A stretch of DNA of 64,000 bases, from positions 1-64,000 of the forward strand of contig JAKLET010000004.1 of the NCBI GenBank assembly GCA_022711595.1. Direction: 5' to 3'. Positions 1 through 64,000 of the stretch are shown piece by piece. Both the position numbers and the translations under genes were made by a program. The stretch comes from Deltaproteobacteria bacterium. GTDB lineage: Bacteria > Desulfobacterota > Syntrophorhabdia > Syntrophorhabdales > Syntrophorhabdaceae. The notes beneath the pieces were generated by a model. The model saw only the letters and a list, made by a program, of their open reading frames with translations, was not told the DNA's origin and ran no database searches. Every line of letters begins with the position of its first letter. Positions within the stretch are counted from its first letter, which is position 1.

Positions 1-159
1 CGGGTGGAGGAAGAATTTGTATCGGGAGGCATGCCCGCATCATATACCTGCTATGTTATCGCGCTGTACAGGAAGGAAGGGAATGCCTGGAAACTGGCGC
101 TCTGGCAGATAACCCCGGTGAACGGCCGATCCCGGTGGTTTCATCGGGGCGGGTGCTGA
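1..159 (+). CDS. C-terminal fragment of a small protein, possibly NTF2/SnoaL-like
   Basis: The window opens inside an open frame that runs 52 codons to a TGA at 157-159. The tail reads like the last beta strands of an NTF2-like (SnoaL/DUF4440) fold: a strand ending [20 protein letters not shown], where such proteins usually carry a 'W-K-I-x-x-x-Q-x-T-P' ending. That assignment is a guess from a short tail. The stop lies four bases before the zupT start, so the two genes are probably cotranscribed. Confidence 0.5.
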
Positions 160-163
160 AGAC

Positions 164-1057
164 ATGACGGAAATATGGATGGCTGTCGGACTGACCACCT
201 TCGCGGGCATGGCCACGGGCGTGGGGAGTGTCATCGCTTTCGCGGCCAAAAAGACCAACTACCGTTTCCTGTCGGTTTCCACCGGGTTTTCCGCGGGAGT
301 GATGCTCTACGTGGCCTTCGTGGAAATATTCTTCAAAGGCTCCGGGGTGCTTGTCGAATGCTTCGGTGAACCTGCGGGCCACTGGGTCAATACGGCGTCA
401 TTCTTCGGCGGTATTTTATTTATCGGTATTATCGATTACCTTGTACCTTCGGCTGAAAATCCCCACGAAACGCATGCGGAGGAAGAGTTCGCCCCGCTCC
501 ATGGTGCCCTGGCGCCCCCGCCGGATTCGAAAAGAGTGCCGGATGGCTCTCGTGGGCCGGTGAGCGAACATGTCCATCAGGGAAGATTGATGCGCATGGG
601 GTTGTTCACCGCCCTTGCCATTGCGATACACAATTTGCCGGAGGGCCTTGCCACATTTCTCGCGGCACTCAAGGACCCCGGCCTCGGCCTTGCCATCGCC
701 GTGGCCATCGCGCTTCACAACATACCCGAAGGCGTCAGCGTTTCGGTACCCATCTATTATGCAACGGGGAAACGGAGGAAGGCATTTGTCTATTCTTTTC
801 TGAGCGGCATGGCAGAACCGGCAGGCGCGATCATTGCTTACCTGGCGCTGAGATATTTTGTGGCGGGCGAATCCGGAGCCGTACCTGACCAGGTAATGGG
901 GATGCTTTTCGGCGGCGTCGCGGGGATCATGGTATACATTAGTCTTGACGAGCTCCTGCCGGCAAGCCGCGCGTACGGTAAAGGGCACGACAGCCTCTTC
1001 GGCCTGGTCGGCGGAATGGCCGTTATGGCCTTGAGCCTGCTTATAATGAAAGGGTGA
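164..1057 (+). CDS. zupT: ZIP-family zinc/divalent metal transporter, ZupT-like
   Basis: A 297-residue inner-membrane protein of the ZIP family, expected to import Zn(II) and other divalent metals. Two signature helices are present: [10 protein letters not shown] near residue 159 and [10 protein letters not shown] near residue 188. Their His and Glu residues form the binuclear metal site in ZIP proteins. Hydrophobic segments lie at the N-terminus, around 40-60, 80-95 and through the C-terminal half. A charged loop (about residues 105-140) separates helix 3 from helix 4 and makes the protein longer than E. coli ZupT (257 residues). ATG at 164 follows the preceding stop closely. The family call is firm; metal preference cannot be read from sequence. 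Confidence 0.93.
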
Positions 1058-1160
1058 AAAAAAGGAAGGCAATGGGGTGGTTTTTTCGGTATGCCGTGCC
1101 GTGCTTACGGCAGAGGCGGTATGCATGATATCATGGATATACCGGTCAGGGAGGTGCTGC

Positions 1161-2588
1161 GTGAAAAGAACAGCTGCATGTTATCTTGTGTCTGTAATCT
1201 CGGCATTATTTTTATTGTCGATCGTTTTTTGTTCGTGGCCGGGCGCACGCAGCGCGTACGCGCAGCCGCCCGTTTCCCCCGGGGGCCAGTCGCTGCAGGC
1301 AGGCAATTTCCAGTACCTGGGGGCCTTCAGACTGCCCGGCGGAGACAACAGGCCGAAAACATTCGCCTACGGCGGAGGGGCGATGACATTCAACCCGAAA
1401 GGGGACCCCTCCGGCGGCAATGACGGGTTCCCCGGGTCTCTTTTCATTATGGGCCACGTGAGGCTGCCCTACGGGGAGATGGCCGACGGAAACCAGGTGG
1501 CGGAGGTGACCATCCCTGTTCCCGTCCGAACAAAAAATGTTGCCGGTCTCAAGCAGGCAAAGTTCGTTCAGGATTTTCAGAATGTGGCCAGGGGGCGCTT
1601 TAAAAGTTATGAAGAGATCCCCCGCAATGCCATGCAGTATCTCGATGTAAAGCCTGCAGGACCGAAGATACATCTGGCCTGGGGGCAGCACATGGAACCG
1701 GAGAGGCCGGCGCCTACACACGCGTGGTTCGATCCGAACCTGAAATCTCCCAATTTCCAGGGGGAATGGTTCATCGGGGAGCGCTCTTTTTACAGTGTCA
1801 ACGGATACATGTTCGAGATACCCGCGCAATTGGCCGATAAATACCTCGAAGGCAGATATCTCGCCACGGGGCGTTACAAGGACGGCGGATGGTCGGGCAT
1901 GGGCCCCGCACTCTTCGCGTACAAACCCTGGACCGACGAAAAGGGGACACCGGCAAAGCCCGGTGCCAGGCTAAAGGAAAAGGTACTCCTGCTGTATAAG
2001 AGTTCGCAGGACACCGCCAGGATCGAACGGGCCCTCAAGGGATACCAGCACCCCGATGAGTGGCAGGGCGGGGCATGGATCACAACGGGCGGAGGCGGAT
2101 CTGCCGTCCTTTTCGCGGGGACAAAGAGCACGGGTGCGAAATACTGGTATGGATACGCGAACCCGGCCGGTCCCGATCACCCCTGTGTGGATACGAACCT
2201 TTTGGGGCAGTTCGACCTTTGCAGGCTGGCAGACGGCAGTGTTTGTCCGAAGAGCGATCTCAGGGGATGCAAGAACCACAACGACTATCGGGGCTGGTGG
2301 AGCACGCGTTTCGACGCGCAGTTCATACTTTACGACCCTTTCGAACTGCTTCAGGTCGCCTCGGGCAAAAAACAGCCATGGCAGCCGCAGCCGTATACCG
2401 TCATCAGCATCAATGAACATCTTTTCATGAACCCCGCGGGAGTTGAACGCGAGATGATCGGAAGCGGTGTCCAGAGGCGTTACAGGCTCGGCGCGACAGC
2501 ATATGACAGGGCGAACGGTCTTTTATACGTATTGGAACTTTTCGCAGACGGGGCGAAACCAATAGTACATGTGTGGAGAGTCCGTTAG
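1161..2588 (+). CDS. Secreted protein of unknown function (about 475 aa)
   Basis: I do not recognise this protein. GTG at 1161 is preferred over the upstream ATG at 1077 because a GGAGG lies eight bases before it and the protein then begins with a clean signal peptide (KR, a hydrophobic core LVSVISALFLLSIVF, cleavage after AYA). The mature part starts with FQYLGAFRLPGG and is rich in Gly, Trp and Tyr, with repeated strand-like segments and a late cluster of Cys (CVDTN, CRLADGSVC, RGCKN). That composition would suit a beta-propeller or other all-beta extracytoplasmic protein, but no motif proves it. It follows zupT after about 100 bases on the same strand. Confidence 0.8.
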   Translation: MKRTAACYLVSVISALFLLSIVFCSWPGARSAYAQPPVSPGGQSLQAGNFQYLGAFRLPGGDNRPKTFAYGGGAMTFNPKGDPSGGNDGFPGSLFIMGHVRLPYGEMADGNQVAEVTIPVPVRTKNVAGLKQAKFVQDFQNVARGRFKSYEEIPRNAMQYLDVKPAGPKIHLAWGQHMEPERPAPTHAWFDPNLKSPNFQGEWFIGERSFYSVNGYMFEIPAQLADKYLEGRYLATGRYKDGGWSGMGPALFAYKPWTDEKGTPAKPGARLKEKVLLLYKSSQDTARIERALKGYQHPDEWQGGAWITTGGGGSAVLFAGTKSTGAKYWYGYANPAGPDHPCVDTNLLGQFDLCRLADGSVCPKSDLRGCKNHNDYRGWWSTRFDAQFILYDPFELLQVASGKKQPWQPQPYTVISINEHLFMNPAGVEREMIGSGVQRRYRLGATAYDRANGLLYVLELFADGAKPIVHVWRVR

Positions 2589-2616
2589 TTTTGTCATCCG
2601 CGCTTATCTCCCATTT

Positions 2617-2698
2617 GTCATCCCGGCGAAGGCCGGGACCCAGAAAGAACGACCGTATAGAAAACCTCCCGATTGGGGAATCAAGTCCGGGGTGACGG
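2617..2698. repeat. Dispersed palindromic repeat (REP-like, copy 1)
   Basis: The unit GTCATCCCGGCGAAGGCC continues through GGGACCCAG and contains the palindrome CCCGGC-GAAG-GCCGGG. A degenerate inverted partner (TCCGGGGTGAC) closes it near 2696. Related units occur at 56638-56664 and 58808-58834. This kind of sequence is widely dispersed in deltaproteobacterial and other genomes. Confidence 0.8.
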
Positions 2699-2780
2699 CT
2701 GAGTTGAAGTTTTTAAAACATCATGGAATCACAAGTCTGTGGGATCGGGATCAGGGTTATTTCCGAAAAGGCAGGATAGA

Positions 2781-3119
2781 ATGAAAGACCGGATGGGATC
2801 TGAAATGAAGAGGCTACCGTATGTGCTCGGCAAGGTGCTCGGAGGCCTGATGGCCGTTGCCGGTTTCGGCGCTGCGGTCTATGTTTATACCCACAGGATT
2901 GCACTGCCATCGGCCGATGCCATGGCTTGTCTCCTGGTCGGCATCGGGGGGCTTGTAATTTTTCGTTTCTCTTCATGGTTGTTAATGAAAAGATCGGGAA
3001 ACGACGACGGTCCCACGCCCGGGGTGAATGAAAAAATGAAGACCAGCGCCATACCATGGATCATCCTGCTTGTTCTGGCGGCGGCCTTCGTCATCTTCAT
3101 GCTTTTTTTGGGTCGGTAA
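2781..3119 (+). CDS. Small membrane protein of unknown function
   Basis: A 112-residue protein with three likely membrane segments: about residues 11-35 (LGKVLGGLMAVAGFGAAVYV), 43-62 (ACLLVGIGGLVIFRF) and 90-111 (IPWIILLVLAAAFVIFMLFL). The loop between the second and third is charged (KRSGNDDG). ATG at 2781 is chosen because a purine-rich GCAGGATAG lies just upstream; an ATG further upstream (2739) would put the dispersed repeat's edge close to the coding region. No family recognised. It lies downstream of the secreted protein gene and upstream of a repeat-filled gap. Confidence 0.7.
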   Translation: MKDRMGSEMKRLPYVLGKVLGGLMAVAGFGAAVYVYTHRIALPSADAMACLLVGIGGLVIFRFSSWLLMKRSGNDDGPTPGVNEKMKTSAIPWIILLVLAAAFVIFMLFLGR

Positions 3120-3183
3120 GGACCCTTCAAAGCTTCAGCTTCAGACTGTGAACACATTAGCTGGAGTATTGAAGCGCTTCATA

Positions 3184-3235
3184 AACTTTCAAACTCTCAA
3201 ACATTCAAACTGTTCTTTCCATCACCCATCACCTG
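3184..3235. repeat. Right-type tandem words: 8-mer AAACNNTC and 7-mer CATCACC
   Basis: Four consecutive 8-mers (AAACTTTC, AAACTCTC, AAACATTC, AAACTGTT) are followed by CATCACC CATCACC TG. They belong to the gene-end word arrays seen throughout the window, here in the reverse-complement ('right') orientation. The rest of 3120-3279 holds no gene that I can support. Confidence 0.75.
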
Positions 3236-3279
3236 TATTCTATTGAGCACTGCGGCCTCTATATGGTAAATATCTGTCC

Positions 3280-3465
3280 ATGAAAGACATCGTAGATTTT
3301 TGCGATCTCATGTGCAAGTACGCGAAGATGCCGAAGGAAACAGGTGTGGACGGATCAGGGAGCTGCAGGACCTTTGTCGCCATCCGATGCGAATTGAAAA
3401 AGACCCTCGTACACAAGAACATGCCCTGCAGGCAGAAGGTCCTCAGATCGTCGAAAAAGAAATAG
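3280..3465 (+). CDS. Possible small cysteine-containing protein
   Basis: A 61-residue frame starting MKDIVDFCDLMCKYAKMP and ending in a basic tail (RSSKKK). It contains five Cys (8, 12, 29, 37, 50), has natural-looking composition, and lies on the plus strand in an otherwise empty 566-base gap. No convincing ribosome binding site is visible. Support comes from context: a left-type word array begins ten bases after its stop, as is the case after bona fide plus-strand genes elsewhere in the window. Function unknown. Confidence 0.5.
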   Translation: MKDIVDFCDLMCKYAKMPKETGVDGSGSCRTFVAIRCELKKTLVHKNMPCRQKVLRSSKKK

Positions 3466-3474
3466 GGATAAGGC

Positions 3475-3552
3475 GGGTTATGGGTGATAGGTCATGGGCT
3501 ATGGGAAAGGCTGGAAAAGTTTCTTTGGTTTATTAGTTTACCTGGTTGTTCA
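3475..3552. repeat. Left-type tandem words: 7-mer GGTNATR then 9-mer GGTTTNTTN
   Basis: GGTTATG GGTGATA GGTCATG GGCTATG forms a run of four heptamers, and from 3518 nonamers AGTTTCTTT GGTTTATTA GTTTACCTG follow. The remaining stretch to the glycosidase stop (3553-3685) contains a small palindrome AGAAAA-7-TTTTCT at 3630-3648 and a run of eight G at 3662-3669 running into GGGGCGCCCC, which may terminate the minus-strand gene. Confidence 0.75.
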
Positions 3553-3685
3553 ATCCCATTGAATTTCTGCGTGAAAAATATATTTGTACCGGTTTTTACA
3601 AATTGCAGATAGAGGGCGGCTTACTCTGCAGAAAAGGGGCGGTTTTCTCCCAAACCCTTTAGGGGGGGGCGCCCCGGGCCACTTA

Positions 3686-6600
3686 TTATTTATTATTTTG
3701 ATCGTTGTTGTTTGTTGTTAACCCGCTCTCTATATCGGACACGGTCTTGATAAGCTTTTCCAGCTGGTATCCGGATGACAGGAAGGCCTGATGGAGTGTG
3801 TCGATGATGCTGAAACAGGAGCGCAGTTCCTCCAACAGCCCTTTTTCCTCCATTCCTTTCTGAGACATAATGGACGCGCCTGCCGTGAAGTGCATCCAGG
3901 CGATGATGTCCTCAAAGGCCTCCTTGCTGAACCAGAGGACATCCTGGTAGCGGTTGACCTGAAGGAAGTGCTGTACGTCGCTGTCGTTCATGAATGATGT
4001 GAGGATCGCAAGGGGGCTCTCTTCATCGCACCAGCTCTGGTGGGTGGTGAATATCTTGACAAGCACCTGCGAGCGGTATATCTCCGTTTCATCATATCCG
4101 AACTCCGCAAGGGTTTCGCCTATGATGCGTCCGAAGAGCCATTCGTCTATCCAGCTCCTGCTTATCTCATCGCGGGCGGCCTGGCCGTCGACGATACCCC
4201 CGAGGAGATGGACGAACAGCCATGCGAGATGCGAAGCCGAGAGCTCCCGGAAAAGGACGGCATGGATGTCGGTTTCGCTGTCGGTTATGTCTTCCGTGAA
4301 CGGGTGGGAGGTGATAAGCGCCTTGAGCTTTCCCGCTATTTCGTCCGCTACGGCGTTTTCATCTCCGGAAGATGCCGTGAATGTCTTGATCTCCATCAGG
4401 AGATTATAAAGCTTTCCCCGGACCTCGTCGTTCAATCCCTGCGGCGGCTGGAGGATCTCGCGGTTCATAAGGTCCTTATGCGTTGTGAGGACGTATCTGA
4501 AGAGGGGAGCGTTGACAAGCTCCCTGAAATGTCGATGGATCGGCTGGAGGAACAGCTCGCGTATGGTCCCGTCGATGTCCGGAACACCCCTGCCGTCAAG
4601 GTATGTGCACAACTGGCTGAAGTGCTGCCATTCATTGTCCTCTATCTCGCGGAAATCAATGAAGACATGGTAGTGATAGGCCCCGAGCTCCACGAAAAGA
4701 CCTTTTTCGGCCAGTTCCCTGTTCGAACGGATATATTCCAGATTGGTGACGTGGTCCCTGAAGATCATGTAATGACCGGCCTGCGGGTTTATCCCGAGAC
4801 CGGCGCCGAGGTCTCTCTGAATGAGCCCGCGCTTCTCTGCGCTGTCTTCTCTGACGGAGAAAGCCACGGACCGGTGGACCCAGCCTTTGACCGAAGAATA
4901 CCTGTTATTGAATATGAAGAGTGTTTTTTCGTCGCCGGAGCGGTTTGAATAGGCGAAAACATCTTCGTTGACGGTGCCTTCGGGTGTGAAGAAATCATAA
5001 AGGAGAAAATCTTCCACGCCGGCGAAGAGGTAACGCCTGTGGAGCAGGGGAAAGATCTCCCGCTGATGGCGTTCGATGAGGTGGCGATCGGGCGGTTCGT
5101 CCCAGTAAGCGCGGCGATATTCCATACCGTATTTCTCGGTATACCCCTCTATCTGGCCGTGGCCGAACATGGGCAGGCCCGGCATAGTGACCATCATGGT
5201 ACAGACACCGAAATACTTGTCGCTCTTGCCGAACTGGTCAACCGCCGTCCTTTCGTCGGGATTGTTCATAAAATTGACGAAACGCCGCAGTATCTGGGGG
5301 TCGAACTCGAGGGTGTTCTTCATGACCGTGCGGTATTTCGCGTTCTCCTCGTCACGGAGCATGTTCATAAAGGCACTGTTGTAAACGCGGTGCATGCCGA
5401 GGGTGCGGACAAAGTATCCCTCCAGGAGCCAGAAGGCCTCGGCGAGCAGAAGTGTGTCCGGAGCCTCGAGGGCCACCCTGTCCACCACTTCCCGCCAGAA
5501 CTCGTTGGGCATGGCCTTTGAAAACTCGCTGTAGGTCAGGCTGTGTTCCGTTCGGGTCGGTATGGCGCCGCCGCCTCCGGCCTCCGGGAACCATAATCTC
5601 TGGTAATGCTTTTTGGTAAGGGTCATGGCGGCGTCAAAGCGTATGACGGGGAACTTGCCGGCCACGTGCAGGATGGTGCGGATCATGGCTTCACGTACCT
5701 CCGGATTAAGGTAATTTAGCTGCGCCGTGTCATTCCAGGGCATGCTCGTCCCGTCGTTTCCGTGATATATGAATTTTTCGTCGCCCGTCCAGTTGTCGCG
5801 GCGTTTGAAAACGACAGCCGCGTCAGTGCGGTCGTAGTAATGGTCTTCTATCTGTATGGAGACCCTCTCGTCATGCGACAGGTCAGGCCCGCCGTAGGTA
5901 TACCAGGGGAAGGGGTTCTGGTCGAGGGCGACGAACCAGTCGGGATGTTCAATGACCCACCGCGAATGGATGCCCACATGGTTCGGCACCATATCGCTGG
6001 CGAGACGGATGCCCCTGCGCGTTGTCCTGTCCTTGAGGTCGAGAAAGGCGTCTTCTCCGCCCAGGTCGTCGGCAATGATGTAATCGTAAAGGGAATAGGC
6101 GGAAGGCACCGCTTCCGGATTGCCGCACATCTGCTTGATCCGCTGCGAAGCGGCACTCCTTTCCCATACACCTATGAGCCATATGCCGGTGAATCCTCTT
6201 TTCTGGAGGATATCCAGTTCTTCGTCGGGTATCTCGTTCAGTTTCGATATTGACCGTCCATAGGTCTTGGAAAGCTGGTCGAGCCATACATATATGTTCT
6301 TGGCAAGAAGCACCAGGCGGGGCATCCAGTCCTTGTCGGGGCTGAATTGTTCCGGTTCGAACTCGAGGCCTGCATACCGGTATACCTCTGCCTTCCCGGG
6401 ACCAAGGAAAGGCATCTTCTCCTCTTCCTTGAAGAGGTCGAGGCTTTTAAGCATCCTCGAAACGAATTTGCCGAGGAGGTATCCCCAGCGCTCCATGATG
6501 TATTCAAGCTGTCCGGCCAGGGAATGGGGTATGGTTATGGCCGGGCTCCTGAGCATGTCGATGAGGTTCTGGCTCTCCGGCCCGAAGGGCGGCTGTCCGT

Positions 6601-7177
6601 CAAAGAAAGACCTTAGTTCCGCGATCACCTTGAGGAATGCCGTTTCCTTTTTAAGCGTGGTATCATCGAAGAGCTCCAGAAAGACTGAAAAGGCGGGGTT
6701 CATATTGGCAAGCCAGAGCTGAAGCATCTCTTCAAGGATGATCTGCCTGTTGGGCGTGTCCCCGGTTTCGCCCAGGAGGTATTCGTCAATGGTCATTTTC
6801 CTCTGGTAGACGGCGACAGGAGGAAATTCGTCGGTGAACTGACGGAGGGCTTTTTCTACGTCGTTATGACCGAGCCTGTTTTCCACGTGTTCCAGCGCCT
6901 CTGCCATGACATGTTTGCCGAATGACTCTATGTAGATGCTTACGACGTAATGCATGATCTCGTCGATGAGGCCCATTGCGATCAGCGCTCCAGCCCTGAC
7001 GGATTGTTCGGGATACCTGATCAGGTCCCGCCGCTGGTTCATTTTCTGAGCGAAGGTCCGGGCTGCGAGGAAATTGGTGAATATGACATTGCCGCTCAGG
7101 GTGAAAAGGGCATCGTTAAATTGATACAGGTCCCTGGCCTTGCGTGATACGTGAAACTCTCTGATCGTTTTCGTCAT
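3686..7177 (-). CDS. Very large GH13 alpha-amylase-family glycoside hydrolase
   Basis: A 1163-residue cytoplasmic enzyme (no signal peptide) with a GH13 barrel in the middle. Region I is SDMVPNHVG near residue 398; the nucleophile Asp is in VIRFDAAMT near 512; the acid/base Glu is in LLLAEAFW near 579; and region IV is FMNNPDE near 638. The catalytic Asp/Glu/Asp set is thus present, although region IV has NNPD instead of the usual NHD. About 300 mostly helical residues precede the barrel, and about 400 residues of unassigned sequence follow it. Substrate is probably an alpha-glucan or short maltooligosaccharide, by family. A hydrophobic-poor sequence and the lack of a signal suggest intracellular storage-glucan metabolism. 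A separate CBM48 protein is encoded at 39.7 kb. Confidence 0.88.
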   Translation of the reverse strand: MTKTIREFHVSRKARDLYQFNDALFTLSGNVIFTNFLAARTFAQKMNQRRDLIRYPEQSVRAGALIAMGLIDEIMHYVVSIYIESFGKHVMAEALEHVENRLGHNDVEKALRQFTDEFPPVAVYQRKMTIDEYLLGETGDTPNRQIILEEMLQLWLANMNPAFSVFLELFDDTTLKKETAFLKVIAELRSFFDGQPPFGPESQNLIDMLRSPAITIPHSLAGQLEYIMERWGYLLGKFVSRMLKSLDLFKEEEKMPFLGPGKAEVYRYAGLEFEPEQFSPDKDWMPRLVLLAKNIYVWLDQLSKTYGRSISKLNEIPDEELDILQKRGFTGIWLIGVWERSAASQRIKQMCGNPEAVPSAYSLYDYIIADDLGGEDAFLDLKDRTTRRGIRLASDMVPNHVGIHSRWVIEHPDWFVALDQNPFPWYTYGGPDLSHDERVSIQIEDHYYDRTDAAVVFKRRDNWTGDEKFIYHGNDGTSMPWNDTAQLNYLNPEVREAMIRTILHVAGKFPVIRFDAAMTLTKKHYQRLWFPEAGGGGAIPTRTEHSLTYSEFSKAMPNEFWREVVDRVALEAPDTLLLAEAFWLLEGYFVRTLGMHRVYNSAFMNMLRDEENAKYRTVMKNTLEFDPQILRRFVNFMNNPDERTAVDQFGKSDKYFGVCTMMVTMPGLPMFGHGQIEGYTEKYGMEYRRAYWDEPPDRHLIERHQREIFPLLHRRYLFAGVEDFLLYDFFTPEGTVNEDVFAYSNRSGDEKTLFIFNNRYSSVKGWVHRSVAFSVREDSAEKRGLIQRDLGAGLGINPQAGHYMIFRDHVTNLEYIRSNRELAEKGLFVELGAYHYHVFIDFREIEDNEWQHFSQLCTYLDGRGVPDIDGTIRELFLQPIHRHFRELVNAPLFRYVLTTHKDLMNREILQPPQGLNDEVRGKLYNLLMEIKTFTASSGDENAVADEIAGKLKALITSHPFTEDITDSETDIHAVLFRELSASHLAWLFVHLLGGIVDGQAARDEISRSWIDEWLFGRIIGETLAEFGYDETEIYRSQVLVKIFTTHQSWCDEESPLAILTSFMNDSDVQHFLQVNRYQDVLWFSKEAFEDIIAWMHFTAGASIMSQKGMEEKGLLEELRSCFSIIDTLHQAFLSSGYQLEKLIKTVSDIESGLTTNNNDQNNK

Positions 7178-7284
7178 AAGTTTAGATTACCCGCTTGTTT
7201 TCTGATAACAAAAAGAAATGCTAACACAGGCCCGTGGATGAGTCAATGGAACAGGTGTTTTTACCTATAAGACCGTGTTTATAT

Positions 7285-7379
7285 GGTTTGTTCGGTTTGT
7301 ATGGTTTATCTGGCTGTAATCAACCAAAGAAACAAGAGAAACTAAACAAACCAAAAAACAAGAAAAACCAAAGCGTAAA
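7285..7379. repeat. Inverted arms of 9-mer words (GGTTTNTNN / AAACCNNAN)
   Basis: The left arm is GGTTTGTTC GGTTTGTAT GGTTTATCT GGCTGTAAT (7285-7320). The right arm (7321-7373) is built from AAACNAANN-type words. The right arm lies just downstream of the stop of the minus-strand HD gene (7406), in the same orientation relative to that gene as arrays elsewhere in the window. Confidence 0.78.
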
Positions 7380-7405
7380 AATCTTTAAACGACAAAAGGG
7401 TTTTT

Positions 7406-8260
7406 CTACGTTTTCCACTTCTTTTTGATCTTTGCTATGTTTTTTTCGATGGCATCCATGTAGGGATTACTTTTATCTTCATAGTGATAGCTGATGTATT
7501 GATGCATGGAACCCATGATCTTGAAGCGCGGCAGCGCTATCTCCTCGTAAAACCTGGGGGTGCTCCTTATAAGTTCGTCGGCGTCCTTGAAAAGGGTGGA
7601 CCCCTTTCCGAGGAGTTTTTCCACGCCGACAAATTTGTAGGACTCGGCGAATTCCTTATAGAGGACAGGGAGCTTGTCGATATAATCGTCGGCGGACATC
7701 TGCCCGAGAAGATCGGCCGTGCCGAGCGCGTATCCCACGATCCGTTCCTCGTTGTTGTGAAAACGGATATTGATGTCAAGGGTTACGCCGGTGCAATTGA
7801 TGATGTTGAGAATGTAGGGGATGTTCCTGGCTTCTGTGCCTATCTCTTTAAGATAGGTGCTGGCAAAATCGATGCTGCGCTGCATGTGGGTGAAGGTGTA
7901 TTTGGCCCCCGTCCCTTCATCGTCTCCATCCTCTTTGATATAGCCCGTATCATGGAGCAGTACACCGACCGTTCCGAACTGGAAAAAATCAGGCGATATC
8001 CTCGGCCTGCTTTTGCTCCTGTTCCAGCCGTCGATGATCTCTATGAACGGCGGTATGGTCTGCATGGTATGGTAAAGGTTGTGATATTGCGCATCGCATC
8101 TATGATAGCCGCTGCGTTTTCCGTTGAAGAGGTCCACAACATCGTTAAAGACTTGCTCTATGAACGACAGGTTACGATCGCCGTAATTTGCCGTGTACAC
8201 ATTTTCGATGTGTTTCATGATATTCCGGGGTGTCAGTTTTGTCTTTGGAAGAGCTGGCAT
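7406..8260 (-). CDS. HD-domain phosphohydrolase-like protein
   Basis: A 284-residue soluble protein. The metal-binding residues of an HD domain can be picked out: YHNLYHT near residue 60, LLHDTGY near 103, and GTADLLGQM near 181 as the distal Asp. HD proteins hydrolyse nucleotides or cyclic nucleotides; the substrate here is unknown. It is the last gene of the proC-pcm-rpoS-murJ chain, 11 bases after the murJ stop. An AGGAG lies about 14 bases before the ATG, so a slightly later start is possible. Confidence 0.78.
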   Translation of the reverse strand: MPALPKTKLTPRNIMKHIENVYTANYGDRNLSFIEQVFNDVVDLFNGKRSGYHRCDAQYHNLYHTMQTIPPFIEIIDGWNRSKSRPRISPDFFQFGTVGVLLHDTGYIKEDGDDEGTGAKYTFTHMQRSIDFASTYLKEIGTEARNIPYILNIINCTGVTLDINIRFHNNEERIVGYALGTADLLGQMSADDYIDKLPVLYKEFAESYKFVGVEKLLGKGSTLFKDADELIRSTPRFYEEIALPRFKIMGSMHQYISYHYEDKSNPYMDAIEKNIAKIKKKWKT

Positions 8261-8271
8261 ATCGCGGGGAT

Positions 8272-9798
8272 CTATCTCCTGTGAAGGAATTTTTTGTAAT
8301 AGCTTCCGAAAAATATACCATATATGACGATGGTGAGAAAAGCACTTATGATGAGCGGGACAAAAAGCCCTCCGGGAAGGAGGCGGCGGGCACCTACTAT
8401 GGCCATGGTGAGGATGATCCCGGCGAGCAGTGATTTTATGATGTCCCTCATGGCGCCCCTGGCTATCGAATAGCCGGTCCTGCTCTTCAGGATGGCATAG
8501 AGGAAACAGAAGTTGTAGAGGGAAACGATGGACGTGGCGAGGGCGATCCCGAAGTTCCTGAAGGGGACCATGAGGACGGACGCGATGATGGCGTTCAGGG
8601 CGATCGAGGTGATGCCGATTAGGGCCGGGGTCTTCATGTCGTGCATGGCATTGAACACCCTGACGAATGAGATGGAAAGAGCGTAAAAGATGAGGCCGAT
8701 GCCGTAGCCGAAGAGCGCCCGGTTGGTCATGGCAGTGTCAGCCGGGGTGAATGCGCCCCGTTCGTAGAGGACCTTCACGCAAAGGTCACCTGTTGTACAC
8801 AGAAGTATGGTGGCCGGTATGAGGGTCACGCACATCAGGACGATGGAACTGTCTATGTGCGCCCTGATCCCCTGCAAGTCCCTGTCGTGGAAAAGCTTTG
8901 ATATCTTTGAGAACATGACAGTGTAGACGGGAACGGCGAAAAGACTGAAAGGCAGGATGAATATCCTGAAGGCGTACGAAAGAGATGCCACCTCTCCGTG
9001 GGGCAGGTAGGAGGCAATGACCCTGCCGACAAAGCTGTTGATGGGTACGATCGATGTGGCGATGAGCGCGCCCGTGAAAAGGCTCTGCGCAGTTTTGACG
9101 GAAGGGTGTTTCAGATCGACCGTGAAATGGTACCGGATGCCGTATTTTCTGAGATAGGGGTATTGCATGATGATCTGGGCCAGTGAGCCGGCGCTGACGC
9201 CTATCGCGAGGCTGTAAATACCCAGTTCTTTACCAAGCAGTACAGCCGAGGCGATGAAGAAAAGGTTCCAGAGGATGCCCGACAGCTCTGGCGCGGCGAA
9301 ATGTTCTTTCGCGTTCAGGAATGCCTTCATGACGGAGAGGACCGTATGAAAGGAGATGACGGGTATCATGATGAGGAAAAGATTGTTCGTTATCACCTTT
9401 GCAGGTTCAGTGAAGCCGGGGGCGATCATCCTGACGACGGTGGAACTGAAAACGAAGAACAGGAGTGAAACGAAAAGGGTGAGGATTATGGAGATATTGA
9501 TGAATGTCGAATAGATTCGGGAATATTCCTCTCTTTCATTGAGGTATTTTGTGCATACCGGTATCAGAAAGGCGCTCGTGGCGCCGGAAAAGAAAAGCGT
9601 CTGAATGAGTTCGGGAAAATTGAAGGCAACGATGAAGGCGTCTACAAGGGCAGTGGCGCCGAAGAGGTAAGCCTGAATGGCCTCGCGGATATATCCGAGA
9701 GGCCGGCTGATAAGCGTTATGATGGTGATCACCGAACCCTTTCGGATGATATCCAGGGCAGGGTTCCTGCGGTCTTTATCAGATGCTTTCGGTTCCAA
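8272..9798 (-). CDS. murJ: Lipid II flippase MurJ (MviN family)
   Basis: A 508-residue polytopic inner-membrane protein that flips lipid II for peptidoglycan synthesis. The N-terminal stretch ([18 protein letters not shown], then [10 protein letters not shown] and [10 protein letters not shown]) matches the conserved first helices of MurJ, including the Arg residues of the central cavity. Fourteen hydrophobic segments can be traced, as expected. Its start overlaps the end of the sigma-factor gene by 20 bases, so translation is probably coupled. Length is normal for the family. Confidence 0.93.
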
Positions 9799-10645
9799 TA
9801 TTTCTTCTCTTGACCGTTTTCCGGAGCTTGTTGAGGGCCTTTTGTTCGATCTGCCTGATGCGCTCGCGGGTCACCCCGAATACCTTTCCAATGGATTCCA
9901 GCGTCTGGAAGTCGCCTCCGTCGAGGCCGAAGCGCATCATGATCACTTTGCGTTCGTCGGTGCCAAGCGTGTCAAGCCAGGAAGCCACTTCTTCAATGCG
10001 CCTTGTGTGCTCAAGGACGGAGAGCGGCTCTTCGTTATCTGGGTTGGGGAGGACCTCTTCGAGGGTGAGCTTGCTTTCCTCGTCGATGTAGCTTTCCAGA
10101 GAGTAGGTCTTTATTGCCATGGTGAAGAGATTTCTGACGAAATCGATGCGGTAGCCGGATTCGCTTGCTATCTCTTCGACAGAAGGCTCCCGTCCCTCCT
10201 TTTCAACGTAGCTGCTGACGATCTTCGATATCCTGTTCACTCTTGACGAGACATGGACGGGCAGCCGTATGGTCCGGGAGTGGTTGGCTATGGAACGTTC
10301 GATGGATTGTTTGATCCACCAGGTGGCGTAGGTGGAGAAACGGCATTCCTTCGCGAGGTCGAATTTTTCCACGGCCTTGATCAGGCCGATGTTGCCTTCT
10401 TCGATGAGATCGAGGAGGGTAAGCCCCTGGTTCACGTATCTGCGGGCTATTTTTACTACAAGACGCAGGTTTGACTCGATCATTTTCCGGCGCGCGTCCG
10501 GATTGCCCTGTTCCACCAGCCGCGCATACATCTTCTCTTCCTCCGCGCTGATAACGGGCAATTTGCGAAGGTCCCTCATATAGAGGCGTTCCACCTGGAT
10601 GTCGTCGTATGGAACAGTTTCCATCGTGCGCCGATCTTCGCTCAT
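9779..10645 (-). CDS. rpoS: RpoS-like group 2 sigma-70 factor
   Basis: A sigma factor of 288 residues that directs RNA polymerase to alternative promoters. It lacks the acidic region 1.1 and has region 1.2 ([20 protein letters not shown]), region 2 ([37 protein letters not shown]), and the region 4.2 helix-turn-helix ([20 protein letters not shown]). Position directly after pcm mirrors the surE-pcm-nlpD-rpoS order of other proteobacteria and is the reason for calling it rpoS rather than another group 2 factor. ATG at 10645 overlaps the pcm stop as ATGA with a GGAG just upstream; an ATG nine bases earlier is the alternative. Confidence 0.88.
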
Positions 10646-11292
10646 TCTCTCCATCCGTGTTGACCGATGAGTTTCACGAACCTGCAGCCGCCGTAGCTTT
10701 CTTCGGTGAGATCATCATTGTCATTCCTGGTGAAGACGGAGAGGTTCTGGGAAAATTCGTCGCCTATGGGGATGACAAGACGGCCGCCTTTCGCGAGCTG
10801 TTCAAGAAGGGGCTTCGGCGGACGCGGTGATGCGGCGGTGACTATGATACCGTCGTAGGGACTATGCTGTTTCCAGCCGAGCGTGCCGTCGCCGATATTA
10901 ATGATCACGTTGGAGTAGTTGAGCTGGTCGAAGATCTTGCGGGCGCGCTTCGCGATGGAAGGAATGCGTTCGATCGTGTATATCTGGTCTGCCAGCTCTG
11001 CGAGGATGGCGCACTGGTAGCCGGAGCCTGTCCCTATTTCGAGGACCTTCTCGGTGCCTTTCAAATGCAGTGTCTCGCTCATGAGCGCCACTATATAGGG
11101 TTGGGATATGGTCTGTTTCTCTCCTATGGGAAGAGGGTTGTCGTCATAGGCCTGCGGCCGGAGCGCTTCATCGAGGAACAAGTGCCTCGGCACCTTCAGC
11201 ATTGCTTCGATAACGCGTCTGTCTTTGATGCCCCGGGCAACGATCTGCGTGTCAACCATGTATTGGCGTTTACCCTGGTACTGGTTCATCAT
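10642..11292 (-). CDS. pcm: Protein-L-isoaspartate O-methyltransferase
   Basis: A 216-residue cytoplasmic repair enzyme that uses S-adenosylmethionine to methylate isoaspartyl residues in damaged proteins. The SAM-binding motif [18 protein letters not shown], the preceding [12 protein letters not shown] and the DGIIVTAA segment are typical. The start at 11292 is preferred because it overlaps the proC stop as ATGATGA; an in-frame ATG 27 bases upstream would give the longer form. The short overlaps on both sides argue for translational coupling with proC and rpoS. Confidence 0.93.
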
Positions 11293-12089
11293 AGGGAGAG
11301 TTCTCTGGACCTCTTGCATGCCTTTTCTATGGCATCGATGACACTGCCCTTGAAGGCCCGGCCTTCAAGCACGGCAAGACCGGCGATGGTGGTCCCGCCC
11401 GGCGAGGTTATCATCTCGCGCATCACCGTGGGATGGACCTGTTCTTCTTCGAGCATGGCAAGAGTTCCCTTGATGACCTGAACGCAGATGGCCCGCGCCT
11501 TGTCTCTGGGCATGCCGATCTTGACCCCGGCGTCTATCATGGCTTCAAGGAAAAGGAGAAAAAAGGCGGGGCTGCTTGCACCCAGCGATGTCACGGCATC
11601 CATCAGATCTTCCCCGACCTCGACAACGAGGCCCATGGAAGAGAACATGTCCACAACAGCCTTCATTTCCTCCCGGGTGACATCTGTGCCTGCAGCTACG
11701 CCGATGACGCCCTCTCCAACCTTAATGGCGATATTGGGCATCACCCTCACGATCTTGACGGGTTTTCCCAGCAGCGAGAGGATGTTCGAAATGGTGACGC
11801 CGGCCATGATGGAGACGATGACCTGTGAGTTGCTTATCGAGGCTGCAATGTCCTGGAGGACCTTTTTCGCGTCCTGGGGTTTCACGGCAATGATGAGGCA
11901 GCCGGAGCCTTTTACGAGGGCGGCGGCCTTCTTCGTATTTTTTACCCCGTAAGTTTTCTCTATGTAAGAGGCCCGTTCCTTTTTTGACTCCGAGAAAACA
12001 ACGCTGTCTTTTTTGAAACCGTTCTTCAAAAGGGCCTTGAGAATGGACTCGCCCATGTTCCCCGCGCCTATTATTCCCACCTGTCCCAT
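11289..12089 (-). CDS. proC: Pyrroline-5-carboxylate reductase
   Basis: A 266-residue NAD(P)H-dependent enzyme catalysing the last step of proline synthesis. It begins with the Rossmann motif [17 protein letters not shown] and ends with the ProC signature region [22 protein letters not shown] lies just before the ATG. It is the first gene of the overlapping proC-pcm-rpoS-murJ-HD operon and is divergent from a secreted protein gene. Confidence 0.95.
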
Positions 12090-12247
12090 TGAACGCCTCC
12101 TTGTACCTTATAACAGAACGGAGTGTTATTTTAAAGATAAAACTGCGTCAAACCGGCCTGCCGTGGTCCGCAGGGATTGTCTTTAGCAACGGTACCACAG
12201 GGCAATTATCCTTGACAAATCCGCGGGCTTGCAGCATCCTGATTTTT

Positions 12248-12784
12248 ATGGTTGACAGAATGAACGTTACGCACCTCTGGCGGTCGCTGGTCTTTTCGGC
12301 GTTAATTGTATCCTGTGGCAGTACCGCGTTCTGCGATGACTGCAACCCTCTGTTCAGCTGTCAAACCAACAGGGCCGGCAAGTTCATCATGATCTGTGCG
12401 ACAGAACTGCAGGCGGGAAGCAAGTGGTCGAATGTTCAATACCGATACGGTATGGAGGGGAAAGCGCCCGAGTTTGTTTTCCCGGCCAGACCATCGAAGG
12501 GAGTGCCTCCGATGTTCTTTTCGCATATCGCAAGAGGCGATGATTACCGCATTTCAATCAGATTTGAGAACAAAGGCTACATGTACCGGATCTTCTCCAC
12601 CACGGGTGACGACGGTGCGGGTGTCCGCGTCACTGACAGGCAGGGCAGGGTCGTATCGGTTTCGCGATGCATCGAGAGACCGTACATGTTTCCGGACTAT
12701 CTTCGGAGTGCGCTCGCATGTGATCTAAAAAATCCCCATGGCGGGGCTGCGTGCAAAAATGATCCCTACGTGGAGGCGCCATAA
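12248..12784 (+). CDS. Secreted cysteine-containing protein of unknown function
   Basis: I do not recognise this 178-residue protein. The N-terminus (LWRSLVFSALIVSCGSTAFC) is a signal peptide or lipoprotein signal; the mature part carries Cys in CDDCNPLFSC, MICATEL, SRCIERP, LACDL and AACKND, which suggests disulfides. ATG at 12248 or 12260 both give the signal peptide; neither has a strong ribosome binding site. Longer in-frame starts would read into the proC promoter region. It stands alone, divergent from proC. Confidence 0.65.
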   Translation: MVDRMNVTHLWRSLVFSALIVSCGSTAFCDDCNPLFSCQTNRAGKFIMICATELQAGSKWSNVQYRYGMEGKAPEFVFPARPSKGVPPMFFSHIARGDDYRISIRFENKGYMYRIFSTTGDDGAGVRVTDRQGRVVSVSRCIERPYMFPDYLRSALACDLKNPHGGAACKNDPYVEAP

Positions 12785-12849
12785 TGTCTGGAATGACCAA
12801 TAACCAAATTTCACACCTGTCCGGAACACGTTCTTCCACCTCTTTCATT

Positions 12850-13069
12850 ACAATAGCCCGCATAAGCGGGCGAGAGGGGGATGCTCCGCGGACTTTACGT
12901 TCGTGGAGGGGGCGACGCGAGCCCCCTGCACAAAGACGGGGCCGGGGGAGATTTAGGACTCCGTCACAATAGCCCGCATAAGCGGGCGAGAGGGGGAGGC
13001 TCCGCGGACTTTACGTTCGTGGAGGGGGCGACGCGAGCCCCCTGTATAAAGACGGGGCCGGGGGAGATT
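12850..13069. repeat. Two 104-bp direct repeats with internal palindromes
   Basis: Copy 1 spans 12850-12953 and copy 2 spans 12966-13069, separated by 12 bases. They are the same length and differ at about three positions (for example GGATGC versus GGAGGC, and TGCACAAAG versus TGTATAAAG). Each starts with ACAATAGCCCGCATAAGCGG, which holds the palindrome GCCCGC-ATAA-GCGGGC, and has a second hairpin GGGGGC-GACGC-GAGCCCCC. A relative of the first palindrome recurs at 59019-59036. The 413-base gap 12785-13197 contains these repeats, a 9-mer array and no gene that I can support. Confidence 0.93.
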
Positions 13070-13151
13070 CCAGCCTTTCCCGGCTATCTGCTTTACAAGG
13101 AGAACCCCCGGAAACGGACTATTCTGAACAGCAGTGAAATTTTCTACCCGA

Positions 13152-13196
13152 CAAACCAGATAAACCATATGAACCAAAGAAACCGGGTAAACTGTT
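13152..13196. repeat. Right-type 9-mer words next to the smr stop
   Basis: AAACCAGAT AAACCATAT GAACCAAAG AAACCGGGT AAACTGTTT is a run of five degenerate nonamers that ends two bases before the stop codon of the minus-strand Smr gene. Confidence 0.78.
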
Positions 13197-13197
13197 T

Positions 13198-13872
13198 TCA
13201 GCCGATGATGTGAAGGCGTTTCTTTTCCGGTTTGGCCCGAAGCAGGATGTAGGTGGCCCCGGGGCCTCCGTCGGACATGGTGGCATTGGAAAAGGCGGTG
13301 ACCCACCTGCGGTGCATTGCGCGCACGATCCACGTCTTGAGGTAGTCTTTTATAGTGGGGTCCCTTTTTGAGCGCAGACCCCGGCCATGGATAACCTTGA
13401 CGCACCTGAGGCCTTTTTTGACGGCATCGGAGAGGAAATACTCGAAGCTCTCCCTTGCTCCTTCTATGGAGAGCCCGTGGAGGTCCATGACCTTCTGAAC
13501 GGAGAATTCACCCCTGCGGAGCTTTTCCATGATAAGGGGGTTGATGCCCTCAACGTAGCCTTCCATGTATTCCGGGAGGTTGGTCACATTGATGACGCTG
13601 TGATCGGAGAGCGCCTCGAGCAGGAGCTTTTCGGCATCATCGTTCGGACGTCGGGGTGCGGCGCGGCCCCCTTTTTTTTCCGGCATCCTTTTTTCACGCC
13701 GGCTGATCACCCGAACGCCTTCCATGGCCTGGTTCAACAGGCTTTCGTCATCCACGGCGCCGCTTTGCTTCTCCTCTTTGCGCACACCTTCCTTTTTCAG
13801 TTCGATACTGTGTTCTTCAAGGAACCTGGACAGATCGGAGAAGGGCCTGTTGATGTGTTCTTTTTCATCCAT
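13198..13872 (-). CDS. Smr/MutS2 C-terminal-domain protein
   Basis: A 224-residue cytoplasmic protein. The C-terminal half is an Smr domain, with MDLHGLSIEGA near residue 127 and KVIHGRGLRSK near 157, the two motifs that define the fold and its proposed DNA/RNA nicking activity. The N-terminal 110 residues are charged and low-complexity. A GGPGATYILL segment near the end matches the usual Smr finish. It overlaps nothing but follows a small membrane protein gene by 13 bases, so they are likely cotranscribed. Confidence 0.88.
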   Translation of the reverse strand: MDEKEHINRPFSDLSRFLEEHSIELKKEGVRKEEKQSGAVDDESLLNQAMEGVRVISRREKRMPEKKGGRAAPRRPNDDAEKLLLEALSDHSVINVTNLPEYMEGYVEGINPLIMEKLRRGEFSVQKVMDLHGLSIEGARESFEYFLSDAVKKGLRCVKVIHGRGLRSKRDPTIKDYLKTWIVRAMHRRWVTAFSNATMSDGGPGATYILLRAKPEKKRLHIIG

Positions 13873-13885
13873 GGGCTATACACCT

Positions 13886-14263
13886 TCAGGGAAGCTCCAT
13901 GTCGGTCACCGTTATGGTGTATGTCTGAGAGGCCTCCTGGAAGTCGACGAGCTTCACGTCGAAGGAGCCTTTTTCACCTGCCTCAACGGCGATCACATCG
14001 GAATAGGAGGCAAGGGGCTCCTGCTTTTCGTCGAACAGCGTCACCATGATGCTCAGAAGAGCCTCTTCCTGCCTTTCATTGACCAGCCAGCCGGATATCT
14101 TCGCCCAGAAAGGGAGCGCGAGCAGACCGCAGCAAGGCATGAGGGAAAGAAGGAAAACGTGTCCCTCGAACGTGATGCCGTCAATGCAGTCGATGCCTCT
14201 GCATCGCAGTTCTTTTTGGTCCTGCGGGGAGATGCAGCCGATCATGGCCTTTGTCGTCGTCAT
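13886..14263 (-). CDS. Small membrane-anchored protein with an FxLYD-like tail
   Basis: About 125 residues: a short N-terminal part with Cys (IGCISP, RCRGIDCID), one hydrophobic segment (HVFLLSLMPCCGLLALPFW), and a C-terminal region (VTLFDEKQEPLASYSD, then EAGEKGSFDVKL) that resembles an FxLYD beta-sandwich. ATG at 14263 has AAAAGGA at good spacing; starts up to 36 bases earlier exist. Function unknown; likely cotranscribed with the Smr gene. Confidence 0.6.
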   Translation of the reverse strand: MTTTKAMIGCISPQDQKELRCRGIDCIDGITFEGHVFLLSLMPCCGLLALPFWAKISGWLVNERQEEALLSIMVTLFDEKQEPLASYSDVIAVEAGEKGSFDVKLVDFQEASQTYTITVTDMELP

Positions 14264-14350
14264 ATGGTCGTCCTTTTCATAGCTCTTCATATTTACCACA
14301 GGAGAAGAACTTTTGACAACAACCGGTATTTATAATAGATTAGAACGATC

Positions 14351-14836
14351 ATGCAATGGCTGGCGTATCTTGTTGATTACGGCATCATAGGGCTGCTTGC
14401 CGTGATGTCCTTCATTTCCCTCGCTGTCTTTATCGAGAGGTTTTTGTTCTTCAGGCGCCTTGACGTATCAGATTACCGCGATGACCGGAGAATACTTGAG
14501 ATAGATATAACAAAAAGGATATCCGTTATCGCCACCATAGGCAGCAATGCCCCTTATGTGGGGCTTCTCGGCACCGTGCTCGGCATTATGCTCACCTTTT
14601 CAACCATTGGAAGCCAGGGGTACGTGGACGCGACAGGCGTCATGTTCGGCCTGGCGCTGGCCCTCAAGGCGACGGCGATCGGTCTTGTCGTTGCCATACC
14701 ATCCATCGTTTTTCATAATTATCTTGTGAGGAAGGTCAAGGTGGCTCTTCTCAAGTGGGATGCCGTCCATACCATACCGCCTCCAGGTACATTATCCTCA
14801 AGGGGATATCCGGGCGGCGGAGAGAAAGCGACATAG
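14351..14836 (+). CDS. exbB: ExbB/TolQ/MotA-family proton channel subunit
   Basis: A 161-residue inner-membrane protein that, with ExbD, uses the proton gradient to energise TonB. Three membrane segments are visible (IIGLLAVMSFISLAVFIERF; YVGLLGTVLGIMLTFSTIG; FGLALALKATAIGLVVAIPS), with the family motif GLLGTVxG. It is short, as in the TonB-type two-helix-extended ExbB variants. It opens the exbB-exbD-tonB set; no TonB-dependent receptor lies nearby, so the transported ligand is unknown. Confidence 0.9.
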   Translation: MQWLAYLVDYGIIGLLAVMSFISLAVFIERFLFFRRLDVSDYRDDRRILEIDITKRISVIATIGSNAPYVGLLGTVLGIMLTFSTIGSQGYVDATGVMFGLALALKATAIGLVVAIPSIVFHNYLVRKVKVALLKWDAVHTIPPPGTLSSRGYPGGGEKAT

Positions 14837-14838
14837 AC

Positions 14839-15228
14839 ATGCAAATGGAAGAGAAAGAGTTTGACTATATAAACATGGTCCCTTTTATCGATGTCATGCT
14901 CGTCCTGCTAGTCATCGTGCTCATGACGGGAACTTTTGTTGCCACCGGCATCATCCCCGTCGAACTGCCGAGGGCGGCAGGGGCCCATGAAAAGGCCATG
15001 AAAACGGGGATCATAGATATCGATAAGAACGGCGTCATTTATTACCAGAGCAGGCGGGTAGGGCCTTCCGGCCTTAAAGGGGCCATAGCCGGCATACCCC
15101 GCGAGACCCCTTTTCTCATAAGGGCAGACCGCGATATAAACCTCCAGCGATTTGTCGAGGTGCTGGATACGGTTAAATCCATGGGGTTCAAAAAAGTAAG
15201 TCTCCAGACGGAGGACGGCAGACAATGA
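14839..15228 (+). CDS. exbD: ExbD/TolR-family biopolymer transport protein
   Basis: A 129-residue protein with one N-terminal membrane helix (MVPFIDVMLVLLVIVLMTG) containing the essential Asp of the FIDVxLVLLV motif, followed by a periplasmic domain. Start at 14839 is two bases after the exbB stop; longer in-frame starts overlap exbB and would add non-homologous sequence. The stop overlaps the tonB ATG as ATGA. Confidence 0.92.
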   Translation: MQMEEKEFDYINMVPFIDVMLVLLVIVLMTGTFVATGIIPVELPRAAGAHEKAMKTGIIDIDKNGVIYYQSRRVGPSGLKGAIAGIPRETPFLIRADRDINLQRFVEVLDTVKSMGFKKVSLQTEDGRQ

Positions 15229-15962
15229 GGGCCCACTTCACCTCATGCACCATCTCTCTGGCGGTCCACCTCGTCATCGTGGGCGCGTTCCTGTCTGTTC
15301 CTCTGCACAGTATTGTAAGACAAAAGAGCATTGCCCTTGATTTCAGCATTGTCAACGGGCACGAAGGCGGGAAAGGAAACCTTTCCGGAGGTCCTGAGAA
15401 GAAAATACCCGAAGATGCAAGGCGCGTCGAAAACGGTCACGCGTCAGCGATTGAAAAAAAGACCGCCGTGGCCGCGAAGCATGACGACGCAAGCACGGGC
15501 CGGCCGATCGCCGGGGAAGTCGCCCGGTACGCAAAGAAGACGACAACAGGCATTGACCAGGCAGGCCAGGTGAGCGTTGCGGAAGAGCGCCAGGCGGCCG
15601 GGGTGCCGGCTTCGGGTACATTGGATACAGGAGCGGCAGGCCAGGGCGGCAAGGGAGTTAAAACACTCAATTATGCAGGCCCGGGCGGTGTCGATGAAAG
15701 GAATTTTTCCTTTATCCGCGACAGGATCATACAGAACATCATCTATCCGGAGCGGGCAAGAAGGATGGGCTGGGAAGGAAGGGTGACCCTTTCCTTCACC
15801 GTCAATGAGAATGGCTCGATCGGCGATATAAAGATCATCAACAGCTCCGGCTTCCCGGTTCTCGACGAAAACGCAAGGGATGCCGTAGCGAAGACAAATT
15901 TCAAAAGAAAGGTGCCCGTCCGGCTTGTCGTTCTCCTGCCGGTGGAATACAGGCTCAGATAG
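15225..15962 (+). CDS. tonB: TonB energy-transducing protein
   Basis: A 245-residue periplasm-spanning protein: an N-terminal membrane anchor (TISLAVHLVIVGAFLSVPL, with the conserved His), a long charged and Ala/Gly-rich linker (about residues 40-150, not notably Pro-rich), and a C-terminal TonB domain (IYPERARRMGWEGRVTLSFT, NGSIGDIKIINSSGFPVLDE). It couples ExbBD to outer-membrane receptors. It overlaps exbD by four bases. Confidence 0.92.
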   Translation: MRAHFTSCTISLAVHLVIVGAFLSVPLHSIVRQKSIALDFSIVNGHEGGKGNLSGGPEKKIPEDARRVENGHASAIEKKTAVAAKHDDASTGRPIAGEVARYAKKTTTGIDQAGQVSVAEERQAAGVPASGTLDTGAAGQGGKGVKTLNYAGPGGVDERNFSFIRDRIIQNIIYPERARRMGWEGRVTLSFTVNENGSIGDIKIINSSGFPVLDENARDAVAKTNFKRKVPVRLVVLLPVEYRLR

Positions 15963-16027
15963 CGTGCGGTGAATGCACAGAAACAACCGTGTTTTTCCCT
16001 GCCGCAGGACGGACAAGGTGTGAATAC

Positions 16028-16789
16028 ATGAAGCTAATAGAAGAAAATCAGTTGATACTTATCATCTGCCGAGGCAGAAAGTACTTAAAAAGGATAACCC
16101 CCGATCAATCATTTCACGGTAAAGGGGGTATGCTCCGCTACTGTGATCTCATCGGAAAGCCCTACGGAATAAGGATCGGGGAATACGATATTTTCGAACC
16201 CACGATGGAAGACATCGTGATGTACGCCCTTAAAAGGGAAACACAGATCGTTTTTCCCAAGGAGAGCTTCTATATAGCCTTCCACCTGAGCCTGAAAAAG
16301 GGGTCAAAAGTCCTTGAGGTGGGCACTGGCAGCGCTGCAACGACATATATTTTTTCTCATGCCGTAGGGCCGGAGGGCCTTGTTGTTTCCTACGAACAGG
16401 AGGAAAGACATTTCCGGAACGCCAAACGCAACATTGAGCGCTTTGGCGAATGGGACAACGTGGAGCTTCACAACGAAGAATTTACCGGATGTGCCGTGGA
16501 TGATTTTGATGCTGCCTTTATCGATGTCCGCGAGCCGTGGACGGTCCTTGAAAAGGTAAGGGGCCATCTGAAGGGGAGCGCGCCCATCGGCATGATCGTG
16601 CCCACCGCGAACCAGATATCGGAGGTCCTGAAAGAACTTGAAACAGGTTACGGAGACACCGAAGTGCTGGAGATACTCATAAGGAAATACAAGACCGTCG
16701 CCGAGCGCGTGCGCCCCAACGACCGCATGATCGCCCACACGGGCTATCTCGTCTTCACAAGGAAGCTGGAAACAGTTTCAACCGCTTGA
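16028..16789 (+). CDS. trmI: tRNA (adenine-N1)-methyltransferase, TrmI family
   Basis: A 253-residue enzyme, expected to make m1A58 in the T-loop of tRNA. The order is typical: an N-terminal small beta domain, HGKGGMLRYCDLIGKPYG, then a SAM-binding fold (VLEVGTGSAATTYIF) and DAAFIDVREPW. ATG at 16028 has AAGGTG upstream. Its last codons (TCA ACC GCT TGA) are read from the first words of the following 9-mer array, so the repeat supplies the stop codon. Confidence 0.88.
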   Translation: MKLIEENQLILIICRGRKYLKRITPDQSFHGKGGMLRYCDLIGKPYGIRIGEYDIFEPTMEDIVMYALKRETQIVFPKESFYIAFHLSLKKGSKVLEVGTGSAATTYIFSHAVGPEGLVVSYEQEERHFRNAKRNIERFGEWDNVELHNEEFTGCAVDDFDAAFIDVREPWTVLEKVRGHLKGSAPIGMIVPTANQISEVLKELETGYGDTEVLEILIRKYKTVAERVRPNDRMIAHTGYLVFTRKLETVSTA

Positions 16790-16917
16790 ACAGCTTGAGC
16801 CGCTTAAGCGTCATAAACAAAAAAATACTCATCTTTTGAAGCATTAGAGAACAGTTTTCAGAGAATATGTTTTGAACGCTCAAGCTGTTCAAACGGCTCA
16901 AACTGTTCAAGCTGTCT
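16774..16917. repeat. Inverted arms of 9-mer words (TTGAACNGC / GCTCAAGNN) between convergent genes
   Basis: The left arm is TTCAACCGC TTGAACAGC TTGAGCCGC TTAAGCGTC, beginning inside the 3' end of trmI. The right arm (about 16873-16917) is GCTCAAGCT GTTCAAACG GCTCAAACT GTTCAAGCT and ends at the stop codon of the minus-strand LOG gene (16918). The arms can pair in several registers, with an AT-rich loop of about 60 bases. Confidence 0.88.
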
Positions 16918-17568
16918 CTAAAGGATCACGAATTTCTTGACGTAGTCCGCGATCTCCTGCGGGTCGTCCATGATCTTGAAGATGTCCAGGTCTTCCTTGA
17001 GGATCTTGCCGTCAGCCAGCATCTTTTCCTTCATCCATTCGATGAGCCCCTTCCAGTATGAGGAATCGACGAGAATGACCGGGAAAGGCCTCATCTTCCT
17101 TGTCTGGATGAGCGTGACGGCCTCAAAGAACTCATCGAGGGTGCCGAAACCCCCGGGCATGACGATATAGGCCATGGCGTACTTGAGGAACATGACCTTG
17201 CGTACGAAGAAATAGTGGTAGCTCAGTTTCATGTTTGAGTACGTATTCGGTTTTTGTTCAAAGGGAAGCTCGATGTTTATGCCCACGGATTTTACCCCGG
17301 CTTCCTTTGCGCCCCTGTTCGCGGCCTCCATGACGCCGCCCCCGCCGCCGGTTATGATGTTAAAGCCGTACTTGCCAAGCAGTTTGGCCAGCGTGTAGGT
17401 CCTCTGGTAAAGCTCGTCATCCTTCTTGCAGCGGGCGCTTCCGAAAACGGTGATGGCGGGGCTTATATCGTTCAGGTTCTCGAATCCCTCGATGAATTCC
17501 GCCATGATGTGGAATAACCTCCATGATTCCTTGAGGTTCATGTCGTCTATGATGTATTGTCTCTCCAT
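16918..17568 (-). CDS. LOG-family (TIGR00730) nucleoside-5'-monophosphate phosphoribohydrolase-like protein
   Basis: A 216-residue Rossmann-fold protein. GGGGGVMEAANRGAKEAG and MPGGFGTLDEFFEAVTLIQ are the two hallmark motifs of the LOG family, often misnamed lysine decarboxylases. Members release bases from nucleoside monophosphates, including cytokinin-type ones. It is slightly longer than the shortest LOG proteins. Divergent from the DUF72 gene. Confidence 0.9.
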   Translation of the reverse strand: MERQYIIDDMNLKESWRLFHIMAEFIEGFENLNDISPAITVFGSARCKKDDELYQRTYTLAKLLGKYGFNIITGGGGGVMEAANRGAKEAGVKSVGINIELPFEQKPNTYSNMKLSYHYFFVRKVMFLKYAMAYIVMPGGFGTLDEFFEAVTLIQTRKMRPFPVILVDSSYWKGLIEWMKEKMLADGKILKEDLDIFKIMDDPQEIADYVKKFVIL

Positions 17569-17600
17569 CGGCGCCCCTTTTTACCTTGAGATTTTACATG

Positions 17601-17629
17601 TTGACATATATTATGTACATGCAAATAAC
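17601..17629 (+). promoter_or_regulatory. Candidate sigma-70 promoter upstream of the DUF72 gene
   Basis: TTGACA at 17601-17606, a 17-base spacer and AATAAC at 17624-17629. The spacer contains an imperfect palindrome (TGACATA-TAT-TATGTACA) that could be an operator. Confidence 0.5.
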
Positions 17630-17648
17630 TTGTCAAACCAAAAAAGAA

Positions 17649-18464
17649 ATGGGTGAGATACTTATCGGAACGAGCGGATTTTCTTTTGATGACTGGGTTG
17701 GAGAGGTCTATCCTGCGGGCATCAAAAAACAGGAAATGCTCCCCTATTATGCGAACAAGATGGGATTTAGAGCCCTGGAGGTCAATTACACCTATTATGC
17801 GATGCCGTCACATAAAACAATGGAATCATTCACCAGGCGGACGCCGGCTGATTTTTCTTTTGTTGTGAAAGCCTATAAAGGCATCACGCATGACCTCGGA
17901 GATGATATATCGGCCACATGCAGACTATTCAAGGAAGGCATCAAGCCGCTTGGCCCCGGCATGAAGGCCCTTCTCTTCCAGTTTCCCTATATGTTCGGGC
18001 CGACGGACGAGAATATCGGGTACCTGAAAAAACTGCGCGACGAGTTCACGGGATACGAATCGGTCATCGAGTTTCGCAATGCCGGGTGGTTCGAAGAAAA
18101 ATATTATGATCTTCTCAGGGAGCTCTCGCTGGGTTCCTGCATAGTTGACGAACCGAAGCTGAAAGGACTCATGCCTTTCGTGCCCGAGCTGACGTCTCAG
18201 ACGGGTTATTTCCGGTTTCACGGCCGCAACAGGAGATGGTTCAGGGAGCCTGTCGATATCCGGTATGATTATCTGTACACGGATAAGGAACTCAGGGCTT
18301 TCGTGGCGCCGATCAGGGATGTGGCTAAAAAAGCGAAGGCAACATTTGTCTTTTTCAACAACTGTCATGCAGGCAAGGCGGTAAAGAACGCCCTGATGAT
18401 GATAGAGATGCTCAGGGAAGAACCTGTCTTCACGATGCCTGCCTGCAGATACCGGGATAATTGA
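17649..18464 (+). CDS. DUF72-family protein
   Basis: A 271-residue TIM-barrel protein of the DUF72 family (YecE-like). The opening ILIGTSGFSFDDWVGEVYP, then the FRALEVNYTYYAMPS and FSFVVKAYKGITH segments are diagnostic; YFRFHGRNRRW follows later. The biochemical role of this family is unsettled. ATG at 17649 is chosen over an upstream in-frame start because homology begins right there and a promoter lies just before. Confidence 0.88.
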   Translation: MGEILIGTSGFSFDDWVGEVYPAGIKKQEMLPYYANKMGFRALEVNYTYYAMPSHKTMESFTRRTPADFSFVVKAYKGITHDLGDDISATCRLFKEGIKPLGPGMKALLFQFPYMFGPTDENIGYLKKLRDEFTGYESVIEFRNAGWFEEKYYDLLRELSLGSCIVDEPKLKGLMPFVPELTSQTGYFRFHGRNRRWFREPVDIRYDYLYTDKELRAFVAPIRDVAKKAKATFVFFNNCHAGKAVKNALMMIEMLREEPVFTMPACRYRDN

Positions 18465-18475
18465 GGGAAAACCAC

Positions 18476-19834
18476 ATGAATAATGAGATATTCAGGGAAT
18501 ATGACATCAGGGGAAACGTCGAGAGGGACCTCACTGACGATGTCGTCCGCAATATCGGCAGGGCCTTCGCGTCATACATGCATGAAAGGGGCAGAAATAA
18601 AGCCTCTCTGGCGCGTGATTGCCGGCTCTCTTCCGAACATTACCGCGATCTCCTCATGGAGGCAATGATGGAAAGCGGTCTTGCGGTCACTGACATCGGC
18701 CTTGTGCCAACGCCTCTTTTCTACTACTCCCTTTTCAATCTCGATGTCGAAGGCGGGATCATGGTGACGGGAAGCCATAACCCTCCCACGATGAACGGTT
18801 TCAAGGTCGCCGTCGGCAGATCGACGATCTGGGGAGAACAGATACAGGACATCAGAAAGATCATCGAGGCAAAGAGGTTCGTAAGCGGCACGGGTTCGCA
18901 GCTTGAATACGGCCGTATTGTTGACGATTATTACGCCTACCTGCGTTCCAACATTAAAATCGGAAAGCGTTTCAAGGTTGTCATTGACGCCGGCAACGGT
19001 ACCGGCGGGGTCATTGCAGCACCAATAATGAGAGAGTTCGGTCAGGATGTGACGGAGCTTTTTTGTGATATGGACGGTCATTTCCCCAACCATTTTCCCG
19101 ACCCCACCGTCGAAAAGAACCTTGCCGCTCTTAGAAAGACCGTTGTCGAAGAGAAGGCCGATGTGGGCATCGGTTACGACGGTGACGCCGACCGGATAGG
19201 CGTTGTCGATGAAAAAGGCGGCATAATCTGGGGTGATTACCTCATGCTGATCTTTTCCCGGAGTGTTGCGAAGAAGAACAAGGGGGGCACGTTCGTTTCC
19301 GAGGTGAAGTGTTCCAGGAACCTCTTTGCCGATATCGAGAAAAACGGGGGCGTGCCCGTTATGTGGAAGGCGGGCCATTCCCTTATAAAACAGAAGATGA
19401 AAGAGACGGGCGCCCTGATGGGCGGAGAGATGAGCGGTCATATCTTTTTCGCCGACAGATTCTTCGGATACGATGATGCTGTTTATGCAACACTGAGGTT
19501 CCTGGAGATAATGGAAGAAGAGGGCAGGCCCGTATCCGAGTTTCTCAGCGATCTGCCCAGGACATGGTCCACGCCGGAGATCCGCGTGGATTGCGGCGAT
19601 GACGTGAAATTTGATGTTGTGCGAGAGCTCACGGAGCACTATCGCGGAAAGTACCCGGTCATCGATATCGACGGTGTGAGGGCCATCATGGACGACGGCT
19701 GGGGGCTGGTGAGACCCTCGAATACTCAGCCCATGCTGGTTTTGCGTTTCGAAGCCGACACGCCCGAGGCCCTGGAACGTATCCAGTCGATGGTCATGGA
19801 AGACCTGGAAAGGATAATGAAGAAGTACAGGTGA
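18476..19834 (+). CDS. manB: Phosphomannomutase/phosphoglucomutase (AlgC/ManB type)
   Basis: A 452-residue cytoplasmic enzyme interconverting hexose-1- and hexose-6-phosphates for polysaccharide and LPS precursors. Motifs in order: FREYDIRGN at the start, the phosphoserine loop VTGSHNPP near residue 98, the metal loop GYDGDADRIG near 240, the sugar-binding GEMSGHIFF near 322 and RPSNTQPMLVLRFEA near the C-terminus. ATG at 18476 has GAGGG upstream. The stop TGA is formed by the first heptamer of the repeat array that follows. Confidence 0.92.
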   Translation: MNNEIFREYDIRGNVERDLTDDVVRNIGRAFASYMHERGRNKASLARDCRLSSEHYRDLLMEAMMESGLAVTDIGLVPTPLFYYSLFNLDVEGGIMVTGSHNPPTMNGFKVAVGRSTIWGEQIQDIRKIIEAKRFVSGTGSQLEYGRIVDDYYAYLRSNIKIGKRFKVVIDAGNGTGGVIAAPIMREFGQDVTELFCDMDGHFPNHFPDPTVEKNLAALRKTVVEEKADVGIGYDGDADRIGVVDEKGGIIWGDYLMLIFSRSVAKKNKGGTFVSEVKCSRNLFADIEKNGGVPVMWKAGHSLIKQKMKETGALMGGEMSGHIFFADRFFGYDDAVYATLRFLEIMEEEGRPVSEFLSDLPRTWSTPEIRVDCGDDVKFDVVRELTEHYRGKYPVIDIDGVRAIMDDGWGLVRPSNTQPMLVLRFEADTPEALERIQSMVMEDLERIMKKYR

Positions 19835-19949
19835 TGGGTTATAGGTGATAGGTCATAGGTCATAGGTGATAGGTAGGAGAGTTTTTTCCATAACCCATAA
19901 CCCATAACCTATGACCTGTCTTTTATCTTTTCCATCACCCATAACCTGT
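19830..19949. repeat. Inverted arms of 7-mer words (GGTNATR / YATNACC)
   Basis: Seven heptamers in a row (GGTGATG GGTTATA GGTGATA GGTCATA GGTCATA GGTGATA GGTAGGA) run from 19830 to 19878 and include the phosphomannomutase stop codon. After an 11-base T-rich loop the complementary words CATAACC CATAACC CATAACC TATGACC follow (19889-19919), with a third short block CATCACC CATAACC at 19933-19949. This is the clearest example of the family in the window. Confidence 0.93.
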
Positions 19950-19974
19950 TTTTTTCGAGTAAAGCGAGAAAAAG

Positions 19975-22263
19975 ATGTTTGACATTCCCCGTCATATCCT
20001 CAGGCCCGCCCGGTATACCGGGATCGAGCCCAATCGTATAAGAAAAGACCTGAAGGACGTCGAGGTCCGTTTTGCCCTGTGTTACCCTGACGTGTACGAG
20101 ATCGCCATGTCCTATTACGGACTTTTCCTCCTCTATGAGATCGCCAACAATATCGATGGTGTATGGTGCGAGCGCTGTTTCGCGCCCTGGGCGGACATGG
20201 AAGAACATCTAAGGAAAAGTTCATCTGCCCTTGCGACCCTGGAATCGAAAACGCCGCTTCATGCCATGGATGTCATCGGTTTTTCCCTGACCTATGAGCT
20301 CAACGTGACGAACGTTCTCAATATGCTCGAACTGGGAAGGGTTAAGATCCGTGCCCGTGAACGCCGCGAAGGCGACCCGATCGTGATCGGCGGCGGCCCC
20401 CTCATGCTCAACCCCGGGCCTTACGGGCGGTTTTTCGATCTTATTGTTGCAGGTGAAGGGGACGAAGTCCTGGTTTCCATCCTGAAACTGGTGGGCGGCA
20501 TGAAGGGTGAGTCGAGAATCAGGGTCATTGAAGAGGCTTCCCGCCTGGAAGGGGTATATTCCCCTTTTTTTCCAAAGGAAGAGGTCAAACGCCTTTATGT
20601 CGGCGATCTTGACGAGGCGTATCATCCCGTCTGCCCGCCCATACCAACAGTGGACAGTGTACATAATCGTCTTAATATCGAGATATCGAGAGGTTGCGGA
20701 AACGGCTGCCGGTTCTGCATGGCGGGGTTCGGTTACCGCCCTTACAGGGAACGTTCGTTCGAGGCAGTGAAGGCCGCCATCGATGAGGGGCTCCGGCGTA
20801 CCGGATATGAGGAGATCTCCCTGCTCTCGCTTAGCTCCGGGGACTACGGACGTCTGTTCGATGTGCTTGAATACGCGAAGAGTGAGTATAAAGGATTGTC
20901 TGTGAGTCTGCCTTCGCTGAAGATCGGCAGCATCGGCGACGAAGAGATCACCGCAATGGGCCAGATGGCGCGGACCGGGTTCACCTTTGCCCTTGAAGCG
21001 CCCACGGCGGGCCTGAGATCGCGGCTCAATAAGAACATCGATGTGGACAGCCTTGTCAGACAGCTTCCCGTTCTCAAGGACCTCGGCTGGCGAAGGCTCA
21101 AGCTTTATCTAATGGTTGGTTTTCCCTGGGAGACGGAAGAGGACCTTGTTGCAATACGCGAGGTTATCGCCCCTTTCAGGGCGGCAGGTATGGATGTTAA
21201 TCTTTCGGTGTCCCCCTTCATTCCAAAGCCCCATACCCCGTTCCAATGGCTGCCGATGGACGATGAAAGGGTCCTGACCGACAAGATCATGTTCATAAAG
21301 GATGCCCTTAAGAAAAAGGGTGCCAGGGTGCGATACCGCGACACCGCGGTAAGCGTCGTCGAAGGTATTGTCGCTCGTGGAGACGAACATCTTGCCGGGC
21401 TCTTCGAACATCTCCACGCACACGGTGTCAGACTTGAGGCCTGGAGGGAATTTTTCTCATTTGAGCCCTACCGTCAGTGGTTCGAAGAAAACGCGATCGA
21501 CGCGGGCCGATACACCGGCGCCCGCGACACAGAAGCGAGGCTCCCATGGGACGTCGTGGACATGGGCTGCAGAAAATCCTTTCTCCTGAAGGAACTGGAA
21601 AAGGCCCGATCGGGGGATATGACTGAAGATTGCCTGACCGGTTGTGCCGGATGCGGTCTCGAGTGTTCGTCGGGTATGTGCGCTCCGCAGACGCCCCGGA
21701 TGGATGTGGCGCGGTCCCCGATCAATACCGCGGGCTCGTTGTCGACAGAAGCAGGTCCAGGATTGTCCAAAAAGTTCACCTTCCGTTACGGAAAATTTGG
21801 GGACGCCCGTTATATAGGGCATCTCGATACGATGAGCATCCTTGTCAGGGCGATGAAGGCCTCGGACATAACGATAAAGATGCGCGGCAAATACCACCCT
21901 TTGCCGAAGATAGCGCTGACTGATGCCCTTCCGGTGGGTGTAGAAAGCACCTTCGAGTTCATCGAGATCGAGACGGATGCCGCTGCAATAATAGGCCCCC
22001 CGACGATCGGCAGGATAAACGAAACGCTCCCCTCGGGCATGAAGATATACGAGTTTATTGAAGGACCCTTGAAAGATGTGGTAAAAGATTATCTCTTCGT
22101 GCTTGTCACCGATAAAGAGCATGAGGGTGAATTTGAGAAATGGAGGGTTTCCGGTGACAGATCATTCCTTTTGTGGCGGGGCAGGGGCATCAAGCAGCTG
22201 TGGTCGCAGGGCGGTTTCAGCAGGATCATTAAAATAGGATCGGGAAGGATCAATGGCATCTGA
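19975..22263 (+). CDS. Radical SAM protein (TIGR03960) fused to a DUF2344 (TIGR03936) domain
   Basis: A 762-residue protein. The N-terminal part resembles a B12-binding-like fold, then comes a radical SAM core with the 4Fe-4S cysteines C241, C245 and C248 (RGCGNGCRFC). A further Cys-rich stretch (CLTGCAGCGLECSSGMC, around residues 552-568) links to a C-terminal DUF2344 domain starting FTFRYGKFGDARYIGHLD. This fusion is commonly found next to RNase E/G genes, as here, with an 11-base overlap. Its substrate is not established; an RNA- or translation-related role is inferred from context only. Confidence 0.88.
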   Translation: MFDIPRHILRPARYTGIEPNRIRKDLKDVEVRFALCYPDVYEIAMSYYGLFLLYEIANNIDGVWCERCFAPWADMEEHLRKSSSALATLESKTPLHAMDVIGFSLTYELNVTNVLNMLELGRVKIRARERREGDPIVIGGGPLMLNPGPYGRFFDLIVAGEGDEVLVSILKLVGGMKGESRIRVIEEASRLEGVYSPFFPKEEVKRLYVGDLDEAYHPVCPPIPTVDSVHNRLNIEISRGCGNGCRFCMAGFGYRPYRERSFEAVKAAIDEGLRRTGYEEISLLSLSSGDYGRLFDVLEYAKSEYKGLSVSLPSLKIGSIGDEEITAMGQMARTGFTFALEAPTAGLRSRLNKNIDVDSLVRQLPVLKDLGWRRLKLYLMVGFPWETEEDLVAIREVIAPFRAAGMDVNLSVSPFIPKPHTPFQWLPMDDERVLTDKIMFIKDALKKKGARVRYRDTAVSVVEGIVARGDEHLAGLFEHLHAHGVRLEAWREFFSFEPYRQWFEENAIDAGRYTGARDTEARLPWDVVDMGCRKSFLLKELEKARSGDMTEDCLTGCAGCGLECSSGMCAPQTPRMDVARSPINTAGSLSTEAGPGLSKKFTFRYGKFGDARYIGHLDTMSILVRAMKASDITIKMRGKYHPLPKIALTDALPVGVESTFEFIEIETDAAAIIGPPTIGRINETLPSGMKIYEFIEGPLKDVVKDYLFVLVTDKEHEGEFEKWRVSGDRSFLLWRGRGIKQLWSQGGFSRIIKIGSGRINGI

Positions 22264-23734
22264 ACTTATTATAAACGTGACGTACAATGAAACGAGGATA
22301 GCCTTTCTCGAAAACGGCAGCCTTGTCGAATTCTTCATTGAAAAAAAGAACAGCCACAGCATGGTCGGCAGCATATACAAGGGCAAGGTTGTCAGGATAG
22401 TGCCCGGGATGGACGCCGCCTTCATCGATATCGGGCTGGAGAAATCGGCCTTCCTTTATGTGGGTGATATCATCCTCGATCGAATGATGTACGAGGAATT
22501 CGACGGTTCCGATTATCATTTCGAGGCCGGCGAGAGGATAGAGGGTGTTCTCGAAGACGGACAGGAGCTGATCGTGCAGGTTTCCCGTGAACCTATCGGC
22601 CAAAAAGGCACAAGGGTGACCTCGAAGATAACCCTGCCGGGCAGGCTCCTTGTTCTCATGCCCGGAACGGATCACATCGGGGTTTCCCGGAAGATAGAGG
22701 ATGAAGAAGAACGCAAGCGCCTGGCCACCGTAATGAAGGACATATGTCCCAGGGGTTACGGGCTTATCGCCAGAACGGCCTCTGATGGCAAGGGCGCTGA
22801 AGAGCTCGAGGCAGACCTGAACTTCCTGAAACGCATCTGGGAGAGCATACAGGAGAAATCAAAAGGCGTAAGGGCGCCTTCGATCCTCCACCAGGAACTT
22901 GGCATCATCTTCAGGGTGATCAGGGACCTCCATTCCCATAACCTGAAAAAGGTCATCGTCGACGATGAGTACATCTTCAGCCGCCTTGAAGGATTTCTGA
23001 AGGAATATCTGCCCGAAGAGGGATGCGAAGTGACTTTTTTTGATGAAAAAGACCCGATTTTTGAGGTTTACGGCATAGAGATGGAGGTCACAAAGCTGCT
23101 TCAAAAGAAGATATGGCTCAAATCAGGCGGATATATCGTCCTCGATTACACGGAGGCGTTGACGGTCATTGATGTTAATACCGGCAGGTACCTTGGCAAA
23201 AAGGACCTGGAGGATACCATCCTGAGGACGAACCTCGAGGCCGTCAAGGAGATAGCCTACCAGATCCGCCTTCGCAATATCGGCGGGATAATCATCATAG
23301 ATTTCATTGATATGGAACGCAAGGAATCCAGGGAAACCGTCTTTCAATCACTGATGGAGGCACTCAAGAAGGACAGGATCAAGACCTTTGCCTATCCGAT
23401 CAGCGAGCTGGGGCTGGTGCAGATCACAAGAAAACGAACCCGTCACAACGTTGTCAACCTGCTGACGGAGACATGCCCGAACTGCGACGGCTCCGGCTAC
23501 ATCAAGTCCAGGTTTACCGTCTGCTATGAAGTGTTGAGAGAACTGAAGAGCGCTTGCAGAAAAGGCGAGGGGAGGGTGTTCAACATCTACCTCGCTCCCG
23601 ATGTGGCAGACCTTCTCTATGAAGAGGAGAAGAGCTCTCTGGAGCATATTGAGACAACCCATAAAACGAAGGTCAACCTCATTGCCAACCCCGATTTCGG
23701 CATCGATAAGTTCCAGATCGAAGGGATAATGTGA
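22253..23734 (+). CDS. rng: Ribonuclease E/G family endoribonuclease
   Basis: A 493-residue RNA-processing enzyme. The S1 domain (SIYKGKVVRIVPGMDAAFID), the DNase I-like catalytic part with the two metal-binding Asp (ALTVIDVNTGRY and IIIIDFIDMERK) and the zinc-link CPNCDGSGY can be followed in order. It lacks the long C-terminal scaffold of RNase E, so it is RNase G type. It overlaps the preceding gene by 11 bases and is followed by ispE after nine. Confidence 0.93.
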   Translation: MASELIINVTYNETRIAFLENGSLVEFFIEKKNSHSMVGSIYKGKVVRIVPGMDAAFIDIGLEKSAFLYVGDIILDRMMYEEFDGSDYHFEAGERIEGVLEDGQELIVQVSREPIGQKGTRVTSKITLPGRLLVLMPGTDHIGVSRKIEDEEERKRLATVMKDICPRGYGLIARTASDGKGAEELEADLNFLKRIWESIQEKSKGVRAPSILHQELGIIFRVIRDLHSHNLKKVIVDDEYIFSRLEGFLKEYLPEEGCEVTFFDEKDPIFEVYGIEMEVTKLLQKKIWLKSGGYIVLDYTEALTVIDVNTGRYLGKKDLEDTILRTNLEAVKEIAYQIRLRNIGGIIIIDFIDMERKESRETVFQSLMEALKKDRIKTFAYPISELGLVQITRKRTRHNVVNLLTETCPNCDGSGYIKSRFTVCYEVLRELKSACRKGEGRVFNIYLAPDVADLLYEEEKSSLEHIETTHKTKVNLIANPDFGIDKFQIEGIM

Positions 23735-23743
23735 GCAAAGGAC

Positions 23744-24580
23744 ATGAAAAAGACCGTTCTTTCTCCCGCCAAGGTAAATCTTTACCTCAAGGTCATCTCT
23801 AAGAGACCCGATGGTTATCACAACATTCAGAGCGTTGTCGACATTGTGTCTGTTTACGACACGATCCATATTGAGGACATTGAAGGAGACGGGATCGTTA
23901 TCGGAGACGACAGGGGGGTGCTCCCCCAGGGCGAGGCCAATACCGTCTTCCGTGCCGTGCGCGCCCTCAGGGAGGCGGCCTCGGTCCGCCGCGGTGTGCG
24001 CGTCTTCATTGAAAAGCGCATTCCCATAGGAAGCGGCCTGGGAGGTCCGAGCACCAACGCGGCGACGGTCCTGAAAGAGCTCAGGGACCACTGGGAGCTT
24101 TCCCTCGGAGACGAAGAGCTGCGGCGCATAGGCGCGGGTATCGGCGCCGATGTGCCGTTGTTCCTTTACGGGAGATCCTGCGTCATGGAGGGAACGGGTG
24201 ATATCATAAGCCCCGTCAGCCTTCCAAAGATGTGGTATGTCATTGTCTATCCCAACGTTGCCATATCAACGAAGACGGTCTATGAAGGTCTTAAAATCGT
24301 GTTGACAAATAAAGAGAATGATATTAAATTGAGGGGTAATTTTAAAAACACATGTGACATTGCGAGCATTTTGGAAAATGACCTCGAACGTGTCGGTATG
24401 ACAATGTGCCCACAAATTGGAGAGATTAAAACAAAATTGAAAGAAGCGAAGGCCCTCGGATCGCTTATGAGCGGAAGCGGTTCTTCGGTGTTCGGAATAT
24501 TTGCCAATGAAGAAGACGCATGGCAGGCGTCTTCTATTATAAATAACCTGGGGGTTGTCTTTGTTGCGTATAGTTTATAG
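23744..24580 (+). CDS. ispE: 4-diphosphocytidyl-2-C-methyl-D-erythritol kinase
   Basis: A 278-residue GHMP kinase of the MEP isoprenoid pathway. LSPAKVNLYLKVISKRPDGYH at the start and the ATP-binding loop PIGSGLGGPSTNAATV near residue 95 identify it; GSLMSGSGSSVFG is the third GHMP motif. The part from about 24290 to 24440 is visibly more AT-rich than the rest and holds a promoter-like sequence (see separate entry). Confidence 0.93.
   Translation: MKKTVLSPAKVNLYLKVISKRPDGYHNIQSVVDIVSVYDTIHIEDIEGDGIVIGDDRGVLPQGEANTVFRAVRALREAASVRRGVRVFIEKRIPIGSGLGGPSTNAATVLKELRDHWELSLGDEELRRIGAGIGADVPLFLYGRSCVMEGTGDIISPVSLPKMWYVIVYPNVAISTKTVYEGLKIVLTNKENDIKLRGNFKNTCDIASILENDLERVGMTMCPQIGEIKTKLKEAKALGSLMSGSGSSVFGIFANEEDAWQASSIINNLGVVFVAYSL
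24304..24332 (+). promoter_or_regulatory. Candidate promoter inside ispE, ahead of spoVG-tRNA-prs
   Basis: TTGACA at 24304-24309, an exact 17-base spacer and TAAATT at 24327-24332, in the AT-rich part of ispE. It could drive spoVG, the tRNA and prs independently of the upstream operon. Confidence 0.45.
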
Positions 24581-24595
24581 GGAGGGAATTATTTT

Positions 24596-24874
24596 ATGGA
24601 GATTACTGATGTAAGGATATTTCCTGTAAACGAGAAACGGGTAAAGGCTTATGCGTCGATAGTGTTTGACGATTGTTTTATTGTCCGGGATCTCAAGGTT
24701 ATCAGTATCGACAACAGGACGTTTGTTGCCATGCCGAGCAAAAAGATGAAGGACGGGACGTTTCGCGATACAGTCCATCCTTTGAACAACAGTGCAAGGC
24801 AGATGGTCGAGGCAAGTGTTCTCGGCGCTTATGAAAAAGAGGTCAACAGGGTGAACGGGGAGAATTTGGAGTAA
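24596..24874 (+). CDS. spoVG: SpoVG family protein
   Basis: A 92-residue nucleic-acid-binding regulator. [20 protein letters not shown] and [16 protein letters not shown] are characteristic of the family, first studied in Bacillus septation and sporulation but common in deltaproteobacteria as well. GGAGGG lies upstream. Its position between ispE and tRNA-Gln/prs is a recurrent arrangement. Confidence 0.93.
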
Positions 24875-24881
24875 TAAAATT

Positions 24882-24953
24882 TGGGGTGTCGTCAAGCGGT
24901 AAGACACAGGCCTTTGGAGCCTGCATTCGGAGGTTCGAATCCTCCCGCCCCAG
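24882..24953 (+). tRNA. tRNA-Gln (anticodon TTG)
   Basis: The acceptor arms TGGGGTG (24882-24888) and CGCCCCA (24946-24952) pair, with discriminator G at 24953. The anticodon stem CAGGC/GCCTG encloses the loop CTTTGGA with anticodon TTG; the T arm is GGAGG-TTCGAAT-CCTCC. The sequence after the discriminator is CAC, so the CCA end is not fully encoded. Confidence 0.95.
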
Positions 24954-24978
24954 CACAAATATATCAGGAGGGTTTCGA

Positions 24979-25914
24979 TTGGATAAACTCAGAATATTAA
25001 CTGGCAACGCAAACCCGGAACTGGCATTCAGGATCTGTGATTATCTCGGCGTGAAGCTCGCCAAGGCAAAAGTGAATCAGTTCAGCGACGGCGAGATACA
25101 GGTTGAGATCGATGAAAGCGTGCGTGGAATGGACACATTCGTGGTCCAGCCCACGTGTCCCCCTGTGAATCAGAATCTCATGGAGCTCCTTGTCATGCTG
25201 GACGCACTTAAACGCGCCTCCGCCGGAAGGATCACTGTCGTGATACCTTACTACGGATACGCAAGGCAGGACCGGAAGGTCTTACCCCGCACATCAATTT
25301 CTGCGCGGCTTGTGGCAAACCTGATAACCGTCGCGGGGGCATCGAGGATACTGGGCATGGACCTGCACGCGGGCCAGATCCAGGGCTTTTTTGATATCCC
25401 CGTCGATCACCTGTACGCGCTTCCCGTTCAACTCCAGTACGTAAAGAAGATCAAGGGCGAGATCGTGGTTGTTTCTCCCGATGCCGGCGGTGTGGAGAGG
25501 GCGCGAGAACTCGGCAAGAGGATAAACGCGACGATCGCGATCATCGACAAGAGGCGTGAGCGCGCGAACGTATCCAAGGTAATGCACGTCATAGGTGATG
25601 TGAACGGCAAAACAGCCATTCTCCTCGATGACATGATCGATACGGGCGGGACCATAGTTCAGGCGGCGCAGGCTCTGGTGGATAGCGGCGCGAAGGTCGT
25701 TTACGCCTGCTGTACCCATCCGGTGCTCTCCGGGGAGGCGATCGAAAGGATCAATAATTCACCGCTCAAGGAGCTCATCGCCACCAATACCATTCCTCTT
25801 TCGGACCAGGGAAAGAAATCGAAAAAGATAAAAATACTTGATGTTTCGCCAATACTCGGCGAGGCCATCAAGAGAATACACAGTGACGCATCTGTAAGTT
25901 CGTTGTTTATATAG
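24979..25914 (+). CDS. prs: Ribose-phosphate pyrophosphokinase
   Basis: A 311-residue enzyme that makes PRPP from ribose 5-phosphate and ATP for nucleotide, His and Trp synthesis. The start is TTG at 24979, preceded by CAGGAGGG; reading further upstream would run through the tRNA gene. [20 protein letters not shown], the flexible loop [10 protein letters not shown] and the PRPP-binding [13 protein letters not shown] and [11 protein letters not shown] are all present. Confidence 0.95.
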
Positions 25915-25929
25915 CAGGAGGAAATAATT

Positions 25930-26559
25930 ATGGAGCAGGTTTTGATCAAAGCAGACACAAGAAATGCAACAGGCAAGGGCATCGCGAGAAAGCTGCGGAG
26001 AGAAGGCAGGATCCCTGCGGTGCTCTACGGAAGAAACGTAGACCCCGTTTCAATAACCGTTTCGACGAAAGATTGGGAGAAGATAACCCGGCATATGAAG
26101 AGGAATGTCATCCTTGATATGGAGATCACTGGCGGCAAGGGTGTTGAGAACAGGCCGGTCATGGTTAAAGAGGTCCAGAAGGACGGCCTCGGTGTTAACG
26201 TGATGCACATCGATTTTCTCCAGGTTTCCATGGAGAGGACCGTCGAAGTGGAAGTCCCTATCCACCTGAAAGGAAAGTCAAAGGGCGAGATCCTGGGCGG
26301 CATCATCGATATCCACCTGAGGTCTGCCAGGGTCGAGTGCCTTCCTACACAGATCCCGGAAGAGATCGTTATCGATATTACCGAGCTTGATATCGGTGAT
26401 TCGGTCCATGTGAGCGACATATCGCTTCCCGGCGTGAAGATGATGGAGCAGGGCGGCACAGCGATCCTTTCCGTCATACCTCCTACGGTCGAGGAAAAGA
26501 AGGTTGTCGAAGAAGCGGCCGAAGTGACGGAAACCAAGGAGAAGGAAAAAGAGGAGTAA
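25930..26559 (+). CDS. rplY: 50S ribosomal protein L25/Ctc form
   Basis: A 209-residue protein of the long CTC type: an N-terminal L25 domain (NATGKGIARKLRREGRIPAVLYG) that binds 5S rRNA, and a C-terminal TL5 domain, ending in an acidic/basic tail (EVTETKEKEKEE). AGGAGG precedes the ATG. It sits between prs and pth as usual. Confidence 0.94.
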   Translation: MEQVLIKADTRNATGKGIARKLRREGRIPAVLYGRNVDPVSITVSTKDWEKITRHMKRNVILDMEITGGKGVENRPVMVKEVQKDGLGVNVMHIDFLQVSMERTVEVEVPIHLKGKSKGEILGGIIDIHLRSARVECLPTQIPEEIVIDITELDIGDSVHVSDISLPGVKMMEQGGTAILSVIPPTVEEKKVVEEAAEVTETKEKEKEE

Positions 26560-26565
26560 GGGTTA

Positions 26566-27123
26566 TTGCTTCTACTGTGCGGGCTTGGGAATAAGGGCTC
26601 CGGTTACACCTTTACGAGGCACAACATCGGTTATCTTGTTGTCGACCGATTCTCTGAGCGTTACAGGCTTCCAGTTACGAAAAAAGATTCGGGTTGCAGG
26701 GTCGGGACGAAAGAAGGCCTGATCCTTGCAAAACCCGATACCTACATGAACCTGTCCGGAGGGCCCATTGCAAAACTTGCCGGGAAATTCAATGTTTCCC
26801 CTGATTGCATGATCGTTGTCCATGATGACCTTGACATGGATCTCGGCAGGATGCGCATCCGTCTCGGCGGCAGGGACGGAGGGCATAAAGGGGTAAGGTC
26901 GATAATCGAGACGATGGGTACTGCCGATTTTTACCGTCTCAAAATCGGTATCGGCAGGAACCCTGTCGTGCCCGCCGAAGATTATGTCCTTGGCAGGTTC
27001 ACCCCGGAAGAGGCCGGAGAGCTTGCCGATATTATAGACACGGCATGCGATGCCCTGAAGACCTTCGTTGATGACGGAGGGGCGAAGGCCATGAGCCTCT
27101 TTAACAAGCGCCCTCCGGTGTGA
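26566..27123 (+). CDS. pth: Peptidyl-tRNA hydrolase
   Basis: A 185-residue enzyme that recycles peptidyl-tRNA released during translation. LCGLGNKGSGYTFTRHNIGY contains the catalytic His (residue 19 region), and KPDTYMNLSGGPI and VVHDDLDMDLGRMRIRLGG follow. The start is TTG at 26566 with AAGGG just upstream; no ATG is available at the homologous position. Confidence 0.94.
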   Translation: MLLLCGLGNKGSGYTFTRHNIGYLVVDRFSERYRLPVTKKDSGCRVGTKEGLILAKPDTYMNLSGGPIAKLAGKFNVSPDCMIVVHDDLDMDLGRMRIRLGGRDGGHKGVRSIIETMGTADFYRLKIGIGRNPVVPAEDYVLGRFTPEEAGELADIIDTACDALKTFVDDGGAKAMSLFNKRPPV

Positions 27124-27132
27124 GTGTGCACG

Positions 27133-28221
27133 ATGAGCTTTTCATGCGGAATAATAGGGCTTCCCAATTCAGGTAAATCAACCATCTTCAATGCCCTTAC
27201 GGCGCTGTCGGTCCCATGTCAGCCGTATCCTTTCTGTACCATAGACCCCAACGTGGGTGTTGTGCCCGTGCCGGACGCGCGCCTTGCCGGTCTGGAGAAG
27301 CTGCTTGGCCCGGAAAAGGTTGTTCAGACCACCATCGAATTCGTCGATATCGCCGGTCTCATCAAGGATGCCCATAAAGGGGAAGGTCTCGGCAACAGGT
27401 TCCTTTCCCATATCCGCAATGTCGACGCCGTAGCCCACGTGGTCCGTTCATTCAGTTCAGGACAGGTGCCGCACGTCTATGCCGATATCGATCCTGCCCG
27501 TGACATGGAGATCGTCGAGACGGAGATAATAATCTCGGATCTCGAAATAGTCGAGGAAAGAATAAAAAAGATAGAACGCCTCGCGAAGGTTTCAAAAGAA
27601 AAGGGTGAAACCGAGGTGGAGCTCCTTTTGCGCGTGAGACGTTACCTGGAGGCGGGCCGCTTCGTCGATACGGATGACTTCGATGAGAACGAGAAGCAGG
27701 TTGTCCGCACCTTCGGCCTTATTGCCACAAAACCTCTTTTCTACATCGCCAATGTGGATGAGGACGGCATCACAAGTGCACCCGTGGGAACCGTTGAAAA
27801 TGCGGCGAAAAAAAACGGCAGAGAGGTTGTCTATATCTGCGGAAAGCTCGAAGAAGACCTTGGCGCCCTTCCCGGAGAAGAGAGGGCATCATACATGGAA
27901 CTATATGGAATGAAAGAGATATCCATAGAAAAGGTCATTCACGTCGGATACCGCGTTCTGGGTCTTGTCACCTTTTATACCATTGTGGGCAAGGTAATGA
28001 GGGCCTGGACCATCCCGGAGGGTACAACATGCGTGAAGGCCGCAGGAAAGATCCACACGGACATGGAAAAGGGGTTCATCAGGGCCGAGGTAATAGGCGC
28101 TGATGATTTTATCGCCTGCGGCAGCGAGCACACGGCCCGGGAAAAAGGCCTCCTCAGGCTTGAAGGCCGCGACTACATCGTGCAGGACGGCGACATCCTC
28201 CACATCCGCTTTAATGTTTGA
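27133..28221 (+). CDS. ychF: Redox-regulated ATPase YchF
   Basis: A 362-residue Obg-like ATPase that binds ribosomes. Walker A GLPNSGKSTIFN at the start, FVDIAGLIKDAHKGEGLGNR, and the C-terminal TGS domain ending DGDILHIRFNV are typical. ATG at 27133 fits the family start; a GTG nine bases earlier is the alternative. The last six codons are repeated as an exact inverted copy directly downstream. Confidence 0.94.
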   Translation: MSFSCGIIGLPNSGKSTIFNALTALSVPCQPYPFCTIDPNVGVVPVPDARLAGLEKLLGPEKVVQTTIEFVDIAGLIKDAHKGEGLGNRFLSHIRNVDAVAHVVRSFSSGQVPHVYADIDPARDMEIVETEIIISDLEIVEERIKKIERLAKVSKEKGETEVELLLRVRRYLEAGRFVDTDDFDENEKQVVRTFGLIATKPLFYIANVDEDGITSAPVGTVENAAKKNGREVVYICGKLEEDLGALPGEERASYMELYGMKEISIEKVIHVGYRVLGLVTFYTIVGKVMRAWTIPEGTTCVKAAGKIHTDMEKGFIRAEVIGADDFIACGSEHTAREKGLLRLEGRDYIVQDGDILHIRFNV

Positions 28222-28246
28222 CCCCCGTCAAACATTAAAGCGGATG
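28203..28246. repeat. Perfect 20-bp inverted repeat at the end of ychF
   Basis: The left arm (28203-28222) covers the last codons and the stop of ychF. After a CCCC loop the right arm (28227-28246) is an exact reverse complement. As RNA it would form a 20-bp hairpin without a following U tract. Downstream 9-mer words follow immediately. Confidence 0.95.
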
Positions 28247-28476
28247 AACCGCTTGAACCGCGATAAATCTATTTATTCCGGCTTGGGGCCGGGATTCAGG
28301 AAAAACTATTTGGCCGCATGTCCGGTCAGGTCTCACGCTCTCTGCTTAAGCTGTGGGCGGCTTACCCTGCATCGGTTCACTCTTCGCCAACGGCAAAGAA
28401 ATGCTTCCATCCTTTTTCTGGTGATGTTTTGTTTTTACGTTCAAACTGTTCAAGCTGCTCAAGCGGTTCAAGCTCT
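28242..28476. repeat. Inverted 9-mer words between ychF and the zinc-ribbon gene
   Basis: Left words GATGAACCG CTTGAACCG begin at 28243. The right arm GTTCAAACT GTTCAAGCT GCTCAAGCG GTTCAAGCT (28439-28475) ends three bases before the stop of the minus-strand gene. The 190 bases between hold no frame that I can support. Confidence 0.82.
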
Positions 28477-28478
28477 TT

Positions 28479-29795
28479 TTAGATGTTTCTTCCCCACTGC
28501 AGGGCATTTTTCATGAAGCCGCATTTGATATCCGGCTGGACGCATTCATGGTCGGTTTCAGTGAAGGGGAAGAGCACAAGCAGCGCCTCGCGCACTTTCA
28601 TTTTAATGTGGGGAAGAGCAGGAAGGACCTTTTTCTTATTGATGCCAAGATCGGCGATGATCGTCACCAGGCTGTCGACGGCATCCTCAAGAGGCAGGTT
28701 GACGGGATGAATGGGTGCGTCGGGGATGCGGTCATCCATTTCACCTGAGAAGCCGGCGATGGTGAACTGTTTTGACAAACGCCGGAAGACGGACGGGGTC
28801 ATCCTGAATGCCGGCGTCCAGAAGGAAAAGGGGGGTTCTTCCCAGTGCGGCTGTATGACCTTCGGGAGATTTCCGAGTCTGACGAGATCGGCATAGCAGC
28901 CGAGCTTTATACCTTCAACATCCGCCTGGATGCGCCAGAACGGCAGGTATTGCCGGGGGGACGATTTCGCTGCCTTACCTGATATTGCCGTCGCGAAGCC
29001 GACCCGCTTGAGTCCCTGCGGACGTGACTCCCAGGCGGAATTACACGTCTTGCATAACAGGACGCAGCTGTCTTTTTCCGCTATCGTGTCCCAGCCGCAA
29101 TCGGGACAGAGGGTGGGAAGAAAATCGACCTCCCAGTTTCCGGAAAAGACCTCGTATGGAAGGGATTCATGGACGGCAGGGCCACCGTAAAGAGGTTCAT
29201 TGAGTATGGCATCGAAAAAACGGCCGTTGCGGACAAAAACAGGCGTGTAGATGAGACTCGTTGTGTCAGCCATGAAGGCCTCATGGTAGACCCTGTCTTC
29301 TTTCAATTCCCTCCGGGTTTCGGGGACCTCGTCGTAGTCCCCCTGCGTGCCGCGCCGGATGAAACGTGTTTCGTGTACGGTGACTATTTCGTAGACGACA
29401 TCGTTCTTCGTTTCCACCGATGCCCTGTCAAAGGATATCTTTGGAGCAATGAACCTGGTGTTCTCGGCAGTTTGTACAAACCTGAGCTTCAGCGACTGGG
29501 GTCTGATGCCCAGGGTGGGCGCGAAATGTTTGCTGTCGATTGCGAGAAATGTTTTGTCAACGATACCATCCTCGATCCTGCTTGTTTTGCACAGGAAACG
29601 GATCCCTCGGAAACGCCAGTAAGGGACGAAAAGGACCTCCTCCAGAAGGGGGCCGCAGGGAGCGAAACAATACCGGAGATAGTCCTTCGGTTGTATACAG
29701 AGCTTTGTTTTGCAAAAAGAGCAGATGAGCAGCCGGTCTGTCTCGTCGAGGATGATCGGCCCGTCGCATTGAGGGCATCGATGTTCGATCTGCAT
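28479..29795 (-). CDS. Protein with two zinc ribbons, partner of the SPFH protein
   Basis: A 438-residue soluble protein of unknown function. An N-terminal zinc ribbon (CPQCDGPI...CSFC) and a central one (LCPDCGWDT...LLCKTC near residue 240) are clear. The flanking sequence is rich in aromatic residues and ends in a conserved-looking PALPHIKMKVREALL helix. It starts five bases after the stop of the SPFH gene, so the two are cotranscribed and probably act together. No membrane segment. I do not assign a reaction. Confidence 0.75.
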   Translation of the reverse strand: MQIEHRCPQCDGPIILDETDRLLICSFCKTKLCIQPKDYLRYCFAPCGPLLEEVLFVPYWRFRGIRFLCKTSRIEDGIVDKTFLAIDSKHFAPTLGIRPQSLKLRFVQTAENTRFIAPKISFDRASVETKNDVVYEIVTVHETRFIRRGTQGDYDEVPETRRELKEDRVYHEAFMADTTSLIYTPVFVRNGRFFDAILNEPLYGGPAVHESLPYEVFSGNWEVDFLPTLCPDCGWDTIAEKDSCVLLCKTCNSAWESRPQGLKRVGFATAISGKAAKSSPRQYLPFWRIQADVEGIKLGCYADLVRLGNLPKVIQPHWEEPPFSFWTPAFRMTPSVFRRLSKQFTIAGFSGEMDDRIPDAPIHPVNLPLEDAVDSLVTIIADLGINKKKVLPALPHIKMKVREALLVLFPFTETDHECVQPDIKCGFMKNALQWGRNI

Positions 29796-29800
29796 CGTTG

Positions 29801-30913
29801 TCAGATCTTTTCACCACACTGATTGCAATACAGCGAGTTCGCGAGGTTCTCGGACCCGCAGTGCGGACATTTCGCCGGTGAAGGTTTTTCGCTGACAGGT
29901 TTGCCGCATGAAGGGCAGAACCTGGCTTGTGCCGGCAGGTTCTTGGTGCAGTGGGGGCACTGTTGCACAACGAGAAGATGATGGCCGCATGACGGACAAA
30001 AATGTGCGTTCTTGTCGATGATACCCTGGCATTCAGGGCATTTCAACATTTCGGCCGGCTGCGACGCGCCTTTGAGTGTTTCAGCGTACATGGCCGGCAT
30101 CATGAACCCGAGCCCCATGCCCAGCCCGCCTCCTGCTTCTCCCTGATTCTGGGCCGCGCTCTCCATGGCCATGGCAGCCTTCATTTTCAGGAGCTTGTTG
30201 AGGTCATCGAATACGGCGAGCCTGCTCTTGTCGTCGATGGCCTTCTGGACCTCCTGCGGCGGTGTGATGGAATTGATGTAAAGCCCGGAGAGCTGAAGGC
30301 CGAAGCGTGCCAGGTCCTTTTCAAGCGTCTCCGAAAGACCCGCCGAAATGGCATCGTATTTTCCCGGGAGGTTGAAGAGCGTATCGAGGTTGCCCCCGAG
30401 GTAGTCGTTGAAGCGTGACACGATGACCTTCCCGAGGTAGTCCTCGATGTCTTCAACGGTGTATGATCCTTTTGTCCCCACAAGGGTGTTGATGAAGAGC
30501 GAAGGCTGGATGACCCTGATATTGAACATCCCGAAGGCGCGAAGCCTTATCAGGCCGAGGGTCGAGTCCTTGAACGCCACCGGATCACGTGTTCCCCAGG
30601 CAAGATTGGCGAAGGTCTTCGTGTTGATGAAATAGACCTCTGCGCGAAGAGGGCTTGTGAAACCCCATGGCAGGCTCAGGATCTTTGTTATGATAGGTAT
30701 GTTAAGGGTGGAGAGGGTATACCGCCCTGCTCCCACGGCATCATAGGCCTTTCCTTCATAGAAGAAGACCGCCGCTTGGCTCTCACGGACAGTGAGCTGG
30801 GCGCCGTACTTGATGTCGCCGGACCCTTCCGGGGGTATCCTGTGGGCGATCTCCTTGCCCGTGTCGTCAAACCATTCGATAACTTCAAGAAACATACCGT
30901 TGGACATCCCCAT
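29801..30913 (-). CDS. SPFH/Band 7 protein with C-terminal zinc ribbons (COG4260/YdjI type)
   Basis: A 370-residue protein. Residues about 25-240 form an SPFH domain (AAVFFYEGKAYDAVGAGRYTL at its front, then LIRLRAFGMFNIRV). A Gly/Met-rich linker (GEAGGGLGMGLGFMMPAMYA) follows, then three zinc ribbons: CPECQ...CPSC, CPHCTK...CPSC and CPHCGS...CNQC. Proteins of this type (sometimes labelled 'virion core protein') associate with membrane-stress systems in Bacillus. No transmembrane helix at the N-terminus, so membrane association would be peripheral. Confidence 0.87.
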   Translation of the reverse strand: MGMSNGMFLEVIEWFDDTGKEIAHRIPPEGSGDIKYGAQLTVRESQAAVFFYEGKAYDAVGAGRYTLSTLNIPIITKILSLPWGFTSPLRAEVYFINTKTFANLAWGTRDPVAFKDSTLGLIRLRAFGMFNIRVIQPSLFINTLVGTKGSYTVEDIEDYLGKVIVSRFNDYLGGNLDTLFNLPGKYDAISAGLSETLEKDLARFGLQLSGLYINSITPPQEVQKAIDDKSRLAVFDDLNKLLKMKAAMAMESAAQNQGEAGGGLGMGLGFMMPAMYAETLKGASQPAEMLKCPECQGIIDKNAHFCPSCGHHLLVVQQCPHCTKNLPAQARFCPSCGKPVSEKPSPAKCPHCGSENLANSLYCNQCGEKI

Positions 30914-30996
30914 GCCATCCCCCTGTTGTTTTTGAAAAGTTACTATGTTTGTTCTGCGATGTCAATGTTGAGAAGACAGGTAATAGGAAGGAACGT

Positions 30997-31094
30997 GGTT
31001 TCTTCGGTTTTTATAGTTTTTCCAGTTTCTTTGGTTAATAAAGCTGAATTTGCTGCAATAATGGGAGAAACCAGACAAACCAAATAAACTTTTT
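30997..31094. repeat. Inverted arms of 9-mer words next to the pstB stop
   Basis: The left arm GGTTTCTTC GGTTTTTAT AGTTTTTCC AGTTTCTTT GGTTAATAA is a perfect run of five nonamers (30997-31041). The right arm AAACCAGAC AAACCAAAT AAACTTTTT (about 31068-31094) reaches the stop codon of the minus-strand pstB. Confidence 0.88.
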
Positions 31095-31846
31095 TATCCA
31101 TACCTTCCCGTGATGTACCCTTCAGTCCTCTCATCTCCGGGTGAGGTGAATATCTGGGAGGTGTCGCCGAATTCGACGAGGTCTCCGAGGAGCATGAATC
31201 CGGTATAATCGGAAACCCGGGCGGCCTGCTGCATGTTATGGGTAACTATGAGGATGGTGTAGCGTTCCTTAAGCTCTATCATAAGTTCCTCGATCCTCAT
31301 GGTGGCGATGGGGTCGAGGGCGGAGCATGGTTCGTCAAGGAGGATGATCTCCGGTTCGACCGTGAGCAGCCGGGCCACACAGAGCCGCTGCTTCATCTCT
31401 TCCGAAAGGTCGAGGGCGGGCATGTGGAACTTGTCTTTGAGCTCGTCGAAAAGGCCGACGGCGTGGAGACATTTCTCCACCTTTTCTTTCATGGTGCGCC
31501 TGTTGCTCATGCCATGGACCTTCAGGCCGTAGATCATGTTCTCATACACGGTAAAAGGGAAGGGGTTCGGTCTCTGGAAGACCATACCAACCTTTTTCCT
31601 CAGGTTGATGATGTCTATCTCGTCGAGCTTTTCGTTGTGGACATAGATGCCCCCTTCAATACGGATGTCCTCAATGAGGTCGTTCATGCGGTTGAAGCAG
31701 CGAAGGAGAGTCGATTTGCCGCAGCCGGAAGGGCCGATGAGCGCTGTTATGGCATTTGAATGAACATGGAAATCGATGTTTTTCAGCGCGTGGAAATTAC
31801 CGTAATAGAGATTGAGATCTTTGGTTTCAAGAGCGAACTCGTTCAT
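31094..31846 (-). CDS. pstB: PstB-type ATPase with a degenerate ABC signature motif
   Basis: A 250-residue ATP-binding subunit for a phosphate importer. Walker A GPSGCGKST (38-46), the Q-loop VFQRP with Q91, Walker B ILLDEP with D171/E172 and the switch histidine in IVTHNM (H203) are all normal. The signature, LSGGQ in nearly every PstB, reads LSEEM at 147-151 followed by KQR; I checked this on the nucleotide sequence. It therefore looks able to bind and hydrolyse ATP at its own Walker site but unable to provide a normal signature to a partner. Its start overlaps the stop of the next paralogue (TAATG). Confidence 0.93.
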   Translation of the reverse strand: MNEFALETKDLNLYYGNFHALKNIDFHVHSNAITALIGPSGCGKSTLLRCFNRMNDLIEDIRIEGGIYVHNEKLDEIDIINLRKKVGMVFQRPNPFPFTVYENMIYGLKVHGMSNRRTMKEKVEKCLHAVGLFDELKDKFHMPALDLSEEMKQRLCVARLLTVEPEIILLDEPCSALDPIATMRIEELMIELKERYTILIVTHNMQQAARVSDYTGFMLLGDLVEFGDTSQIFTSPGDERTEGYITGRYG

Positions 31847-32601
31847 TATCCAAACTTTCCCTGAATGTAGTCTTCTGTTCTCTTCTCGACGGGGGCGGTG
31901 AAGACCTTGTCCGTTGTGTTGTATTCAATGAGCGTTCCCAGGTAGAAAAAGGCCGAGAAATCACTGATCCTGGCGATCTGTTTTGTATTGTTCGATACGA
32001 GGATGATCGTGTAGTCCGATTTCAGTTCGCTCAGGGCATCCTCGATCTTTGCCGTGGAGATCGGGTCAAGCCCCGAGCATGGTTCGTCGAGGAGTATGAT
32101 CTCCGGTTTGAGTGCGAGCGTCCGGGCAAGGCAGAGCCTTTGCTGTTGTCCGCCCGACAGTTTAAGCGCCGATGTGTTGAGACGGTCCTTGACCTCGTCC
32201 CAGAGGAAGGCCTTTTTCAGGCTGTCCTCGACAATGTGGTGAAGGCTGGTCCGGTCCGATATCCCTTTGAGCCTTGGCCCATAGGCGATGTTCTCGAATA
32301 TTGAGCGGGGCAGCGGGATGGGCACTGCAAAGACGGTGCCGACACGCCTGCGAAGCTCAATGGGGTTGGAGGACCCGTCAAGTATGCTCTTTCCGTCTAT
32401 CAATACGTCGCCTTCGATCCTTACATTGTTCTCGAAATCTATCATGCGGTTGATGATGGATATGAGGCTCGATTTACCGCTCCCGGAGGGACCCATGAAA
32501 CCGGTTATGGTGTTCTTGTAGACATCGATGGTCACGTCTTTCAGGACATGCGTGTCGCCGAATGACAGGTTTAAATTGCTTGCGGTTATCTTTGTTTCCA
32601 T
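31846..32601 (-). CDS. pstB: PstB-type ATPase with degenerate Q-loop and H-loop
   Basis: A 251-residue paralogue of its neighbour. Walker A GPSGSGKSS (37-45), Walker B ILLDEP (D172/E173) and a perfect signature LSGGQQQR (148-155) are present. The Q-loop glutamine is Ala (VFAVPIP, A92) and the switch histidine is Asn (LVSNNTK, N204), both confirmed in the nucleotides. So its own ATP site looks impaired while its signature is intact, the reverse of the partner encoded directly downstream. The two would complement each other as a heterodimer. Confidence 0.93.
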   Translation of the reverse strand: METKITASNLNLSFGDTHVLKDVTIDVYKNTITGFMGPSGSGKSSLISIINRMIDFENNVRIEGDVLIDGKSILDGSSNPIELRRRVGTVFAVPIPLPRSIFENIAYGPRLKGISDRTSLHHIVEDSLKKAFLWDEVKDRLNTSALKLSGGQQQRLCLARTLALKPEIILLDEPCSGLDPISTAKIEDALSELKSDYTIILVSNNTKQIARISDFSAFFYLGTLIEYNTTDKVFTAPVEKRTEDYIQGKFG

Positions 32602-32607
32602 AACTCC

Positions 32608-33444
32608 CTATGAATACCTGGCGATGGCCTTGTTCATGAGGTAATAAGCCACGACGTTTATGAGCAGGATGCTCAGGACAAGCACCAGCGCCGTACCGTA
32701 CGCCTTTTCCATGGAAATGCCTTCCCGGGCAAGGATATAGAAATGGACCGCCATGGTCCTGCCCGAATCCATGAGCGAAAGGGGGAGCCTCAGCGAGCTT
32801 CCCATGGTGAATATGACCGCCGCCGTTTCCCCCACTGCCCTGCCGATGCTGAGCATGATCCCCGTAAGGATGCCGGGCATCGCGGCAGGGAGGACCACCT
32901 TTTTTATTGTCTCCCATTTACTGGCGCTAAGTGAATAGCTGACGATCCTGAGCTGGCGGGGTACCGCCCTGATCGCCTCCTCGCTGGTCCTTATGATGGT
33001 GGGGAGGATCATGATGGTCAATGTGAGGACCCCGGCAAGAAGAGACCAGCCCATCTTGAGCTTGATGACGAAAAAGATGAAGCCGAAGAGGCCGTACAGA
33101 ATGGAAGGGATGCCGGCAAGCGATTCGACGCCGAAGCGGATGAGCTTGGTGAAAGCCGATTCCCTGGTGTATTCCGTTAAAAAGATGGCCGTGCCTACAC
33201 CAAGCGGTGTGGCAAGCAGTATCGAAAGGAGGGCAAGCTGTATCGTGCCGACGATGGAGGGGAATATGCCCCCGTGTCTGCCCATGTCCTCGGGAAACGA
33301 AAAGATAAAGGCGAAATCGATATAAGGAAAGCCCTTGACACATATTATCGCCACGATGACGACAAGGATGCTCACGGTGAAGAGTGCCTGCGCGCTCAAG
33401 CCCACCCTGACAGCCTGGTTGATTATCCTGGGGTTTACTCTCAT
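32608..33444 (-). CDS. pstA: Phosphate ABC transporter permease PstA (second system)
   Basis: A 278-residue inner-membrane permease with six hydrophobic segments and the cytoplasmic EAA-type loop (EEAIRAVPRQLRIVSYSLSA, near residue 165) that contacts the ATPase. GIPSILYGLFGFIFFV is a PstA/PstC hallmark. It overlaps pstC by four bases and precedes the two pstB genes. Confidence 0.9.
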   Translation of the reverse strand: MRVNPRIINQAVRVGLSAQALFTVSILVVIVAIICVKGFPYIDFAFIFSFPEDMGRHGGIFPSIVGTIQLALLSILLATPLGVGTAIFLTEYTRESAFTKLIRFGVESLAGIPSILYGLFGFIFFVIKLKMGWSLLAGVLTLTIMILPTIIRTSEEAIRAVPRQLRIVSYSLSASKWETIKKVVLPAAMPGILTGIMLSIGRAVGETAAVIFTMGSSLRLPLSLMDSGRTMAVHFYILAREGISMEKAYGTALVLVLSILLINVVAYYLMNKAIARYS

Positions 33445-34313
33445 TTGGCCGGTTTCCTCTTGATGCCGAAGTTTGCAAGGTAATTGAGGGCCATGATGAT
33501 GACCATGAGAACTATTCCTGTCGAGAAAAGGCCCAGCCTGTGGTCTCCGGTCGCATAGGCAAGCTCGAGGGCGATGTTGCCCGTCAGGGTTCTGAGCGGA
33601 TCAAGAATGCTCGTGGGTATCTTCAGCGCGTTGCCGGCGATCATGATGACGGCCATCGTTTCTCCGATAGCCCTTCCCATACCGAGGATGAAACTTGCCA
33701 GTATGCCTGATTTCGCAGAAGGGAGTATGACCTTGTAGATCGTCTGCCATTTTGTGGCGCCCATGGCCGCGGATGCTTCACGGTATGTCTTGGGAACGGT
33801 TGTGATCGCGTCGAAGGAAATGCTGATTATCGTGGGAAGGATCATGACCCCCAGTATGAGCGATGTGGATATGAGGGAAAAGCCCGATCCTCCGAGATAG
33901 TTCCTGACAAGGGGGACGATGTAAATGACCCCGAGAAAACCGTAGACGACGGAAGGGATGCCGGCAAGGAGCTCCAGTGCGGGCTTGAGAAACATCTTCG
34001 TCTTTTTGCCCGAGTACTCGGAGAGGTAGATGGCACAGGAAAGGCCCAGGGGAGCTCCTATGACGAGAGCCCCGAAGGTGACGAGGAAGGAAGAGACGAT
34101 CATGGGGAATATGCCGAAATAGCCCTTTGTAGGTGCCCATTTGAATCCGAAGATGATCTTTTTCAACCCCACCTTGAGAAAAAGCGGCAGTCCTTCTGCA
34201 AGGATGAAAACGAATATGAGGAAGAGGAAAAGCAACGACGAAAGCGCGAAGGTGATGAGCACCCACTTTACAAACCTTTCCTTGAGCATCGTCCTGTCAG
34301 TCATAGAAGCCAA
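33441..34313 (-). CDS. pstC: Phosphate ABC transporter permease PstC (second system)
   Basis: A 290-residue permease. N-terminal cytoplasmic segment, then six membrane spans; LLAGIPSVVYGFLGVIYIVP and the ATPase-contact loop TTVPKTYREASAAMGATKWQ are typical. Its start lies within the 3' end of the pstS-like gene (17-base overlap). Confidence 0.9.
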   Translation of the reverse strand: MASMTDRTMLKERFVKWVLITFALSSLLFLFLIFVFILAEGLPLFLKVGLKKIIFGFKWAPTKGYFGIFPMIVSSFLVTFGALVIGAPLGLSCAIYLSEYSGKKTKMFLKPALELLAGIPSVVYGFLGVIYIVPLVRNYLGGSGFSLISTSLILGVMILPTIISISFDAITTVPKTYREASAAMGATKWQTIYKVILPSAKSGILASFILGMGRAIGETMAVIMIAGNALKIPTSILDPLRTLTGNIALELAYATGDHRLGLFSTGIVLMVIIMALNYLANFGIKRKPAK

Positions 34314-35109
34314 CCAGCCCTTCGTTCCTCAGAATGTTCTGTCCCTCTTTCGATAACACGTAATCGACAAACTGTTTCGCCTTGTTGTCCAGTTCCCCGT
34401 TCGTCACGTAGAGAAAGGGTCTCACGATCTTGTAGCGTCCCGACTTGATGGTCCTGATGGACGGGCTCACGTTGTCTATGGAAACGGGCCTGACCTTTTT
34501 ATCGACAAGGCCCATCGAAACGTAACCGATAGCATAGGGGTCTGTTGCGACCACTTCCTTGACGGAGCCGTTGGAATCCTGGACCATGGTGCCGTCGTCT
34601 ATCTCTTTACCTTTCATGATAAGGTCTTCGAAGGCGCTGCGGGTGCCCGAACCCTCTTCACGCGACACGGCGTCGATCTTTCTGTTGATCCATCCGAGAT
34701 CGCGCCAGTTGGTGATCTGGCCGCTGAAGATCTGCCGTATCTGTGCCAGATTAAGCATCCCGATAGGGTTGTCGGGGTGGACGATGACCACGATACCATC
34801 ATGGCAGATGGTGATCGTGTTGAGCATTTTTTCATTCTCTTTCAGTTCACGCGAAGACATGCCGATATCGACGGTATTATTGATGGTCGCCTGGATGCCG
34901 GCAGTTGAACCGCCTCCCTGGACATCGATGACGAAGTTCTTGTGGTCAACCATGAAATGCTCCGCAAGTTTTTCCGTGAACGGCATGACGGAGGTGGAGC
35001 CGGCAATGGTGATCGTGTGCTTTTCCCTTGACCTGTCGTGGGTTTTGCCGGAACAGGAAGCCAGCAGCAGAACGATCAGAAGCGGTATGGCCCATTTCCT
35101 CAGGAACAT
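34297..35109 (-). CDS. pstS: Phosphate-binding lipoprotein, PstS-like (TIGR02136 type)
   Basis: A 270-residue binding protein. The signal ends in LLLASC, a lipobox, so it is probably anchored to the inner membrane by its Cys. The ligand-binding signatures AGSTSVMPFTEKLAEHF, VQGGGSTAGIQ and SREEGSGTRSAFEDL are those of the short PstS group. It differs clearly from the soluble 352-residue PstS encoded upstream. Confidence 0.9.
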   Translation of the reverse strand: MFLRKWAIPLLIVLLLASCSGKTHDRSREKHTITIAGSTSVMPFTEKLAEHFMVDHKNFVIDVQGGGSTAGIQATINNTVDIGMSSRELKENEKMLNTITICHDGIVVIVHPDNPIGMLNLAQIRQIFSGQITNWRDLGWINRKIDAVSREEGSGTRSAFEDLIMKGKEIDDGTMVQDSNGSVKEVVATDPYAIGYVSMGLVDKKVRPVSIDNVSPSIRTIKSGRYKIVRPFLYVTNGELDNKAKQFVDYVLSKEGQNILRNEGLVGFYD

Positions 35110-35113
35110 GCTG

Positions 35114-35794
35114 TTATTCCTCTGGTTCCTTTGAATGCCGTATTATCTTTCCCTCCACAAGGAAGATGACCAGTTCCGCGATGTTAACGGCGTGATCGGC
35201 CATTCTCTCGAGATACTTGGATATGAACAGCACACGTGTTGCCCGGGAGATCGTGCGCATGTCCTGCATCATGTATGTAAGCAGTTCCCTGAAGATCTGG
35301 TCGAGAAACTGATCGACCTTCTTGTCGTCCCGTGTGACCTTTCTCGCCAGCGCGACATCCTCCTTGACGAAGGCGTCGAGACTTTCTTTGAGCATGAATT
35401 GAACTGTCTCCGCCATCATCGGCAGGTCGATGTAAGGTTTGAGCTGCGGTTCCTGGTTGAGTTCCTGGACCCGCTCACAGATGTTTACGGCCATGTCGCC
35501 GATGCGTTCAAGGTCGTAGTTGATCTTTATGGCTGTTGTAATGAAGCGCAGATCGCGCGCCGCCGGCTGGCGCAGGGCGAGCAGTTTCAGGCAGAACTCG
35601 TCGATCTCGACCTCGATGGAATTGATGGCAGGGTCGTCTTCGATCACCTTCGCGGCAAGTTCTGAGTTGCGTTCGAGGAGTGCCTTGATAGCGTTGTTAA
35701 TAGATTTTTCAACCAGTCCGCCTTCGTGGAGGAGCTTTTCCTTGAGCTCCTTCAATTCGAGGTCAAAAGTCTTGTATATGTGTCCTTCAAGCAT
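35114..35794 (-). CDS. phoU: Phosphate signalling complex regulator PhoU
   Basis: A 226-residue, all-helical protein made of two three-helix bundles with metal-binding E/D-rich motifs (IEVEIDEFCLKLLAL, DLERIGDMAVNICE, YLERMADHAVNIAE). It links Pst transport state to PhoR. Its position between two complete pst sets means it could serve both. Confidence 0.93.
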   Translation of the reverse strand: MLEGHIYKTFDLELKELKEKLLHEGGLVEKSINNAIKALLERNSELAAKVIEDDPAINSIEVEIDEFCLKLLALRQPAARDLRFITTAIKINYDLERIGDMAVNICERVQELNQEPQLKPYIDLPMMAETVQFMLKESLDAFVKEDVALARKVTRDDKKVDQFLDQIFRELLTYMMQDMRTISRATRVLFISKYLERMADHAVNIAELVIFLVEGKIIRHSKEPEE

Positions 35795-35862
35795 TACTCG
35801 CCTCCTGGTCTGGATGGCAAGAGTATAGTAGCTTTTGCCATCGATTACAATGGGATTTTGAA

Positions 35863-35880
35863 GTCCCCGTGAATGGGGAC
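35863..35880 (-). promoter_or_regulatory. Small hairpin between pstB and phoU
   Basis: GTCCCC-GTGAAT-GGGGAC is a perfect 6-bp stem in the 96-base gap after the pstB stop. No U tract follows, so it may stabilise or attenuate the message instead of terminating it. Confidence 0.45.
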
Positions 35881-35890
35881 GAACGTCAGT

Positions 35891-36649
35891 CTAGCCGAAT
35901 TTTCCGGTCAGGTATTCTTCCGTGCGTTTGTCTTTCGGTACGGTGAACATCTTTTCTGTCGGTCCGAACTCTATGAGTTCCCCGAGATAGATAAAAGCGG
36001 TGAAATCGGAGACCCGTGCGGCCTGCGCTATGTTGTGAGTGACAAGGAGCATGGTGACGTTTTTTTTCAGCTCCACGAAGAGCTCTTCGATCTGGGATGT
36101 CGATTTGGGGTCAAGGGCTGATGTGGGTTCGTCGAGCAGCAGTATCTCCGGATCCATGGCAAGCGCCCTGGCGATGCAGAGCCTTTGCTGCTGGCCTCCC
36201 GAGAGGAACGTTCCCTTGCGGTGTAGCGTGTCTTTCACCTCTTCCCAGAGGGCCGCTTTTTTCAGTGACTGTTCAACGATATTGTCCAGTTCGCCTCGCG
36301 GGATGCGTATGCCGTTGAGCTTGTACCCGGCGATGACGTTCTCATAAATGCTCATGGTGGGGAAGGGATTGGGTTTTTGGAAGACCATGCCCACCTTCCT
36401 TCTGAGTACGATGGGCTGCATGGTGTAGATGTCCTCGTTGACCAGGGTCATTTTCCCGGAGATGGCGGTCCCTGGAATGAGCTCGTGCATCCTGTTGACG
36501 CATCGAATGAGCGTTGTCTTGCCGCAGCCCGATGGCCCCATGAGGGCGGCGACGACATTTTTGGATACGGATAGGTTTACTTCCTTTAATATCTTGTTGT
36601 CTCCGAAAAAGGCACAAAAATTCTCAACTTTTAGAACTGTATTTTCCAT
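35891..36649 (-). CDS. pstB: Phosphate ABC transporter ATPase PstB (first system)
   Basis: A 252-residue canonical PstB. Walker A GPSGCGKTT, Q-loop VFQKPNPFP, signature LSGGQQQR, Walker B LLLDEPTSALD and switch histidine LVTHN are all intact, so a homodimer with two good sites is expected. It serves as the internal control for the two altered paralogues of the second system. Its start overlaps the end of pstA by 19 bases. Confidence 0.94.
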   Translation of the reverse strand: MENTVLKVENFCAFFGDNKILKEVNLSVSKNVVAALMGPSGCGKTTLIRCVNRMHELIPGTAISGKMTLVNEDIYTMQPIVLRRKVGMVFQKPNPFPTMSIYENVIAGYKLNGIRIPRGELDNIVEQSLKKAALWEEVKDTLHRKGTFLSGGQQQRLCIARALAMDPEILLLDEPTSALDPKSTSQIEELFVELKKNVTMLLVTHNIAQAARVSDFTAFIYLGELIEFGPTEKMFTVPKDKRTEEYLTGKFG

Positions 36650-37476
36650 TTAACGGAAATCCCCCTTGCGAAAAGGTTCAGGGCCAATGTGAGGACAACG
36701 AGGATGAACGATGCTCCCCAGGCGAAGGAATGCCACTCCGGGTAAGGGCTCATGGCGTAGTAGAATATCCTGTAGGGCAGTGAATCGATGGGTTTGAGGA
36801 TGTTCATGTTCATGAACTGGTTGCCGAATGCCGTAAAAAGGAGCGGCGCCGTTTCCCCCGTGATCCTGGCTACGCTCAGGAGGATACCGGTGAGGATCCC
36901 GCTTATCCCCGAGGGGAGTATGACCTTCAGGATCGTTCGATGGTACGGTACGCCAAGGGCGAGCGAAGCCTCCTTCAGGTGATAAGGTATGAGCTTCAGC
37001 GTTTCTTCAGTCGTCTTGATGATTACGGGAAGCATCATGATGGAGAGTGCGATGCCGCCGGAGAGAGCGGAGAAGGTCTTCAGGGGGGCGACAACCCAGA
37101 GATAGGCAATGATGCCGATGACAATGGAGGGTGTCCCCTGCAGAACGATGACACAGAGACGGATCGTGTTGCTCAGCTTGCCTTTTTTGTTTTCCGACAG
37201 ATAAATGCCTGCCGCGATGCCGCAGGGGATGGACATTATGCAGGAGAGGATAATGAGCATGACGGTCCCGATTATGGCGTTGAATACGCCGCCTCCGGAT
37301 TCACCGATAGGCCTCGGGAGGCTGAAGAGGAAATCCCAGTTGATCACCATGATCCCGTTCTTTGTTATGTAGTAAAGGATAAGGTAAAGAGGCAAAAGGG
37401 ATATGAACGCGAAGAGACAGACCGCGCATTTGAAGATCATGTCTTTAATGAGGCGCGCACCCGCATGGTCTTTCAT
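36631..37476 (-). CDS. pstA: Phosphate ABC transporter permease PstA (first system)
   Basis: A 281-residue membrane permease with six spans and the contact loop TTEETLKLIPYHLKEASLAL. VLQGTPSIVIGIIAYLWVV carries a Pst permease motif. Shares its start base with the pstC stop and overlaps pstB at the end. Confidence 0.92.
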   Translation of the reverse strand: MKDHAGARLIKDMIFKCAVCLFAFISLLPLYLILYYITKNGIMVINWDFLFSLPRPIGESGGGVFNAIIGTVMLIILSCIMSIPCGIAAGIYLSENKKGKLSNTIRLCVIVLQGTPSIVIGIIAYLWVVAPLKTFSALSGGIALSIMMLPVIIKTTEETLKLIPYHLKEASLALGVPYHRTILKVILPSGISGILTGILLSVARITGETAPLLFTAFGNQFMNMNILKPIDSLPYRIFYYAMSPYPEWHSFAWGASFILVVLTLALNLFARGISVKWKIQF

Positions 37477-38390
37477 CAGGTAACCTCTTTCGAAGATTCA
37501 ATGCTTACTTTCTGAATGACATAGGTGCCGATAATATTGACGACTGTGGTGACAAAGAAAAGGACAAGGGCGATGTATATGAGAGACGAGGCGGTGATGC
37601 CCGTCGCTTCCGCGAATTCGTTGGCTATGACGCTTGCCATGGTGTTGGCAGGGCTGAAGATGCCCGTGGGCAGGAAGTTGCTGTTTCCTATGAGCATCGT
37701 CACAGCCATGGTCTCGCCGATGGCGCGGCCCAGGGCGAGGAGTATCCCCGCGATGATGCCTGAACGGGCGTAAGGGATGATGATGTTCTTGATGACCTCG
37801 AAACGGGTAGCCCCCAGGGAATAGGCTGCTTCCTTGAGGTCTCCCGGTACCAGTGTGATCACCTCCCTGCCGATGGAGGCGGAAAATGGGATGATCATAA
37901 TGGCGAGAATAAGTGAAGAGGTGAATATCCCGACCCCGTGCGGTGGGGCGCCGATCTGTGTTTCCAGGAGCCTCACCGCGGGCATGAGGAGAAAAAGGCC
38001 CCACAGTCCGTATATGACAGACGGGATGCCGGCCAGCACTTCGACTGCACTGCGAAGGAAGGTGGACACCGCACCTTCTTTGAAATATTCACCAAGGAAG
38101 ATTGAAATGGCTATTGAAAAAGGAATGGATATCAAAAGTGCAAGGAAGGACGTACAAAGCGTGCCGACAAGAAAGGGAAGGGCGCCGAAGGTTTCCGTTG
38201 ACGAATCCCAGGTCTTCCCGATAAAAAAGAACAGACCGAATTCTTTTATCGAGGCCACGGCGGCCGCAAGGAGCGTCGCGAAGACGGCAAAGAGAAGCAC
38301 GACAATGAACCCTCCCGACGCGGTGAGGGCCATGTTGAACCTTTTTTCCGATCGGTTGCCGCCAGATGCCGTTTTTTTCTTTGTTTTCAT
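37476..38390 (-). CDS. pstC: Phosphate ABC transporter permease PstC (first system)
   Basis: A 304-residue permease with a basic cytoplasmic N-terminus and six membrane spans. VLAGIPSVIYGLWGLFLLMP and VITLVPGDLKEAAYSLGATR are the typical motifs. It follows pstS after a 76-base gap that contains a hairpin. Confidence 0.92.
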   Translation of the reverse strand: MKTKKKTASGGNRSEKRFNMALTASGGFIVVLLFAVFATLLAAAVASIKEFGLFFFIGKTWDSSTETFGALPFLVGTLCTSFLALLISIPFSIAISIFLGEYFKEGAVSTFLRSAVEVLAGIPSVIYGLWGLFLLMPAVRLLETQIGAPPHGVGIFTSSLILAIMIIPFSASIGREVITLVPGDLKEAAYSLGATRFEVIKNIIIPYARSGIIAGILLALGRAIGETMAVTMLIGNSNFLPTGIFSPANTMASVIANEFAEATGITASSLIYIALVLFFVTTVVNIIGTYVIQKVSIESSKEVT

Positions 38391-38423
38391 ATGATCCGGG
38401 CCCGTGGTCGATGGGTGAAATCA

Positions 38424-38460
38424 CTGCGGGAAGCGATCGTTGGCTGGCCGCCTCCCGCAG
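38424..38460 (-). terminator. Hairpin between pstS and pstC (likely attenuator)
   Basis: CTGCGGGA (38424-38431) pairs with TCCCGCAG (38453-38460) just after the pstS stop. There is no strong U tract. Such hairpins after binding-protein genes usually raise the ratio of binding protein to permease by partial termination or by protecting the upstream message. Confidence 0.55.
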
Positions 38461-38466
38461 CTTTCG

Positions 38467-39525
38467 CTATTTGAAAAGAGGCGCCCCGTTGTAAGTCATT
38501 GAACGGACGATCTTGTTTGCCTTTGCCGCGGCCTCTTTTGAAAGCGGTGCGTACTGAAGGGGCTCCACGTATTTCTGCCCGTCATTCACAGCCCACAGCA
38601 GCATCTTTGCCAATGCCTCAGCCCTGTCTTTCGATCTGTTGGCGTAATTTTGTTCCTTGTAGAAAATGAGCCAGGTGAAACCGCTGATCGGGTAACCGTC
38701 AGCCGCTTCGGTGTTGGTCAGGGACACGTTGGTGTCATCAGGTATCTTGACGTTGGCCGCCGCGCTGACTGCCTTCAGGGTGGGCTCGATGAATTTACCG
38801 GCCTTGTTTTTGATGCTACCGTAAGACATCTTGTTCTGAATGGCATAGAGCAGTTCAACGTAACCGACTGCGCCGGGCGTCTGTTTTACGTAACCTGCCA
38901 CTCCTGGATTCCCCTTCTGCCCGATGGATCCTGCCGGCCAGTTGACCGATTTGCCGGTTCCCAGTTTGCTTTTCCATTCCCCGCTGACTTTCGTCAAATA
39001 CTCGGTAAAGATATAGGTTGTGCCGCTGCTGTCTGCACGGCGCACCACGGTTATGGGAAGATCGGGAAGTTTTGCATTAGGATTCGCCGAGACTATCCTG
39101 GAATCGTTCCATTTTTTTATGTTGCCGAGGAAGATGTTAGCGATGGCCTCAGGTGTGAGATTCAGCTTAGGGCTGCCGGGAAGGTTGTATGTGACCACAA
39201 CTGCGCCCAGGCATGTGGGGATGTGCAACACCGGCGAGCCGGCGGCCTGAAGTTCTTTGGCTGTCATGAACGCATCGGTGCCGCCGAAGTCCACGGTTTT
39301 TTTCGTGAGCTGGTTGATGCCGCCGCCGGACCCGATGCCCTGGTAATTGATCTTCACCTTGTATTGCTGGTTGTAGGCATCGAACATCTTCGAGTAGAGC
39401 GGTTGAGGGAAAGTTGCGCCCGCCCCGAGCAGCTCCATATCACCGGCGGATGCACAGAAGGCCGCAAGAACGATCGAGATGGAGATGACCGCACACGAGA
39501 TTGCCCTGGCTAGATCACGAAACAT
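38467..39525 (-). CDS. pstS: Periplasmic phosphate-binding protein PstS
   Basis: A 352-residue binding protein with a signal peptide (ISISIVLAAFCASAG) and the phosphate-binding signatures LLGAGATFPQPLYSKMFDAY, GSGGGINQLTKKTVDFGGTD and RRADSSGTTYIFTEYL. ATG at 39525 is chosen because AAGGAGG lies seven bases before it; the next ATG upstream would sit directly on that sequence. It heads the first pst system and has Pho-box-like repeats upstream. Confidence 0.93.
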   Translation of the reverse strand: MFRDLARAISCAVISISIVLAAFCASAGDMELLGAGATFPQPLYSKMFDAYNQQYKVKINYQGIGSGGGINQLTKKTVDFGGTDAFMTAKELQAAGSPVLHIPTCLGAVVVTYNLPGSPKLNLTPEAIANIFLGNIKKWNDSRIVSANPNAKLPDLPITVVRRADSSGTTYIFTEYLTKVSGEWKSKLGTGKSVNWPAGSIGQKGNPGVAGYVKQTPGAVGYVELLYAIQNKMSYGSIKNKAGKFIEPTLKAVSAAANVKIPDDTNVSLTNTEAADGYPISGFTWLIFYKEQNYANRSKDRAEALAKMLLWAVNDGQKYVEPLQYAPLSKEAAAKANKIVRSMTYNGAPLFK

Positions 39526-39586
39526 AAGCATTCCTCCTTGGATTATTTTTCGCAAGCATTTCATGATGCCAGTTTAATCTTTAAAT

Positions 39587-39625
39587 GTTAATTTAAGAGG
39601 AAATAATTGTTAAGAAACGGTTAAT
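39587..39625. promoter_or_regulatory. Candidate Pho box upstream of pstS
   Basis: GTTAAT at 39587, GTTAAG at 39609 and GTTAAT at 39620 lie in an 11-base phase (steps of 22 and 11). PhoB/PhoP-type regulators bind direct repeats spaced by 11 bases. A similar pair, TTAAG at 42647 and 42658, sits between phoB and ilvD. The assignment is an inference from spacing, not a match to the E. coli consensus. Confidence 0.45.
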
Positions 39626-39652
39626 TGCACCGGCAACGGGCGCATGGGCGGC

Positions 39653-39685
39653 AAAACCCCTGCCGCAGGCAGCGGGCCGCAGGGG
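39653..39685 (-). terminator. Intrinsic terminator downstream of the CBM48 gene
   Basis: On the minus strand CCCCTGC and GCAGGGG (39679-39685 and 39657-39663) form a GC-rich stem followed by TTTTG. It separates the CBM48 gene from the pstS promoter. Confidence 0.7.
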
Positions 39686-39737
39686 AAAAGGTACAAAACC
39701 GGTATTGAATGAAACAGCTGTTCCCGGATCGGGATGA

Positions 39738-40010
39738 TCAAACAGTGGCGACGGAGTTAAAACTGCCGAACTCGTTCACCTGTTTATTGGTGCAAGCCGG
39801 GTCTTCGATCCACTGGCCGTCAACGATAAAGCGGTATTGATAAACACCCGGGGGGAGCATCATCGTTGTTTTCCATACCCCCCTGGCATCCTTTTTCAGG
39901 GGGCGGGCCGAAGGGTCCCATGAGTTGAAAGAACCGGCGAGAAAAACCTGGCGGGCATCGTTATTGTCGTATTTGAAGATCACGCGTTTTTTAGAGGCTT
40001 TTTCTGCCAT
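39738..40010 (-). CDS. Stand-alone glycogen-binding domain protein (CBM48/isoamylase N-terminal type)
   Basis: A 90-residue protein that is little more than one CBM48 domain: VFLAGSFNSWDPSARPLKKD, WKTTMMLPPGVYQYRFIVDG and WIEDPACTNKQVNEFGSFNS contain the usual carbohydrate-contact residues. AGGAGGGG precedes the ATG. It lies between phoR and pstS but has its own terminator. A role with the GH13 enzyme in glycogen use is possible but not shown. Confidence 0.88.
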   Translation of the reverse strand: MAEKASKKRVIFKYDNNDARQVFLAGSFNSWDPSARPLKKDARGVWKTTMMLPPGVYQYRFIVDGQWIEDPACTNKQVNEFGSFNSVATV

Positions 40011-40095
40011 GTTCCCCTCCTTATTTTCTTTTAATAGTAATCATAATATCACAAGTTGAGAATATTTTCCTCAAAGATTTGCAGCGGAGATTCTC

Positions 40096-41829
40096 TCACA
40101 TGTATGCCGGAAGTGTGATAACGAACTTCGTGCCCTTTCCCGGGGTGCTTTCCACGGCAATCTTTCCGTTGTGAAGGAGGATTATGTGCTTGACGATGGA
40201 CAGGCCCAAACCGGTCCCTCCGAGTTTCTTTGATCTGGATTTGTCGACCACATAGAACCGTTCAAAGATACGGGAGGTGTGTTCCGGGGGGATACCGGGG
40301 CCAGTATCGGATATGGATATGATAACATTCTGTTCGCTGGCGGACATCTCGATGCTGATCCCGCCGTTTTCGGTGTACTTGATGGTGTTGTCGAAAAGGT
40401 TGATAAAGACCTGCTCGAGTTTGAAGGGATCGCCCATGACTGGGGGCAGGCCGGCGGGGCTTTGAATGTCTATCGAAAAACCTTTTGACCTTATCCGGTC
40501 TTCAAAGACTTTGAAGACCCTTTCGATGAGTTCGGGCATTTTCACGGCCTCGGGTTCGAGCATGAAACTCTTTTCCTCGAGTTCCGAAAGGACGAGAAGG
40601 TCGCTGACCACATTGATGAGCCGGTCAGTGTTGCGCTTTATTATCTCAAGGTAGCGCCTGTTCTCATCGGACAGCTCCCCTTCTTCGATGGTATCAATAA
40701 ACCCCTTTATAGAGGTAAGGGGTGTTCTCAGTTCGTGGGAAACGTTGAGCACGAAATCGGTCTTTATCTTTTCGAGCTTCTTGATCTCCGTGATGTCGTG
40801 GAGTACCAGGACGACCTCTTCCTTGAGATTAAGGAATGTGGCGCTGCACAGGAAGATCATGTTGTTCAGTTCTATCTCTTCGACGTGATTTGAACGGTCT
40901 TCCCTGACCCGTTTGATGACTTCATTGATCCCCGGTTCCCTGAGGGTCTCCCAGTAAAACTTCCCTGCTGCGAGGGCCTGTCCGGTGATCTCTTGCAGGC
41001 TTTTGTTGGCAATAAGCACGCGTTCTTCCCTGTCAAGCACGAGCAGGCCTTCCTGGAGTGAGGTGATAATGCTGTTGAGCTCCTCTTTCTGACGGGTCAG
41101 TTCGGCGAAGAGACCCTGCATTTCATCAGTCATTGTGTTGAAGCTTTCGGCCACTTCTTTCAGCTCATCCTGTTCCTTGAGGAGCACCCTGACATTGAAA
41201 TCATGACAGGCAACGCGCTTGATGGCAGCGCTCAATTCCCCGACAGGCCTGTAAAGCGCGCGGGCAAAAAGGAATGCGGCGAACAGGGAGATCGTGAGGA
41301 TAATGGAGGTTATGAGCAATATTTTAGAGTTTAGTTCCCGGGACACGGTCCTGATGTCCTTCAAGAACCTGCTTGCCCGAATGACGCGGACCGTTTTATT
41401 GTCCTTTTGTACAGGAACGGCAATGTAGAGCATTTCCTGGCCCAGGGTCTCGCTGACCCTCAGGTATCTTCCCGTGCCGCCCTCCAGCGCCTGGGCTATC
41501 TCCGTCCTTGTCCTGTGGTTGTCCATTTTGAGAGGATCTTCCTCGGAGTCGGCGATGACCCTGCCGTCGGGCTCCACGATGGTGATGCGTGCGTGGACCT
41601 GTCCCCCCAGTTCTTTGACGAAAACGTTCAGGGAGGTATTTGAACCGGCTGCGGAATACAAAGCTGCCGCTGCGCCGGCAACAGAGGCTATGTCCTTTAG
41701 TTCCCGTGCAGTCCGGTCTGTCAGGTGATTTCTTATTGCATAGGACGAGAACAGGACGATGAGACCTGAGAGCGCGACAGTCAAAAAGAAATAGCCGCCG
41801 AAAATTTTAAGAAAGAGAGACCGTTTCAT
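40096..41829 (-). CDS. phoR: Phosphate sensor histidine kinase PhoR-like
   Basis: A 577-residue membrane kinase. An N-terminal helix (YFFLTVALSGLIVLFSSYAI), an extracytoplasmic sensor of about 130 residues, a second helix (ILLITSIILTISLFAAFLFA), HAMP, PAS, HisKA with phosphorylated H365 in NVSHELRTPLTSIKGF, and an ATPase domain (N, G1 GPGIPPEHTSRIFERF, G2 GGTGLGLSIVKHI) follow in order. The start overlaps the phoB stop by four bases. The large periplasmic sensor is unlike the short loop of E. coli PhoR. Confidence 0.9.
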   Translation of the reverse strand: MKRSLFLKIFGGYFFLTVALSGLIVLFSSYAIRNHLTDRTARELKDIASVAGAAAALYSAAGSNTSLNVFVKELGGQVHARITIVEPDGRVIADSEEDPLKMDNHRTRTEIAQALEGGTGRYLRVSETLGQEMLYIAVPVQKDNKTVRVIRASRFLKDIRTVSRELNSKILLITSIILTISLFAAFLFARALYRPVGELSAAIKRVACHDFNVRVLLKEQDELKEVAESFNTMTDEMQGLFAELTRQKEELNSIITSLQEGLLVLDREERVLIANKSLQEITGQALAAGKFYWETLREPGINEVIKRVREDRSNHVEEIELNNMIFLCSATFLNLKEEVVLVLHDITEIKKLEKIKTDFVLNVSHELRTPLTSIKGFIDTIEEGELSDENRRYLEIIKRNTDRLINVVSDLLVLSELEEKSFMLEPEAVKMPELIERVFKVFEDRIRSKGFSIDIQSPAGLPPVMGDPFKLEQVFINLFDNTIKYTENGGISIEMSASEQNVIISISDTGPGIPPEHTSRIFERFYVVDKSRSKKLGGTGLGLSIVKHIILLHNGKIAVESTPGKGTKFVITLPAYM

Positions 41830-42512
41830 TCCTCTATTTTATACCCCACTCCCCTGACGTTTTTTATAATACCCGAGAATTTGCCCAATTTTTCACGCAG
41901 GTGCCGGATGTGGACATCAACGGTCCTGTCGATGACGAATTTTTCTTCTCCCCAGAGGAAGTCGAGGATCTGGTCCCGCGTTTGAATACGTCCTTTCTTG
42001 GCGGCCAGGAGCTGGAGTATCTTGAACTCGGTAGGGGTCAGGTCGATCTTTTTACCTTCCGCTTCGACCTCGTATTTATCAAGGTCAATGGAAACGAAGT
42101 CGGAGACGGAGATCTTCTTGACCTCTTCCTCCTTTTTTCCGTGTCTTCTCAGTACGGCCCGGACCCTGGCAACGAGCTCACGGGTGGAAAAAGGCTTTGT
42201 CACATAATCGTCTGCCCCGAGCTCAAGCCCGATGACCTTGTCCGTTTCTTCCGTTTTGGCGGTGAGCATGATGATGGGGATCGAGGCAAATCTTTCCTGG
42301 CCCCTTAAGTACTTGCATATTTCAAAACCGTCGACGTCGGGGAGCATGAGGTCCAGTATGATGAGATCGGGAACTTCTTTTGACAGGAAACGGTAGAAAG
42401 GCTCGGCCTCGGTGAATTCCCTGGTATTAAAGTTCGATCTTTTGAGGTGGAGAGATACCAGTTCGAGTATATCCGGTTCATCATCAACGATCGCTACCAG
42501 TTGTTTATTCAT
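41826..42512 (-). CDS. phoB: Phosphate response regulator PhoB-like (OmpR family)
   Basis: A 228-residue regulator: a receiver domain with D10/D11, phosphorylation site D54 (IILDLMLPD) and K104 region (VTKPFSTRELVARV), then an OmpR-type winged helix (LTPTEFKILQLLAAKKGRI, FVIDRTVDVHIRHLREKLG). Assignment to phosphate rests on its location directly ahead of the pst genes. Confidence 0.9.
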   Translation of the reverse strand: MNKQLVAIVDDEPDILELVSLHLKRSNFNTREFTEAEPFYRFLSKEVPDLIILDLMLPDVDGFEICKYLRGQERFASIPIIMLTAKTEETDKVIGLELGADDYVTKPFSTRELVARVRAVLRRHGKKEEEVKKISVSDFVSIDLDKYEVEAEGKKIDLTPTEFKILQLLAAKKGRIQTRDQILDFLWGEEKFVIDRTVDVHIRHLREKLGKFSGIIKNVRGVGYKIEE

Positions 42513-42590
42513 AGTATGAGATTACCTCATCAACTTTTCTTTGCAAAGCCATTTTTAATATTGCATATTGCAGGTTTATCCCGTAATATT

Positions 42591-42662
42591 CTGTTGCAAA
42601 GTCGTTGCCCGCTATAATAATCTTTGTGTATTCTAGAACTAAATTGTTAAGTTTCGATTAAG
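42591..42662 (+). promoter_or_regulatory. Divergent phoB/ilvD regulatory region
   Basis: A TATAAT at 42613-42618 with a poor -35 (CTGTTG, 16-base spacing) could drive ilvD. Downstream, TTAAG at 42647 and 42658 is spaced by 11 bases, like the repeats upstream of pstS, and may be a PhoB site for autoregulation. Confidence 0.4.
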
Positions 42663-42694
42663 AATAACTATTTTGTACAACGAAGGGAGGGTCC

Positions 42695-44365
42695 ATGAGG
42701 TCCGATAAAATGAAGAAAGGCCTTGAAAAGGCGCCCCACCGGAGTCTTTTCGGTGCTATGGGATATTTGAAGGAAGAGCTTGGCAGGCCGGTGATCGGGA
42801 TCGCGAACTCGGCCAACGAGGTCATTCCCGGACACATCCATCTCGGCAGGATATCCCAGGCGGTCAAGGACGGCATAAGGATGGCTGGCGGCACACCAAT
42901 GGAATTCTCCACCATCGGCATCTGCGACGGCATCGCGATGAACCATGAGGGCATGAAATATTCCCTTGGTTCCCGCGAATTGATTTGTGATTCCGTCGAG
43001 GTCATGGCAAAGGCCTATCCGTTCGACGGGCTTGTGCTTATCCCCAATTGCGACAAGATCATCCCCGGCATGATGATGGCGGCGATGCGCCTCAATATAC
43101 CCTGTATAATGGTAAGCGGCGGGCCGATGCTCGCAGGCCGTTTCAGGGGCAAGGCCGTTGACCTCATATCCGTTTTTGAAGGAGTGGGAAAAGTTGCCGG
43201 CGGTCTTATGGACACCAAGGAGCTTGCCATGCTGGAGCAGTGTGCCTGCCCGGGAGCGGGTTCGTGCAGCGGGATGTTCACGGCAAATTCCATGAACTGC
43301 CTGTCGGAGGCACTCGGGATTGCACTTCCCGGAAACGGCACCGTACCGGCCGTTCACGCGGCAAGGGTCAGGCTCGCCAAGATGACGGGCATGGCGATCA
43401 TCGATCTTGTCAGGAAGGGGCTTAAACCGAGGGACATCATGACTCCCGACGCGTTCAGGAACGCCATTGCCGTTGACATGGCCTTTGGCGGATCGTCCAA
43501 CACGGCCCTGCACCTTCCCGCGATCGCCCATGAGGGCGGCATAAAGCTTCCGCTTGCGCTCTTCGACGTTATGTCCGAAAAGGTACCCCATATCTGCAAT
43601 ATGAGTCCCGCGGGGCCGCATCACCTGGAAGACCTGAATGAGGCAGGCGGCGTATACGGCATCATGAAGGAGCTGACCGGAAAGAGCCTGATCCGTAAGG
43701 CATGCATGACCGTCGCAGGAAAGAAACTGTCAGACCTGCTGAAGGCGGCCGAGGTGACGGACCGGGAGGTCATACGCTCCGTGGACAGTCCCTATCACGA
43801 AAAGGGAGGATTGGCGGTCCTCGAAGGCAGTCTTGCTCCTCAGGGATCCATAGTAAAACGTATAGGCGTATCAGAGAAGATCTGGCGTTTTAAAGGAAAG
43901 GCGCGTGTTTTTGAAAGTGAAGAAGAGGCAGGCAAGGCCATAATGGCCGGCAGGATAACGGCCGGCGATGCCGTGATTATCCGCTATGAGGGGCCCAAGG
44001 GCGGGCCCGGGATGCGCGAGATGCTCACCCCGACGAGCATTCTTGCCGGAAGGGGACTCGATACGGCCTGCGCGCTTATCACTGACGGGCGTTTTTCAGG
44101 CGGGACACGGGGCCTGTGCATCGGGCATGTGTCTCCCGAGGCCGCGGAAGGCGGCCCGATCGCGCTTGTGAAGGACGGGGACGGCATCGAGATCGATCTC
44201 GTGAAGAAAACGATAGAGCTGAAGGTAGACAAAACCGAGATGGAAAAGCGGAGAAAGGCCTGGAAGAGACCTAAGCCGAAAATAACCGGGGGGTACATGG
44301 CCCGCTATGCAAGAATGGTCACGGGCGCAGCAGGCGGTGCTGTCTTCAGATCCGACAACGAGTAA
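42695..44365 (+). CDS. ilvD: Dihydroxy-acid dehydratase
   Basis: A 556-residue Fe-S enzyme in valine, leucine and isoleucine synthesis. The cluster-binding Cys occur in [10 protein letters not shown] and [38 protein letters not shown] is the C-terminal signature. AAGGAGGG precedes the ATG. No other branched-chain gene lies in the window. Confidence 0.95.
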
Positions 44366-44392
44366 ATACATTACCAGGAAAGGCCGTTCACA

Positions 44393-45220
44393 ATGGAGAA
44401 ACGCAGGCTTGGCAAGACCGGGTTCGATACCACCATTATGGGTTTGGGTGGCGAAGGCATCCTTCGCAGCAGTGGGTTGGATAAACAGGCTTATAAGCTA
44501 ATCAACAAGGCGCTCGATCTCGGGATAAACTATTTCGAGTCTGCAAGGGCTTACGACGGCAGCGAGGAATACTACGGCAAGGCGCTCAGGGAGCGCAGGA
44601 AGGATATCTTCCTCGCTGGAAAGTCCCACGCGCGTACGAAGGAGGGCGCCCTTGACCATCTCCACGAGACCTTGCGCAACATGAAAACCGATCATTTGGA
44701 CCTCTGGCAGATCCACGATGTGAGGACCGACAAGGAGATCGAAGAGATCTTCTCACCGGGAGGGGCAATAGATGCCTTTATTGAGGCAAAGGAAAAAGGA
44801 TTGGCACGTTTCATCGGCATCACCGGGCACCAGGACCCTCTTGTCATCAGACAGTGCCTTCTGCGTTTCGATTTCGATACCGTGCTTATGCCCGTCAACC
44901 CCGCGGAACCCTCCTATAAAAGCTTTCTCGAGGAAGTGATGCCCCTTGCCATTGAAAAAGGTATGGGTGTCATGGGCATGAAGATATACCTCCACGGGTT
45001 TGTGTCGAAGCTGTCCTTTTACACATCGATGGAGTCATTCTTCCGTTACGCTCTTTCCCAATCCATCGCGACGGCCGTGATCGGCTGCGACAACCTTGAA
45101 CAGCTCGAGGAGAACGTTTATTTCGTCCGTTCCTTCAAACCGATGGATTGGGAGGAACAGGACGGCTTTGTCGAAGCCATCGCCCCGTTTGCCAGGGAGT
45201 TGATGTACTATAAAGAATGA
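44393..45220 (+). CDS. Aldo/keto reductase family protein
   Basis: A 275-residue TIM-barrel oxidoreductase. KRRLGKTGFDTTIMGLGGEG is the family opening. Of the catalytic set, Tyr (SARAYDGSEE), Lys (LAGKSH) and His (LWQIHDV) are present, but the usual Asp of 'YFDTA' is Glu here (YFESARAY). Substrate unknown. It follows ilvD after 27 bases and ends at a 7-mer array. Confidence 0.87.
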   Translation: MEKRRLGKTGFDTTIMGLGGEGILRSSGLDKQAYKLINKALDLGINYFESARAYDGSEEYYGKALRERRKDIFLAGKSHARTKEGALDHLHETLRNMKTDHLDLWQIHDVRTDKEIEEIFSPGGAIDAFIEAKEKGLARFIGITGHQDPLVIRQCLLRFDFDTVLMPVNPAEPSYKSFLEEVMPLAIEKGMGVMGMKIYLHGFVSKLSFYTSMESFFRYALSQSIATAVIGCDNLEQLEENVYFVRSFKPMDWEEQDGFVEAIAPFARELMYYKE

Positions 45221-45225
45221 AAACG

Positions 45226-45353
45226 GGTCATGGGTGATAGGTAATAGGTCATTGGGAAAAGCAAGGCAACAACATTCGTCCTCTTTTACCTATCACCTTT
45301 TTTTGCCCCATCACCCATGACCTGTCTTTTCATCACCCATCACCCATCACCTG
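45226..45353. repeat. Inverted arms of 7-mer words between convergent genes
   Basis: GGTCATG GGTGATA GGTAATA GGTCATT begins five bases after the reductase stop. The complementary arm (TACCTATCACC near 45288, then CATCACC CATGACC and CATCACC CATCACC CATCACC to 45352) ends seven bases before the minus-strand MFS stop. Confidence 0.92.
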
Positions 45354-45359
45354 TTTTCT

Positions 45360-46958
45360 TTATTTCTCCCTTCTCACCGGTTCCGCCACGAAGTGCCTGA
45401 TCTCTATTTCTTCCCCGTCTTTTTGATATGACCGGACCAGGTCAACCACGCCGCCGTCAGGAACGGTGAAGCGTTCCTGCTGGCGCATGTATTCCGCCCA
45501 TGATTCGACAATAAAGGATTCTATGAAACGGCCGGGAGTCTCGGCGTCCTTGAAGAGGTTCCAGCGGAAGGCGCCGTCGCGCATTCGGATAGTTTTCAGC
45601 GCGCGCATTGCGGCAAGGAACCCTTCCGCCTTTTCGGGATCGATGAAGTATTCGGCGACGACAAGGATGGGACCTTCATGCATGTCCGGTTCGATCTCTC
45701 CCGTGAACTGCGGCCAGTATTCCGTGGGTGTCATATCTACGCCGATGGAGTCGGAAAGCGGCCTGTGCAAGGTCAGAACGAGACCGACAGCCATGGACAA
45801 GGATGTAATTAAAAGAGTCGCCGTGATGCCGAGCCACGATGCGAAAGATCCCCATATGGTGCTGCTTAATGCGAAGGGGCCGAAGAAAACGAGCATGAAG
45901 ACGGACATGACCCGGCCCCTTACCCATGAAGGGACGATGGAGAGAATGGCGGTGTTGTATGTTGATATGAGGGTGAGCCAGGCAAATCCTCCCGCCAGAA
46001 GAGCCAAAGAGGTCAATATGAATGTGCCGGAAAATGAGAGCACACAGATCGATACGGCAAAAAGCAGGGTTGCAAGGTTTGAGAGGTGGTTGAACTTGAA
46101 TAGCTGGCCGGTCTTTGGAAGAAGGGCAGCGCCCAGAAGGCCTCCTACACCGAAGAAGCACAGGAGGATGCCGAACCCTGAAGGGTCCAGATTGAGCCGG
46201 ACGCGGGCGATAATGGGGAGAAATGTCCAGAGCGAGCTCCCGAAAAATGAAAAGATGACCATGCGCAAAAGGATCGTTCTTACCTGCGGGACATTTCTCA
46301 CGTAGCGGACACCGGTCCTGATGGCCCCTACAAAGCGTTCAGCCGGAAGCGTCTGTTCCCGCTGAGCGTATTTCCAGTGCAACAGCGACAGGATGACGCC
46401 CGAGAATGAGAGGGCATTAAGGAAGAATACGTACGCCGGGCCCAAAAGTGCAAGCACTACTCCGCCGAGCACAGGCCCTGCCACCCTCGCGATGTTGAAC
46501 GCGACCGAACCGAGGGTGACGGCGGACTGGAGGCGTTCGCGGGAAACGATCTCGGGGATGATCGATTGCCAGGTGGGTGCGTTGGCCGAAGCGGCGAGGC
46601 CAAGGATGAAGGTCAGAAGAAGCAGTGATGCCGGTGTAACGGTCCCGGCCAGCGTGATGACGCCGAGTATCGCGGCGGCAAGGAGCATAACAAATTGCGC
46701 CGCTATGAGCAGTTTCCGCCTGTTGACGATATCCGCGAGCGCCCCGGCGGGCAACGCCATGAGAAAGAACGGCAGGGTCATCGATGTCTGTACAAGGGAG
46801 ACAAGAAAGGGTGAAAGTGTCATCGTTGTCATCAGCCAGGCTGTCCCCGTTTCGTGCATCCATGAACCTATGAGGGACACCACGTTCGTGATCCACAGGG
46901 CGCGGAAGAACGGTTCTTTTAAAGCGGTGAAGATACTTTTTTGTTTTTCCTTGACCAT
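45360..46958 (-). CDS. MFS exporter with a C-terminal monooxygenase-like domain (PF05977 type)
   Basis: A 532-residue protein. Twelve hydrophobic segments occupy about residues 15-400, with NVVSLIGSWMHETGTAWLMT at the front, as in the EntS/'transmembrane secretion effector' group. The last 120 residues (GPILVVAEYFIDPEKAEGFL, FRWNLFKDAETPGRFIESFI) are soluble and look like the dimeric antibiotic-biosynthesis-monooxygenase fold common at the end of this subfamily. The exported compound is unknown. Confidence 0.88.
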   Translation of the reverse strand: MVKEKQKSIFTALKEPFFRALWITNVVSLIGSWMHETGTAWLMTTMTLSPFLVSLVQTSMTLPFFLMALPAGALADIVNRRKLLIAAQFVMLLAAAILGVITLAGTVTPASLLLLTFILGLAASANAPTWQSIIPEIVSRERLQSAVTLGSVAFNIARVAGPVLGGVVLALLGPAYVFFLNALSFSGVILSLLHWKYAQREQTLPAERFVGAIRTGVRYVRNVPQVRTILLRMVIFSFFGSSLWTFLPIIARVRLNLDPSGFGILLCFFGVGGLLGAALLPKTGQLFKFNHLSNLATLLFAVSICVLSFSGTFILTSLALLAGGFAWLTLISTYNTAILSIVPSWVRGRVMSVFMLVFFGPFALSSTIWGSFASWLGITATLLITSLSMAVGLVLTLHRPLSDSIGVDMTPTEYWPQFTGEIEPDMHEGPILVVAEYFIDPEKAEGFLAAMRALKTIRMRDGAFRWNLFKDAETPGRFIESFIVESWAEYMRQQERFTVPDGGVVDLVRSYQKDGEEIEIRHFVAEPVRREK

Positions 46959-47040
46959 AACAGTAAAAAACAGGTCCTTGTTGTCCCGTTGTCAATCGGA
47001 CGAATGTTTCGGAGGTTATGAGCGCCGATCCATAATGGGT

Positions 47041-47442
47041 CTAAAAATAGAACCTGAAGATAGGCAGGGCCTTGTTGGAGTAATATTCTTCCTTGCTGAT
47101 CTTTTCGTCACGATTGAAGTCGAATGCATTTCGATGCTGGATGGAGGCATCGTAGAATTCCTTGATGTTGACCATAGAGTCGCTGTTCTTGTCCATAAGT
47201 TTAAATTCTTTTGCGGCTTCGGGGCTCCTCTTTGTGTTGAATTCCTTTTTGTCTATCTTGCCGTCATTGTTTTTATCGTATTCTTTAAACTTTTGATATA
47301 CCGCGTCTTTGAACTCATCATTGCTGATATATCCGTCCTTGTTCTTGTCGGCATTATCGAATGCATTTTCCTGGGAGTATACGTTCCACGTGAGGAAGAG
47401 CGCAGTCATGAACATCGCGATAAGGAAAATGGTTTTTTTCAT
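47041..47442 (-). CDS. Secreted EF-hand calcium-binding protein
   Basis: A 133-residue protein with a signal peptide (KKTIFLIAMFMTALFLTWNVYS). Four EF-hand loops can be seen: DKNKDGYISNDEF, DKNNDGKIDKKEF, DKNSDSMVNIKEF and DFNRDEKISKEEY. The first two are canonical; the last two depart at one or two ligands. Expected to bind calcium outside the cytoplasm; partner unknown. Confidence 0.9.
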   Translation of the reverse strand: MKKTIFLIAMFMTALFLTWNVYSQENAFDNADKNKDGYISNDEFKDAVYQKFKEYDKNNDGKIDKKEFNTKRSPEAAKEFKLMDKNSDSMVNIKEFYDASIQHRNAFDFNRDEKISKEEYYSNKALPIFRFYF

Positions 47443-47843
47443 TTTTTACCCCCTGTGTAATGAAAATAACCTTTCACCGGATAAAAATGCAATAAAAAAC
47501 AGGTGATAGGCCATAGAGAGGACAGTTTGAAAGTTTGAGGGCTAGAGAGTTTATGAAACGGAATAGATGCCGCCCGACCTCTCTTTGGAAAAGGGAGGGG
47601 TATTTTTTTATTACAACAGTGCCGGGATTTGAACCGGTAGCCGGGAAGAGAATGGGCCGCCGGAAGGTCGACGGTATTGTCGCTGGCATTATGGCATGTT
47701 CGACACATTTATCCTTAACGGACGTTTCTAAAAAAATTTTCCGGTATCGAATAAGTATGTCATATCGGATAGATGCGCATAAAAAGGGCCTTATGGCACG
47801 GCGTTTGCTTTTTGTTAGTGTAAAAATAAAAAGGAGACTGATC
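47443..47843. other. Gap with word arrays and a hairpin, no gene
   Basis: GGTGATA GGCCATA (47502-47515) is followed by 8-mers AGTTTGAA AGTTTGAG and AGAGTTTATG (47524-47555). CCTCTCTTT-GGA-AAAGGGAGG (47578-47598) plus TATTTTTTTATT reads as an intrinsic terminator on the plus strand, although no plus-strand gene lies just upstream. A tRNA T-arm-like sequence follows near 47630. No coding region is supported. Confidence 0.65.
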
Positions 47844-48134
47844 ATGAAAAGGATCATTATGGCGGTTTTGATAGGTGTGGCAGGATTTGTTATGTTGACC
47901 CCATCGTTTGGCTACTGTGATCCGGCATGGAGATACGGGCATGACAGAGGACGATATGTGGTCGTGCGCGAACATGCTCCCCGATACAATCCTCCTCCGG
48001 TCCACTATCGTCAAAGGAACGTATATTATGTTGAACGCGGTGACGATTACCGTGGTTTGCAGATAGCCGGTGCCGCGATAGGTGGCGTTATCCTCGGCAC
48101 CGTACTGGGAAGTGCGATCGCTCATGGAAGGTAA
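47844..48134 (+). CDS. Small secreted protein with a glycine-zipper tail
   Basis: A 96-residue protein starting at ATG 47844 behind AAGGAG. The signal peptide (KRIIMAVLIGVAGFVMLTPS) ends near GYCDP. The middle is rich in Arg, Tyr, His and Pro (RYNPPPVHYRQRNVYYVERG) and the tail IAGAAIGGVILGTVLGSAIA has glycine-zipper spacing. Probably envelope-associated; function unknown. Confidence 0.78.
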   Translation: MKRIIMAVLIGVAGFVMLTPSFGYCDPAWRYGHDRGRYVVVREHAPRYNPPPVHYRQRNVYYVERGDDYRGLQIAGAAIGGVILGTVLGSAIAHGR

Positions 48135-48356
48135 AGTGCCGCTGTATGCTGTGCAAAGCCCACGGGTCCAGGTGCGCATGGACATGAGATCCATCCATCC
48201 GGGCCCAGGGGGCTCGAAGCTGTATTAGAAATGTTTTTTTGTCTTTCAACCAGTCCAAGCGTCCGGATCATTTAGGCCATTTCTCTCTTCTTCGATGAAT
48301 ATCGCAAAGGAATATGGTATCATCATCTGAAAAAATCAGAAGAAGAGGGTCATGTC

Positions 48357-49727
48357 GTGGAACCTGGTGTAATTGAAGAGATAAGAAAGATCGTTGGCAA
48401 AGAGAACGTGATCGATTCCATGGAGGAAAGGAAATGCTATTCTTACGACGCGAGGACGGACGGCATCGTTCCGGATCTCGTTGTTTTCCCTTCTTCTGCC
48501 GGTGAGGTTTCAGACATCCTGAAGCTCGCAAACCGCCACCGTTTCCCAGTCATACCAAGGGGACAGGGGACGGGCCTGACGGGAGGGTCGGTACCTGTCG
48601 TGGAAGGAGTGGTCCTGGTTTTCACAAAAATGGACCGTATTCTCGAGATCGATACGGAGAATCTCATAGCTGTCGTGGAGCCAGGTGTGATCACCTTTGT
48701 TCTCCAGCAGGAAGCTGCGAAACACGGACTTTTTTATCCTCCCGACCCCGCCTCATACAAGTATTCAAGTATAGGCGGGAACGTAGCGGAGTGCGCAGGC
48801 GGCCCAAATTCCCTTAAATACGGCGTTACGAGAGATTATGTAATAGGACTCGAAGTGGTTCTGCCGACAGGCGAGATACTGAATACAGGCGTCAGAACAA
48901 TGAAAGGTGTTGTCGGCTATGACCTGACAAGACTTTTCGTCGGAAGCGAGGGAACTCTTGGCGTTGTTACCAGGATAACGATGAAGCTCGTCCCTCTGCC
49001 GGAGGCGAAGGCTACGATCCTCGCCCTCTTCCGGGAGGTTGAAGAAGCCGCAAAGGCCGTGTCGGCGATCATTGCGGCAAAGGTCGTTCCGTCCACAATA
49101 GAGTTCATGGACAGGGCCTCGATAAGATGCAGTGAAAAGGCTTCACCCATGGGCATACCTGAAGAGATAGGAGGGCTGCTCCTTATCGAGGTTGACGGAA
49201 GCGAAGAGGCGCTTGTTCCTCAGGTCGAAAAAATAAAGAAGATACTTGCCGATCAGAAAGTGGTGCGGTGCGATGTGACCCGGGACCCGGCGGAAGCGGA
49301 CAAACTTTGGCAGGCCAGGCGCGCCCTGTCCCAGGCCACGTATAACCTGAATCCTGTCAAGATCGCGGAAGACGTTGTTGTCCCCAGGTCTCACATTCCC
49401 ACATTGATCCGCACTCTTGAAGCCCTTGAGAGAAGACACGGGATCCCCATCCTCAGTTTCGGCCACGCCGGAGACGGAAATTTTCATGTGAGCATTATGA
49501 TCAAGGACACACCCGAAGACCGGGCAAAGGCCGAAGAGGCTGTGAAGGACATCTTTGCCGAAACAGTGCGCCTTGGCGGTACGCTCTCTGGTGAGCACGG
49601 CATAGGAACGTCAAAAGCGGCCTACATCCACATGGAACTCTCACCGGAGGTGATAGCAGCCATGAAGTCGATAAAATCCCTCTTCGATCCAAACAATATC
49701 CTGAACCCGGGTAAGATATTCAGATAA
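48357..49727 (+). CDS. glcD: FAD-binding oxidoreductase, glycolate oxidase GlcD-like
   Basis: A 456-residue flavoprotein expected to oxidise a 2-hydroxy acid such as glycolate or D-lactate. The PCMH FAD-binding part (VIPRGQGTGLTGGSVPV, YPPDPAS, GGNVAECAGGPNSLKYG) and the C-terminal cap (HAGDGNFHVSIM, SGEHGIGTSKAAY) match GlcD. GTG at 48357 has GAGGG nine bases upstream. The Fe-S partner GlcF is not nearby. Confidence 0.9.
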   Translation: MEPGVIEEIRKIVGKENVIDSMEERKCYSYDARTDGIVPDLVVFPSSAGEVSDILKLANRHRFPVIPRGQGTGLTGGSVPVVEGVVLVFTKMDRILEIDTENLIAVVEPGVITFVLQQEAAKHGLFYPPDPASYKYSSIGGNVAECAGGPNSLKYGVTRDYVIGLEVVLPTGEILNTGVRTMKGVVGYDLTRLFVGSEGTLGVVTRITMKLVPLPEAKATILALFREVEEAAKAVSAIIAAKVVPSTIEFMDRASIRCSEKASPMGIPEEIGGLLLIEVDGSEEALVPQVEKIKKILADQKVVRCDVTRDPAEADKLWQARRALSQATYNLNPVKIAEDVVVPRSHIPTLIRTLEALERRHGIPILSFGHAGDGNFHVSIMIKDTPEDRAKAEEAVKDIFAETVRLGGTLSGEHGIGTSKAAYIHMELSPEVIAAMKSIKSLFDPNNILNPGKIFR

Positions 49728-49731
49728 GACG

Positions 49732-49801
49732 GGTAATGGGCAATGGGTCATAGGTTATAGTGAATCAAGTTTTTCCCATCACCCATCACCTATCACCCAT
49801 C
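49732..49801. repeat. Inverted arms of 7-mer words between convergent genes
   Basis: GGTAATG GGCAATG GGTCATA GGTTATA starts four bases after the GlcD-like stop. After GTGAATCAAGTTTTT the right arm CCATCACC CATCACC TATCACC CATC ends four bases before the stop of the minus-strand flavin-domain gene. Confidence 0.92.
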
Positions 49802-49805
49802 TTCT

Positions 49806-50225
49806 CTATATAGACTTTTCCCATCCCTGGCCGAAATCGGCGAGCGGCCTTATGGATGTCACTTCAAAGGTGACGGCGGCATAGACTATCTTCGCGGCCG
49901 CAGCCCCCGCTTTTTCGGCAAGCTGTTTTTTCATCGTTTCAACGGTATCACCCGAAGTTTCGCAGCGGGTCATCTTTAGATATATCCTGACCCCTTTCCA
50001 TTCGGGGAGCGCCTTGCCGGGCTCCATGATAAGGTAACAGGCGTTGGGGTTTTCCTGAAGGTGTGAGAAAGTCCTGTTGTTGCCGAGGGCCATGACCACC
50101 GTCTTTTCATCGACCATACGCAATGAACCGAAATATGCCGAGTTGACCTCCCCTGCCTTGTTTGCCGTGCTGAGCACTCCGAGGCGCGGTTGTTTGTTGA
50201 AGAACTCCATTAAGTTTGCGGACAT
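49806..50225 (-). CDS. Pyridoxamine-5'-phosphate-oxidase-like (split-barrel flavin) protein
   Basis: A 139-residue split-barrel protein starting at ATG 50225 behind AAGGAGG. LMEFFNKQPRLGVLSTANKAGEVNSAYFGS, with continued NPNACYLIMEPGK, is typical of the PNPOx-like family that binds FMN or related cofactors. No evidence for vitamin B6 chemistry itself; most short members have unknown substrates. Confidence 0.85.
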   Translation of the reverse strand: MSANLMEFFNKQPRLGVLSTANKAGEVNSAYFGSLRMVDEKTVVMALGNNRTFSHLQENPNACYLIMEPGKALPEWKGVRIYLKMTRCETSGDTVETMKKQLAEKAGAAAAKIVYAAVTFEVTSIRPLADFGQGWEKSI

Positions 50226-50380
50226 AATGTGCCTCCTTGCATGTTTTGTTTTCGTTATTGTGAGGACAATTATAACAGAAAGACAGATCATAAAGCTACA
50301 GGCACAGCAATTGAATGTTGACAGTTTTTTTCTGGTAATGCTATAAATTGTCAATCAATTCAAAACAAGAGAGGCGTGCC

Positions 50381-51010
50381 TTGAAAAAAGAGTGCGTAGG
50401 AAAATGCCCGAGGATCTCCGGCAGCCCTGGGACCTGTTTGCGGTTTGCATTGACCGTATTGTTTTTTGTGATGGTCTTGCCCATTGGTCTCATTGCCGAA
50501 GAATACAAGATCGTTCCCAAACAGGACCCTGATGTGCCGAACGGGAAGTTCGGGGCGGTCCAGGGTACAGTAGGTTCACAGGGTGAGAAATTCATCGTTG
50601 AGAATCTCAACATGCTGCAGCCTGTTGAAATTATGTTGTTTTCAAAGGATGCCGATACGGACCTTACGCTTCAGCTGTGCAAGTTTGACTGGAAAAAGCC
50701 GGAGCGAAGCGGCTCGACAAAAGGAACCGGTATTCAGGCATTTCAAATTCGCACCGAAGGGGACCTCAAGATATATGTGGCTTCTGCGCAGGGAGAGAAG
50801 CCTTACCAGCTTGCCGTCTGGGTGGGGGACGAAATGCAGCCGGCAATGAAATCGGCGTTCATCCCAAAGGATGACTACAAGAAAATGAAGGGAGGCTCTT
50901 TCGGTTCCGGATCGGCTTTCGGTTCCCCTGTATTATGGATAATCGCCGTGCTGCTTGCCGCGATTCTTGCTGTACTTGTTATTTTTCTTAAGAGAGGTAA
51001 AAGGGCATGA
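50381..51010 (+). CDS. Membrane-anchored extracytoplasmic protein of unknown function
   Basis: About 209 residues, starting at TTG 50381 (AGAGAGG at good spacing). N-terminal signal helix (FALTVLFFVMVLPIGLIA), a beta-rich domain (KFIVENLNMLQPVEIMLF, LTLQLCKFDWKKPERSGSTK), and a C-terminal membrane helix (VLWIIAVLLAAILAVLVIFL) followed by basic KRGKRA. That topology places the domain in the periplasm. The next gene overlaps as ATGA. I do not recognise the family. Confidence 0.75.
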   Translation: MKKECVGKCPRISGSPGTCLRFALTVLFFVMVLPIGLIAEEYKIVPKQDPDVPNGKFGAVQGTVGSQGEKFIVENLNMLQPVEIMLFSKDADTDLTLQLCKFDWKKPERSGSTKGTGIQAFQIRTEGDLKIYVASAQGEKPYQLAVWVGDEMQPAMKSAFIPKDDYKKMKGGSFGSGSAFGSPVLWIIAVLLAAILAVLVIFLKRGKRA

Positions 51011-51684
51011 AAAATATGCATGTCGTTAGAATGGTGTCTGCGGCCGCGTTATTGTTATTTGTGTTTATGACCGCCGGTTCTTTCGCGGGACCGGCCGATA
51101 TGATGGCAAAGGACCTCTGGAAAGCGATGGATACTGCGGGGAAGTCAACAAGCTTAAAAAGCGGTTCTTCATCCTGGATGGACATGTCCAAGAAAGGGGT
51201 CGACCTTTTCGACAAGTACAAACCTTTGTCAGATATGGACAAGCAGGCGGACCCCAACTACAATCCTCCCGGAATGCCTCAAGTCCCGACGAGTTGCGAC
51301 GAAGCGAAAAAGGACGGGTGCAAGTCCTGTTATCAGGATGCATACGGAAGGCTCTATAAGCTCAGGATGAACTTTGAAAGATTAAGGGCCCTCAAGCTTA
51401 CAACGGAAAGCTTTACGAAAAGCGCTATAGCATTCGGTGACAGCGTGTCCGGCGTCCACGGTGTTGCGGGTCTCGGATGGCAGGCGGAAAAAACGAAAAT
51501 TGAGGCGTCATACAAGAATTTCGAGAAGGCATATAAAAGCAAGCACCAGGAGCTTGTCGAGAGACTGAAGGGTGTCATGCAGGACATAGACAAATGCGAA
51601 TCACAGTATTACGGCGAGAAGGACTGGTACAATCGGTTCGGATACATGTATTATTCGTTCATGGAAGACCGTTATAAGTGGTGA
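51007..51684 (+). CDS. Secreted helical protein of unknown function
   Basis: 225 residues with a signal peptide (VSAAALLLFVFMTAGSFAG). The mature part is mostly helical with a central CDEAKKDGCKSCYQDAYGRL block of three Cys and a late DKCESQYYG. It overlaps the preceding membrane-anchored protein gene by four bases, so the pair is coupled and probably functions together in the periplasm. Confidence 0.75.
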   Translation: MKNMHVVRMVSAAALLLFVFMTAGSFAGPADMMAKDLWKAMDTAGKSTSLKSGSSSWMDMSKKGVDLFDKYKPLSDMDKQADPNYNPPGMPQVPTSCDEAKKDGCKSCYQDAYGRLYKLRMNFERLRALKLTTESFTKSAIAFGDSVSGVHGVAGLGWQAEKTKIEASYKNFEKAYKSKHQELVERLKGVMQDIDKCESQYYGEKDWYNRFGYMYYSFMEDRYKW

Positions 51685-51691
51685 GAACATG

Positions 51692-51744
51692 CCCTAAAGC
51701 TGTGGATCCAGGCTGTGGGCGATAAAGACAGTTTTTTTATTTTT
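51692..51744. terminator. Imperfect terminator between convergent genes
   Basis: GCCC-TAA-AGCTG pairs with CAGGCT-GT-GGGC across a six-base loop, followed further on by TTTTTTTATTTTTT. This junction lacks the word arrays seen at most other convergent ends. Confidence 0.5.
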
Positions 51745-51746
51745 TA

Positions 51747-52361
51747 TTATTCTTCTTCGGGATCGGGAAGGACTTCGGCCAGCCTGCGGTACTCGCCCAT
51801 GACCTTTCTTGTGAATGCGGTTGTTTTGGCGCTCTCCCCGGAATCAGCCTTCCTGACCCTGGCAGGTCCCGCATTGTAAGCGTGGAGTGCGGAAACTATG
51901 TTGTCGAACATATCGCGAAGCTTGGAGAGGTAGCTCACGCCGATCTTGATGTTCTTTTCGGGCTCGTGAAGGCACTTCGCTCCCCTTACATCAACCCCTG
52001 ATTCCCGCGCGATGACCCGGGCGGAAGATGGTCTTATCTGCATAAGTCCCCTGGCCCCGTCTCTCGATATCGCTTCGTTCTTGAAATTACTCTCAACTTT
52101 CATAACAGCCAGAACAAGCCGGTAATCCATGTCGTATCTTTTTGACTCCTCATAGACACTGCTGGCGATGGCCTTTATCCTGTCTTCGGAAACGCCCGGT
52201 TTGCGTTCCTTGAGGAAATCGACCGTTTTGCTTATGATGGCTGCTTTGTTGTCGCTGTTATCCTCGACAAACCCGGTGGATGAGAAGGTTGTCGTCGAAA
52301 ACAGGCAGGCAACGAACAATATCGTTATCAGAATGATATATACTTTCTTATTTTGTATCAT
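51747..52361 (-). CDS. Lytic transglycosylase (SLT domain)
   Basis: A 204-residue exported muralytic enzyme. The N-terminal hydrophobic segment (IILITILFVACLFS) is a signal peptide or a weak lipoprotein signal. The SLT domain starts near residue 70; catalytic Glu90 is in AVMKVESNF, followed by GARGLMQIRPSSA and HAYNAGPARV. It cleaves glycan strands of peptidoglycan. Confidence 0.92.
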   Translation of the reverse strand: MIQNKKVYIILITILFVACLFSTTTFSSTGFVEDNSDNKAAIISKTVDFLKERKPGVSEDRIKAIASSVYEESKRYDMDYRLVLAVMKVESNFKNEAISRDGARGLMQIRPSSARVIARESGVDVRGAKCLHEPEKNIKIGVSYLSKLRDMFDNIVSALHAYNAGPARVRKADSGESAKTTAFTRKVMGEYRRLAEVLPDPEEE

Positions 52362-52552
52362 GGTGTATTAATTACCCCATGAAGGAAGTGAATGTCAACC
52401 TTTTTGTCCGGCGGTTAACGATACAGGCCCTTGAAAAAGTTCGCTAACAAATTGATATTGCAGATATATTCAATTCATCTGGTTATGGATAATAAAATGT
52501 CTTTTTCACCCTGTCAACATTGAATGCCGGCCCCGTATCGAAGCTTCTCGGA

Positions 52553-52581
52553 TTGACATGTAAACCCCTATCTGTTAGAGA
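52553..52581 (+). promoter_or_regulatory. Candidate promoter at the MetE/UROD-like gene
   Basis: TTGACA at 52553-52558, 17 bases, then TAGAGA at 52576-52581. The ATG at 52588 is so close that the transcript would be nearly leaderless if this promoter is used. Confidence 0.35.
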
Positions 52582-52587
52582 TTTTAC

Positions 52588-53619
52588 ATGAAAAGAGGAT
52601 TACCGTTCCAGCGTGATCTTGCGACAACAGCAATGGGCATCCTTCCTCACGAAAACGTTGCAGACGCCCTCGAACTTGCCTTTACACTCGATGTGCCCTT
52701 CTGGCCGCAGCTGCCCAGGTTGTCGTTTTTCGAGGACATGTACGTGCAGGCACTGGAGAAGTTCCCCGGTGTCGTTTTCGATGAGAAGCATAACCGCAGC
52801 TATGTTGACACTTCGCGTTTTTATGACGAACTGGATGGTTTCTTCAGCCATGAGAGCGACCTTTCGTGGTTTGCCCTTTCTGACAGGTATTCCCTTGTTT
52901 ACCGGCATTTCCTTGAATATGATCTTTCCCGTTATCCAGCGGTCCACGGACAGGTTATAAGCCCGGTGAGCCTTGCATTGAAAATTGTAGATGAGAATGG
53001 CAGGCCGATAGTTTATAATGATGACATACGTACCGTTGTGTTTTCGTTCATCCAGAAAAAGGTAAATGCGCAGTACAGGGAGCTTGCCGGCAAGAATGAA
53101 CGTTCCTTCGTGTGGATCGATGACCCTGGTCTTGAATTCATCTTTAATGCTATGAGCGGATATGACCATGTCAAGGCGAAAGATGAGATGTTCGGTTTTT
53201 ACGAAGGCGTCGAAGGCCCCAGGGGGCTGCACCTGTGCGGTAACCCCGATTGGGATTTCCTCCTTTCCCTTAATATCGATATTATTTCGCTCAATGCTTA
53301 TGCGTTCGGCGATATTTTCGTTAATTATGACAGGCTCAAGGATTTTATCGGGGAGGGCGGGACGGTAAGCTGGGGAATTGTCCCGACCGGTGCCGAAGAA
53401 TTTTTCGGGGAAAACATCCGGAGCTTGGCCGCAAGATTGGAAGAGATGTGGAAGACGTTGTCGAAAAAGGGGGTTTCGATAAATGAGATCGCGCAAAAGA
53501 GCATGCTGGCCCCGGCCACCTGCAATCTCATGAATGCCGACAAAACACAGACGGTCGAGAGATCGTTCCGTCTCCTTCGAGACCTGTCCCACTATATGAA
53601 GGAAAGGTGCTGTTCATGA
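52588..53619 (+). CDS. UROD/MetE-like TIM-barrel protein
   Basis: A 343-residue protein. LATTAMGILPHENVADALEL and DVPFWPQLPRLSFFEDMYVQ near the start, GLHLCGNPDWDFLLSLNIDI near residue 215 and LAPATCNLMNADK near the end resemble the methionine-synthase/uroporphyrinogen-decarboxylase fold. HLCGN and APATCNL could provide metal-binding His/Cys as in MetE-type zinc sites. Substrate unknown. It is coupled to nadK by an ATGA overlap. Confidence 0.75.
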   Translation: MKRGLPFQRDLATTAMGILPHENVADALELAFTLDVPFWPQLPRLSFFEDMYVQALEKFPGVVFDEKHNRSYVDTSRFYDELDGFFSHESDLSWFALSDRYSLVYRHFLEYDLSRYPAVHGQVISPVSLALKIVDENGRPIVYNDDIRTVVFSFIQKKVNAQYRELAGKNERSFVWIDDPGLEFIFNAMSGYDHVKAKDEMFGFYEGVEGPRGLHLCGNPDWDFLLSLNIDIISLNAYAFGDIFVNYDRLKDFIGEGGTVSWGIVPTGAEEFFGENIRSLAARLEEMWKTLSKKGVSINEIAQKSMLAPATCNLMNADKTQTVERSFRLLRDLSHYMKERCCS

Positions 53620-54467
53620 AAACCGTTCATGTTGTGTGCAAACGCGAAAAAGAGGACGCGCTGCGGATCGCCCAGGATGTCGTCATGCGTTTCAGCGGGC
53701 AATGCGATATCATGATCGAGGAAGAGGCCGCCAGGCAGATAGGCTATGCCAGGACGTTTGAAATGGAACAGGTGGGCAAGGGAGCCGACCTGATCGTTGT
53801 TCTCGGGGGTGACGGGACGCTCCTTTCCGTTTCGCGTCACGGCAAGGGGGCCGAAGTGCCCATACTGGGGGTCAACCTCGGGAGTCTCGGTTTCCTGACG
53901 GAGACATCCATCGAGGAGTTTGCGGCGACGCTCGCCAATGTACTTCGAGGAGATTTCAGCGTATCCAAAAGGATCATGCTCGATGTCAGGGTCAAAAGGG
54001 AGTCGGATACGATCTTTGATATCACCATCCTCAACGATGCCGTTATTACCAAGGACGCCCTCGCAAGGATCATCGATATTGAGACCTACGTGAATGAAGA
54101 GTACCTTACGACCTACAAGGCCGACGGACTTATCGTGTCGACACCCACGGGGGCGACAGGATATTCCATGGCCGCCGGCGGGCCGCTCATATACCCGTCC
54201 CTGACGAACATAATTGTCACACCCATTTGTCCCCATACCCTGACAAACCGGCCCATCATACTGCCGGAATTCGTGGTCGTGAGGGCGGTGCTCAAGTCAA
54301 AAGACGAGAAGGTCATCCTGACCCTCGACGGGCAGGTTGGCTTTCCCCTCGAATATGGTGATGAAGTAACGGTTAAAAGATCGGACCATATCGTCCATCT
54401 TGTGAAGTCGTCCTCGCGGGGTTATTTCGAGATACTGAGAACCAAACTCAAATGGGGTGAGCGGTAA
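53616..54467 (+). CDS. nadK: NAD kinase
   Basis: A 283-residue enzyme phosphorylating NAD to NADP. VVLGGDGTLLSVSRHG, LGVNLGSLGFLTE and STPTGATGYSMAAGGPLIYP are the three family motifs. ATG at 53616 overlaps the previous stop. The neighbouring recN is a common partner in this order. Confidence 0.94.
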   Translation: MKTVHVVCKREKEDALRIAQDVVMRFSGQCDIMIEEEAARQIGYARTFEMEQVGKGADLIVVLGGDGTLLSVSRHGKGAEVPILGVNLGSLGFLTETSIEEFAATLANVLRGDFSVSKRIMLDVRVKRESDTIFDITILNDAVITKDALARIIDIETYVNEEYLTTYKADGLIVSTPTGATGYSMAAGGPLIYPSLTNIIVTPICPHTLTNRPIILPEFVVVRAVLKSKDEKVILTLDGQVGFPLEYGDEVTVKRSDHIVHLVKSSSRGYFEILRTKLKWGER

Positions 54468-54473
54468 AGAGAC

Positions 54474-56075
54474 ATGATCACCTATCTCGGCGTCAAGGGT
54501 TTTGCCATAATCGACGAGCTGAAGATCCAGTTCGGGGAAGGTTTTAATGTCATAACCGGAGAGACCGGTGCGGGAAAATCGATTGTCATAAACGCGCTGG
54601 CAACCCTCATGAATGCGAAGGCAACACCGGATGCCGTCAGGACCAGTTCGGCACAGGCCGAAGTGGTCGGCCATTTTGAAAGCGGCAGCGAAGAGTACAT
54701 TCTCAAAAGGGTGATCGGCAACACCGGCAGGTCAAGAGCCTTCCTGAACGAGGAGCCGGTTACGCTGAGCAGGATGGAGACGCTGGGCGGCACACTTATC
54801 AGCGTATACGGACAGAACGAGTTCCAGCACCTTCTGGACAAGGACAATTATACAGGTATTATCGATAACCTGCTGTCCCTTGGAGGTGAACAGGAAAGGC
54901 TCACCGTGAAAGTTGACGAACTGAAAAAGCTCAACGCCGAGCTTGCGGCAAAGAAGAGGGAGGCGGAAGGCCGGCAGCGTGAAATAGAACTTCTTGAATT
55001 CCAGATAGATGAGATCGAAAAAAGGAACATCGGAGAGGGTGAGGAGGAAACGGTCAGGGAAAGGTTGAAGGTCCTCAAAAGTGCCGAAAAGATACAACTT
55101 GTATTCGATGAGATGACAGAGGGTCTCGAAGGATCGCAGCAGTCACCGCAGACCATTATCAAGCGTTACATCTCGATGCTGAAAGCCCTTGGGCCCATCG
55201 AGATGATGGAAGGTCTGAAAAAAAGGTTGGATGGCATATCATTTGAAATGGAAGACCTGCTTATGGAGGTTCGAGACCTCGGCAGGACGCTCCAGTTCGA
55301 CCAGGAGGAGATGCAGAAACTGGAGGAGCGCCTCTCCGAGATCTTCAGGATGAAGGACAAATACGGAAAGACCTGCGATGATATAAGGTCATTCCAGGAA
55401 AAGGCGCAAAAGAGGCTTGAGTACCTCAAGGGGTTGGGCGAGAGCATAGAGGCCCTTGAGGGTGACAGGGCAAGACTGGGCGATGAGGTGGAGGAAATAT
55501 CGGGACTTCTTTCGGCGAAACGCAAAAAGGGAGCGCCAGGGATCGAAAGGACCATAGTCAGGGAATTGGGGTTCCTTTCCATGGAAGGCCTCCAGTTCAG
55601 CATAAGCATAACGGACCGCGGGTACATAGACCGTGACGGCCGGGACGATATCGAGCTCCTTATTTCGACCAATACCGGTGAACCGTTGAAACCGCTGCGC
55701 AAGATAGCCTCAGGAGGAGAGCTGTCGAGGATCATGCTCGCGATCAAAAAGGTCATAGGCGGCGAAGAAGAAAAGACGTTAATCTTCGATGAAGTGGATG
55801 CGGGAATAGGAGGCAGGGTGGCTGATATGGTGGGAAAGCGCCTCAAAGACCTCTCTCAAAAACACCAGGTGCTGTGCATTACCCATCTGCCGCAGATAGC
55901 GGCCTACGGAGACCGCCATTTCCTGGTGGAAAAGCAGGTGAAGGACGGCCGGACCAAAACGGCCATACGGGAGTTGTCGAAAGACGAACGGGTCCGTGAA
56001 CTTGCAAGGATGCTGGGTGGGGCCACCATTACGGACATTACGATCAAAAGAGCGCAGGAGATGTTGAGACAATGA
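54474..56075 (+). CDS. recN: DNA repair ATPase RecN
   Basis: A 533-residue SMC-like protein that helps double-strand break repair. Walker A ITGETGAGKSIVINAL near residue 30, a long coiled-coil middle, then the C-terminal signature KIASGGELSRIMLAIK and Walker B LIFDEVDAGIGG. It follows nadK by six bases and overlaps the acetyltransferase as ATGA. Confidence 0.95.
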   Translation: MITYLGVKGFAIIDELKIQFGEGFNVITGETGAGKSIVINALATLMNAKATPDAVRTSSAQAEVVGHFESGSEEYILKRVIGNTGRSRAFLNEEPVTLSRMETLGGTLISVYGQNEFQHLLDKDNYTGIIDNLLSLGGEQERLTVKVDELKKLNAELAAKKREAEGRQREIELLEFQIDEIEKRNIGEGEEETVRERLKVLKSAEKIQLVFDEMTEGLEGSQQSPQTIIKRYISMLKALGPIEMMEGLKKRLDGISFEMEDLLMEVRDLGRTLQFDQEEMQKLEERLSEIFRMKDKYGKTCDDIRSFQEKAQKRLEYLKGLGESIEALEGDRARLGDEVEEISGLLSAKRKKGAPGIERTIVRELGFLSMEGLQFSISITDRGYIDRDGRDDIELLISTNTGEPLKPLRKIASGGELSRIMLAIKKVIGGEEEKTLIFDEVDAGIGGRVADMVGKRLKDLSQKHQVLCITHLPQIAAYGDRHFLVEKQVKDGRTKTAIRELSKDERVRELARMLGGATITDITIKRAQEMLRQ

Positions 56076-56530
56076 TAAGAAAAGCCAGGATCGAAGACAT
56101 TAAGAAGATACATCATCTGGTGAACCAATCGGCTGCCATGGGAGAGATGCTCCCGAGATCGCTGGGCGAGCTCTACGACAACCTCAGGGACTATTTTGTC
56201 TGTATCGAGGGCGACGAGATAGTAGGGACGGGAGGGCTGCACATATGTTGGGAGAACCTGGCCGAGGTACGCTCCCTGTGTGTCGCCGACACGGCACGGA
56301 AAAAAGGTGTCGGCAGGGCGATAGTGGATGTGTGCGTGGAAGAGGCGAAAACATATGATATCAATAAACTGTTCCTTCTTACCTACCAGGTGGAGTTCTT
56401 TAAGAAATGCGGATTTACCGTTACCGACAAGAAGGTCTTCCCCCACAAGATATGGTCCGACTGTGTAAAGTGCCCCAAATTCCCCGAATGCGACGAAACG
56501 GCGATGATACGGGAGATAGGGGAAAGATAA
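56072..56530 (+). CDS. argA: GNAT acetyltransferase, N-acetylglutamate-synthase-like
   Basis: A 152-residue acetyltransferase. The acetyl-CoA binding segment is SLCVADTARKKGVGRAIVD near residue 69. Short GNAT proteins of this length with YQVEFFKKCGF and WSDCVKCPKFPECDE near the end act as N-acetylglutamate synthases (arginine synthesis) in several anaerobic groups; that activity is inferred. The Cys-rich tail may bind metal. Confidence 0.8.
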   Translation: MIRKARIEDIKKIHHLVNQSAAMGEMLPRSLGELYDNLRDYFVCIEGDEIVGTGGLHICWENLAEVRSLCVADTARKKGVGRAIVDVCVEEAKTYDINKLFLLTYQVEFFKKCGFTVTDKKVFPHKIWSDCVKCPKFPECDETAMIREIGER

Positions 56531-56532
56531 AG

Positions 56533-56596
56533 ACCGCTTGAACGGGAAAGACAAAGACGGCTTGAATGGCTTGAATGCTTGAGCCGCTTGAACGTG
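56533..56596. repeat. Left-type 9-mer words after the acetyltransferase
   Basis: CCGCTTGAACGGG, CGGCTTGAATGG, CTTGAATGC and TTGAGCCGCTTGAACG recur just after the acetyltransferase stop, all in the left orientation. No clear right arm follows before the dispersed repeat at 56638. Confidence 0.72.
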
Positions 56597-56637
56597 AAAA
56601 ACAAAAACTAAAAAAGACGGGTTGCCTCTCACTTCCC

Positions 56638-56664
56638 GTCATCCCGGCGCAGGCCGGGGTCCAG
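56638..56664. repeat. Dispersed palindromic repeat (REP-like, copy 2)
   Basis: GTCATCCCGGCGCAGGCCGG continues with GGTCCAG. It is the same unit as at 2617 with two changes. Confidence 0.85.
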
Positions 56665-56799
56665 GAGAAACGAGGTATGAGAAAAATCTCTTTAATTTAA
56701 TATTTAAGACCATGCTTGAGACTATGGAATTGCATTATATCGGGCCAGTGTTGTATAATAATTTGAAATAAAAAAGTATTTGTTCTATGAGATTTTAAG

Positions 56800-57000
56800 A
56801 TGCTTGCAATTAAAAAAGAATATATCGTCACAGCCAATAATAAGAAAAAAGCCGTACTCATTGATATTGATACTTTCAGGATCATGGAAGAGATAATCGA
56901 GAATTATGGTCTTGGGAAGTTCATGGAAGAAGTTGAAAATGAAAAAAATCTTTCTCTCAGCAATGCAAAAAAACATTATGCAGCTTTGAAAAAAGGTTGA
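56800..57000 (+). CDS. Type II antitoxin, RelB/Phd-like
   Basis: A 66-residue protein (VTANNKKKAVLIDIDTFRIM, then a C-terminal helix ending NAKKHYAALKKG) with the usual N-terminal strand/helix dimerisation part and a C-terminal toxin-binding helix. The next codon after its TGA starts the broken RelE-like frame. Local sequence is markedly AT-rich compared with the genes on either side, suggesting acquisition. Confidence 0.75.
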   Translation: MLAIKKEYIVTANNKKKAVLIDIDTFRIMEEIIENYGLGKFMEEVENEKNLSLSNAKKHYAALKKG

Positions 57001-57273
57001 GTGTTGGTCTGTCTCTTCAAGAAGACATTCTTAAAGGACCTTGCCGAATTACCAAATACCCATCGTAAGAAAATTGAAAAGCTGGTTTTTGAAGATATTC
57101 CGAATTTGAAGGATATTCCGGACAATATCAATATTAGGAAAATGTAGGGATACGATAGCTATTACAGAATCAAAATAGGAAGCTTAAGAGTCGGATGTGA
57201 ATTATTGAAAGGGAACAAAATCGTATTTTACCGGGTCAAACACAGGAAAGACATATACAGGGTGTTCCCGTAA
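57001..57273 (+). pseudogene. RelE/ParE-family toxin with an in-frame stop
   Basis: Reading from GTG at 57001 gives CLFKKTFLKDLAELPNTHRK and DIPDNINIRKM, then TAG at 57145-57147, and continues in the same frame as [20 protein letters not shown] and [14 protein letters not shown] to TAA at 57271. Both halves are ordinary RelE sequence, with Arg and Tyr of the active end (KHRKDIY). A single base change (for instance AAG to TAG) explains the break. The antitoxin in front is intact. Confidence 0.88.
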
Positions 57274-57301
57274 AAAAGTTATTTGATGCTTGGAGATAGA
57301 T

Positions 57302-58615
57302 GTGAACAAAAACGATCTGATTAATATGGTCATGGAAAAACTTTCCGGCCGTTTCGACGAATACGAACTTTTTTACCTCAACGAGAGGGAAAAGAAGATC
57401 GAGGCACGCGACGGCGGGGTAAGCGCGGTGGAGATGAAGGAAGAAGAGGGCTGCGCCCTGCGCGCCGTGAAGGACGCGAGGCCGGTATTCGCGTACACCT
57501 ATGACAGGGACGACCCGGCCGGCAAGCTCATTGCAAACGTGGAGGTGCTGCTGCCGGTTGTCGAAAAAGACGAAAGTTATATTCTTCCAAAAGCATATGC
57601 ACGGTATCAGCAGTCAGATCTTTTCGACACGAAGTGCCTTGCAGTGAGCGACGATGAAAAAAAAGCCCTCGCCATTGATGTGGAAAAAACTATCAGGGAA
57701 TACGATAAAAGGATAGTTGCCGTCAGGAACTGCGAATTCCAACAGATCGAACTTGAAGCGGCGATAGAGAGCTCGAAAGGGGTCAGAGCGAGGGCGGTGA
57801 AGACCATATTCCTTTGTTCGGCACTTGCCGTGGCGAAACAGGACGATGAAGAGGTGTCGTGGTATGACTGGCGCTGGTCGCATTATCTGGCAGGTGTGGA
57901 CAGCAAAAAAATGGGCATCGATATCGCTGAAAAGGCAGTGTCGATGCTGTTCGCAAAGCAGATCCCGACTGGGACATACGAAGGTATATTGACTCCCCGC
58001 GCGTCAGCGGACCTGCTCGGGATACTCTCGGAATCCTTTCTTGCCGAAAACCTTTTCAAGGACAAGACCCGCCTGAAAGGAAAGGAGGGGGCCAGCTGTT
58101 TCGCTCAGGCAGTGACCGTGACCGATTCCGGCATGGAAGGGCTCGATGCGTTCCCCTTCGACGGAGAAGGTGTTCCGTCAGGCAATAACGTGGTCATAGA
58201 CAGGGGAGTTTTCAGAACGTTCCTCTATGACGTCTATTTCGCGAACAAGCTGGGAAAGGCGTCAACGGGCAACAGCGTCAGGGGCGGACTAAAAAGCCCG
58301 CCGAAATGCGGCTCGCGCGGCATGGCCATCAAAACGGGGTCAAGCGACATCCGCAGGACCATGACCAACGGCATCGTGATAGAAGAACTGATGGGCACAC
58401 ACACGGCAAACGCGATCACGGGAGATTTCTCTGTCGGCGCTGTGGGCTTCATATATAGAAGCGGTACCAAAGAGCCCTTCCAGGGCGTCATGTTCTCCGG
58501 CAACGTCTTTGATCTCTTCAATAATATAAAGGAAGCGGGGACCGATATAACTTACTATGGTTCCTTCGGTTCACCCTCCCTCTATGTCGAAGGCCTCAAG
58601 ATAAGCGGAACGTAA
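57302..58615 (+). CDS. pmbA: TldD/PmbA-family metalloprotease-like protein
   Basis: A 437-residue protein. SGRFDEYELFYLNEREKKIE, EEGCALRAVKDARPVFAYT and FLYDVYFANKLGKASTGNSV fit the PmbA side of the TldD/PmbA family, which acts with TldD on peptides such as microcin precursors. GTG at 57302 has GGAG six bases upstream; TTG at 57290 is the alternative. Its TldD partner is not in the window. Confidence 0.85.
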   Translation: MNKNDLINMVMEKLSGRFDEYELFYLNEREKKIEARDGGVSAVEMKEEEGCALRAVKDARPVFAYTYDRDDPAGKLIANVEVLLPVVEKDESYILPKAYARYQQSDLFDTKCLAVSDDEKKALAIDVEKTIREYDKRIVAVRNCEFQQIELEAAIESSKGVRARAVKTIFLCSALAVAKQDDEEVSWYDWRWSHYLAGVDSKKMGIDIAEKAVSMLFAKQIPTGTYEGILTPRASADLLGILSESFLAENLFKDKTRLKGKEGASCFAQAVTVTDSGMEGLDAFPFDGEGVPSGNNVVIDRGVFRTFLYDVYFANKLGKASTGNSVRGGLKSPPKCGSRGMAIKTGSSDIRRTMTNGIVIEELMGTHTANAITGDFSVGAVGFIYRSGTKEPFQGVMFSGNVFDLFNNIKEAGTDITYYGSFGSPSLYVEGLKISGT

Positions 58616-58622
58616 CAAGACG

Positions 58623-59094
58623 GGTTATAGGCGATGGGTGATAGGTCATAGGAGAGATAGTTTCAGGTTCCAAGTTCAAGGTTCCACGGAAAAAACTATT
58701 CCACATTCCAGACTCCACGCTTTGGGGAAGAAATTTTTTCTTGGAACTTTGACGGCCTGTTGATAAAGTCTGTTGACCCGTTTTCATTGGTGTATTTGGT
58801 TATTTCCGTCATACCGGCGAAGGCCGGTATCCAGGAAAAACAGGGGTTTAGCAACCATCTTGACACCAGCCTTCACCTTAGGTAACGAGCTATGTGGAGT
58901 TTATCAACAGACTGTTGAAAGTTTGAGTGTTCATAAAACGGTTTATCGTTTGTGGAAGAAATCCCTCCCGTTCTCCCTTTTCAAATTGGAGGGGTACCAC
59001 TCCCTCCTTTCGTAACTGTAGCCCGCATAAACGGGCAAGAATAGTTTTTGCATCATATTTGCAAATTATGTAATATATGTGACAGGATACAAGA
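58623..59094. repeat. Repeat-rich gap: 7-mer words, REP-like copy 3 and a second palindrome
   Basis: GGTTATA GGCGATG GGTGATA GGTCATA (58623-58650) starts seven bases after the pmbA stop. Other words follow (GTTCCAA GTTCAAG GTTCCAC near 58668). The REP-like unit with ATACCGGC-GAAG-GCCGGTAT lies at 58808-58834, and TAGCCCGCATAAACGGGC at 59019-59036 matches the start of the 104-bp repeats at 12.9 kb. No gene is supported in the 479 bases before MntA. Confidence 0.8.
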
Positions 59095-59397
59095 ATGAAA
59101 AATGTTTCTTTGAAGACCATCGTCGATCATTTGCAAAAAAATAAGCAACTCTTATATGAAAGGTACGGAGTAACCAGTATCGGTATTTTTGGAAGTATTG
59201 TTCGTGGTGAACATACTCCCTCAAGTGATATCGATATCGTTGTCGAAATGGAAGCAGACAGGAAGAATATCCATAGTTTCTTGCAACTAAAAAGATATTT
59301 AGAAAAAGAAACATCAAGAAAAGTTGACCTCGGTTTTGAGCACGCCCTTAAACCTGTCGTGAAAAAAATGATAAAAGGACAAATTGTCTATGTCTGA
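59095..59397 (+). CDS. mntA: MntA-type antitoxin nucleotidyltransferase
   Basis: A 100-residue minimal nucleotidyltransferase. GS at 33-34, ten residues, then D45-I-D47 form the GSX10DXD catalytic motif (FGSIVRGEHTPSSDIDIVVE). In the characterised MntA-HepT pairs such enzymes AMPylate a Tyr of HepT and silence it. The gene lies in an AT-rich pocket and overlaps hepT by eight bases. Confidence 0.9.
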   Translation: MKNVSLKTIVDHLQKNKQLLYERYGVTSIGIFGSIVRGEHTPSSDIDIVVEMEADRKNIHSFLQLKRYLEKETSRKVDLGFEHALKPVVKKMIKGQIVYV

Positions 59398-59734
59398 AAG
59401 AAATGTGAGCCTTTATCTTGCAGACATCTTAGAATCAGGCAACGCAATACTCGAATTCACGATTGATATGTCCTTTGAAATGTTTTGCAACGATAGGAAA
59501 ACCTGCTCGGCAGTTATAAGGGAATTTGAGGTCATCGGAGAAGCAGTAGGAAAAATACCTGATAATGTGAAACAAAAGCATGAAGATGTAGAATGGCAGG
59601 ATATAAAAGACTTTCGAAATTTGCTTATACATGAATATTTTGGCGTAGATCTTGAGATTGTGTGGAAGGTGATCCAGGACGACCTACCCGGTGTGTTGAA
59701 TGCTGTAAAAGAGATGATAAAAGAAGCGGGATAA
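59390..59734 (+). CDS. hepT: HepT-type HEPN ribonuclease toxin
   Basis: A 114-residue helical protein with the HEPN motif R76-4x-H81-x-Y83 (FRNLLIHEYFG), all intact. R and H form the RNase site; Y83 is the expected AMPylation site. ATG at 59390 lies inside the 3' end of mntA. With MntA it forms a toxin-antitoxin/abortive-defence module. Confidence 0.9.
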   Translation: MSERNVSLYLADILESGNAILEFTIDMSFEMFCNDRKTCSAVIREFEVIGEAVGKIPDNVKQKHEDVEWQDIKDFRNLLIHEYFGVDLEIVWKVIQDDLPGVLNAVKEMIKEAG

Positions 59735-59747
59735 AAAATATGCCGCA

Positions 59748-59772
59748 ACCCCTTTTCGAAAGAGGGGTCTTT
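59748..59772. terminator. Intrinsic terminator between hepT and the convergent gene
   Basis: ACCCCTTTT-CGA-AAGAGGGGT then CTTT forms a nine-base-pair stem. This convergent junction uses a classic hairpin rather than word arrays. Confidence 0.75.
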
Positions 59773-60229
59773 ATGGGTCTACTAAGGCTTTTCCGAAGGT
59801 GTATCGTATCTTCCCGGGATTTTTGATAAACCTTTTTTCTGATTCCCCGTCAAGCACTGTGTAGCTGGTTATCGAGCCCCCGTCAGCGGCTATCGTCACG
59901 AATACGGTCTGACCTTTTTCCGGGGAATGATAGATAGTGCCTCCCACCCCCGGGTCCTGCCATTTGTGGTCAACGGAAAAGCAGGTCCCGTTGAACGAAG
60001 CGGGAACGTTATCGCTGAATGGGTGTTTAAGGTCAAAGGTAACCCGTTTTAGCGTTCTCCGGCTGTCTTGATCTATTGTGTCCACTGATCGTACAACGGC
60101 GATAGCCTTGATCCTGGAGGCCATCGCCGTTTTTGCATAATATTCAGGTTCCCTGACCGCTCCCGCCGGATCCGCGGTCAAAAGGAAGGGCAACACGATG
60201 ATCAGTACCGCGAGGACCCTGGCGGTCAT
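59771..60229 (-). CDS. Secreted protein of unknown function
   Basis: 152 residues, with ATG at 60229 behind GCAGGAG and a signal peptide (RVLAVLIIVLPFLLTADPAGA). The mature part is beta-rich with GTCFSVDHKWQDPGVGGTIY and GQTVFVTIAADGGS. It follows another secreted protein gene by 23 bases in the same operon. Family not recognised. Confidence 0.75.
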   Translation of the reverse strand: MTARVLAVLIIVLPFLLTADPAGAVREPEYYAKTAMASRIKAIAVVRSVDTIDQDSRRTLKRVTFDLKHPFSDNVPASFNGTCFSVDHKWQDPGVGGTIYHSPEKGQTVFVTIAADGGSITSYTVLDGESEKRFIKNPGKIRYTFGKALVDP

Positions 60230-60252
60230 GGGGTTGCTCCTGCGGGTTTCAT

Positions 60253-60609
60253 TTAATGCCGTTTGAACCTGAGAAAGTTCGCACATGTTGCGTTGGACCT
60301 GCTGTACTGGTCGCAGCCGCACTGGATGCGAGTGTACTGGTTGCAGGTCGTATATCCATTGCGGTCACGCAGGCCGTTTGAATTGATCAGGCTGCACGCG
60401 TGATTTGTCCATTCCTGCTGGTTCCTGCCGACGAGCTTTACGAAGGACCCGTTTGGCATAACATAATATGGACCGTCGGGTGTGATCAGGTCGTGAACGA
60501 AAGTCGGCTGCCAGCCGTTCCCGCGGCATGGCCCTGCGTCAGCACTGGCCGCGGCAAGACCGATAATGCAAACAACCCCTAAAACAAGTATAAAAAGCTT
60601 ACTTTTCAT
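60253..60609 (-). CDS. Secreted cysteine-rich protein of unknown function
   Basis: 118 residues from ATG 60609 behind AGGAGG, with signal peptide KSKLFILVLGVVCIIGLAAA. Mature sequence has CRGNGWQPTFVHDLITPDG, then Cys in HACSL, TTCNQ, IQCGC and ATCAN, so a disulfide-bonded small domain is likely. A TATAAT-like -10 on the minus strand at 60690-60695 may be its promoter. Confidence 0.75.
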   Translation of the reverse strand: MKSKLFILVLGVVCIIGLAAASADAGPCRGNGWQPTFVHDLITPDGPYYVMPNGSFVKLVGRNQQEWTNHACSLINSNGLRDRNGYTTCNQYTRIQCGCDQYSRSNATCANFLRFKRH

Positions 60610-60742
60610 TTTTAACGCCTCCTGACTTTTGATGTTCAATGGACAAGGCCGGATCGACACCATGGCCCTATAAATGCCATCAAAGACCGATTATATCAAC
60701 GGCATAAAAAATTGTTCTGTAATCCAGGCTACATTTCTCCAT

Positions 60743-60770
60743 GTGACCGATCACCTATGACCCATTACCC
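60743..60770. repeat. Right-type 7-mer words
   Basis: TGACC GATCACC TATGACC CATTACC C, in reverse orientation, with no minus-strand gene end beside it. Confidence 0.75.
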
Positions 60771-60782
60771 ACATCTGTCCAA

Positions 60783-61240
60783 GATAAGTTTTTCGTTCAA
60801 AAACCCTTATCTCGCGCCCGCTCTTTCAACTGGTTGTTCGTGAAACGTCAGGCGTAAAGCGTGAGAAAAAAACCAAAAGACATGCCTCACGCCCGCTTCG
60901 CCCTTTGGGCTTTGCTGGAGGCAATGGAGCATGGGGAGAAGGCCTTATTTTGCGTCCTGATCTTAGAGAATACCAAGTCAGGACGCACTCCGATCGTCTT
61001 TACAGACGATAGCAAAGCGATTACGGACAACACTCCTACCGTGTATCCGTCAGGTGACGTGACAACGCAGGTTTCTTTTTACTATCCCGCCGGATACAAG
61101 TGGCAGGGCGGGATCGGGACTGCGGCGCATGGATCATATTCTCCATCCATGCGCCGCACGATCTTCCTCTGCGAACTCTGCGGGCTCCAGAGAGGAGTGA
61201 AACGACGAACGGGCGTGAGACATACCTTCTTTTTTTGGGT
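60783..61240. ncRNA. Chain of hairpins closed by a long-range stem; possible structured RNA or mobile fold
   Basis: CTCACGCCCG-(c)-TTCG (60886-60900) pairs with CGAA-CGGGCGTGAG (61206-61219), 14 base pairs with one bulge. Inside are perfect stems at 60900-60910, 60952/60986 (nine bp), 60993/61010 (seven bp), 61023/61050 (nested), 61084/61114 (eight bp), 61121/61158 (14 bp) and 61176/61192. GATAAG/CTTATC at 60783/60811 precedes it. A T run follows at 61230-61236. An open frame of 132 codons crosses the region but reads through every stem and is not believed. None of the common large RNAs (RNase P, tmRNA, 6S, SRP) was recognised. Confidence 0.55.
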
Positions 61241-61361
61241 TTTTATCGACAGCCTGTGAAGGTCAAACAGCCAGCCTCGTTCTGGAAAAGAGGATCTGCC
61301 AGCCCCGGACCGTTGTTATGACTGGATAAGGATTAGAAAAAATAAATTATTTTGGACAGCA

Positions 61362-61388
61362 GTGACCTATGGCCCATTACCAATGACC
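61362..61388. repeat. Right-type 7-mer words ahead of the EPS promoter
   Basis: GTGACC TATGGCC CATTACC AATGACC. Same family as the heptamer arrays elsewhere. Confidence 0.7.
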
Positions 61389-61407
61389 ATGTATTATTAA
61401 AATTATC

Positions 61408-61436
61408 TTGACATAACGGCACGGAACTGAGAAAAT
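61408..61436 (+). promoter_or_regulatory. Promoter of the exopolysaccharide locus
   Basis: TTGACA at 61408-61413, an exact 17-base spacer and GAAAAT at 61431-61436. An AT-rich stretch lies upstream. Confidence 0.6.
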
Positions 61437-61439
61437 GTG

Positions 61440-61460
61440 TTTGTTCAGGGGTTGAACAAA
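61440..61460. promoter_or_regulatory. Perfect inverted repeat, likely operator
   Basis: TTTGTTCA-GGGGT-TGAACAAA lies four bases after the -10, over the expected transcription start. It suits a dimeric winged-helix repressor such as the MarR-type gene next door. Confidence 0.6.
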
Positions 61461-61502
61461 TCAAAAATCGTTGTAATTATTCAAGAAAGCATTAACCTCC
61501 AT

Positions 61503-61513
61503 GGCGGTAGCCC
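61503..61513 (+). promoter_or_regulatory. ops-like element
   Basis: GGCGGTAGCCC matches the core GGCGGTAG of the ops element, where RfaH-type antiterminators load on paused RNA polymerase in polysaccharide operons. It sits in the leader 16 bases before the first gene of the locus. Confidence 0.55.
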
Positions 61514-61528
61514 CTCAAAATCCACACA

Positions 61529-61846
61529 ATGAACGAAGCACAATTTAAAACATTAAGAGAACTTTCGGAAGAAAGAGAGATCTCCCAGCGTGACCTTTCG
61601 AAGAAGATCGGCCTGAGCCTGGGGAGCATCAACTTTATCCTGAAGGAACTGATCAAAAAGGGCTACGTCAAGGCGCAGCGCTTTAAGAACTCCAACAACA
61701 AGGCCGCGTACCTGTATGTCCTGACGCCTCAGGGGATCAACGAGCGCATCAAGCTGACCCAGTATTTTCTGAAATTAAAGATGGAAGAGTATGAGCGGCT
61801 GGAACGAGAAATTGAAGAGTTAAAAAAGGACAACCTTGACCAATGA
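61529..61846 (+). CDS. MarR-family EPS-associated transcriptional regulator
   Basis: A 105-residue winged-helix protein (ISQRDLSKKIGLSLGSINFI, then KAAYLYVLTPQGINERIKLT) ending in a charged coiled coil (EEYERLEREIEELKKD). It matches the MarR-like proteins (TIGR04176 type) that are usually first in exopolysaccharide loci, which fits the sugar-nucleotide genes that follow. Confidence 0.87.
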   Translation: MNEAQFKTLRELSEEREISQRDLSKKIGLSLGSINFILKELIKKGYVKAQRFKNSNNKAAYLYVLTPQGINERIKLTQYFLKLKMEEYERLEREIEELKKDNLDQ

Positions 61847-61948
61847 GGTTTTGCCTCAGGGGAGTATGCCGTGACACTGTTTGGGATTGCCATTATTTAA
61901 TATGGTTTACGATCTAACCGGGTTAATAAAAAAATTCAGGATTGAGAT

Positions 61949-63265
61949 ATGAAAACGCAACTGATCAACAAAATAGAGAAAAGACAGGCGCAGATCGGAG
62001 TGATCGGTCTCGGGTATGTCGGATTGCCCCTTGTGGTTGAATTCTGCAAAACCGGCTTTAAGGTGTACGGGTTTGATATCGATCCAAAGAAAATTGACCT
62101 GTTGAAGAAGGGAACAAGCTATATAAAGCATATTGATATAACTCAATTGTTTCATAAGGATGGAAATTCAGGCAGTTTTTTACCCACATCCAATTTTTCG
62201 CTGTTGAACAAAATGGATTGCATAATCATATGCGTGCCCACTCCTCTGAATCAAAACAGGGAACCGGACATGCAATATGTTTTCCAGACCGCCGAAGAGA
62301 TATCGAAATACATCAGGAAAGGACAGCTCATCATACTCGAATCCACCACATATCCGGGCACGACCGATGAGGATGTGAGGAAGATCCTCGAAAATGGTCG
62401 CTTGGTCGCGGGGAAAGATTTCTACCTAGCTTTCTCTCCTGAAAGGGAAGACCCGAACAATCATGATTATTCGGTCAGGAATGTCCCCAAGCTGATCGGC
62501 GGCTATTCGAGGAACTGTTCGGATTTAGCTAAGCTGCTGTTCGACTCGATCGTGGACAATACGGTACTCGTTTCATCGACAAGGGTGGCAGAGGCGGCAA
62601 AGCTTTTAGAGAATATATACAGGGCGGTCAACATCGCAATGGTGAACGAGTTGAAGATACTTTTCGACAGGATGGGGATAGACATTTGGGAAGTTATCGA
62701 GGCAGCAAAAACAAAGCCTTTTGGTTTCCAGGCTTTTTATCCCGGTCCGGGTCTTGGAGGGCATTGTATCCCGATAGATCCGTTCTATCTCACCTGGAAG
62801 GCAAAGGAATATAATTTTGTCACCAAGTTCATTGAACTTGCAGGCGAGATCAACAACTCGATGCCAAATTACGTGATAGAAAAGGTTTCCAGGGCTTTGA
62901 ACGTCAACAAGAAATGCATGAACGGTTCGTCGGTTCTGGTCATCGGTGTGGCCTATAAACCTGACGTGGATGATGACAGGGAAAGCCCTGCATACGCGAT
63001 AATGGACCTTCTGATGCGAGAAGGGGCCCGCGTCGATTACCACGATCCCTTGATCCCGAAATTGAAAAGATCGAGGAAGTATGATTTCAGGCTTTCTTCA
63101 GTTGATCTGACGGCGCAAGACATCAAAAAGTATGATGTTGTTCTCATCGTTACCAATCATTCTTCGATAGATTATAAGCTCATACGGAACAACGCCAAGA
63201 TCATTGTAGACACAAGGAACGCCATCGAGAGGAAGGGCAATGAGACCCGTATCTTCAAGGCGTGA
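61949..63265 (+). CDS. wbpA: Nucleotide-sugar dehydrogenase, WbpA/UDP-GlcNAc 6-dehydrogenase-like
   Basis: A 438-residue NAD-dependent enzyme that oxidises a UDP-HexNAc at C6. VIGLGYVGLPLVVEFCKTGF is the NAD-binding site; the catalytic Cys is in PGPGLGGHCIPIDPFYLTWK. FGFQAFYPG and the KYIRKGQLIILESTTYPGTT segment point to the WbpA branch. It starts the precursor-synthesis part of the polysaccharide locus. Confidence 0.88.
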   Translation: MKTQLINKIEKRQAQIGVIGLGYVGLPLVVEFCKTGFKVYGFDIDPKKIDLLKKGTSYIKHIDITQLFHKDGNSGSFLPTSNFSLLNKMDCIIICVPTPLNQNREPDMQYVFQTAEEISKYIRKGQLIILESTTYPGTTDEDVRKILENGRLVAGKDFYLAFSPEREDPNNHDYSVRNVPKLIGGYSRNCSDLAKLLFDSIVDNTVLVSSTRVAEAAKLLENIYRAVNIAMVNELKILFDRMGIDIWEVIEAAKTKPFGFQAFYPGPGLGGHCIPIDPFYLTWKAKEYNFVTKFIELAGEINNSMPNYVIEKVSRALNVNKKCMNGSSVLVIGVAYKPDVDDDRESPAYAIMDLLMREGARVDYHDPLIPKLKRSRKYDFRLSSVDLTAQDIKKYDVVLIVTNHSSIDYKLIRNNAKIIVDTRNAIERKGNETRIFKA

Positions 63266-63325
63266 CCCTTTATCGATGCTCGATATTAAAGTGTCGTTAA
63301 ATATTTTTTTAAATAGAGGTTCTAT

Positions 63326-64000
63326 ATGCGTTTTTTAGTTACCGGCGGCGCAGGATTCATAGGTTCAAATATAGTTGAAGAGCTGGTCAGACAGAAAGAG
63401 CAGGTGCGGATCATCGACAACTTCAGTACCGGTAAGGCTGAAAACGTTGAACCTTTCAGGACAGATGTCGAACTGATCGAGGGTGACATAAGAGACTATG
63501 AAGCTGTTCGCGAAGCAATGAGCGGCATCGATGTTGTTTTGCACCAGGCCGCCCTCCCTTCCGTACCGCGTTCTATCAGCGATCCCGTCACCAGCAATGA
63601 AGTGAACGTGACGGGGACGCTTAACATTCTTGTGGCTGCCAGGGAAAACGGGGTTAGACGCGTTGTCTATGCGTCCTCTTCATCGGTCTACGGGGACAAT
63701 CCGAAACTCCCGAAAGAAGAAGGCATGATCCCTAACCCCCTATCACCCTATGCTGTATCAAAGCTGGCTGGAGAAAAATATTGCCAGGTGTTTTCGAACA
63801 TTTATAATTTAGAGACAGTATCTCTGCGATATTTCAACGTGTTCGGACGCAGACAGGACCCGAACTCGCAGTATTCCGCGGTCATACCGAAATTTATCAA
63901 GGCGATGATGAACGATTCAAGTCCGGTCATATACGGAGATGGGGAGCAGAGCAGGGACTTTACCTATGTAAAGAACGTTGTGAGCGCAAATATCCTGGCG
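63326..64000 (+). CDS. NAD-dependent epimerase (WbpP/GalE type), incomplete
   Basis: 225 codons before the window ends. RFLVTGGAGFIGSNIVEELV is the Rossmann start; SSSSVYGDNPKLPKEE and SPYAVSKLAGEKY carry the S/Y-xxx-K catalytic set, and RYFNVFGRRQDPNSQY matches UDP-GlcNAc 4-epimerases. AGAGGT precedes the ATG. With WbpA it would supply UDP-GalNAc-type uronic sugars. Confidence 0.9.
   Translation, partial: MRFLVTGGAGFIGSNIVEELVRQKEQVRIIDNFSTGKAENVEPFRTDVELIEGDIRDYEAVREAMSGIDVVLHQAALPSVPRSISDPVTSNEVNVTGTLNILVAARENGVRRVVYASSSSVYGDNPKLPKEEGMIPNPLSPYAVSKLAGEKYCQVFSNIYNLETVSLRYFNVFGRRQDPNSQYSAVIPKFIKAMMNDSSPVIYGDGEQSRDFTYVKNVVSANILA

What the first reader, a model, noticed from the sequence alone, without database searches (positions are those of the whole stretch)
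16774..16917. Word-built inverted arms at gene ends: general rule across the window
Degenerate tandem words fill gaps in the window, in several unrelated alphabets (7-mer GGTNATR, 9-mer TTGAACNGC, 9-mer GGTTTNTNN, 8-mer AGTTTGAN, possibly 7-mer GCGTGAN). In each, the 'left' form follows plus-strand stops and the 'right' (reverse-complement) form precedes minus-strand stops, so arms face each other. Arms begin 0-10 bases from stop codons (trmI, phosphomannomutase, reductase, GlcD-like, pmbA, acetyltransferase). Six of eight convergent junctions carry them: 3119/3686, 12784/13198, 16789/16918, 28221/28479, 45220/45360, 49727/49806. The other two have ordinary hairpins. Unrelated words with one geometry suggest selection for a foldable, register-slipping hairpin, not spread of one element.
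Basis: seen in the sequence. Interest (0 to 1): 0.82.

Follow-up and report, generated by a model that had tools for sequence, protein, structure and literature searches.

The report
Word-built hairpins at gene ends
In this syntrophic bacterium the ends of neighbouring genes are marked by hairpins whose two arms are built from short repeated 'words'; related species keep the hairpin at the same place but swap the words, which suggests that the pairing of the arms, more than the exact sequence, is preserved there.

Summary
The host is Syntrophorhabdus-like (Desulfobacterota). In an 860-kb sample, six degenerate vocabularies with a 7-9 base period occur between genes (e.g. GGTNATR: 73 arrays against 0.3 in shuffles). 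They lie in 56 of 82 convergent gaps, 61 of 318 tandem and 17 of 90 divergent gaps. Arms sit a median 6 nt from stop codons. Same-family arms face each other ('><' 75, '<>' 1). Where two families each form a pair in one gap, the pairs are nested (8 of 8).

Among congeners, both arms of a junction mostly change vocabulary together (clear at three of five convergent junctions tested). In homologous GGTNATR arms the fixed letters differ by 0-3.5%, R by 29%, N by 47%. N and R do not covary between arms.

Most likely these are bidirectional 3'-end stem-loops that end or protect transcripts, with stems drawn from dispersed word families. Termination is inferred, not shown. The closest published case is the GGGANTN heptamers of Xanthomonas (PMC4692102). 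New here: coexisting vocabularies, nesting, word swapping at fixed sites. What spreads or reads the words is unknown.

The parts
16771..16809 (+). left arm of the reported hairpin, 9-mer GYTTSARCN words (AACAGTTTCAACCGCTTGAACAGCTTGAGCCGCTTAAGC); overlaps the TGA stop of trmI at 16787-16789
16878..16915 (-). right arm of the reported hairpin (reverse complement of GYTTSARCN words), ends 2 nt before the minus-strand stop at 16918
15989..16789 (+). trmI-like tRNA methyltransferase gene, upstream gene of the junction
   Evidence: PF08704
16918..17568 (-). LOG / lysine-decarboxylase-like gene, convergent partner
   Evidence: PF03641
3183..3213 (-). right-form AGTTTGAN array
3219..3234 (-). right-form GGTNATR array
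3475..3505 (+). left-form GGTNATR array, 9 nt after the stop of the 61-aa ORF 3280-3465
7277..7313 (+). GGTTTNTNN left arm in a tandem (--) gap
7322..7358 (-). GGTTTNTNN right arm, facing 7277-7313
13146..13192 (-). GGTTTNTNN right arm next to the minus-strand stop at 13198; no clear left partner
19829..19874 (+). GGTNATR left arm; the stop codon of the phosphomannomutase gene (19832-19834) lies inside the first word
19888..19917 (-). GGTNATR right arm
19932..19947 (-). second GGTNATR right arm
28245..28261 (+). short GYTTSARCN left arm
28439..28473 (-). GYTTSARCN right arm
30997..31036 (+). GGTTTNTNN left arm in a tandem (--) gap
31066..31089 (-). GGTTTNTNN right arm next to the minus-strand stop at 31094
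45225..45255 (+). GGTNATR left arm
45286..45352 (-). three successive GGTNATR right arms (45286-45298, 45307-45323, 45331-45352)
49731..49760 (+). GGTNATR left arm
49775..49800 (-). GGTNATR right arm
58622..58652 (+). GGTNATR left arm 7 nt after a plus-strand stop
58659..58686 (+). GTTCMAR left array, with a short right-form partner at 58740-58752

Best explanation
These are 3'-end stem-loops, usable on both strands, that most likely end or protect transcripts: bidirectional intrinsic-terminator-like or REP-like elements. The stem is built from degenerate words of one vocabulary in sense orientation directly after a stop codon, answered by the reverse complement further on. A GGTNATR arm has the form AAAGAC-(GGTNATR)x2-4-GGAAAAA, so the base of the stem reads AAAGAC...GTCTTT and offers a U-rich tail on either strand. 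Shown: position, polarity, nesting, fold, and that at most of the junctions compared both arms change vocabulary together between species. Shown: in homologous GGTNATR arms the fixed letters are conserved and the N and R letters are free, so the core letters of the word are what is kept. Inferred: that the hairpin acts in RNA as a terminator or 3'-end block. Inferred: that vocabularies disperse among gene ends and replace one another over evolution by copying or recombination through an unidentified mechanism.
For: Enrichment at 3' ends and in convergent gaps. Strict facing order, 75 to 1. Nested order in all 8 two-family cases. RNA fold z: convergent paired gaps median -5.9 (83% below -3) versus -1.2 for convergent gaps without arrays and -0.2 for tandem gaps without. 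A-rich outer flank, giving a U-rich tail in the opposite transcript: A 54% for GGTNATR arms versus 27% background. Co-switching of both arms between species at orthologous junctions. Fixed letters 0-3.5% different, R 29%, N 47%, other gap positions 15%, with the second species unfiltered. Words at chance in coding sequence (GGTNATRGG 46 observed, 40 expected) against 166 observed, 6.5 expected between genes.
Against: N and R letters do not covary between the arms of one hairpin, and R pairs slightly less than across loci (GGTNATR R position p(low) = 0.002, GGTTTNTNN first N p(low) = 0.016), so pairing is not optimised. The U-rich tail is short and weak, and nearly absent in the SCGTRAR family (outer A 29%). 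Loops are long (median spacer 45 nt) for a classical terminator. 17 of 90 divergent gaps also hold arrays; I did not show that hidden 3' ends lie there. At two of the five convergent junctions tested the arm test is weak: dnaJ/htpG p = 0.10 (most species share GGTNATR) and met/putP p = 0.034 with low scores. No transcript data were available.
Confidence: 0.6

Rival explanations
1. The words are binding sites (DNA or RNA) for sequence-specific factors in trans, one per vocabulary; facing pairs make polar blocks or palindromic platforms at gene ends, and hairpin folding is a by-product.
For: Fixed letters, and the place of N, are the same in tens to hundreds of loci and in distant families, which pairing alone does not require; N is free and does not covary between arms; units of one array are barely more alike at N than units of different arrays (0.342 versus 0.272 over all pairs in GGTNATR arrays).
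Against: Both arms are present in tandem gaps as well, and both switch vocabulary together between species, which points to pairing. The S letter of GYTTSARCN matches between arms of one locus (0.70 versus 0.46). No candidate factor identified. Several coexisting vocabularies would need several factors.
Confidence: 0.2
2. Selfish, mostly functionless repeat families (REP/MITE-like) that insert where harm is least, just after stop codons.
For: Each vocabulary is dispersed; AGTTTGAN elements share conserved inner sequence between loci; order of nesting is consistent (GGTNATR outside, GYTTSARCN next, others inside), as insertion into loops would give; patchy distribution among congeners.
Against: Little or no excess of arrays with the same string of variable letters (16 versus 7 expected for GGTNATR, 1 versus 0.5 for GGTTTNTNN). 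Word number and fixed letters conserved over species divergence. Number of Y1 (REP-associated type) transposase genes does not follow the words: G002 has none and many words, G009 has six and few.
Confidence: 0.15
3. G-quadruplex or other non-B DNA elements, as proposed for the Xanthomonas and Nostoc heptamers, with four units giving four G tracts.
For: GGTNATR arrays most often have four words (31 of 72), as in Xanthomonas (PMC4692102).
Against: GYTTSARCN has no G tracts and yet also stops at four words (26 of 81, none longer). In GGTNATR the R letter is A in 40%, which breaks a GGG tract.
Confidence: 0.05

Closest known systems
Degenerate heptamer arrays (GGGANTN)n of Xanthomonas and GGGGA(C/T)T of Nostoc (Rehm et al. 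2015, PMC4692102)
   Same: Intergenic, period 7, fixed letters with free letters at fixed places, most often four units, facing pairs (70-75 per genome), closer to the 3' end of the upstream gene, rare between divergent genes, length and sequence variation between related species
   Different: There one G-rich word per genome was studied for quadruplexes; here at least six vocabularies of period 7, 8 and 9 coexist, most not G-tract words, pairs nest, convergent enrichment is stronger, and vocabularies replace each other at orthologous sites with both arms switching together
Paired DNA uptake sequences (USS/DUS) serving as terminators in Pasteurellaceae and Neisseria (Kingsford et al. 2007, PMC1852404)
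   Same: A genome-wide short word in inverted pairs, concentrated between convergent genes, taken as Rho-independent terminators
   Different: One non-tandem word per genome in USS/DUS; here words are tandem, degenerate, several per genome, and not enriched in coding sequence
REP/BIME elements with RAYT transposases (from general knowledge)
   Same: Inverted-repeat hairpins after stop codons, dispersed by the hundred
   Different: No shared REP-type unit was seen, arms are tandem words, and Y1 transposase copy number does not follow them
TAACTGA direct repeats of Beggiatoaceae (PMC4679880)
   Same: Abundant intergenic 7-mer arrays
   Different: Mostly single-orientation arrays just upstream of start codons; one word; not paired

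Membership tests
Rho-independent (intrinsic) terminator | Stable stem-loop after the gene end, more stable than shuffled sequence | tested here: met
   convergent paired gaps median z -5.9; z -4.5 at the finding
Rho-independent (intrinsic) terminator | U-rich tract directly after the stem | tested here: inconclusive
   GTCTTT-type tail in GGTNATR and partly in GYTTSARCN arms; weak or absent in others
Rho-independent (intrinsic) terminator | RNA 3' ends map there | not testable with these tools
   no transcriptome held
Degenerate heptamer arrays of the Xanthomonas/Nostoc kind | Intergenic tandem 7-mers with fixed and free letters, about four units, facing pairs near 3' ends | tested here: met
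   for GGTNATR; the 8- and 9-mer families fall outside the strict definition
Degenerate heptamer arrays of the Xanthomonas/Nostoc kind | G tracts able to form quadruplexes | tested here: not met
   GYTTSARCN lacks G tracts; R is A in 40% of GGTNATR words
DNA uptake sequence (USS/DUS) | Single word strongly over-represented genome-wide, coding sequence included | tested here: not met
   coding sequence at chance for all five words tested
DNA uptake sequence (USS/DUS) | Word increases uptake of DNA by competent cells | not testable with these tools
   needs experiment
REP/BIME with RAYT | Associated Y1 (REP-associated) transposase tracks the repeats | tested here: not met
   no correspondence across 12 congeners (G002 none, G009 six)
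Known Rfam RNA family | Match at gathering score | tested here: not met
   only one tRNA in the window

The most novel reading that the evidence does not exclude
Several coexisting, degenerate nucleotide vocabularies are each read in trans by their own cognate factor at gene ends. Vocabularies come and go by lineage while the facing geometry at each junction is inherited, so the genome carries a replaceable 'punctuation language' for gene ends.
Probability: 0.18. Interest if true: 0.88.

Novelty: new variant of a known kind. Interest (0 to 1): 0.64.

Why it matters
Tandem-word inverted arms at gene ends were known as single-word curiosities (Xanthomonas, Nostoc) without a function. Here they mark about two thirds of convergent junctions in a genome sample. 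They come in at least six vocabularies, nest inside one another, and are swapped at orthologous sites with both arms mostly changing together. That makes an old open question testable: are such repeats slippage debris, quadruplexes, selfish DNA or terminators? The comparative pattern (arms keep matching, fixed letters frozen, N free) separates these. It also leaves a puzzle, since neither pairing nor copying alone explains a free letter at the same place in hundreds of loci.

Tried and rejected
Simple slippage as the whole source of the arrays: adjacent units are hardly more alike at free letters than units of other arrays, though homogeneous runs exist (e.g. G007 dnaJ right arm) and GGTNATR shows a small within-array excess (p = 0.011).

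Arms as inverted copies of each other at each locus: no excess own-locus complementarity in GGTNATR, GGTTTNTNN, SCGTRAR or AGTTTGAN; an excess only in GYTTSARCN, explained by sub-vocabularies shared by both arms.

REP/RAYT dispersal: Y1 transposase numbers do not follow. Uptake sequences: no coding enrichment. G-quadruplex as a general rule: GYTTSARCN has no G tracts. Phage origin: only 40 stretches in 2.9 million viral contigs hold four GGTNATR words. Rfam: no family.

A first per-letter comparison of homologous arms used a pattern that forced the fixed letters; it was discarded and redone without that bias. Reversed-word patterns on the contigs were a poor control, because they match real arrays out of phase, and were replaced by shuffled gaps. 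Searches for these word strings in the paper library found nothing relevant.

Full report
Setting. The window is G000:C34:1-64000 of a 3.55-Mb genome. Its nearest named relatives are Syntrophorhabdus and Syntrophorhabdales metagenome-assembled genomes, Desulfobacterota.

Is it there? Yes. At 16771-16809 and 16878-16915 two facing arrays of a 9-mer (GYTTSARCN) flank the trmI/LOG convergent junction, and the RNA folds with z = -4.5. In the sample, period 7-9 arrays found by autocorrelation lie in 38% of convergent, 11% of tandem and 9% of divergent gaps, with 0-1 in shuffles. With consensus words the numbers of arrays in gaps against dinucleotide shuffles are GGTNATR 73/0.3, GYTTSARCN 120/2.3, GGTTTNTNN 58/0.7, SCGTRAR 33/0.3, GTTCMAR 11/3, AGTTTGAN 28/1. 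At least one array is present in 56/82 convergent, 61/318 tandem and 17/90 divergent gaps (convergent versus tandem p = 8e-17). The words are at chance in coding sequence and 11 to about 70 times over-represented between genes.

Anatomy. The outermost arm lies a median of 6 nt from a stop codon, and 67% lie within 15 nt; only 3% lie within 15 nt of a start codon. Same-family arms are ordered '><' 75 times and '<>' once. Arms are about 31 nt long with a median spacer of 45 nt. A GGTNATR arm reads AAAGAC-(GGTNATR)n-GGAAAAA, with n usually 2-4, and GYTTSARCN never exceeds four words. Where two families each form a pair in one gap they are always nested (8), never crossing or side by side, with GGTNATR outside, GYTTSARCN next and the others inside. 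Convergent gaps with paired arms fold far better than shuffles (median z -5.9) and better than convergent gaps without arrays (-1.2). Sometimes the array supplies the stop codon itself (trmI, 16787-16789; phosphomannomutase, 19832-19834).

What is conserved? At the trmI/LOG junction the congeners carry GYTTSARCN (own, G001, G002), GGTNATR (G003), an 8-mer related to RGCACACG (G005, G006, G010), a different REP-like repeat (G004) or no gap at all (G011). At mreB/uvrD the series is GGTNATR (own), GYTTSARCN (G001, G002, G005, G006), RGCACACG-like (G007, G011), a GGYNATA variant (G008) and TCGTNAG (G009). At greA it is GYTTSARCN (own, G001, G002, G006), GTTTCAG (G010), GTTCAAG (G005), CGTAAAC (G008) and TCGTNAG (G009). 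At dnaJ/htpG and met/putP, and at the tandem junction after phosphomannomutase, the picture is alike. The left arm of a species matches its own right arm far better than the right arm of another species at the same junction (mreB/uvrD 17.0 versus 8.4, none of 5000 permutations as high; greA 18.6 versus 11.4, p = 0.003; trmI/LOG 14.3 versus 9.1, p = 0.005; met/putP p = 0.034; dnaJ/htpG p = 0.10, where most species share GGTNATR). This is compensatory change at the level of whole words. It supports pairing, or insertion and replacement as a unit.

Inside a vocabulary. In homologous GGTNATR arms of related species, aligned without filtering the second species, the fixed letters differ in 0-3.5%, R in 29%, N in 47%, and other aligned positions of the same gaps in 15%. 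The N figure is inflated by shifts of register. N and R do not match between the two arms of one hairpin more than between loci, and R even slightly less (p(low) = 0.002). Only the Y and S letters of GYTTSARCN match (S 0.70 versus 0.46), because both arms of a locus use the same sub-vocabulary. Adjacent units are scarcely more alike at the free letters than units from different arrays, and arrays at different loci rarely share strings of free letters beyond chance. So arms are not inverted copies of each other, arrays are not simply slippage ladders, and loci are not recent copies of one master; yet the core letters of the word are held.

Distribution. GGTNATR triplets are common through most of the genus (G003, G008 and G009 have few) and in scattered distant families of the phylum: 46 of 297 genomes have at least one, and G126 and G288 have hundreds. 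GYTTSARCN is confined mainly to own, G001, G002, G005 and G006, with few in G010 and none or almost none in G003, G004, G007, G008, G009 and G011. Distant genomes show further vocabularies of the same style. Y1 transposase number does not follow the words.

Interpretation. The evidence best fits 3'-end stem-loops usable on both strands, built from dispersed word families and kept at the junction while the vocabulary is replaced over evolution. Steps shown: location, polarity, folding potential, co-switching of arms, constraint on core letters. Steps inferred: action as terminator or transcript-end block, and the copying mechanism. Pairing alone does not explain why the free letter has the same place everywhere; either common descent with a bar on other changes, or a reader in trans, must be added. 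I put the trans-reader idea at about 0.2.

Prior art. Rehm et al. 2015 (PMC4692102) described (GGGANTN)n arrays in Xanthomonas with four-unit preference, 70-75 facing pairs, a position near the 3' end of the upstream gene and rarity between divergent genes, and left the function open. Kingsford et al. 2007 (PMC1852404) presented paired uptake sequences as terminators concentrated in tail-to-tail regions. The present case is a variant of this kind; the multiplicity of vocabularies, their nesting and their replacement at orthologous sites were not found in the library searched, which does not hold most subscription journals.

Limits. Gene calls are approximate (for example the ORF 12089-12784 and some divergent gaps). 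The orthologous comparison covers five convergent junctions and a few tandem ones. Vocabulary labels outside the six modelled families are read by eye. No transcript data were available.

Noticed in passing
   Followed up: partly
window 12850-13069: A 116-bp unit in two tandem copies (97% alike), ACAATAGCCCGCATAAGCGGGCGAGAGGGGG...; a related piece lies near 59017 and a similar one in the trmI/LOG gap of G019 (L057), so it is probably another dispersed repeat family.
   Followed up: no
window 58800-58840 and 56640-56660; G004 trmI/LOG gap (L040): REP-like GTCATNCCGGCGAAGGCCGG...ATCCAG palindromes, a different dispersed repeat that occupies some of the same gene-end positions.
   Followed up: no
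L174, L175, L177 (G126 and G054, distant family f14): Many further vocabularies (e.g. GGTCTATCT, GGAGATT, GCCCTAT, GTCTACC, GACNCAATG) packed in gaps up to several kb long; this lineage may be a richer case than the present genome.
   Followed up: partly
L184 (G010) and L191 (G005), downstream of mreB: The UvrD-side hairpin found in other congeners is absent; both carry the same foreign sequence right after the mreB stop, possibly an insertion element.
   Followed up: no
L228 (G003) and L229 (G005), met/putP gap; G003 gaps at 12702 and 14179 of the fetched stretch: A family AATNACC whose left arm has the opposite polarity (C-rich form directly after a plus-strand stop); an exception to the polarity seen in the own genome.
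   Followed up: no
C1:79988, C1:136033, C12:124991, C12:146923, C23:86496 of G000: AGTTTGAN elements share conserved inner sequence (GAAGCG...TTGAAACGGTTC) and a 45-49 nt spacer, so this family looks like a true unit-type repeat, unlike the others.
   Followed up: partly
window 56800-57275 (+): A Phd/RelE-like toxin-antitoxin pair in which the second reading frame is interrupted by a stop codon; read by eye only.
   Followed up: no

Follow-up and report, generated by a model that had tools for sequence, protein, structure and literature searches.

Adjacent PstB paralogues with complementary motif changes suggest an asymmetric ATPase pair in a bacterial phosphate importer

Results and Discussion

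Two pst operons in one Pho cluster

The window, i.e. the whole stretch of 64,000 nucleotides that was analyzed, carries one Pho cluster that holds two Pst transporters, one symmetric and one predicted to be asymmetric, with phoB-like and phoR-like genes upstream. In the direction of transcription, the genes are:

41826-42512, minus strand: phoB-like regulator (Pfam domains)
40096-41829, minus strand: phoR-like kinase (Pfam domains)
38467-39564, minus strand: pstS1 of the canonical Pst transporter (named by reading and by co-occurrence in relatives)
37476-38390, minus strand: pstC1 of the canonical Pst transporter (named likewise)
36631-37476, minus strand: pstA1 of the canonical Pst transporter (named likewise)
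35891-36649, minus strand: canonical PstB of this neighboring transporter, used as internal reference (all motifs intact; TIGR00972, 358.5 bits)
35114-35794, minus strand: phoU, first gene of the unit phoU-pstS2-C2-A2-B-A by gene order (TIGR02135, 239.4 bits; cut-off 130.25)
34297-35109, minus strand: pstS2, phosphate-binding protein of the putative asymmetric transporter (TIGR02136, 241.5 bits; cut-off 206.6)
33441-34313, minus strand: pstC2, permease of the same transporter (TIGR02138, 291.9 bits; cut-off 196.45)
32608-33444, minus strand: pstA2, permease of the same transporter (TIGR00974, 270.2 bits; cut-off 193.45)
31846-32601, minus strand: pstBb, encoding PstB-B (hereafter B; LSGGQ intact, Q-loop Gln and switch His absent; TIGR00972, 333.9 bits)
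31094-31846, minus strand: pstBa, encoding PstB-A (hereafter A; Walker motifs, Q-loop Gln and switch His intact, signature LSEEM; TIGR00972, 352.8 bits)

The second operon, phoU-pstS2-pstC2-pstA2-B-A, is complete and is closed by the two ATPase genes. It lies directly downstream of the canonical pstS1-C1-A1-B genes and of the phoB/phoR-like pair (40096-42512), which is likely to regulate the cluster. Membership in the Pst family is indicated by PstS2, PstC2, PstA2, and PhoU, all of which exceed curated NCBIfam cut-offs and are encoded contiguously. For the PstB model TIGR00972 (cut-off 343.2 bits), A scores above and B slightly below the threshold; despite this score, the model is the best family match of B. 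Most of the PstS2 sequence can be aligned with phosphate-binding proteins of solved structure (4gd5 and 4q8r), and phosphate is the presumed substrate of the PstS2-C2-A2 transporter.

Both A and B are real, unbroken ORFs. The original prediction of two adjacent pstB ORFs was right as to their positions; their true strand is the minus strand, with B upstream of A, and a plus-strand reading of the same coordinates is interrupted by stops. Transcription runs from pstA2 into B (start 32601, stop 31846) and then A (start 31846, stop 31094). The stop codon of B and the start codon of A overlap in the sequence TAATG, with one base in common. Downstream of pstBa follow a gene for an SPFH/Band-7 protein with C-terminal double zinc ribbons (29801-30913, minus strand) and then a gene for a 438-aa protein with CxxC-type motifs and no Pfam match (28479-29795, minus strand).

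Motif state of A and B

The motifs of A read GPSGCGKST, MVFQRPNPFP (Q91), LSEEMKQR, DEPCSALD, and VTHNMQQ (H203), and those of B read GPSGSGKSS, TVFAVPIPLP (A92), LSGGQQQR, DEPCSGLD, and VSNNTKQ (N204). Every residue originally reported was thereby confirmed: A keeps both Walker motifs, Q91, and H203 and has LSEEM in place of LSGGQ, while B has a perfect LSGGQQQR together with A92 and N204 at the positions of the Q-loop Gln and the switch His. The third PstB of the window is, as had been noted before, canonical at all motifs. B retains the catalytic Glu of Walker B. The diagnostic positions are:

32326-32328, minus strand: A92 codon of B, Q-loop Gln position (residue comparison)
32146-32160, minus strand: LSGGQ signature of B (neither Gly is replaced in any of the 176 B proteins)
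31990-31992, minus strand: N204 codon of B, switch His position (residue comparison)
31574-31576, minus strand: Q91 codon of A (intact in 176/176 A proteins)
31394-31408, minus strand: LSEEM signature of A (residue comparison)
31238-31240, minus strand: H203 codon of A (intact in 176/176 A proteins)

Within the window, A and B share 44.6% identity, and each is 49-51% identical to the canonical copy. AlphaFold2 models of A (pLDDT 92.8) and B (pLDDT 95.9) both find their best PDB matches in E. coli PstB (9k3s and 9k3x), with TM scores of 0.89-0.92 and 0.91-0.95, respectively.

Complementary pairs recur across bacteria

A degenerate DNA pattern for the switch region of B (NNTKQ) was scanned over 84,980 species and gave at least 116 stretches. 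Reading of 110 B genes among the matches listed gave the same state wherever the motifs were complete. Two of these stretches (L163 and L202), and probably also L138, were chance matches to the pattern with no PstB at the site. Since the scan selects on B, additional searches were run with A proteins as queries in four phyla, namely Desulfobacterota (that of the window), Omnitrophota, Planctomycetota, and Bacteroidota (that of the Melioribacter record), and with the PstB family in Firmicutes, the phylum of a Lachnospiraceae record. These searches added the switch-region variants NNVKQ, NNTQQ, NNVAQ, and NLVQQ.

Over all loci examined, 181 non-redundant adjacent pstB pairs had all motifs readable. 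Complementary changes were found in 176 of them, five were intact in both genes, and none was mixed. In the complementary type, the upstream gene B lacks the Q-loop Gln, has Asn at the switch His, and keeps LSGGQ, and the downstream gene A keeps Gln and His and has Glu, Asp, or Tyr at the second Gly of the signature. The A-protein samples, which were not selected on the B motif, comprised 55 complementary pairs, one intact pair, and no mixed pair. Selection bias from the NNTKQ pattern was discarded as an explanation, because the A-protein and Firmicutes family searches gave the same result. The proposal that loss of the signature and loss of Gln and His occur together in adjacent genes, which had been put forward as a test, is thus borne out by the pair counts. 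Altered copies with no readable partner lay at locus edges or next to a partner that was cut, broken, N-masked, or merged with another frame during ORF extraction.

In the same family and order as the window, every genome with a readable pair has the complementary pair, which also occurs in more distant families of the phylum. Record titles among the matches listed include Deltaproteobacteria/Syntrophorhabdus, Planctomycetota, Omnitrophota, Aminicenantes/Acidobacteria, WOR-1, WOR-3/Stahlbacteria, Verrucomicrobia/Lentisphaerae/Kiritimatiellaeota, Spirochaetes, Hydrogenedentes, and Bacteroidetes/Melioribacter. Complementary pairs therefore span at least about nine or ten phylum-level groups, with phyla taken from record titles. 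Most loci are contigs of metagenome-assembled genomes, and the organisms belong mostly to uncultured lineages known from metagenomes of groundwater, sediment, and other sources (record titles). The gene order pstS-C-A-B-A recurs among the loci, the gap between B and A is 20 bases or less in 141/176 pairs, and phoU lies within or beside the operon at many loci. With the same pattern in neighboring species and in 176/181 pairs, chance can be dismissed as its cause.

Residue conservation

For the residue comparison, 176 B, 176 A, and 95 canonical proteins were used. At the Q-loop Gln position, the B proteins have Ala (159), Ser (12), Asp (3), Thr (1), or Pro (1). The switch position is Asn in 176/176 B proteins and His in 95/95 canonical proteins. 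The second signature Gly, present in 95/95 canonical proteins, is replaced in all A proteins (Glu in 156, Asp in 18, Tyr in 2). Near-invariant canonical positions that changed in A are only A133 and the signature residue G152. In B they are A35, C42, Q91, N94, F96, A133, A178, L190, and H205; beyond Gln and His, the B clade has thus changed at N94 and F96 in the Q-loop region, at the Walker A Cys (C42 to Ser), and at the D-loop Ala (178 to Gly). At the fourth residue of Walker A, all 176 A proteins and all 107 canonical singles have Gly, compared with 63 of about 174 B proteins. A cross-interface compensation between this residue of B and the signature of A is not claimed, as it is confounded by phylogeny. 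The P-loop Lys and the Walker B Asp-Glu are kept in nearly all B proteins.

In ABC ATPases, each ATP site is built from both subunits: one supplies Walker A/B, the Q-loop, and the switch His, and the other supplies the signature. Taken together, A and B hold the catalytic elements of one intact and one altered composite site, divided over two subunits. Since the elements of one site are kept and most of those of the other are altered, the losses, judged by these residues, follow composite ATP sites and not subunits, with Walker B of B as the exception. The claim that an A:B pair would combine one complete and one degenerate site thereby gains the backing of 176 complementary pairs.

Phylogeny and selection

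In the PstB tree, the B proteins form one clade (SH-aLRT 97) and the A proteins form another (94). Both clades persist when the columns of Walker A, Q-loop, signature, Walker B, and switch His are removed (95/80 for B, 94/96 for A), so a grouping driven by these five motifs was rejected; the supports are moderate and the bootstrap is unconverged. Neither clade contains a protein with the full set of motifs; close homologues of that kind had been named in advance as evidence against the pair. The distances of A and B correlate (Mantel r 0.78, 0/500 permutations), as expected for any two genes that are inherited together. Median dN/dS values within the genus were 0.052 for A, 0.038 for B, 0.025 for pstA2, and 0.031 for pstC2, which are rough figures with dS near saturation.

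These data bear on the alternative that one copy is a decaying duplicate whose complementarity is coincidental. Such a reading could draw on the score of B below the PstB model cut-off and on one B protein (locus L377) that has lost further Walker B and Q-loop residues. It is extremely improbable given Asn at the switch in 176/176 B proteins, the replacement of the second signature Gly by Glu, Asp, or Tyr in all 176 A proteins, the cross-phylum clade that each paralogue forms, and the genomes in which the pair is the sole PstB (see below). The dN/dS values of about 0.04-0.05 are near those of pstA2 and pstC2 and, though rough, exclude decay; together with the 176/176 conservation they refute this reading, and neither copy is the decaying one that had been considered beforehand. 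A matched change in 176 pairs from about nine phyla thus speaks for a conserved machine and not for a decaying gene. A and B are under purifying selection, complementary, and strictly co-occurring.

A sister group of A was found in one Desulfobacterota family (f10; loci L265-L270 and L281). Its proteins come nearest to an unaltered motif set; they lie outside the A clade, keep Gln and His, and have the signature LTLGQQQR or LALGQQQR. Some of the genes follow a canonical PstB gene, and others stand alone immediately ahead of pstS, in stretches that lack pstC and pstA. As a possible intermediate, this group may illustrate the first step of the signature change; alternatively, it may represent an orphan PstB-PstS pair with a use of its own.

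Genomes in which the pair is the sole PstB

The pair was counted as the sole PstB when exactly two PstB-like matches were obtained at an E-value of 1e-65 or better and these were A and B. At least 13 genomes fell into this class, two of them WOR-3 records titled chromosomes (CP070802.1 and CP070686.1). In these two records, no match to Pit (PF01384) or to the Na/Pi cotransporter family (PF02690) was found, which leaves the putative asymmetric Pst system as the only recognized phosphate importer there. A canonical PstB is therefore not needed, and a purely accessory role of the pair is unlikely. Mixed dimers with a canonical PstB as a necessary arrangement are ruled out by the genomes with no third PstB.

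The same genomes weigh against the proposal that B acts as a pseudo-ATPase with a regulatory task, reporting phosphate status to PhoU/PhoR, and that transport is powered by homodimers of A or by dimers that combine A or B with the canonical PstB of the other operon. The presence of phoU in or beside the operon at many loci, of phoB/phoR upstream, and of an adjoining canonical PstB in this genome would fit such a role. We nevertheless consider it very unlikely, as A:A would have Glu or Asp at the second Gly of both its signatures, the genomes above contain A and B but no third PstB, and the LSGGQ conserved in B can serve a purpose only across a dimer interface.

Proposed mechanism

The reading of A and B as an asymmetric pair is, at the level of sequence, strongly supported. 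A homodimer of A would have two bad signatures and a homodimer of B two sites lacking Gln and His; both would be poor ATPases. As neither would contain any complete site, an obligate heterodimer with one catalytic site is favored. In A:B, the canonical site would combine Walker A/B, the Q-loop Gln, and the switch His of A with LSGGQ of B. The degenerate site would combine Walker A/B of B, with Ala or Ser for Gln and Asn for His, with the Glu- or Asp-substituted signature of A, and probably holds ATP with no productive turnover, as a probable ATP clamp. Only A:B would then be functional, with about one ATP hydrolyzed per cycle. Heterodimer assembly, ATP occupancy, and ATP stoichiometry are what we infer here. 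It is highly probable that A and B form a heterodimer with functionally asymmetric sites that would serve as the motor of a dedicated phosphate importer, PstS2-C2-A2-(B:A). For a strict one-ATP operation of this importer, we put the chances at about even. The broadest version is a cross-phylum clade of Pst transporters with obligate A:B, one catalytic site, about one ATP per cycle, and a second site long kept as a non-hydrolyzing ATP clamp, which in some lineages would be the only recognized high-affinity phosphate importer; the odds for and against it appear balanced.

The second Gly of LSGGQ corresponds to G551 of CFTR, where Asp cripples ATP-dependent gating. By analogy, this suggests that Glu or Asp at the second signature Gly of A disables the site. 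In MRP1, transport is kept when the H-loop His of the active site is changed to Asn or Gln, and the His of the degenerate site is dispensable (review PMC7756269). A change from His to Asn alone is therefore no proof of inactivity, and the degenerate site, in which P-loop Lys and catalytic Glu are both retained in nearly all B proteins, may still turn over. Accordingly, an A:B heterodimer in which both sites hydrolyze ATP, the substitutions only tuning rates or fixing the orientation of the NBDs on PstC/PstA, has to be weighed. It would agree with the retained Walker B Glu, with the tolerance of MRP1 to the His change, and with the difference between PstC and PstA, given which an ordered NBD pair could matter. 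On the other hand, three catalytic elements of one composite site (Gln and His of B, signature Gly of A) are altered together and the P-loop of B is relaxed too, and we regard hydrolysis at both sites as unlikely. The preferred reading remains the heterodimer with asymmetric sites.

Whether an importer spends one or two ATP hydrolyses per cycle is usually probed with engineered mutants of symmetric pumps. The same genome here offers a predicted asymmetric importer, marked by a clean residue-level signature, beside a symmetric one with which it presumably shares its substrate. If the reading is true, this class of importers needs no second hydrolysis-competent site. A lower ATP cost per phosphate as the selective reason is speculation. 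Annotation is affected too: A and B are both scored as plain PstB, whereas either one by itself is predicted to be a poor ATPase.

Comparison with known systems

PstS2, PstC2, PstA2, and PhoU resemble the E. coli PstSCAB system at scores over family cut-offs, and E. coli PstB is nearest to B by sequence and fold and to A by fold (cryo-EM structures 9k3s and 9k3x). The difference lies in the ATPase, which is encoded by two genes with complementary motif changes and not by a single canonical pstB. In Firmicutes, too, pst loci with adjacent pstB genes are known. Enterococcus faecalis has tandem PstB1/PstB2, which are adjacent and functionally non-equivalent and have all four motifs in both proteins; its authors stated that there were no published studies of tandem pstB paralogues (PMC12096839). 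PstBA and PstBB of Bacillus subtilis were modeled as a mixed pair (PMC11466899). A and B differ from the tandem PstB1/PstB2 of E. faecalis in their altered motifs, and the one Firmicutes pair in our sample is intact in both genes and falls outside the A and B clades.

On the degenerate side of asymmetric exporters, loss of the Walker B catalytic Glu is usual though not obligatory. TAP, CFTR, and TM287/288 distribute one consensus and one degenerate composite site over two subunits (PMC7756269), as predicted for A:B, which differs in being an importer and in its degenerate side, where the Walker B Glu is retained and the Q-loop Gln is missing. The exporter-type loss of this Glu does not characterize the B proteins, nearly all of which have Asp-Glu. 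Of the originally proposed likeness to these exporters, the layout stands and the residue pattern does not (Walker B Glu kept; Q-loop Gln, switch His, and the partner's signature Gly lost).

Importers with one ATP site degenerate by sequence are known in RbsA and NupO (PMC11466899). Their NBDs are fused, they are of type II, and the second Walker A Lys is lost, whereas A and B are encoded by separate Pst genes and keep this Lys. In open-access PMC, a partial library that provides weak evidence on this point, we found no description of a degenerate or split PstB pair or of a PstB heterodimer. The earlier statement that no phosphate importer had been so described thus holds for PstB and has to be given up for importers in general: because RbsA and NupO are already known, the asymmetric Pst system is the first that we could find for PstB only.

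Divergent members

A few loci depart from the common pattern in detail. At locus L377 (Bacteroidota-phylum search), the B gene at 749 is more degraded, with Walker B LDEF, Q-loop VAPLPVGLP, and switch TNLVQQ; in its A partner, Gln and His are intact and the signature reads LLLEQQQK. Loci L132, L161, and L287 form a divergent sub-branch, in which B has Asp at the Q-loop Gln position and the signature LSGGQKQR, and the A partners have THSM and signatures of the form LS(P/M/A)D. Finally, the A genes of L151 and L113 break off or shift frame after the signature, which could be due to assembly errors or to real lesions.
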